Shown: positions 1 through 32,605, numbered from the stretch's first letter. The stretch: 32,605 nucleotides of DNA from Thermoplasmatales archaeon SM1-50 (GCA_001595945.1 LSSI01000025.1:78550-111154), one strand, 5' to 3'. Notes: a model not told the origin generated them from the letters alone. Program-made: numbers and translations.

Positions 1-2
1 TT

Positions 3-101
3 GAGGAGAAAGCAAAAGAGATCGAATATATTGCTCAGCAGCTTAATGAAATGGAGACAATGACAAAAGAAAAACCAGAGGATATCCGTTACATTGGTTA
101 A
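3..101 (+). CDS. C-terminal fragment of a truncated unknown protein (EEKAKEIEYIAQQLNEMETMTKEKPEDIRYIG*)
   Basis: Open frame from the window edge to TAA at 99-101; charged, helix-like composition; start lies outside the window. Confidence 0.5.
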   Translation, partial: EEKAKEIEYIAQQLNEMETMTKEKPEDIRYIG

Positions 102-163
102 TTTTTTACATTGATTTTTTTATACTATTTCATCGTTTCATCATAGAAAGAGGTGGAAGATCG

Positions 164-470
164 TTATTTGATGAATTTAAAAAAGAGTAATAGCATCGCA
201 TTTTTTTCGACTGATATCTGTTTGATGTTTATTGCAGATACGTGACATTGTACAATGACTTTTCCCAATCCCAGAATGAATCCTATCTGCAGTGTTATCT
301 ATTCCCCAGGAAAAATTTCGGACTTATCGCCCGTGAACTATCTTTCGATAAGAACAAGTACGCCTGAAATCGTAAACTTCACCATTAGATTCCATGTGGT
401 GTAGTTACCTATGTTTTTTATGACTACGGTTGATGTAAAGAGCGTTGGGGTCATTGTGATTTCAAGGAAT
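164..470 (-). pseudogene. Decayed C-terminal domain of a secreted protein, same domain type as the C-terminus of the CDS at 11715-12971
   Basis: Manual three-frame minus-strand translation gives, in order, VVIKNIGNYTTWNLMVKFTISGVLVLIE, then FTGDKSEIFPGE*ITLQD, then IGFILGLGKVIVQCHVSA...LLLFFKFIK*. This parallels VTIKNTG...WSIALEGGFLFKG...TILQIPAGSE...LGFGKTTITVTV...GFVLLFFVIGVK. Confidence 0.6.
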
Positions 471-1077
471 GTTTCCTGAAGCCGTGTCTGAGGCTTTGGA
501 AAATGTTTACGGTCCGTATGCCAATCCGCCAAAGTGACAAATTCCAGATTTAAAATCGATTCAGCAGAGGAGCAAACGTATCGCTTCTGGGGAAATCGCC
601 GACGAACGTAGCTGAAGCGAACAAGAGAATTAAAAAAGCAGTGACACGGTTTACAAAGAAAAGTTATCAATGAATACGAATAGTTGATTTCTAATGATCC
701 TTCAACGCAGCCTCATTTTTTAATCTTTGTAAAAATGTAAAAAAATGCTAATAAATTGAATATATTATCCATAAAATTTATCAGATATTTTTTATTAAAT
801 AAAAACATAGTTACTACGGGGGGAGTCAAGTGTAGATAAGGTACTCATATCTTACAAAATGTCTTTTCCTTTTTTATCTTCCTTTCTTCCCAGACTCCCC
901 GCCTCCTGGATTTCTTCTTTATTTTTATGCGAAACAATGATTTAAAAAGTTGGAAAAAAGTTAAAAATTATAGGTAATTATTTGGTTTTTTCCAAACATT
1001 TTCACTTACTATATAAATAAAATCAACAATATCGATTATAAGGTGTAACTTATGAAAATAAAAAAAATTGGAAACCC

Positions 1078-1437
1078 ATGATTAGCATTATTGGGTTAAT
1101 ACTAATTATGATGATGACGGCAGCATCCGTTTGTGCAGAAGACCCTATTGCACGGGGCAATCCACTTCTAGATGAAGGAGCGACCATGGATTATTCAGAT
1201 CACAATCAAGGTGATGTCGAGCCAATGCTGATCGCTACAGGGGAGAATGAAGAAAAAGCTACCAATGACCTCCCGGATTATGAAAATTATACTGGTGACA
1301 TGTTAATCAGTCCCGGTTCTGAAGCAGATTCAGATGCAATGATACCATTTAACTTGCCAATTTTGGGTATTTCTGGGGCGGTTATTGTTATAGTAATCGT
1401 GATGATTGGACTAATCGTTAAAGGCAAGAAAAAATAG
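1078..1437 (+). CDS. Small secreted/membrane-anchored acidic protein: N-terminal signal-like segment, acidic ectodomain, C-terminal TM followed by KGKKK
   Basis: ORF 119 aa; MISIIGLILIMMMTAASVCA signal-like N-terminus; LPILGISGAVIVIVIVMIGLIVKGKKK C-terminal anchor; TATA-like ctatataaata near 1008. Confidence 0.7.
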   Translation: MISIIGLILIMMMTAASVCAEDPIARGNPLLDEGATMDYSDHNQGDVEPMLIATGENEEKATNDLPDYENYTGDMLISPGSEADSDAMIPFNLPILGISGAVIVIVIVMIGLIVKGKKK

Positions 1438-1549
1438 AATTGCATCCCCTCCCCTCTCTTTTTTTCTTAAAAAACACGGAAAATTCTTAATAATACCACA
1501 AAATTCCTTAGTTGATACTATATACATTGAATGAATATGGAGATATTTC

Positions 1550-2152
1550 ATGAATTTTCTGGGTTTATCTGGATTTGAAATTTACACCTGGGTTCTTCTC
1601 CCAATATTGATTTTTTTCGCCCGAGTGTGTGATGTTAGTCTAGGTACAATACGTATTATTTTTGTTTCAAAAGGAATTAAATATCTTGCTCCATTGGTCG
1701 GGTTTATTGAAATTCTGATTTGGTTGTTGGCAATTAGTCAGATTTTACAGAACCTATCAAATATATACTATTATATTTTTTACGCGGGTGGTTTTGCAAT
1801 TGGTAATTTTGTTGGTATAATTATTGATGAAAGATTATCTATTGGAACTGTCGGTGTTAGAATTATCACTCGTAAGGATGCAATGGAATTAACGAATGCA
1901 TTAAAAAATGCAGATTTTAGTGTTACTGCTGTTGATGCTGAATGTTCAAAAGGTAATGCTAAGATTATTTTTACTGTTGTTAACCGTCATGATATCCAAA
2001 AGGTAATCAAAATTGTGAAAAAGTATAATCCAAAAGCTTTCTATTCAATTGAAGATATTCGATATGTCAGTGAGATTTTACCTTCACATGTTCAACCTTG
2101 GTACAAAAAAAATCCATTTTATTTTTTAAAAGCTTGGAGGAAAGGGAAATAA
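1550..2152 (+). CDS. UPF0316 / DUF2179-type membrane protein
   Basis: ORF 200 aa; FFARVCDVSLGTIRIIFVSKG...LAPLVGFIEILIWLLAISQI and a C-terminal cytoplasmic GVRIITRKDAMELTNALK...DIRYVSE domain typical of the family. Confidence 0.88.
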   Translation: MNFLGLSGFEIYTWVLLPILIFFARVCDVSLGTIRIIFVSKGIKYLAPLVGFIEILIWLLAISQILQNLSNIYYYIFYAGGFAIGNFVGIIIDERLSIGTVGVRIITRKDAMELTNALKNADFSVTAVDAECSKGNAKIIFTVVNRHDIQKVIKIVKKYNPKAFYSIEDIRYVSEILPSHVQPWYKKNPFYFLKAWRKGK

Positions 2153-3039
2153 ATTTAAATCGACAAAAAAACATTTAAAAAATAATCTATTTTATTTCTC
2201 TTTCAAATTGTTTAGAAACCTTAGAGGATAAATTGGAAGAATTACATAATTATTTTTTTTCCCGAAATTAACATATCATCATCAAAGTAACTCATAGCAA
2301 CAGATGCTTTCATTTATATCTAAAAAATAATATTTACCACCTAAAAAAATTTGCGCGAAAATCTAAAATCAAAAGAAGTTGGTATATTACAAATTAGATC
2401 AACAATGGCAAAAATGGCAGTAAAAACTGTTACTTTATAGAAATAATCCATGGTCTAGAAGTCACTTCCGGTCATACATTCAAATAATCCACCAATTAAT
2501 TAGACTTATAATCGTATGTTTGTGTTTTATCATTGTTTTCATTGATTTAATAATAAATATTTCGCTGAGCCTTTAATTTCACAATATTTTACTTTTTATC
2601 TATTTTCTTATATGATAAGAGTTTAATATTCATCTAGATCTTCACATCCACCAATGTCTCCAGAAGGTACCTTGGGGTTCTGTTTTCACCTTTTAATGTT
2701 TCAACATCACCTTTACACCAATACGTTACCAAAACTGTTAATAAATATCTTATTCATACTTCGATGATCAAGTGTTGATTTAATAGTATCGGAATTAGAT
2801 GGAGTTGACAGTATATTATTTGATCGTGTACTTTTCCTTTTTTTCCTTATTGTTCCTTCTTCTAATACAATCATATGTTGGTTTCTAAATAGCATTTCAT
2901 TTAACCTCATTCTAATAAACAATGGGAGAGATATGAGAGTAGAGAGAGTAAAATGTTTTAAATACTCTTCAACCTCTCAAATCTCACCAAATTAGTTTAC
3001 CATTTTACTGCATCTCAATTCTGGATAGGATGCTAGTTT

Positions 3040-3177
3040 TTATTTAACTGTTTTACGGTTGATTGGGTTGTTTTTTTTGTTTTTTATTTTTCTTAACCAT
3101 TTTTCATCTCCATACTCATAGGCCTTACGCCCTAAAGCAATCCCAATTAATTGGTTCAAATTCAAAATAATTCCCAT
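3040..3177 (-). CDS. Possible 45-aa protein MGIILNLNQLIGIALGRKAYEYGDEKWLRKIKNKKNNPINRKTVK, or a gene remnant
   Basis: Internal Met of the 3040..3246 ORF; protein-like basic sequence; no family recognised. Confidence 0.25.
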   Translation of the reverse strand: MGIILNLNQLIGIALGRKAYEYGDEKWLRKIKNKKNNPINRKTVK

Positions 3178-3273
3178 AAAAAAATAGTATTTTAAAAAGA
3201 AAAAAACAGGAAAATACGGATTTAAACAAAAAAAATGGGTTAACACCAGTATATACTACTGATTAGAGTAACC

Positions 3274-3729
3274 CTAGGGTATTTCAAGAGGGGATATAAA
3301 CTCTCGATCCGCTTGAAGAACACTAACAATTTCTTCATCCTTTAATCCCAGTGGAAGAAGCTGGGACTGAATTATTTCCTTTAGTTCCTTATATGATGGA
3401 GCGACCATAAATATTGCTATTCTATGATGACCTGATATTTGATACACACGCATTACATTTTTTGCATTCTTAATTTTTTCAGTGATTGAATCTAAATCGG
3501 TAGATGATACAGGATTTGCAAATATCATTGCAAAAAAATTCAATCCAAGAGTTGTTTTATCAATAAGAGCAGTATATCCTTGAATAATTCCAATTCTTTC
3601 CATAGCCTTAATACGATCTCTGATAGTAGTTTCCGATCGTTTAAGCTCAGCCGCGATTTCTTTATAGGTCATACGAGCGTCTTTCTGAAGAAGATACAAT
3701 ATTTTTTTATTAATAGCATCAATTTTCAC
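3274..3729 (-). CDS. Lrp/AsnC family transcriptional regulator
   Basis: ORF 151 aa; AsnC HTH (INKKILYLLQKDARMTYKEIAAELKRSETTIRDRIKAMERIGIIQGYTALID) and RAM-like C-terminal domain. Confidence 0.93.
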   Translation of the reverse strand: MKIDAINKKILYLLQKDARMTYKEIAAELKRSETTIRDRIKAMERIGIIQGYTALIDKTTLGLNFFAMIFANPVSSTDLDSITEKIKNAKNVMRVYQISGHHRIAIFMVAPSYKELKEIIQSQLLPLGLKDEEIVSVLQADREFISPLEIP

Positions 3730-3894
3730 AATTCTGAAAACATAAATCTAATATATAAAAAAGACTCATTTTACATTTTTGAGGTTTAAATGTGTTTAAG
3801 ATAAAGAAGAGGATGACAGGAGTAGAATGAGAGAACTAATACCTAATTTCTCCATGACTAACAACCTATAAACATGATTTTAACCTACAACCCT

Positions 3895-4011
3895 TCATGA
3901 TTCTCTTTCATCTTCTTCTAGTGGTTCATCATCTTCATAAATACCAAGTTTCGCTAATTTTTCTGCATTGTAGAAATCTTCATTTCTTATGGTTTTCTTT
4001 TTAGGAGGCAT
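3895..4011 (-). CDS. 38-aa small protein MPPKKKTIRNEDFYNAEKLAKLGIYEDDEPLEEDERES
   Basis: Own translation, below the track cutoff; basic N-terminus, acidic C-terminus; purine-rich ggagggg a few nt upstream of ATG. Confidence 0.5.
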   Translation of the reverse strand: MPPKKKTIRNEDFYNAEKLAKLGIYEDDEPLEEDERES

Positions 4012-4215
4012 AATACCCCTCCATTATTATATATTCTAAGATGCTTTAACATCTATATTTCAACTATGTTTAAAAAATTTAAGAGGGGTATTCACGAAAA
4101 AAACTAAGAAAAAACTCAGAAACCGTGGGCAGTTTTGAAATAGGAAAAATAACTGGATTTAACATATGCCATATGATCATAGCAAAAAATTCTCAGATTC
4201 TTAGTGTTTTAGACG

Positions 4216-4407
4216 TTGTCAGAGAGTATAGAAAGATACAAAAATAAAGAGTATATTTCCCTCCTTAAATGGGTTTGTGGTCTAGTTGGTTATGACCATG
4301 TCCTAATTGCAGAGCTTTTCGATGTGAATCTCGACGAGAATCTCAGAGATATTTTCCACACTTTGTTTAGTAAAAATAAATTGAAGTCGATTTTAAAATA
4401 TTTCTGA
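4216..4407 (+). CDS. Small hypothetical ORF (TTG start) or frame-broken remnant
   Basis: ORF 63 aa; the overlapping upstream frame has MIIAKNSQILSVLDVVREYRKIQK*, suggesting either a frameshift or a spurious call. Confidence 0.3.
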   Translation: MSESIERYKNKEYISLLKWVCGLVGYDHVLIAELFDVNLDENLRDIFHTLFSKNKLKSILKYF

Positions 4408-4431
4408 ATCAATGGAAGAATTGTATTAAAA

Positions 4432-5124
4432 CTATAATAATTGTTTTTTTCTCTTTTGTGTTTGATTAAGAACGGTAACGTCAGTGCGTTTTATGAGTTC
4501 TTGTTCTATCTGTGTCAAATCAGAGACAACATGGTGACCTTTTGTAAGTTTTTTTCTATCAAGATAGTAGGACATGATTCCGAGTTTCTGTGGGGCGAGG
4601 TAATCGAATTGCCTATGATCGCCAACATGGATCATTTCCCGTGGGGAAATCTTTAGTTTTTTACAGATCATCTCATAAAAATCCGTGACTTTTTTCACCG
4701 TATGGAAATCTGAGGTTGATGAAAACACGTACTCGAAGTAATCAGCAAGTCTTGCTTGGCTAAGTTGGATTTCTATGAATTCTTTCTTTGAGTTGGAACT
4801 GATTATTAATCGGTAATGAGATGATAGGTTATTTAAGACCGATGGTACTTCTGGATAAATTTCAATGTTTTTCCGAAACTTTGAAAGCATTTTTTTCCAG
4901 TCTGTTGGGAGGCTATAACGGTCGAACCAATATCCTGGGTCATACCATTCAATCCGATTGTCCCCTACCTTTTCGTATTCCTCGAAAAGAAGGTGTTTTG
5001 CTATCTTCAAATCAACGTGATAGTGTTTGGCGTAGAGTGCGGGTACACCAGAGAGCCAGAATGCGTCTGCGAAGGTATGTTTTACGATGGTGCCGTCAAA
5101 ATCAAAGGAAACTATTTTAATCAT
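4432..5124 (-). CDS. HAD superfamily hydrolase
   Basis: ORF 230 aa; motif I VSFDFDGTIVKHTF, motif II LIISSNSKKEF, motif IV MIHVGDHRQFDYLAPQKLG. Confidence 0.9.
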   Translation of the reverse strand: MIKIVSFDFDGTIVKHTFADAFWLSGVPALYAKHYHVDLKIAKHLLFEEYEKVGDNRIEWYDPGYWFDRYSLPTDWKKMLSKFRKNIEIYPEVPSVLNNLSSHYRLIISSNSKKEFIEIQLSQARLADYFEYVFSSTSDFHTVKKVTDFYEMICKKLKISPREMIHVGDHRQFDYLAPQKLGIMSYYLDRKKLTKGHHVVSDLTQIEQELIKRTDVTVLNQTQKRKKQLL

Positions 5125-5197
5125 AGGATTTTCGGATACATCCTGTGGTGTATTAAAAGGTATTCGCTCAAATCGAGATGTAAGTCTGTGTCAGTTA

Positions 5198-6031
5198 TTA
5201 GATTCTTGGAGCAAGTACTCGTTTTTTACTTCTCATTCGTTGAAATCCCACGACCGCGAGCAGACAGGCGATGATAAGCACCAAAGCGATGCTTACAACT
5301 ATTGCGACATTCACATCGGTGGTTGTGTTTGGTAGTGTCAATCGTTTCATCCATATACCAAAGAATGCCCAGAGGACGACAAGGCTAAACGCGACATCTT
5401 TTCGTAGAGCAAGCATAAGACACGTAAGCAATGTTCCGACTGCGATTATTATGATAGTCCAAATTAACTCATCAACCCCAAAGCCATCCCATTCAACTGA
5501 AACGAGATACGCGGTAACATTTGCGATAGTTGCAACTGTTATCCAACCAAGATAAACGCTGAAGGGTACATGGACACACAGTTTCTCTGCCGTTGTGACA
5601 GGTGATCGCCCGATATTGAGGCGGAAATAAATAGCAAGAAGTGAGAAGAGGAGGATAATCATCATGAGAACAGACAGACCGATATATTGGTAATGCCAAA
5701 TGAATATCCAGGCGCTGTTTGCGACGCAGCTTAGAATAAACAAGAAGGTTATCTGATGGAGAAATGGCATTGAAACTTCATCTTTTTTAAATAAGTCCCG
5801 TGCCTGATAAATTGCAAAGATAATCCAGAGGATATAGATGATAGTCCAGATGGAAAAGGTGATTCCTGCTGGTACAAATAAATTTGGTAATGCGTCTGAT
5901 AGTTCCTGTGTGGTCTTATTGTTAAGTGGGAGAAGCACTGCAAGTGCATTGACGAGAATAGTTATCAATACAGCAAGGACGTTGCCAGCCTGAAGTAGTT
6001 TCTTTGTTCCCCGTGGAGTCATATCGTTCAC
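5198..6031 (-). CDS. TspO/MBR-family (tryptophan-rich sensory protein-like) membrane protein
   Basis: ORF 277 aa; multi-TM; FVPAGITFSIWTIIYILWIIFAIYQ, NSAWIFIWHYQYIGLS, and FSVYLGWITVATIANVTAYL motifs. Confidence 0.85.
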   Translation of the reverse strand: MNDMTPRGTKKLLQAGNVLAVLITILVNALAVLLPLNNKTTQELSDALPNLFVPAGITFSIWTIIYILWIIFAIYQARDLFKKDEVSMPFLHQITFLFILSCVANSAWIFIWHYQYIGLSVLMMIILLFSLLAIYFRLNIGRSPVTTAEKLCVHVPFSVYLGWITVATIANVTAYLVSVEWDGFGVDELIWTIIIIAVGTLLTCLMLALRKDVAFSLVVLWAFFGIWMKRLTLPNTTTDVNVAIVVSIALVLIIACLLAVVGFQRMRSKKRVLAPRI

Positions 6032-6105
6032 TTTTATTAAACAAAGAATCTATTCTATACAGATAAGCTTTTTTACGTTTTACAAAAATGATTCTTATGC
6101 GTTTT

Positions 6106-6576
6106 TTACCCAGGACACTTTACTGCACCGTGTTTAGCTAAATAGTGTTGGTGGTACTCTTCTGCAGGATAAAATGTGGTTGCTTTTGTGATTTCGGTTA
6201 CAATCTTCTTTTTGTATTTCCTTGATTTCTCCAGGTTCTTTTTTGACAGTTCTGCTTTCATTTTTTGCTCTGGCGTATAATAAAATATCGCTGATCGATA
6301 TTGTGTTCCAACGTCAGGTCCTTGGCGATTTTTTGTTGTAGGATCATGGATGTCCCAAAAGACAGTAAGCAACTCTTCATAAGATATCTTATTGGGATCA
6401 AAGGTTATTTCAACAACTTCCGCATGCCCTGTGTTATCAGTACAAATATCCTCGTACATAGGGTTTTGTACTGTCCCACCCATGTACCCTACTGTTGTTG
6501 ACAACACCCCGTTGAGGTGTCGGAACACTTCTTCGGTATGCCAAAAGCAGCCCGCTGCAAACGTTGCTTTTTCCAT
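6106..6576 (-). CDS. msrA: Peptide-methionine (S)-S-oxide reductase
   Basis: ORF 156 aa; ATFAAGCFWHTEEVFRHLNGVLSTTVGYMGG, HAEVVEITFDPNKISYEELL, GTQYRSAIFYYTPEQ. Confidence 0.96.
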   Translation of the reverse strand: MEKATFAAGCFWHTEEVFRHLNGVLSTTVGYMGGTVQNPMYEDICTDNTGHAEVVEITFDPNKISYEELLTVFWDIHDPTTKNRQGPDVGTQYRSAIFYYTPEQKMKAELSKKNLEKSRKYKKKIVTEITKATTFYPAEEYHQHYLAKHGAVKCPG

Positions 6577-6807
6577 ACGAGATCCCCTAACCTTTACAGA
6601 TAAGGATTGTTTTTCTCTTAATAATTTTTCTTATTGTCGCATAACCGTACTAAACTATCTTTTCATCTTTAGTCAGTATGTTTATAAAATCTTAGAGAAG
6701 ACTAATTAAAAAATACCTAAACTAGGGTTCTCACAGTAATTAATTGATAAAACAATAAAGAAATATATATGATAATGCTATTTCCCTATTGCTCGCAGGG
6801 ATTTCAT

Positions 6808-6990
6808 GTGAACGAAAAAGATAAAAAAACATTTCTAGATGATTTTAAAAAAGCAGATATGAACAAAAAATTAGACCTGTGGTACTATGCTGTTGACCAA
6901 GAGGCGCTGTGGGAAGAAATACTTGCTGAAATGTCGATAATCGCCCAAGTGACTAACCCTCAGAAAGGAAAAATAGCTGAAGAGGAATGA
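6808..6990 (+). CDS. Small hypothetical protein, tandem paralog 1 (likely GTG start: MNEKDKKTFLDDFKKADMNKKLDLWYYAVDQ...)
   Basis: Same frame as ORF 6769..6990; start chosen by alignment to the adjacent paralog; caggga upstream as a weak SD. Confidence 0.65.
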   Translation: MNEKDKKTFLDDFKKADMNKKLDLWYYAVDQEALWEEILAEMSIIAQVTNPQKGKIAEEE

Positions 6991-7001
6991 GGGGTTTACC
7001 T

Positions 7002-7205
7002 ATGAATGAGGATGATAAAAAGGAGCTTATTGCGGAGTTCAAAAAAGGCGATGGCGCAAAACGTCTTGACCTGTGGGATTATGCACTTGCTCAACAGGTG
7101 CTCTGGGAAAACATCATCGCAGAACTTCAGAAAATAGCCCATGAACAGGGCGTTGACAAGGACCTAGATAAGCGTATCGAAGAAGAGATGAAAAATCTTG
7201 AGTAA
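7002..7205 (+). CDS. Small hypothetical protein, tandem paralog 2 (MNEDDKKELIAEFKKGDGAKRLDLWDYALAQQ...)
   Basis: ORF 6987..7205 with internal Met at 7002; shares M/VNE-DKK---FKK-----LDLW-YA--Q--LWE-I-AE with the preceding ORF. Confidence 0.7.
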   Translation: MNEDDKKELIAEFKKGDGAKRLDLWDYALAQQVLWENIIAELQKIAHEQGVDKDLDKRIEEEMKNLE

Positions 7206-7418
7206 CTATCGTGTGCGTACGGTATATTTTCATATCTTTTTATTCCACTCCAGTATACTCTTTTTAATGTCATGCTACATCAAAATCCGAAGAAAGAAGA
7301 TGAAGCTCCCCGCTTTTCCTTGTGGAAATCAGAAGAGTAAGCAATTATTATAATATAATGGAAGCTATAATGGAAGCGTGATAATAGAATATATTTATTT
7401 ATATATATGAAAATATGC

Positions 7419-7625
7419 CTAAGAAGAGGTATATACCCCAAGAAAAAGTGCAAGATACGCAAACCAAAAATGCCACTTCACCGAGATATTCGTTTTTCCT
7501 TTCTTCCTAAACATCGCAATCAATCCTGTGATAACAAATAAAAGAAAAGCGATGATTCCTAGATACACAATAAAAGGAAGTCCACCGATTGAATAAAAAC
7601 TTATCTCTTGTAAAATACAGTAACT
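7419..7625 (-). pseudogene. Two-TM small membrane protein frame without a normal start at its natural N-terminus; possible remnant
   Basis: Own translation: SYCILQEISFYSIGGLPFIVYLGIIAFLLFVITGLIAMFRKKGKTNISVKWHFWFAYLALFLGVYTSS*; only an internal GTG could start it; ATG at ~7629 is in another frame. Confidence 0.4.
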
Positions 7626-7733
7626 TCATTTTGTATTAATTGATAACAATTTCCTCTTTTTATGACCATTCCTTTCATCTTACCTGCCTTGAGGGTCATA
7701 TATATTTTTATAACGAAACAGCGATTAGAACCT

Positions 7734-9809
7734 ATGAATATTACGCATGTTCGAAAAAGAACTGGCGAAATTGTTCCATTTGATGCTGAGAAAATTACGA
7801 TCGCTATTCAGAAAGCGATGCATGCCTTGGATATAATCAACAGAAAAAAAACCGAAACTCTTACTAGGAGAATAGTGGAATTACTCCAATCAAAACAATC
7901 AACGTTTCACGGTGGTATCCCTACCATTGAGCAGATTCAGGATACCGTCGAAGAGGTCCTTGAGCAAAAAGAACAACGCATCTATAAAGCATACTCTCTA
8001 TATCGACGATCTCGGGGGATTGCCAGGGAAATAAAACAGTATTTCAAGATACGGGATGATCTGAAGCTTCAAGTCAACGCCCTCAAAGTCCTAGAGGAAC
8101 GATACCTCGTAAAAAATGAGGAAGGGAAGATTATTGAAACTCCAACACAGCTCTTCCGAAGGGTCGCACATGCGATCGCAAAGCAAGATAGTTTATACGG
8201 AAAAGATCCAACAAAAACAGAGGAAAAATTTTACTCAGCGATGCGGAATCTAGAGTTTCTACCAAACTCGCCAACACTTATGAATGCCGGAACAAAACTT
8301 GGTCAACTGTCTGCTTGTTTTGTCCTTCCTATTGAAGATAGCCTTGAGGGTATTTTTACAACACTTAAGAACATGGCTTTAATTCAGCAATCAGGTGGAG
8401 GAACTGGGTTTAGTTTTAGTCGTTTACGAGAGAAAGGTGCGATTGTGAAAAGCACAAAAGGCGTTGCAAGTGGTCCAATCTCATTTATGAGAATTTTTGA
8501 CAGTACAACCGATGTGATTAAACAGGGAGGGAAACGCCGTGGGGCCAATATCGGTATTCTCCATTGCACCCATCCTGATCTCCCGGAGTTCGTAACCGCA
8601 AAAACGGGCAAACGACTATCAAACTTCAACATCTCTGTTGCAGTAACCGATACATTCATGAAAAAGGTGTTAAAAAAAGGCACGGTTGTGTTACGCAGCC
8701 CAAAGACTGATAAGATTGTTCAGAAGATCAATGCTGCAGACCTATTTGAGATGATTGTGCACAACGCCTGGGAGACCGGTGACCCGGGATTATTGTTCGT
8801 CGATGAGATTAACAGAAAACATCCACTCAAAGATCTTGGTCTTATCGAGGCGACTAACCCCTGTGGTGAAGTCCCATTGTTGTCCTATGAATCGTGTAAT
8901 CTTGGCAGCATTAATCTTGCTAAAATGGTACATAATAGAAAACTTAATTGGAAGAAGCTACGAGAGATAACACAACTTGCCGTCCATTTCTTAGATAATG
9001 TGATCGATGCAAATGTGTATCCTTTGAAAGAGACAGAAACTATTACAAAAGCAAACAGAAAGATCGGTATTGGTGTGATGGGATTTGCTGATATGCTGTT
9101 CATGCTTAGGATTCCGTATGACAGCAAACAAGGGTTGCAACTTGGCGAACGGCTCATCAACTTCATTGCAAAAGAAGCACGAGAAAAATCAGTGGAACTT
9201 GGAAAAGAACGAGGGTCGTTTACGAATTTTAATCATAGCACCTTGACAAAGACTTATCCTGCTATGCGCAACGCGACCTGTGTAACAATCGCGCCAACTG
9301 GGACCATTAGCATCATAGCGGGATGTTCCTCAGGCATTGAACCAGTATTTGCATTAGCGTTCCTCCGACGAGTTATGGAAGGAAAACAATTACCCGAGAT
9401 AAACGAGACATTCAAACGGGAATTGATACAACGTGACCTCTATTCAGAAGAATTGATTCGTCTGATTTCAAAAACCGGAACTATCAGGCGTCTAAGATTG
9501 CCTGTTGATCTAAAAAAAATCTTTGTGACCTCCTTTGATATACCACCAGAGGTTCATGTCCGAATGCAAGCGACATTCCAACAACATGTGGATAATGCAG
9601 TGAGTAAAACCGTTAATCTACCTAAATACAGCACCCAAAAAGATGTGAAGAATATCTATCTGCTCGCATGGAGGTTAAAATGCAAAGGAATAACGATTTA
9701 CCGCTATGGGAGTAAGCCTGAGCAGGTCCTATACCTTGGCACAGGAAAATCAATCGTGGTGACAACTGATTACGCAGGTGGATGCCCTACTGGGTTATGC
9801 CCGCTGTAA
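7734..9809 (+). CDS. nrdJ: Class II (adenosylcobalamin-dependent) ribonucleoside-diphosphate reductase with N-terminal ATP cone
   Basis: MNITHVRKRTGEIVPFDAEKITIAIQKAM ATP cone; FLPNSPTLMNAG, SACFVLPIEDS, NPCGEVPLLSYESCNLGSINL, PTGTISIIAGCSSGIEP; C-terminal GCPTGLCPL Cys pair. Start moved to the internal Met. Confidence 0.93.
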   Translation: MNITHVRKRTGEIVPFDAEKITIAIQKAMHALDIINRKKTETLTRRIVELLQSKQSTFHGGIPTIEQIQDTVEEVLEQKEQRIYKAYSLYRRSRGIAREIKQYFKIRDDLKLQVNALKVLEERYLVKNEEGKIIETPTQLFRRVAHAIAKQDSLYGKDPTKTEEKFYSAMRNLEFLPNSPTLMNAGTKLGQLSACFVLPIEDSLEGIFTTLKNMALIQQSGGGTGFSFSRLREKGAIVKSTKGVASGPISFMRIFDSTTDVIKQGGKRRGANIGILHCTHPDLPEFVTAKTGKRLSNFNISVAVTDTFMKKVLKKGTVVLRSPKTDKIVQKINAADLFEMIVHNAWETGDPGLLFVDEINRKHPLKDLGLIEATNPCGEVPLLSYESCNLGSINLAKMVHNRKLNWKKLREITQLAVHFLDNVIDANVYPLKETETITKANRKIGIGVMGFADMLFMLRIPYDSKQGLQLGERLINFIAKEAREKSVELGKERGSFTNFNHSTLTKTYPAMRNATCVTIAPTGTISIIAGCSSGIEPVFALAFLRRVMEGKQLPEINETFKRELIQRDLYSEELIRLISKTGTIRRLRLPVDLKKIFVTSFDIPPEVHVRMQATFQQHVDNAVSKTVNLPKYSTQKDVKNIYLLAWRLKCKGITIYRYGSKPEQVLYLGTGKSIVVTTDYAGGCPTGLCPL

Positions 9810-9941
9810 TGACGATAAAACAAAAATATTTAAGTACCATCGCGTGATAAGAATGTCTATCCTGCGGATGAAAGTGATGCACATCACTCCTGAATAGTGT
9901 GTTCTTTTTGTTTGTTGGATAAATACTTGGATGGAGAAATC

Positions 9942-10385
9942 ATGAAGACCATTAAAGAAGGAGATACGGTTCAGGTTGTATGTGAGGCAAAATTAGAAAA
10001 TGGCGAACTTTGTTATAAGACTGATGCGGAAAGTCCTCTTCAGTTAGTCATTGGAGAGGGGAAATTCTTTCCCGTCGTTGAGAAAGCGTTAGAGCAGATG
10101 GCTGAGGGGCAATCAAAGACGATCACTTTGGAAGCCGAGGATGCATTTGGTCCTCATATTGACGATCTTGTGATACAGGTGCCAAAATCAGTATTTAAAT
10201 CTGAGGTAACTTTGGAGGTTGGCTCTCGTATTAAGATTGATGCGCCCACGGGAAAATCATTTGTCGGTACCATAATTGCCATGGATGAGCAGACCTTTAC
10301 ATTGGATCTCAATCATCTCTTGGCAGGGAAACGACTTATCGTAAAAATCGATGTTCTTACAATAACAAACAAAGAAAATACTTAG
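9942..10385 (+). CDS. FKBP-type peptidyl-prolyl cis-trans isomerase (SlyD-like)
   Basis: MKTIKEGDTVQVVCEAKLENGE...QLVIGEGKFFPVVEKALEQMAEGQSKTITLEAEDAFGPHIDDLVIQVPKSVF...DLNHLLAGKRL. Confidence 0.93.
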   Translation: MKTIKEGDTVQVVCEAKLENGELCYKTDAESPLQLVIGEGKFFPVVEKALEQMAEGQSKTITLEAEDAFGPHIDDLVIQVPKSVFKSEVTLEVGSRIKIDAPTGKSFVGTIIAMDEQTFTLDLNHLLAGKRLIVKIDVLTITNKENT

Positions 10386-10387
10386 TT

Positions 10388-10430
10388 AATGTCTCCCTTT
10401 TATTTTTTTATATTTTTTCTGAATTTTTCG
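10388..10430 (+). terminator. T-rich stretch, likely archaeal poly-U terminator after the FKBP gene
   Basis: tgtctcccttttatttttttatattttttctgaatttttcg directly after the stop codon. Confidence 0.45.
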
Positions 10431-10444
10431 TTTTAAAACATGAT

Positions 10445-10458
10445 AAAGATTTAAATAT
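10445..10458 (+). promoter_or_regulatory. TATA-like element upstream of asnA
   Basis: gatttaaatatctc about 30-45 nt upstream of the start codon. Confidence 0.4.
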
Positions 10459-10487
10459 CTCTTTAGATTTGCCTGGAAGAAGGATAG

Positions 10488-11624
10488 ATGACTATGATGA
10501 CAAATAAAAAAGCGGATCTTGCTGGTCCTGGAATTGGTACTTATAATGAAGTTGAAAAAGTGCTTCCGAAAAGCTATAAATCGTTATTAACACCAAAGGA
10601 AACCCAAAAGGCGATTTTTACTGCAAAGCACTATATTGAAGAACATTTGAACAAAGAACTTAATCTCATAATGGTAACTGTTCCTCTTATCGTTGATAAA
10701 GAAAGTGGCGTAAATGATTACCTTGATAGAGACGGCTCACGCACGCCGGTTGAATTCCCTTGTGGATTAGGTATACAACCACGTATTCAAGGTCAGATTA
10801 TTCAAGCAGCTACGAAATGGAAACGTATGGCCCTTAAGGAATTTGATATGAATGTTGGTGAGGGTCTAAACACAGACATGCGAGCAGTTCGGAAAGACTA
10901 TTTCCTTGACCATGACCATAGCTCTTATGTAGATCAATGGGACTGGGAGAAGGTCATCTCGAAAGATCAAAGAAACCTTCATTACCTCAAAGATACTGTG
11001 AAAAAAATCTGGAAGGTCTTCAAAGGTGCAGAACATCTTGTCCTTGATCAGTTTCCACAACTCGAGTCAAAAACAATTCCAAATCTTCCAGACCAACTTG
11101 AATTCTTCCACGCCGAAGATATTCTTGACATGTACCCCGATTTACCAAGAAAACAACGCGAAACGGCAATTCTTCAAGATCATCCTGCGATCTTCATTAT
11201 CGGTATCGGTTCAATTTTAAAAGACGGTTACCCTCATGAGATGCGTGCTGCCGATTATGATGATTGGATTACTGATACTTCTAATGAATCGGGGAAAAAG
11301 ACTCAGGGATTGAATGGAGATATCTTAGTTTGGAACCCTGTGACACAACGCCGTCACGAACTGTCTTCCATGGGAATTCGTGTCACTGCAGACACATTAA
11401 AAAAACAACTTGAACTTTCAGGTCAAAATGACTTCCTTACTCGTCCATATCATCAAGCAATTCTTAACAATAAAATTCCATTAAGTATTGGGGGTGGAAT
11501 AGGGCAGTCTCGAACATATATGTACCTTTTGAAAAAAGCTCATCTCGGTGAAGTTAGTGTGACGGTCTGGCCAAAACAACTCAGAGAAATCTGCGAGAAG
11601 AAAAACATATACGTTCTTAACTAA
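10488..11624 (+). CDS. asnA: Aspartate--ammonia ligase (AsnA)
   Basis: ORF 378 aa; NVGEGLNTDMRAVRKDY, HSSYVDQWDWEKVI, HEMRAADYDDWI, LNGDILVWNPV, ELSSMGIRVTADTLKKQL, IGGGIGQSRTYM. Confidence 0.96.
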   Translation: MTMMTNKKADLAGPGIGTYNEVEKVLPKSYKSLLTPKETQKAIFTAKHYIEEHLNKELNLIMVTVPLIVDKESGVNDYLDRDGSRTPVEFPCGLGIQPRIQGQIIQAATKWKRMALKEFDMNVGEGLNTDMRAVRKDYFLDHDHSSYVDQWDWEKVISKDQRNLHYLKDTVKKIWKVFKGAEHLVLDQFPQLESKTIPNLPDQLEFFHAEDILDMYPDLPRKQRETAILQDHPAIFIIGIGSILKDGYPHEMRAADYDDWITDTSNESGKKTQGLNGDILVWNPVTQRRHELSSMGIRVTADTLKKQLELSGQNDFLTRPYHQAILNNKIPLSIGGGIGQSRTYMYLLKKAHLGEVSVTVWPKQLREICEKKNIYVLN

Positions 11625-11714
11625 AAAACCTTCTCAACGTATTTTTTTTCAAATCGCTGTAATAATTGAAGAGCTTATTTCCTGTTTAATCCTAATAAAA
11701 AAAAGAGAGGGGTA

Positions 11715-12971
11715 TTATTTAACCCCGATTACGAAGAACAGTAAGACAAATCCTGTTTTGGTTGTCGCAGCGCCATTAACGGTTACGGTGATCGTTGTCT
11801 TCCCAAACCCAAGGACCGAATGTTTCTTTTCAGATTCGGAACCAGCTGGGATCTGGAGGATAGTCCCTTCTGCGTAATCTCCTTTAAAGAGGAATCCTCC
11901 TTCAAGGGCGATGCTCCATTCGACGCCTGTAATTTCTGAGGTTCCTGTGTTTTTGATGGTTACTGTGATTCCTAATCCTCCTTTTACGGTGACTTCGATT
12001 GGGTATTGGATTGTGAACTCTTCTGATTTTTCGTCTTCAACATTTCCTGCGATATCGACCGAGTAGAAAGCTACGGTGTGATTTCCGTTTCCTGTGACCA
12101 TGAATGGTGCTGTGTAGGTGTTCCATGTCCCATCATCAATCTTGTACATGGTGTAGTTCACACCAGAGCCAGAGTCAGTTGCAGATAACGTTACTTTTAC
12201 ATCGGATACGTAGACTCCACCGCTTTCATTTCCTTCAAGAGTTGCAGTTGTAACTGGTGGTATAGTGTCTCCGCCCCCGCCACCTGTGACTTCAAAATCA
12301 TCAATAAACAGCATCCAGGAGTCTACCGATATATCGTTTATTCCGATGTATATGCTTTGACCAGCATAGCTAGAAATATCAAATGTGTATAGCGTCCAGG
12401 TTAGTGGTGGCTGGATATAAGATCCAGGTGATATTTTCGTGAAGCTTGATGGGTTGGTATCGGTGGTTGAGACACTGACAGTGAACCTTTCAAAATTATA
12501 TTGGTCGCTAAATGAACGTGCCCAGAAACTGACGTTATCATAATCACCAGTGAGCTGCGGAGTAATCAACCAATCGTCACTGATATATCCAACATTGTCT
12601 TCGTTAATTCCCATAACCATTTTGCTGCCTGAATGAGGCTGCCATTCTGTGCCTGATTGCGGTGGTGTGGTTGTTGAAGGATTAAAAATGATAAACGCAT
12701 AGGCTGACCATTGATTTGGCCATGAAACGGCACTATGACCAAATGTCGGACTACCATCAACATCAATACAGGTCCATGGTGGGAAGTTGGTGAGCCAATC
12801 AGTATAGTTTTCAAACCCATCTTGAAAGATAATGTCTCTATTTGTCGTTCCTGGATTTAACGAAACGACACTATCAGTTCTTGTCTTTGTTGGTATCGCC
12901 GATACAGGAAGACACATTGCTAAGGCGATAACTATGACTAAAGCTGCCTTTAGTATTGATTTTTTCAACAT
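11715..12971 (-). CDS. Secreted protein with cleaved-adhesin-like domain, OmpL47-like Ig repeat and a C-terminal uncharacterised domain
   Basis: Signal peptide MLKKSILKAALVIVIALAMCLPVSA; FQDGFENYTDWLTNFPPWTCIDVDGSPTFGHSAV...GGGGGDTIPPVTTATLEG...YYSVDIAGNVE-type repeat; C-terminal GGLGITVTIKNTG...GFVLLFFVIGVK. Confidence 0.85.
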   Translation of the reverse strand: MLKKSILKAALVIVIALAMCLPVSAIPTKTRTDSVVSLNPGTTNRDIIFQDGFENYTDWLTNFPPWTCIDVDGSPTFGHSAVSWPNQWSAYAFIIFNPSTTTPPQSGTEWQPHSGSKMVMGINEDNVGYISDDWLITPQLTGDYDNVSFWARSFSDQYNFERFTVSVSTTDTNPSSFTKISPGSYIQPPLTWTLYTFDISSYAGQSIYIGINDISVDSWMLFIDDFEVTGGGGGDTIPPVTTATLEGNESGGVYVSDVKVTLSATDSGSGVNYTMYKIDDGTWNTYTAPFMVTGNGNHTVAFYSVDIAGNVEDEKSEEFTIQYPIEVTVKGGLGITVTIKNTGTSEITGVEWSIALEGGFLFKGDYAEGTILQIPAGSESEKKHSVLGFGKTTITVTVNGAATTKTGFVLLFFVIGVK

Positions 12972-13144
12972 TTTTTTGCCTCCACTTTAAATTTTATCAA
13001 TTCTTTAAATAGAACGTATACTATATATTTTTTTCGGTCAGATTATTATACAAAGAAGAAGATTAATATATGTATTTTATTCTTATTTTTTCTAATTTTT
13101 GCAAGTGTTCCATGCTCGATAGATCTTGGTATTAAAATCTACTT

Positions 13145-14860
13145 CTACAGGTATCTAAGACCTGGGTAATCAGGCGCATAACAAATGACTTTGAAAACTT
13201 GATTTGCTATAGGGTTAGGAATCATATTTTGGTACATCCAGACCGTCTTTTTTTCTTCCGTCACTTCAAAAAAATGACCATGATCCCCATCGCAGATTAG
13301 TGTGTTTCCATTTAGCAGACGCTGAGCACTTGATAGATATCCTGCAAAAAAATCAAACGGATTTGTGGCACTATAGCTCCATGCTAGTTCTTCTGGCCCA
13401 TACGCTGTATCAGGTTCTAGATAGTAATGTCCGGTTTTATCAACAGGAGGAATAAACTCATCCACGGACGAGTATTGCCCTTCAGGTCGCCCTTGGCCAT
13501 TATTAAAGACAAGGATATTACCTTCACCAGGACATCCTGGTTTTATCCACGAAGCATCATGCTGGGCGAATAATTTTCTATCATTGGATGTCCCTCGTCG
13601 ATACGCTGCAGGATTTCCCCAACGGTAAAGAAGATCCCCGCCTTTCCCACTGTTCCCACCGTAATGACCCGTGGCTTCCTCTGTTGTAGTGCTATGATCA
13701 ATGACCCATATTTCATGAAAATTTTTAACGCTAATAAGTATCTGATCGAACTCCTCGCTATAATCAATTGAATTGACATGATTCCAATCTGCACGTTGTT
13801 TGCCTACTTCACTATCATAATTAATGTCGATTAACTCGGGATGTTCCTCTACAATCCCGTAATTCTGTTTCGTCGGATCGAAATCTTGTATGAGGTGATC
13901 CCAGACATGCCATTCCCAGACGATGATTCCTTGGAAAGGGCCTGTACGTTGAACCTCAATTATATGATCAGGCCATAATTCTCCAGTGGGTAAAGAATTA
14001 GGATCCCGACCTGCAACGATTGCTTCATCAGCTGTTTTATATTCCCACGCGATCATAAGGATATTGTCGTTTGGCAAAGTTGTAAAATCGTGATGCAGGC
14101 AATGCTGATTATTTGAATAGTTATACTGCCAACGTTTTGTTCCATTCCAGTCAAAAAGCTCTATTCCTCCGGTCATCCCTCCTGCGATAAACACCGGATT
14201 ATTGAATAACAGGATGGTGCGGAGAAGATCCCCATTTTTTAAGAGTGATAGTCCAAGACCCTGAAGATACTTGCTTTCCCATGTATGAACAATGTTGCCT
14301 TGTTTGTCCATCAATAAGGTTTTTTTAGAATACTCAGGAGAAAACAGGGTGTAACCGTTAAACGCCTCCCCTGTGAAATAGGTAGTGATGATTTTTGTAA
14401 AGGGACCAAGCACCATAGTGACGATTCGTAGTTCTTTTTGAAGACATTCAGAGAAGTTAACAATTATGATGATCCCGGTTAATGGAAAAATTTTTCCAAG
14501 ACTAATACCAATAAGTTTGATATGGATGTCTGTGGATTCGTTTATCGCAAGGCTTGGTATCAGAAGAGTGCTTGTTTTTAATCGAACCAAGTAACCATTA
14601 GTCATACCGATTGACACCGAGATATTGTTCAAAGGGACATTTCCATTGTTTATCATTACAGCTGTTAATCCAAGACCACCGACAATATGTTCTATCGAAA
14701 GATTCGTGATATTTCCAGAAAAACCATCTGGTCTACTCAACTGTTTTGAAGGGAGAATGTCAAAGGCTTGAATCTGAGGAGCGAATCTTGGTGCAAGAAA
14801 AAGGATAATCATACAACCTACTACGAAGGAACTAATACTTTTTTTCACTAGGGAACTCAT
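13145..14860 (-). CDS. Secreted arylsulfotransferase (ASST)-like beta-propeller protein with an N-terminal Ig-like domain
   Basis: ORF 571 aa; hydrophobic N-terminus; GYTLFSPEYSKKTLLMDKQGNIVHTWESKYLQGLGLSLLKNGDLLRT, HHDFTTLPNDNILMIAWE, DWNHVNSIDYSEEFDQILISVKNFHEIWVIDHST, QHDASWIKPG. Confidence 0.85.
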   Translation of the reverse strand: MSSLVKKSISSFVVGCMIILFLAPRFAPQIQAFDILPSKQLSRPDGFSGNITNLSIEHIVGGLGLTAVMINNGNVPLNNISVSIGMTNGYLVRLKTSTLLIPSLAINESTDIHIKLIGISLGKIFPLTGIIIIVNFSECLQKELRIVTMVLGPFTKIITTYFTGEAFNGYTLFSPEYSKKTLLMDKQGNIVHTWESKYLQGLGLSLLKNGDLLRTILLFNNPVFIAGGMTGGIELFDWNGTKRWQYNYSNNQHCLHHDFTTLPNDNILMIAWEYKTADEAIVAGRDPNSLPTGELWPDHIIEVQRTGPFQGIIVWEWHVWDHLIQDFDPTKQNYGIVEEHPELIDINYDSEVGKQRADWNHVNSIDYSEEFDQILISVKNFHEIWVIDHSTTTEEATGHYGGNSGKGGDLLYRWGNPAAYRRGTSNDRKLFAQHDASWIKPGCPGEGNILVFNNGQGRPEGQYSSVDEFIPPVDKTGHYYLEPDTAYGPEELAWSYSATNPFDFFAGYLSSAQRLLNGNTLICDGDHGHFFEVTEEKKTVWMYQNMIPNPIANQVFKVICYAPDYPGLRYL

Positions 14861-15005
14861 CAGATTACTATACGAACTGATATTATATAAATCTATTTTC
14901 TTCCTAGGATTTTTTGAAGTTTTTTTTAATTTATATTAAAATAATCGTTTTGAATGAGAATATCTCAGATGTCTCTGGTAATGTGTAAAAAATGAGAAGA
15001 AGTTT

Positions 15006-15164
15006 TTATTCTTTTTTTTCTTCTTTTTTTTCTTTAGTGACTCCTTCTTTTACTCCTTTTCCAAATGCCTTAAAAGCCCCCCATCCTTTTTTAACTCCTT
15101 TTCCAAGCACTTCCCCTGTTTTTTCAGCTGCTTCTTCAACACTTCCTTTTTTCTCGTCTTCCAT
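15006..15164 (-). CDS. 52-aa amphipathic Lys/Gly-rich small protein MEDEKKGSVEEAAEKTGEVLGKGVKKGWGAFKAFGKGVKEGVTKEKKEEKKE
   Basis: Own translation, below the track cutoff; ATG preceded by gaagga; internal repeat GKGVKKG/GKGVKEG. Confidence 0.6.
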   Translation of the reverse strand: MEDEKKGSVEEAAEKTGEVLGKGVKKGWGAFKAFGKGVKEGVTKEKKEEKKE

Positions 15165-15590
15165 AATTCCTTCACCTTTTTTTATTTTTATATGTTATAC
15201 ATATGATTTGGTTATCATTTTTTTTATTTCTGCGATAAATATTTTACCGATTGTTTCAAAATTTTTTATACCTCTGATAAGTAACATAATCAAATCGTAC
15301 TTTCTTTTTTAATCAAACCCTAGTTTCTATAATAAATTTTTAAGTAGTTTAATGCTTCGGTTCGAGTTCATACAAAAAACTGTTTATGACAATCACTAAA
15401 TTTACTCAAATGTCTGAGTGTTTCCATTTTAACAAATTTACAGTTCTCCTCTCCAAAAAAATCATACAAAAGTGGTAATCAGTTTTTATATAACTACTTA
15501 AGAGATTAAGAGATTAATGAAGTTTCCTCTAAAGGACTATATGGAGAAGGGAACCTTTTTAGCACCATTACGATTTCCTTATCGATCCTA

Positions 15591-16625
15591 ATGAAATACG
15601 CAGTTATCTATCATGAGGATTTTAACAAATATGATCTGGGAATAGCTCACCCACTTGTTGGCGATAAACCAAGAAATACCATGACGTATCTAAAAGAACA
15701 AAGTATACTATCCGAGTTTCAGATATTTACCCCAAAAAAAGCAACGGAAGCAGATATCCTCAAAGTGCATGATTCCGCCTACTTGAAACATGTAAAAAAA
15801 CTCAGTCAGACTGGCGGATGGTTATCAGGTGACACGCCAACACCAAAAGGGATTTTCGAAATTGCATGTTTAGCGACCGGTGGAAGTATACACGCAGGTG
15901 AAAAGCTTTTTGAAGGATTTCGCATCGCCGTTAATCCACTGGCCGGCTTTCACCATGCAAGCAAAGGGCATTCTTCCGGGTTTTGTTTCTTTAACGATAT
16001 TGCAATTACGATTGAATATTTAAGAGAGAAAGAAAAATTGAAGCGATTCATGATTATTGACCTCGATGTCCACCATGGAAACGGCACACAGGATATCTAT
16101 TATGATGATAAAACAGTCTTAAACCTATCGTTTCATCAAGATGGAAGGACCTTATATCCTGGAACTGGAAGCGTTGAAACCATAGGTCGGGAGGATGCTG
16201 CTGGGTACACCATTAACCTTCCTCTTCCCCCAGGAACAGGTGGTAAAAGCTATATAAAAGCTTTTCAAGAAATCGTACCACTAATCACCAGACTATACAA
16301 ACCAAACATCATCCTGTTTCAATCTGGTGTGGATACCCATCACTCAGATCCATTAGCTGACCTCAACCTTACATACCAGACCTATTATTATCTCGCAAAA
16401 CAAGTTGCAATACTCTCGCAAGAGACTTGTCAAAAACTCCTTGTCCTCCTTGGGGGTGGATACAATAGCATTGCGTGCGTCAAATCATATTATAACATTT
16501 TTTGTGGTCTTATCGGCAAACAAGACTTTCTTAAGGAAGCAGAAATCCCTGATACGAGCCCTGTAGCGGTTCACCACGTCGTCTCCCAGTTGAAACGTGC
16601 CCTTGGTGAATATTGGGAATTTTGA
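15591..16625 (+). CDS. Histone deacetylase / acetoin-utilization (AcuC-like) family protein
   Basis: ORF 344 aa; GFHHASKGHSSGFCFFNDIAI, MIIDLDVHHGNGTQDIYY, LSFHQDGRTLYPGTG, FQSGVDTHHSDPLADL, LLGGGYN: zinc and catalytic His motifs retained. Confidence 0.93.
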   Translation: MKYAVIYHEDFNKYDLGIAHPLVGDKPRNTMTYLKEQSILSEFQIFTPKKATEADILKVHDSAYLKHVKKLSQTGGWLSGDTPTPKGIFEIACLATGGSIHAGEKLFEGFRIAVNPLAGFHHASKGHSSGFCFFNDIAITIEYLREKEKLKRFMIIDLDVHHGNGTQDIYYDDKTVLNLSFHQDGRTLYPGTGSVETIGREDAAGYTINLPLPPGTGGKSYIKAFQEIVPLITRLYKPNIILFQSGVDTHHSDPLADLNLTYQTYYYLAKQVAILSQETCQKLLVLLGGGYNSIACVKSYYNIFCGLIGKQDFLKEAEIPDTSPVAVHHVVSQLKRALGEYWEF

Positions 16626-16690
16626 CCTGTTTTTACGAGTAACAAAACGTTTATCTAGAGACCCCGGATACCGATTAGTTAGTCTACGAA

Positions 16691-16699
16691 TACTTATAA
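16691..16699 (+). promoter_or_regulatory. TATA-like box for the PFOR gene
   Basis: acttataaa about 40-50 nt upstream of ATG 16739; a TSS ~25 nt downstream would exclude the 16709 start. Confidence 0.4.
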
Positions 16700-20290
<3,591 letters not shown>

Positions 20291-20404
20291 TGCTTTCCCT
20301 TTTTTTATTTTTTTAAATATATAAGAAGGGTCGATAAGATTATATAATCGATTCTGCTTTCGTGGCTTCGGCGCTCAATCGGTCCTTATCTGGAGGGACG
20401 CACA

Positions 20405-23185
20405 ATGAGTGGATCAAAACTTGATAAGATTTTCAAACCAAAAAGCATCGCCGTTATTGGTGCAAGCGACACGCTAGGCTCAGCAGGATATAGGATTTTT
20501 AGGAATCTGATAGGCTCTGGTTATGATGGTATCGTCTATCCAGTGAATCACAAACGGGAGAGCGTACAGGGGGTTCAAGCCTACTCGTCAATCAACGCTG
20601 TTCCGAAGGTCGTTGACCTTGCGATTGTGTGTACTCCTGCTATCGCGGTCTGTGATATTGTAGAGCAATGTGGGATACGCGGTGTTAGAGGTATTCTTAT
20701 CATCTCAGCGGGATTTAAGGAGATCGGGGCTGAAGGAGTCGCGCGGGAGAAACGTTTATTGGATTTGAAGAAAAAATATGATTTGAGGATTGTCGGCCCG
20801 AACTGCGTTGGCTTTATCATGCCATATCTGAATCTTAATGCAACCTTTGCTGGATCCATGCCTGACAAAGGAAACATCGCGTTGCTCTCGCAGAGCGGTG
20901 CAGTTTGTGGTGCCATCCTTGATTGGGCGGCAGCAGCAAAGGTTGGGTTTTCCTCCTTTGTCTCCGTTGGTTCCATGCTTGATGTTGATTTCGGTGATCT
21001 GATTGATTATTTCGGGATGGACATTCATACGCGCAGTATCGTCCTGTACATCGAGTCAATCACCGATGCAAAGAAGTTCATGAGCGCAACAAAGGGGTTT
21101 GCTAGAGCAAAACCAATTATTGTGATCAAATCAGGTCGTTATAAAGAAGGTGCTAAGGCAGCATCGTCCCATACTGGTGCGCTTGCTGGGGAGGATATCA
21201 TTTATGACGCGGCGTTCCGCAGGTCGGGGGTCGTCAGGGTGATGGACATCATGGATTTGTTCAATTGTTCATCAATTTTAGCAAAACAACCTCGTCCGAT
21301 GGGGCCGAATATCGCGATTGTCACCAATGCAGGGGGACCTGGGGTTCTTGCTACTGACTCAATTATCGAGAAGGGTGGAAAGCTTGCGCAACTCTCACCG
21401 GAAACAATTGAGAAGCTTAACAAGGTGCTGCCTGTTCATTGGAGTCATAGCAACCCGGTTGATATAATCGGGGATGGCGATGAGGATCGATATCAGAAAG
21501 CAATTGAGATCTGCCTAGAGGATAAGAATATCGATGGATTGTTGATTCTCTCTGTCCCTCAGGTCATGGCTGACCCTAAGAAACTTGCAGACCGGCTTGT
21601 GGATATCGCACGAAAGTCAACAAAACCTATTCTTACCTCGTTAATTGGCGAGGCAAGTGTGTATCACTCCCGGGAGATACTGAATCGAAATAATATCCCA
21701 ACATACGCGTCTCCTGATGAAGCGGTTGAATCTTACATGTATCTTTACCATTATGAGCGACATTTAGAGCAACTCTATGAGACTCCACAGGAGCTTGATA
21801 TCCAAACACCTGCTCATACTGAGATTGTAAAAAAAATCTTGAATTCAGCGGCGAAGGAGAAAAGAACGCTGCTTAACGAAAGTGAAGCAAAGACATTCCT
21901 TGAACTCTATGGTATTACCACGACAACGCCAATCATTGCAGACACCGGAGAGAAAGCAGTCAAAGCAGCAGAGAAGATTGGTTACCCTGTGGTGATGAAA
22001 ATTTTATCTCCGCAAATCGTCCATAAAAGCGATGTCGATGGGGTTGTATTGGACTTACGCTGTGAAGAGGATATTCGCAAGGCATTCCGTGAGATGACAA
22101 AAAAGGCAAAAGAAAAAGTCCCAGATGCAAAGATTCTTGGGGTTACTGTTCAGAAATTTATAAAAAACTGGGGATATGAATTGATTCTAGGCTCAAAGAA
22201 AGACCTAGTGTTCGGCTCTGTTATTCTGTTTGGTTTAGGTGGAATTTTCACCGAGCTGTTCAAGGATAGGGCGGTTGGGTTCCCCCCTTTAAATCAGACC
22301 TTGGCACAACGCATCATCGAAAAAACAAAAGCCTACGAGTTGTTGAAAGGATTCCGCAACATCCCACCGGTGAATATGAACTCTGTAGAAGAAACCATGA
22401 TTAAATTTTCTCAGATGCTTATTGATCATCCAGAAATCAAAGAAGTCGATATCAATCCCTTGATACCGCAAGGAAACCAGCTTATCGCTGTTGATGCAAG
22501 GATCATCCTTGACTCTGAACCAGACAACCATCCGCATCTCATCATCACCCCCTATCCCATGAAATATAACAAACAAATTAAGCTAAAAGATGACACAGAG
22601 ATTGAACTTCGGCCGATAAGACCAGAGGATGAGGACATGTGGCTTGAGATGTTCAAAAGTTTCTCTGAGGAGACCATTCGATACCGCTTTTTCAGAATCA
22701 TTAAGGAGACCCCTCATGAGGTTCGAACCCGCTACTGCAATATCGATTACGACCGAGAAATAGGTGTCGTCGCCATCGTCACTGAAAATGGTAAAAAAAG
22801 GATCCTTGGTGTAGCCCGACTTATTGTTGACCCGATGAAAAAGGATGAATGTGAATTCGCACTTGTTGTGACCGATGAATGGCAGCGACAAGGGTTAGGT
22901 TCCCGGTTTCTTGACTTCTTAATAGAAATTGCCAAGGATAAGAACCTAACGAAAATCACAGGAGTCGTGTTGAAGGATAACTACCCGATGATCGCCTTAT
23001 GCCGTGAGAAAAACTTCCGATTCTCAGAGGGAGACCCTGGTGAATACAAGGTGGAGTACGATGTCCTTCTTGATGAAGGTCTTACCGATGGGACTCTTGA
23101 GAGTGGCAAAAACATCAGCGAATCCGATGAACCATATGAGGGAAAAACAACAAAAAAACCCCTAAAAAACCATCTAGAGCTGTAA
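20405..23185 (+). CDS. ADP-forming acetyl/acyl-CoA synthetase (alpha-beta fusion) with C-terminal GNAT acetyltransferase domain
   Basis: ORF 926 aa; KSIAVIGASDTLGSAGYRIFRNLI, GPNCVGFIMPYLNLNATFA, AASSHTGALAGEDIIYDAAF, PVVMKILSPQIVHKSDVDGV ATP-grasp, and GNAT IELRPIRPEDEDMWLEMF...ECEFALVVTDEWQRQGLGSRFLDFLIEIAK. Confidence 0.95.
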   Translation: MSGSKLDKIFKPKSIAVIGASDTLGSAGYRIFRNLIGSGYDGIVYPVNHKRESVQGVQAYSSINAVPKVVDLAIVCTPAIAVCDIVEQCGIRGVRGILIISAGFKEIGAEGVAREKRLLDLKKKYDLRIVGPNCVGFIMPYLNLNATFAGSMPDKGNIALLSQSGAVCGAILDWAAAAKVGFSSFVSVGSMLDVDFGDLIDYFGMDIHTRSIVLYIESITDAKKFMSATKGFARAKPIIVIKSGRYKEGAKAASSHTGALAGEDIIYDAAFRRSGVVRVMDIMDLFNCSSILAKQPRPMGPNIAIVTNAGGPGVLATDSIIEKGGKLAQLSPETIEKLNKVLPVHWSHSNPVDIIGDGDEDRYQKAIEICLEDKNIDGLLILSVPQVMADPKKLADRLVDIARKSTKPILTSLIGEASVYHSREILNRNNIPTYASPDEAVESYMYLYHYERHLEQLYETPQELDIQTPAHTEIVKKILNSAAKEKRTLLNESEAKTFLELYGITTTTPIIADTGEKAVKAAEKIGYPVVMKILSPQIVHKSDVDGVVLDLRCEEDIRKAFREMTKKAKEKVPDAKILGVTVQKFIKNWGYELILGSKKDLVFGSVILFGLGGIFTELFKDRAVGFPPLNQTLAQRIIEKTKAYELLKGFRNIPPVNMNSVEETMIKFSQMLIDHPEIKEVDINPLIPQGNQLIAVDARIILDSEPDNHPHLIITPYPMKYNKQIKLKDDTEIELRPIRPEDEDMWLEMFKSFSEETIRYRFFRIIKETPHEVRTRYCNIDYDREIGVVAIVTENGKKRILGVARLIVDPMKKDECEFALVVTDEWQRQGLGSRFLDFLIEIAKDKNLTKITGVVLKDNYPMIALCREKNFRFSEGDPGEYKVEYDVLLDEGLTDGTLESGKNISESDEPYEGKTTKKPLKNHLEL

Positions 23186-23205
23186 AATCATAAGGAGAGA
23201 TAGGG

Positions 23206-23286
23206 TTACTCTCCATCGATGATGTTAACCCAAATGATCGGGATGTCAGAGGGGATATTTTTCTTCCCTTTGTTTTTTTTTCCCAT
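23206..23286 (-). CDS. Possible 26-aa small protein MGKKNKGKKNIPSDIPIIWVNIIDGE
   Basis: Own translation; immediately downstream of the 39-aa ORF on the same strand; contains an A9 tract. Confidence 0.35.
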   Translation of the reverse strand: MGKKNKGKKNIPSDIPIIWVNIIDGE

Positions 23287-23290
23287 CTTT

Positions 23291-23410
23291 TTATCCCTCT
23301 CGCAGTTTCAAGGCAAGGACACGTGCGCGGTTTGCCACGACAAAGGATTTTGCGATAAATTCCACTTCGGTTGCTTCCTCGGGGCTTGACACTTGACCAA
23401 CGATCATCAT
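23291..23410 (-). CDS. Possible 39-aa small protein MMIVGQVSSPEEATEVEFIAKSFVVANRARVLALKLREG
   Basis: Own translation; protein-like composition; stop is 4 nt before the next small ORF. Confidence 0.42.
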   Translation of the reverse strand: MMIVGQVSSPEEATEVEFIAKSFVVANRARVLALKLREG

Positions 23411-23633
23411 TTTTATTCACTCCTCACTTCCTGTTTTGTCTATTTTCTTTAAAGCGTCTTGTTGTACAGGTAGTATCATGGTTCTTTACGGTTCTTACCG
23501 AAAATAAAAAATATGCTTTCATCGTAGATATAACCAAAAGGATGTAGCTTTCTGAATTTTCACTGTAATTATCGTGTATTATCAGAAAAAATTTAAATCA
23601 GAATAGATGTATTGAAAAAGGATATCTATAAAG

Positions 23634-24635
23634 ATTGTTGGTCCATACATCCAGCAATCGCAAAGTTCCTCCGTGATTGTTTCTTGGATGACTATTCCAT
23701 CAACAAAACGAGATGAGGTACATTGGGGTACAAGCCCAGCGCTTGATAACATCACTGTGGAGAACCATATTCTTGCACATACATTTCACTCCATAAAGAT
23801 TAACGAGTTAGCCCCCGGTCGACAGTATCATTATTCTGTTGTATCCGATGGAACGGAGAGTCCCTCATATAGATTCTGCACAGCGTTTCCCAGCAATGAG
23901 GCGATTCGATTCGTCATCTACGGTGACTCGCGGGGAGGATGGGACAACTGGCAAAGCGCATTACAAGTAGCCCAGGCCATAGAACAAGATACTCCTATGT
24001 TTGTCCTTCATACGGGGGATTTGGTTGATAACGGAAGAAAGCCATGTGATTGGGTTGATTTTTTCTCTGCATCGCCATTTACCCATAATAGCACGTTCTA
24101 CCCGGTTCTTGGAAACCATGAACAATCCAGTGCTCTTTATTTTTATTATTTTTCCCTTCCGTTTATTGAATGTTGGTATTCTTTTGACAATGGACCTGTG
24201 CATTTCATCGGCCTGAATTCAAACCCACGTTATGCATATCGATTTACACAGTATTTCTGGCTTCTTTGGGATCTATGGACACACGATAAACCATTTACGA
24301 TTGTCTTTTTCCATCACCCGTTATATAGCTCAGGGAACCATGGGAATACGACACTTTTACAGAAGATATGGGCACCAGTCTTTGAACATTCTGATGTTGA
24401 TATTGTGTTTAATGGTCATGAACATAGCTATGAACGCAGTTACGTCAATAATGTTACGTATATCGTCACAGGTGGTGGGGGAGCTCCTCTCTATAACGTC
24501 GGCCATAGCCCATGGACAATCTACTCAGAAAAAACTTATCATTATTGTCTGATAATGGTAGATTCATCTGTATTGACATTCCAGGCAAAGAAACCAGATG
24601 GTTTTACGTTCGATTTGTTTACTCTAACCAAATGA
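23634..24635 (+). CDS. Purple-acid-phosphatase-like metallophosphoesterase with N-terminal FnIII-like segment
   Basis: Track ORF starts at GTG 23673, but the conserved IVGPYIQQSQSSSVIVSW extends in frame to ~23628/23634. Motifs FVIYGDSRGGWDNW, VLHTGDLVDNG, PVLGNHE, FFHHPLYSSGNHG, FNGHEHSYERS. Confidence 0.88.
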   Translation: MVGPYIQQSQSSSVIVSWMTIPSTKRDEVHWGTSPALDNITVENHILAHTFHSIKINELAPGRQYHYSVVSDGTESPSYRFCTAFPSNEAIRFVIYGDSRGGWDNWQSALQVAQAIEQDTPMFVLHTGDLVDNGRKPCDWVDFFSASPFTHNSTFYPVLGNHEQSSALYFYYFSLPFIECWYSFDNGPVHFIGLNSNPRYAYRFTQYFWLLWDLWTHDKPFTIVFFHHPLYSSGNHGNTTLLQKIWAPVFEHSDVDIVFNGHEHSYERSYVNNVTYIVTGGGGAPLYNVGHSPWTIYSEKTYHYCLIMVDSSVLTFQAKKPDGFTFDLFTLTK

Positions 24636-24718
24636 TACACAATTCTACAATCTATTTTTCTAAGCAGGAAACCTTCAGAGATATCGTTTTATAACCTAAA
24701 CCTGGTTTATCGATACTT

Positions 24719-25597
24719 ATGAACAAGACTCTTATTATCATTCCTTTGCTTGTTCTTGTTTCTTTTTTCTGGGCAGGCTCGTTTATTATCGTAGAAATAA
24801 CAACAAATGAGATAAATCCTACTGATTTGGGGTTTCTGCGGTTCCTTGTGGCCACACCCTTAATGGTTCTTCTTGTTCTTGTTCAGAAAAAACCCATAGC
24901 TCTTCCAAGAAAGGAGATTCCCTGGCTTGTCGCCCTTGGTCTTACAGGTGTGACGCTCTTATACCTTTTTCAGTTCCTTGGTATTTCCTACACAAATGCT
25001 CCCACCGCCTCTGTGCTTATTAATACCAATGTGATTTTCATCGCAATTCTCTCTGGGTTATTCTTACATGAACCTCTGACAAAAAAAAGAATCATTGGTA
25101 TCGTTATTTCGTTTGTCGGTGTCTTTGTCATTATGTTTTCCGATATCTCAAAGCAACAGTTGACCTTCGATAATCTTTTTATCATCGGAAGCATACTTAT
25201 GCTGCTATCTGCGTTCTCCTGGGCGCTGTATTCATTTCTTGGAAAACGACTATTGAAAGCCTACGATGAGTTTGTGATTACCACATACGCGTTTGTTTTT
25301 GGGACGTTATTCTATCTGCCCTTTGTTTTTTCCCACATTGGTCCAGTTCTCCAACAGATGTCACTGCATGGCTGGGGAGCAGTCCTTTACTTAGCTCTTG
25401 CTTGTTCTATTTTTGGATATCTTGGATGGTACTATGCCTTAAAACATATTGATGCAAGCAAAGCTGCTGTCTTCCTTAATTTTATCCCGCTGTTTACGAT
25501 TCTGATGTCATTTTTCATTGGGGCACAACTAACAGTGTTTTTCCTTCTGGGCGCAGGATTAATAATCTATGGCGTCTATCTCACCCAACGAACCTAA
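24719..25597 (+). CDS. EamA/DMT-family transporter
   Basis: ORF 292 aa; ten hydrophobic segments in two repeats; SFFWAGSFIIVEITTNEINPTDLGFLRFL; ALYSFLGKRLLKAYDEFVITTYAF. Confidence 0.92.
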   Translation: MNKTLIIIPLLVLVSFFWAGSFIIVEITTNEINPTDLGFLRFLVATPLMVLLVLVQKKPIALPRKEIPWLVALGLTGVTLLYLFQFLGISYTNAPTASVLINTNVIFIAILSGLFLHEPLTKKRIIGIVISFVGVFVIMFSDISKQQLTFDNLFIIGSILMLLSAFSWALYSFLGKRLLKAYDEFVITTYAFVFGTLFYLPFVFSHIGPVLQQMSLHGWGAVLYLALACSIFGYLGWYYALKHIDASKAAVFLNFIPLFTILMSFFIGAQLTVFFLLGAGLIIYGVYLTQRT

Positions 25598-25615
25598 CAG
25601 GAGTGAAACACAAGT

Positions 25616-26644
25616 ATGTTTTGTGTAGAATGTGGCAAAGAAGGACCAATTTTTCGAAACGGTGTCTGCCTAAGCTGTTATCTGAAACATACACAATTCT
25701 CCAAAGGACCTGCAATTCTTGATATAACATGTTGTCCCCGATGCTCCTCGTATAAAAATAAAAATACCTGGATTCACGAGCCTTTTCACGACATTTTAAA
25801 ACGACACATTAAAGATGCGTTTTCCATTAGTCCTGAGCTGAAAAACGTTGAGATTCGAACCAAGTGCAACGAGCAAAACAGGGTTCTTTTATGTACGGTT
25901 TCCATCTCTGGTTTTCTTCAGGAATACCAAATCACTGAACAGCATTCCCTCACCGTCAGAATACGACATAACACCTGTAATATCTGTTCCAGGGAAGCAG
26001 GAGGGTATTATGAGGCAATCATTCAGATACGAGCTGAAAAACGCGCGTTCACCGATGAAGAGCTACAAACATTTCGATCTACTGTGGAAAACATAGTAGA
26101 ACAAAATCAAAAAGATGGCAAACGAGGACTATTTATCACAGACATTGATGTGAAACGTGAGGGTCTTGACTTTTTCCTTAGTAAAAAAACCACCGCGTTT
26201 TCGATAGCAAAGAAGCTGCAGGAGCAGTTTGGTGGTAATTTCAAACAATCCGCATCTATGGTAGGAATGAAAGACAGTAGAGAAGTTTATCGGATGACCT
26301 ATCTTGTACGGATACCAGCATATCGAAACGGTGATTTCTTCTCATATGACGATTCGTTTTTGATGATTGTCTCTCTTCATGAGCATAAGGTCCGTTGCAT
26401 AGATCTCTCAACATGGACTAAGAGGGTAATAGATGGAAATGAGATTTTGCCTTCGAAGATATTTGGTGGTAAGGAGCTTATCCGAGAGATGATTGTAGTC
26501 AGTCAGTCAAAAAACGAAATCCAGCTAATGGACCCTAAAATCTATACTACAGTTGAGATTCGGAAACCAACATCAACTCCAGTCAACACCCAAATTGTAA
26601 AAACTGTACGGCTTGATGATTTTCTCTTTTTAGTCCCGGAATAG
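25616..26644 (+). CDS. NMD3-like protein (archaeal homolog of the 60S export adaptor)
   Basis: ORF 342 aa; N-terminal zinc-binding MFCVECGKEGPIFRNGVCLSCYLKHTQFSKGP...CCPRCSSYK and later HNTCNICSREAGGYYEAIIQIRA. Confidence 0.88.
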   Translation: MFCVECGKEGPIFRNGVCLSCYLKHTQFSKGPAILDITCCPRCSSYKNKNTWIHEPFHDILKRHIKDAFSISPELKNVEIRTKCNEQNRVLLCTVSISGFLQEYQITEQHSLTVRIRHNTCNICSREAGGYYEAIIQIRAEKRAFTDEELQTFRSTVENIVEQNQKDGKRGLFITDIDVKREGLDFFLSKKTTAFSIAKKLQEQFGGNFKQSASMVGMKDSREVYRMTYLVRIPAYRNGDFFSYDDSFLMIVSLHEHKVRCIDLSTWTKRVIDGNEILPSKIFGGKELIREMIVVSQSKNEIQLMDPKIYTTVEIRKPTSTPVNTQIVKTVRLDDFLFLVPE

Positions 26645-26667
26645 ACTGCTTATCACGGGGTCTTCTC

Positions 26668-27990
26668 TTAGCATTCTGATTGTGTAGTTTCATTTCTCAT
26701 AGAGAGGAAAGCATCTGTTCGTGTCCGTTCTGATATCTCCCCCGCAAGGTTTTCTCTCATAAGAGATTCGACCTCTTGCCTGGTTTTCTTATGGGCAAGC
26801 ACCCACATAAGTTTGATATACGCAGTCTCAGGGAGCATATCCTCACCCGAAAAAACCCCAGCTTTGATAAGGTCACGTCCTACTGAATACACATACATAT
26901 TGACTCGTCCGAACAGACACTGCGAGGTCATAACAAACACGGAACCGTTGTTGATACGAGAGGTGATACAAGGAAGGAGTTTTGCTGACACATGTCCAAG
27001 ACCTGTTCCAGCAAGGATAACCCCTTTTTTCTGAGGGATATCCTCTGGTTTTAATCCTGGATAGAAATAGACGATTCCTACATCTTGGTCCATAGCAGAA
27101 TCCACGATGACTGGTCCTGTGGTTTTCTTTTTATAGGAAGTTTGTAGGCTTAGCTTTCCGTTTTCCACCCTTCCTAAGGGGACATCATTTACGCTTTGAA
27201 ATGCGTCCCGCCGTGAGGTATGGAATTTTCGTACCTTAGTTCCTCTATGAATCGTTGAAAATGCATCAGAGATTTCCCCATGCATCACAACGACCACCTC
27301 CCCAAGATCCGAGGTTGCGGCTACCGTTACCGCTGCGATGAGATTCTGCGCTGCATCTGAGGATGGCCGGTCGCTTGATCGTTGCGCTCCGAAAAGGACT
27401 ACTGGTCCAGATAGGTTCTTCAGAAAGAATGATAATGCTGCTGCTGTATATCCAAGAGTATCGGTCCCATGGGGGATTACGACCCCTGTCACACCGTTAT
27501 TAAGCTCCTCTGCGATTAGTGTTGCAAGCCTCTGCCACTGCGTCACCTCAATGTTTTCACTAAGCATCTGATATGCAACCTGGGATCTAACGTTACAGAG
27601 ATCGAAGATCTCAGGGACGGAGAACGCAAGCTCCTCTGCGGATGAAGCAGGATGGACCGCACCTGTACGGTAATCAACATAACAAGCGATTGTTCCCCCC
27701 ATGCCGATTATGGAGATAGTTGGTTTTTTCGGATCAAAAGGTATTTTTTTTACTGGTTTTTCCATGGTTTTTTGCTTCTGTATAAGAGTTATCTCTGTTT
27801 TTTCATCGACTGCAATACCGATATTATAACCTGTTTTTAATTTTATCGTGATGATGTTCTCTTGGCTGAACTCATGATGAGGCATAAGTACCCCCTCATA
27901 CTCCTCTTTGCCACATATGACACGGATGACATCCCCGATTTCTGCGTTTATTGTCTTTAGTTTTTTTTCGATTTCTCTTTTTCGTGACAT
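26668..27990 (-). CDS. gatD: Glutamyl-tRNA(Gln) amidotransferase subunit D
   Basis: MSRKREIEKKLKTINAEIGDVIRVI...; asparaginase-like ISIIGMGGTIACYVDYRTGAVHPASSAEEL, VVIPHGTDTLGYTAAALSFF, GAQRSSDRPSSDAAQNL. SD aaaggtga upstream of Met at 27990. Confidence 0.95.
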   Translation of the reverse strand: MSRKREIEKKLKTINAEIGDVIRVICGKEEYEGVLMPHHEFSQENIITIKLKTGYNIGIAVDEKTEITLIQKQKTMEKPVKKIPFDPKKPTISIIGMGGTIACYVDYRTGAVHPASSAEELAFSVPEIFDLCNVRSQVAYQMLSENIEVTQWQRLATLIAEELNNGVTGVVIPHGTDTLGYTAAALSFFLKNLSGPVVLFGAQRSSDRPSSDAAQNLIAAVTVAATSDLGEVVVVMHGEISDAFSTIHRGTKVRKFHTSRRDAFQSVNDVPLGRVENGKLSLQTSYKKKTTGPVIVDSAMDQDVGIVYFYPGLKPEDIPQKKGVILAGTGLGHVSAKLLPCITSRINNGSVFVMTSQCLFGRVNMYVYSVGRDLIKAGVFSGEDMLPETAYIKLMWVLAHKKTRQEVESLMRENLAGEISERTRTDAFLSMRNETTQSEC

Positions 27991-28080
27991 ACTGTTCACC
28001 TTTTGTATCGCTTAGGTTTTTATAGAACTATGCTATTTATGTCAATATGATTTTATGGGAGGAATACTTGTCGTATATGT

Positions 28081-28836
28081 ATGAGGTTTGCTTTGAAGTT
28101 TGCCTATGATGGAACCTGTTTTTCCGGGTACGCACGTCAGCCAAGACAGCGAACCGTTGAGCAAACACTCATAGATATTTTAATCGACCAAAGGGTTTTT
28201 GATGATGCACGAATGTCTTGCTTTCGTACTGCGAGTCGCACTGATAGAGGCGTGTCTGCACTAGGGAATGTCTGTGCGTTTGATACGACAGTATCTAAAG
28301 ATGAGGTGTTTTCAACGCTAACAAAACATATCTCTGATGTCTTTATCTACGGGATTTGTTTGGTGACACCTGATTTTTACCCACGTCATGCGGAGAGAAG
28401 AGAATATCGATATTATCTTCGAAAAAACAGTCTTGATGTTGACCGGATGCTGTCTGCTGCTGGGTTGTTTACTGGGGAGCATAACTTTCAGAATTTTGCA
28501 CGGGTTGAGCCTCTGAAAAACCCAATTCGTAATATAGAGAACATTATCATCTCTGAAAAAAGAGGTTTTTTGGTCCTGGATTTTTACGCGCAGACGTTTC
28601 TGTGGAATCAGATTAGACGAATCGTGTCCGCGTTGAAAAAAGCAGGGGAAGGGATATTGTCTGAAACTTCAATCAGACAAGCGTTACGACATCCGGAAAG
28701 AAGGGTTGATTTTCAACTTGTGGAACCAAAGCCGTTGATTCTTAGGGATGTGATGTATGATTTTTCATTTGAGTATTTACTCAAATATAAAAAAAGACTC
28801 CATGACATAGAAAACAGAATACTTGCTTCCCTATGA
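28081..28836 (+). CDS. truA: tRNA pseudouridine synthase A
   Basis: ORF 251 aa; FAYDGTCFSGYARQPRQRTVEQTL, catalytic-Asp motif RTASRTDRGVSALGN, FLWNQIRRIVSAL. Confidence 0.94.
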   Translation: MRFALKFAYDGTCFSGYARQPRQRTVEQTLIDILIDQRVFDDARMSCFRTASRTDRGVSALGNVCAFDTTVSKDEVFSTLTKHISDVFIYGICLVTPDFYPRHAERREYRYYLRKNSLDVDRMLSAAGLFTGEHNFQNFARVEPLKNPIRNIENIIISEKRGFLVLDFYAQTFLWNQIRRIVSALKKAGEGILSETSIRQALRHPERRVDFQLVEPKPLILRDVMYDFSFEYLLKYKKRLHDIENRILASL

Positions 28837-29723
28837 TTATTTTTTTTTTAGACGGTGACTTCCAATGGTTTTTGTTGCCGGCTGCAAGCACTGATTCATA
28901 GTCAAGTCTACTGGCAATTACTCGGTCAAAGGCTGTTAGGTCCCCACCACGTTGTGCATGGCCAAGTACGCGTACTTTAATGTCCCAGTTGATGACTTTC
29001 TCGATTGCTGTTTTTATCTCTGCTGTTCCTCCTGTGGTCTCTCCTTCTGCTAAAACAATAATACTGTTTTGTTTGCCTGCTTTGTGTTGGTTGTCAAGCT
29101 CTGCGACGAGTGTTTGGATGTCTATGGGTGACTCTGGGATGAGAATATCTTTTAAGCCGCCACCGATTCCGGTGTATAAGCCGATGTGTCCGGAGGTTCG
29201 CCCCATGACTTCTATGATGAATAATCGTGAATGTAACGACGCGGTGTCTCGAATCTTGTTAATTGCCTCGAGTGCAGTGTTGACATCGGTGTCGAAGCCA
29301 ATGGTAGCATCGGTTCCGTAGAAATCATTATCAATTGTCCCTGGAATTACGATGCTGTGGATGGGGTATTCTTGTAGGAAATGATGCAATCCGCGGAAGG
29401 AATCGTCCACCGATCACGATGATACTGTCGATGCCAAAGCGTTTTAGGTTTTTGAATGCTTTTTCCCTTCCTTCTTTTTTGAGAAACTCGCTACTACGTG
29501 CTGTCTGCAAAACAGTGCCCCCATCCTTGATAATGTTACTAATGAAGTATCGATTGACTTGTTTGATGTCTCCTTCTATCATCCCTTGGAATCCTCTGTT
29601 GATCCCAAACATGGTGTTGCCATGATAAAACCCGGTGCGAACGACCGCGCGTATCGTTGCATTCATCCCTGAAACATCTCTACCACTCGAGAGAACTCCT
29701 ATGTATTTACCTTGTCCCATCAT
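28837..29723 (-). pseudogene. 6-phosphofructokinase, frame-disrupted
   Basis: Frame 1 IGVLSSGRDVSGMNATIRAVVR...SIIVIGG, then frame 2 DDSFRGLHHFLQEYPIHSIVIPGTIDNDFYGTDATIGFDTDVNT...EVMGRTSGHIGLYTGIGGG...VLGHAQRGGDLTAFDRVIASRL. Frames break within GGDxS. Confidence 0.88.
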
Positions 29724-29792
29724 CCATCATCTAGTGCGAAACTGATTTTGTTTTTCAGGATTTAAAACATTCCAGGCAAAGCATTGTGGTGC

Positions 29793-29903
29793 TTATTTGT
29801 ATCTTGCTTTAAATGCCCGATAGAGGAAATAGGTGATACCCCCGTAACAGATAGCCGCTCCAAAAATCAACATGACAAGAGCAGAGAGTGGTAATCCATT
29901 CAT
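29793..29903 (-). CDS. MetS-like small subunit of an NSS transporter (MNGLPLSALVMLIFGAAICYGGITYFLYRAFKARYK)
   Basis: 36 aa, single TM with basic tail; start overlaps the stop of the upstream NSS gene as ATGA. Confidence 0.75.
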   Translation of the reverse strand: MNGLPLSALVMLIFGAAICYGGITYFLYRAFKARYK

Positions 29904-31375
29904 GATGTCTCCTCTTTTTTTGTTTTTTGTTTCATAAGGATACATGCTGCAAAAAAGATAGCAACACAGGGTGTTACTCCCCCAAGAAGAACCACCCACC
30001 ATGGTTGCACGTAAGGTTTGAGGACATTCTCATAGACTGCTGCGAGCAGCAGGATTGTAAGGATTGCAGGAACGACGTATTTAATAAGCACGTCCCACCA
30101 TCGTCCTATCAAGATATCTGATGTTTTATTCGCATGTTCCCGAAAGAACGCAACACGGAACACCCAGGCCAATACCAGACATTCAATAAGACCAACGAGC
30201 ACTAGACCGAAACGTGAGAAAAAATAATCTAGAATGTCCAACCAATAAAGTCCGCTGCCTGTGGTAAACAGGAGGCTTGCGATAAACCCGACAAGGCAGA
30301 TGATTGCCGTTGCTTTTCCTTTGGTAATCCTCCATTTTTGTTGTATCCCAATGGTCATTGGCTCTATCATGGAGAACGCAGAGTCTATGCCAAACGTCAG
30401 TAATGATAGATAAAAAAGAATTCCAAAAACAATGGTTGCAACTGGAAATAGTGATATCGCCGTTGGATAGGTGATAAAGGCAAGTTGTGGTCCGGCGATC
30501 CCAAGATGTTCTATGCCGATGCCCTGTGACATTGCTAGATAACCAATCACGCTAAAGACTGCAAAACCAGCAAGAAACGAAGTCCCCGAGTCCGCGAGTG
30601 CGACAATAAACGCATTATTTGAGATATCTGATTTTTTCTGCAGATGACTTGCATAGCTAATCATGATGCCTTGGGCGATACCAACAGAGAAAAACACTTG
30701 TGCATAGGCGGCAAGCCAGACATTTAGATCACTAAGTTTTGAGAAATTTGGAGTAAGATAGTAACTGATTCCTTCAAGTGCACCCGGGAGAGTCAATCCG
30801 CGGATTGCAAGGATAAGAAGCAGGATCCAGGGGAGTGGAACTGTGATCATCACGACTTTTCCGATACGACCAACTCCTTTATAAAGAATGAGAAACACAA
30901 GAAACCATACAACAAGCAGACTGAGAAGGATTGGGATTCTGATTCCTCCGATTTCTAGTGGACCTGTAGTAAGGCTAAGAAAATCAGAAACAAAAAAAGA
31001 TTCAGCGTTTAATCCCCAGCGTAAATCAAGGGAGTAGATGAGATATGAGAAACACCAGGCCATGACAACGATATAATATGTGACGATAACAAATGGCACA
31101 AGTGCAGCCCACCAGCCGACCCATTCCCATTTTTTCCCGATTTTTTTAAAGGATTCTGGCGCACCGTGTCTACTCCAGTGTCCCACGGAGAACTCAAGGA
31201 TTAACATGGGGATGCCTGCGGTAAATAGCGCAACAAAATAAGGGATGAGAAATGCTCCTCCTCCGTTTGTATAAGCAATGTAGGGGAATCTCCAGACATT
31301 CCCAAGACCAATAGCAGAGCCTATCGCTGCCATAACAAACGCGAGTCGTGAGTTCCATAGTTCCTTTTCTGGAAT
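29900..31375 (-). CDS. Neurotransmitter:sodium symporter (NSS/SNF) family transporter
   Basis: Track ORF starts at the Met of MAAIGSAIGLGNVWRFPYIAY (31333), but PEKELWNSRLAFV continues upstream in frame; SD-like gggggaaacatc precedes ATT at 31375. Confidence 0.92.
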   Translation of the reverse strand: MPEKELWNSRLAFVMAAIGSAIGLGNVWRFPYIAYTNGGGAFLIPYFVALFTAGIPMLILEFSVGHWSRHGAPESFKKIGKKWEWVGWWAALVPFVIVTYYIVVMAWCFSYLIYSLDLRWGLNAESFFVSDFLSLTTGPLEIGGIRIPILLSLLVVWFLVFLILYKGVGRIGKVVMITVPLPWILLLILAIRGLTLPGALEGISYYLTPNFSKLSDLNVWLAAYAQVFFSVGIAQGIMISYASHLQKKSDISNNAFIVALADSGTSFLAGFAVFSVIGYLAMSQGIGIEHLGIAGPQLAFITYPTAISLFPVATIVFGILFYLSLLTFGIDSAFSMIEPMTIGIQQKWRITKGKATAIICLVGFIASLLFTTGSGLYWLDILDYFFSRFGLVLVGLIECLVLAWVFRVAFFREHANKTSDILIGRWWDVLIKYVVPAILTILLLAAVYENVLKPYVQPWWVVLLGGVTPCVAIFFAACILMKQKTKKEETS

Positions 31376-31516
31376 GATGTTTCCCCCAAAGAGATGTATT
31401 AATTATATTCTGTGTTTATAAATATATCTAAATATAAATTATTATTCCGAGAGGAAGGTGTTGGATAGTTTTAACCTAAATATTTATTATGAATGAACCG
31501 TTCATATGTTGCTCGT

Positions 31517-31601
31517 GCAGGGGTAGCCAAGCATGGTCTACGGCGACAGACTCAAGATCTGTTCCTGAAGAGGTTCGGGGGTTCAAATCCCTTCCCCTGC
31601 A
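31517..31601 (+). tRNA. tRNA-Leu, anticodon CAA
   Basis: 85-nt cloverleaf: acceptor GCAGGGG/CCCCTGC, anticodon arm ACAGA-CTCAAGA-TCTGT, variable arm, T-loop TTCAAAT; CCA not encoded. Confidence 0.95.
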
Positions 31602-31668
31602 CTCCTATAGGTCCAACAGGAGAAAAACCATCATTTTTTTAATGACTATGTTTTTATGGGTAAAAAAA

Positions 31669-31711
31669 GAGATTTAAACCCTAAAACATTGTATATCGAC
31701 GTTTAAATCTC
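31669..31711. repeat. Perfect 11-bp inverted repeat with 21-nt spacer
   Basis: gagatttaaac ... gtttaaatctc. Confidence 0.8.
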
Positions 31712-31775
31712 GTATTGTTTGATGAATTTAGGATGATTGAGGTCAGTATAAAAGAAAACATTTAAATTTTAATTT

Positions 31776-32605
31776 ATGATTAAAGATGATATGATTGATA
31801 TTAATGATAGAAGCATTCTGAAATATCTTTTATTTGCTAGTCTTTATTTCTCTGAAGGTTTAATATGGTCTATTTCCTCAGTAGTTATTCTTGTTTATCT
31901 TGTGGAAAAAGGTATTTCTGAGCCAGTAGCAACTCTTGCAGCTGGGATTGTAATGTCACCTTGGATACTCAAATTTATATGGGGACCAATAACTGATTAC
32001 TTCATTAAATTTGGAAGAAGAAAATTTATTTTAATAGGTGGCACTGTTGGGGCAGCTGGTTTTTTTATCATAGTCTTTATTGATCCTATTGTCGCATTGA
32101 TACCATTCACTATCATTCTATTTATTAGTCATGTTGGAGTAGGATTCCTAGACGTCTCTGCAGATGCATGGGCAATTGAGATATCAAAATATGAAGAAAG
32201 GGGAAAAATAAATGGGACAATGTTTGCAGGCATATTTGTCGGTTATGCAGTTGGAGCTCCATTATTTTCATTCATAGCACAATTCTTTAGCATTAATTTT
32301 TCTTTTTTAGTAGCAGGTTTAATAGTCGTTCTAATTATCATCTTTCCTCTCTTGGTTAAAGAAACAAAAAGGATTAGAAAACGACAAAAGATAGCAAAAC
32401 TACTATATGATGAGTTTAAAAAAAGAAATACTCAGCTAGTATCATTTTTTTCAGTATTAATCTACATTAATATTGGGATCCTTATGTTTGTTGTACCACT
32501 TTATATGACCTGCGTTCTTCATCTCGAGATGGTTCATATAGGGTTGATTGCAGCCATATTTCCTATAACGATGATAATTGGTTCGTTGGTTGGTGGAGTA
32601 CTAAC
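31776..32605 (+). CDS. Major facilitator superfamily transporter, C-terminus cut by window edge
   Basis: Own translation: MIKDDMIDINDRSILKYLLFASLYFSEGLIWSISSVVILVYLVEKG...GPITDYFIKFGRRKFILIGG...FLDVSADAWAIE...; open to the window end. Confidence 0.85.
   Translation, partial: MIKDDMIDINDRSILKYLLFASLYFSEGLIWSISSVVILVYLVEKGISEPVATLAAGIVMSPWILKFIWGPITDYFIKFGRRKFILIGGTVGAAGFFIIVFIDPIVALIPFTIILFISHVGVGFLDVSADAWAIEISKYEERGKINGTMFAGIFVGYAVGAPLFSFIAQFFSINFSFLVAGLIVVLIIIFPLLVKETKRIRKRQKIAKLLYDEFKKRNTQLVSFFSVLIYINIGILMFVVPLYMTCVLHLEMVHIGLIAAIFPITMIIGSLVGGVL

Follow-up and report, generated by a model that had tools for sequence, protein, structure and literature searches.

A gene for a Zn-dependent HDAC-family deacylase and a gene for an ACD-GNAT fusion form a conserved pair in the archaeal family studied here, and the pyruvate:ferredoxin oxidoreductase (PFOR) gene that separates them in the window is not a member of that unit. 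The pair is probably the acetate-metabolism on/off switch known in bacteria, put together from an unusual mix of parts. The window, meaning the whole 32,605-nucleotide stretch that was analyzed (G000:C25:78550-111154), came from an uncultured Thermoplasmatota genome of 2.09 Mb in 94 contigs that was 94% complete. The HDAC, PFOR, and ACD-GNAT open reading frames were all intact on the plus strand (Table 1). A previous, sequence-only reading had treated the three as a possible acetyl-CoA energy module that acetylates and deacetylates its own enzymes or chromatin proteins.

Table 1. Features of the HDAC, PFOR, and ACD-GNAT genes (window coordinates)
Feature	Position	Strand	Size or evidence
Zn-dependent HDAC-family deacylase	15591..16625	+	344 aa; PF00850, E 3e-83
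HDAC Asp81 (rim)	15831-15833	+	invariant, 8 aligned orthologs
HDAC HH121-122	15951-15956	+	invariant, 8 aligned orthologs
HDAC D159/H161 (Zn ligands)	16065-16073	+	invariant, 8 aligned orthologs
HDAC D248 (Zn ligand)	16332-16334	+	invariant, 8 aligned orthologs
HDAC Tyr291	16461-16463	+	invariant, 8 aligned orthologs
Single-chain NifJ-type PFOR	16709..20290	+	1193 aa; TIGR02176, 1942 bits
PFOR-to-fusion spacer	20291..20404	+	T-run and TATA-like box; sequence, 7 genus genomes plus G010
T-run, terminator-like	20300-20314	+	in PFOR-fusion spacer
TATA-like box	20340-20349	+	in PFOR-fusion spacer
ACD-GNAT fusion, type-I (Pat/PatZ) architecture	20405..23185	+	926 aa; PatZ 9it0 match; tree
NDP-forming acyl-CoA synthetase part of fusion	20405..22519	+	about residues 1-705
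Phospho-His256 (swinging-loop His)	21170-21172	+	conserved in 19/19 orthologs
ATP-grasp His540	22022-22024	+	conserved in 19/19 orthologs
Pat-like GNAT domain of fusion	22547..23074	+	about residues 715-890; PF00583, PF13302, NF058543 Pat matches
GNAT catalytic Glu817	22853-22855	+	PatZ alignment

The fusion groups with type-I acetyltransferases

Pfam searches of the fusion returned CoA_binding, Succ_CoA_lig, Ligase_CoA_2, and ATP-grasp_5 domains followed by a GNAT domain, an order that confirmed the earlier call of an ACD with a C-terminal GNAT. The best solved relative was E. coli PatZ (9it0; residues 3-872, E 5.5e-165), and the named matches to the GNAT half were mostly protein acetyltransferases. 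In a midpoint-rooted FastTree phylogeny of the synthetase domain, which included archaeal and bacterial fusions, PatZ, and sampled archaeal ACDs, the fusions of the archaeal family fell among the type I GNATs (Pat/PatZ), and the archaeal ACDs stood apart with a support of 1.0. The nearest relative found was a copy on a Kovacikia (cyanobacterial) plasmid, followed by the fusions of Sinorhizobium, Sphingobium, and Vibrio and by PatZ. With few bacterial sequences sampled, acquisition from bacteria by transfer would be the simplest account of this placement.

In addition, the source genome encoded separate ACD subunits, alpha on contig C28 (2902-4230) and beta on contig C48 (8690-9334), which are the probable ordinary ACD of the organism. 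Because these subunits are encoded and the fusion groups with Pat, the fusion is, judged from sequence, a type-I (Pat/PatZ) protein and not the cell's ordinary energy enzyme. The proposal that ACD-GNAT is the main acetate/ATP enzyme was thus not upheld, and Pat, formerly cited as an analogy, shares both architecture and tree group with the fusion.

Active-site residues of the fusion and the HDAC

The GNAT half, aligned with PatZ, had the catalytic Glu and the P-loop QRQGLG and is predicted to transfer acetyl groups to protein lysine. In the synthetase half, His256 and His540 were equivalent to the phospho-relay residues H256 and H535 of Nmar_0206 (PMC11494057), and the GGIxTE and DINP motifs were also kept in 19/19 fusion orthologs (as DVNP in one). 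The ATP-grasp Glu was present as well, so that, compared with Nmar_0206, the fusion carried the His pair and ATP-grasp residues of an energy-conserving archaeal ACD. PatZ, in contrast, no longer has the first of these His residues, nor the Glu and the Asn. According to a review (PMC8556138), type-I synthetase domains bind acetyl-CoA as inactive sensors; the catalytic His whose absence marks the characterized members as inactive was retained in the fusion. The idea that intact His residues are unique to the archaeal lineage was rejected, since fusions in bacteria, including plasmid-borne ones, have them too (Kovacikia, Sinorhizobium, and Sphingobium); on the aligned proteins, intact His is a property of some type-I members and not of the architecture. 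A Gly-to-Asp change beside His540 was seen in the window copy only, among the orthologs. An AlphaFold model of ACD-GNAT was discarded (mean pLDDT, 49.8; 9-row alignment).

For the HDAC, the PF00850 match and the residues kept in eight aligned orthologs agreed with the earlier observation of intact His-His and zinc motifs, and the HH, DxH, D, and Tyr residues lay in the HDAC fold expected of AcuC-like (cluster 2) deacylases. The published motifs of AcuC are Asp91, XGGLHH (GGGLHH), and GGGY; the polyamine deacetylase PsApaH has Gly117 at the rim, where most peptide deacylases have Asp or Glu; and strict deacetylases have RPP/EGGY foot-pocket motifs, unlike the window HDAC (PMC11532494). In motif comparison, the window HDAC matched the AcuC-like cluster 2, with the rim Asp, LAGFHH (LGGFHH in most orthologs), in which Phe replaces Leu, and GGGY. 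The invariant Asp81 set it apart from the polyamine deacetylases (cluster 4) with their rim Gly, and together with the foot-pocket motifs it disfavored the polyamine substrates raised previously as an alternative. A structural model of the HDAC (mean pLDDT, 78), in which loops 123-131 and 184-205 were poorly predicted, was closest to bacterial Kdac1/HDAH and HDAC8. These data predict an AcuC-like lysine deacylase, and perhaps an acyl-promiscuous one, because an open foot pocket, as GGFHH/GGGY may indicate, has been reported for acyl-promiscuous deacylases (PMC11532494). A second HDAC-family protein was encoded in the same genome.

The intact residues bear on a further reading, in which a live synthetase in the fusion channels acetate or another acid via acyl-CoA to protein acylation, so that lysine acylation would directly follow ATP/ADP and carboxylate levels, and the HDAC is a broad deacylase. 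Both His residues, GGIxTE, and DINP in all orthologs, the loss of the first His, Glu, and Asn from PatZ, the same residues in some bacterial fusions, and the suggestion of an open foot pocket are all consistent with it. However, residue retention is not activity, published accounts treat the characterized type-I domains as inactive sensors, and the window copy alone has the Asp beside His540; we regard this bifunctional fusion as a less likely possibility. It is unlikely, in our estimate, that the locus is a self-contained archaeal acylation switch, with a writer that doubles as an active ADP-forming acyl-CoA synthetase and an adjoining AcuC-like, acyl-promiscuous eraser; if it were, a single protein would form or consume acyl-CoA with ATP/ADP and draw on that pool to modify lysines, and protein acylation would directly reflect carboxylate and energy charge.

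The HDAC and fusion genes stay together when their surroundings change

Orthologs of all three genes were mapped in 59 relatives, and the HDAC and the fusion also in all 45 family genomes. In 11 genomes from genera other than that of the window (G012, G021, G022, G024, G025, G026, G027, G029, G030, G032, and G061), the HDAC gene was followed directly by the fusion gene on the same strand, with gaps of roughly 70 to 140 bp between the predicted coding regions. PFOR lay between the two in the window's genus (G000, G002, G003, G004, G006, G007, and G008). In G010, from a sister genus, PFOR was directly before the fusion, and the HDAC was about 3.8 kb upstream, with extra genes. Contig ends interrupted the locus in G001, and G005 had HDAC-PFOR and the fusion on separate contigs. 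In most other genera, PFOR was elsewhere in the genome. The conserved unit is therefore the HDAC and ACD-GNAT pair, not the trio, and PFOR, found between the two in only one genus (plus G010), falls outside it as a genus-level neighbor, a later insert or rearrangement. At 8 of the 10 nongenus loci examined, several of them on contigs that end nearby, the pair shared no other gene with the window, so its conservation is more than background synteny. Mvh-type hydrogenase genes adjoined the HDAC gene in genus relatives, and others had Hdr-like genes.

Among the 45 family genomes, 27 had the HDAC, 23 had the fusion, 21 had both, and 16 had neither. In Fisher tests uncorrected for phylogeny, the co-occurrence was significant by genome (P = 1.1e-5) but only weakly so by genus (P = 0.035). 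The partners are not strictly interdependent, because the fusion was missing from six genomes that had the HDAC, and the HDAC from two that had the fusion, although some metagenome-assembled genomes are incomplete. A 45-aa fusion remnant immediately followed the HDAC gene in G011. The full fusion was confined to the window's family among 390 phylum genomes; the HDAC was also present, without the fusion, in sister families as well as in two families further removed. The HDAC thus predates the fusion and must first have had another role.

A horizontally acquired type-I GNAT could simply have landed by an older HDAC with no function in common. The HDAC on its own in sister families, the family-restricted fusion, and the cyanobacterial plasmid copy as nearest relative would all suit such an accident, but the pair has stayed together in about a dozen genera in changing surroundings and the presence of its two members co-varies, which makes adjacency without shared function quite unlikely.

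PFOR and transcription of the locus

PFOR aligned with TIGR02176 over its full length (1-1167 of 1167) at 1942 bits against a cutoff of 911, which corroborated its NifJ-type assignment; translation could actually begin a few codons downstream of the stated position. In 7/7 genus genomes examined, the T-runs upstream of the fusion gave way to a TATA-like box and then to a purine-rich stretch, mostly GGAGGG, ahead of the start, and the HDAC-PFOR gap also contained a conserved A/T block. ACD-GNAT has a probable transcription start of its own, and the HDAC, PFOR, and fusion likely belong to separate transcription units, cotranscription being unlikely because of the separate predicted promoters. 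The consecutive one-strand gene order described earlier was confirmed; a single operon became doubtful, given the T-run and TATA-like box before the fusion.

PFOR makes acetyl-CoA, and the energy module would have ACD-GNAT convert it to acetate plus ATP, with acetylation and deacetylation of the enzymes themselves. The three-gene order in at least seven genus genomes, the intact synthetase residues, and the Mvh-type hydrogenase and Hdr-like neighbors in relatives, which fit a ferredoxin/H2 fermentation, speak for this arrangement. Against it stand the location of PFOR elsewhere in most other genera, the terminator-like T-run and TATA-like box that separate PFOR from the fusion, the dedicated ACD alpha and beta genes, and the grouping of the fusion with Pat and not with archaeal ACDs. 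The trio as a conserved energy module was rejected after the mapping, and we consider an energy module improbable. What survives of the earlier proposal is an acetyl-CoA-linked pair of predicted acetyl-adding and acetyl-removing enzymes whose adjacency is kept in relatives, the check that the earlier proposal had itself named; PFOR and the energy role do not.

Candidate targets

The source genome contained the C-terminal piece of an AMP-forming Acs with the motif PKTRSGKIMR (contig C78, cut by the contig end and not near the pair) and an acyl-CoA synthetase with PKTQSGK (C70). RSGKIMR is the AcsA site that AcuC deacetylates (PMC11532494), and on this motif Acs is a plausible target of the pair. 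Acs-like genes were found in 45/45 family genomes, including those without the pair, so that Acs does not covary with the pair and its co-occurrence was set aside as uninformative. A single family search found no Sir2 domain in the genome. An Alba gene was present on a contig other than that of the pair. Sulfolobus Pat and Sir2 are reported to act on Alba, but the pair has no genomic link to chromatin genes and writers of its type are known for acting on metabolic enzymes, so that a switch acting on Alba or other DNA-binding proteins is highly improbable; PFOR and chromatin proteins, both named earlier as acetylation targets, were likewise unsupported.

Discussion

From the observed gene content, residues, adjacency, phylogenetic grouping, and candidate target motifs, we infer the enzyme activities, the targets, and the regulatory direction of the pair, and we lean, with some reserve, toward an acetyl-CoA-sensing Acs switch that follows AcuA/AcuC logic with a Pat-type writer. 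The HDAC and the fusion would be the eraser and writer of reversible lysine acetylation (or short-chain acylation). The synthetase domain of the fusion would bind, and possibly make or consume, acetyl-CoA and would thus keep the GNAT domain informed of acetyl-CoA, CoA, or ATP status; the GNAT domain, in turn, would place acetyl groups on target lysines. The main targets would be the AMP-forming acetyl- and acyl-CoA synthetases of the same genome, at the lysines of PKTRSGK and PKTQSGK. Acs uses ATP, and ACD makes it. When acetyl-CoA is plentiful, acetylation would turn off acetate activation, which could otherwise form a futile cycle with ACD, the ADP-forming enzyme that produces acetate. The AcuC-like HDAC would turn acetate activation back on. 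PFOR would be a metabolic source of acetyl-CoA and not a conserved part of the unit. Such a switch is sensible in the light of MBG-D archaea, which also belong to the Thermoplasmata and are reported to have both Acs and ACD (PMC6461988), a comparison that holds at the level of the Thermoplasmata only.

The locus combines features of several known systems. It resembles Salmonella Pat and E. coli PatZ in its full-length match, tree group, catalytic Glu, and P-loop, and differs in its archaeal host, in the phospho-His, ATP-grasp Glu, and DINP that PatZ has lost, and in the Zn-HDAC gene that adjoins the fusion, none being found in the neighborhoods of patZ or of five sampled bacterial type-I fusions. 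Like AcuA/AcuC/AcsA of Bacillus subtilis, it has an acetyltransferase gene by a Zn-dependent deacylase gene, AcuC-type HDAC motifs, and an Acs with RSGKIMR in the genome; in contrast to acuABC, it is archaeal, its writer is a large type-I fusion and not AcuA, and neither acsA nor acuB was found beside the pair among the typed window neighbors. The Sulfolobus Pat/Sir2 and Haloferax Pat1/Pat2 systems also have archaeal GNAT protein acetyltransferases; Pat1 and Pat2 have the single-domain form of GNAT that is described as common among archaea, whereas the window's writer is a fused type-I protein in a genome in which no Sir2 was found. The fusion has the domain set and both phospho-relay His residues of archaeal ADP-forming ACDs (Nmar_0206 and Korarchaeum ACD) but carries an extra GNAT and lies in a tree group apart from those sampled. 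To our knowledge, few systems of reversible lysine acetylation are known in archaea, with single-domain GNATs and mostly Sir2, and no description of an HDAC and ACD-GNAT pairing was found in the open-licence literature. The predicted logic is of the known AcuA/AcuC type; the predicted novelty is a Pat-type writer with a Zn-HDAC in archaea.

The pair is a genetically defined writer/eraser candidate in an uncultured sediment lineage. The intact synthetase residues raise the question of whether type-I acetyltransferases are, by origin or even in present function, metabolic enzymes and not purely sensors. If the proposed switch is real, it would explain how cells that have both Acs and ACD avoid a futile acetate cycle.

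Composition of the ACD-GNAT fusion

Stand-alone GNATs of the sister family f2 shared ~48-50% identity with the GNAT domain of the fusion and were nearer to it than the GNAT of any bacterial fusion, implying that the two halves may differ in history; the fusion itself was missing from f2. Residue 545, beside the ATP-grasp His540, is non-Gly in the window (HKSDVDGV) versus Gly in 18 of 18 aligned orthologues, which could be a true change or an assembly error. The fusion remnant in G011 reflects either decay of the writer with retention of the eraser or misassembly.

Surroundings of the HDAC and fusion genes

A GACCCCGGATACCGATTAGTTGGTC-like block in the HDAC-PFOR spacer was kept in every genus member examined and could be a promoter plus operator. 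Upstream of HDAC, the window has an arylsulfotransferase-like gene where relatives in the genus encode a Mvh-type hydrogenase cluster, divergent in sequence (L073; gene sizes at L074, L075, L077, and L083 resemble it). The OmpL47-type protein in the window is probably a surface protein, and contig C48 of this genome holds related ORFs. Loci from other genera have HdrCBA-like genes close to HDAC or the fusion (L087; gene sizes at L093, L094, and L076 resemble this region), which suggests an electron-bifurcation neighbourhood.

Coordinates of features in the window and in loci of relatives (L numbers)
Feature	Coordinates	Placement
OmpL47-type and choice-of-anchor J domain protein	window 11715-12971	
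GACCCCGGATACCGATTAGTTGGTC-like block	window 16645-16690	between HDAC and PFOR
Fusion residue 545	window 22037-22039	
Small subunit, NiFe large subunit, HycI protease, MvhD	L073:1612-4980	immediately upstream of HDAC, genus relatives
HdrCBA-like genes	L087:3689-7080	
Fusion remnant of G011, 45 aa	L094:14205-14339	immediately after HDAC
Stand-alone GNAT	L104:748-1272	f2
Stand-alone GNAT	L106:6541-7080	f2
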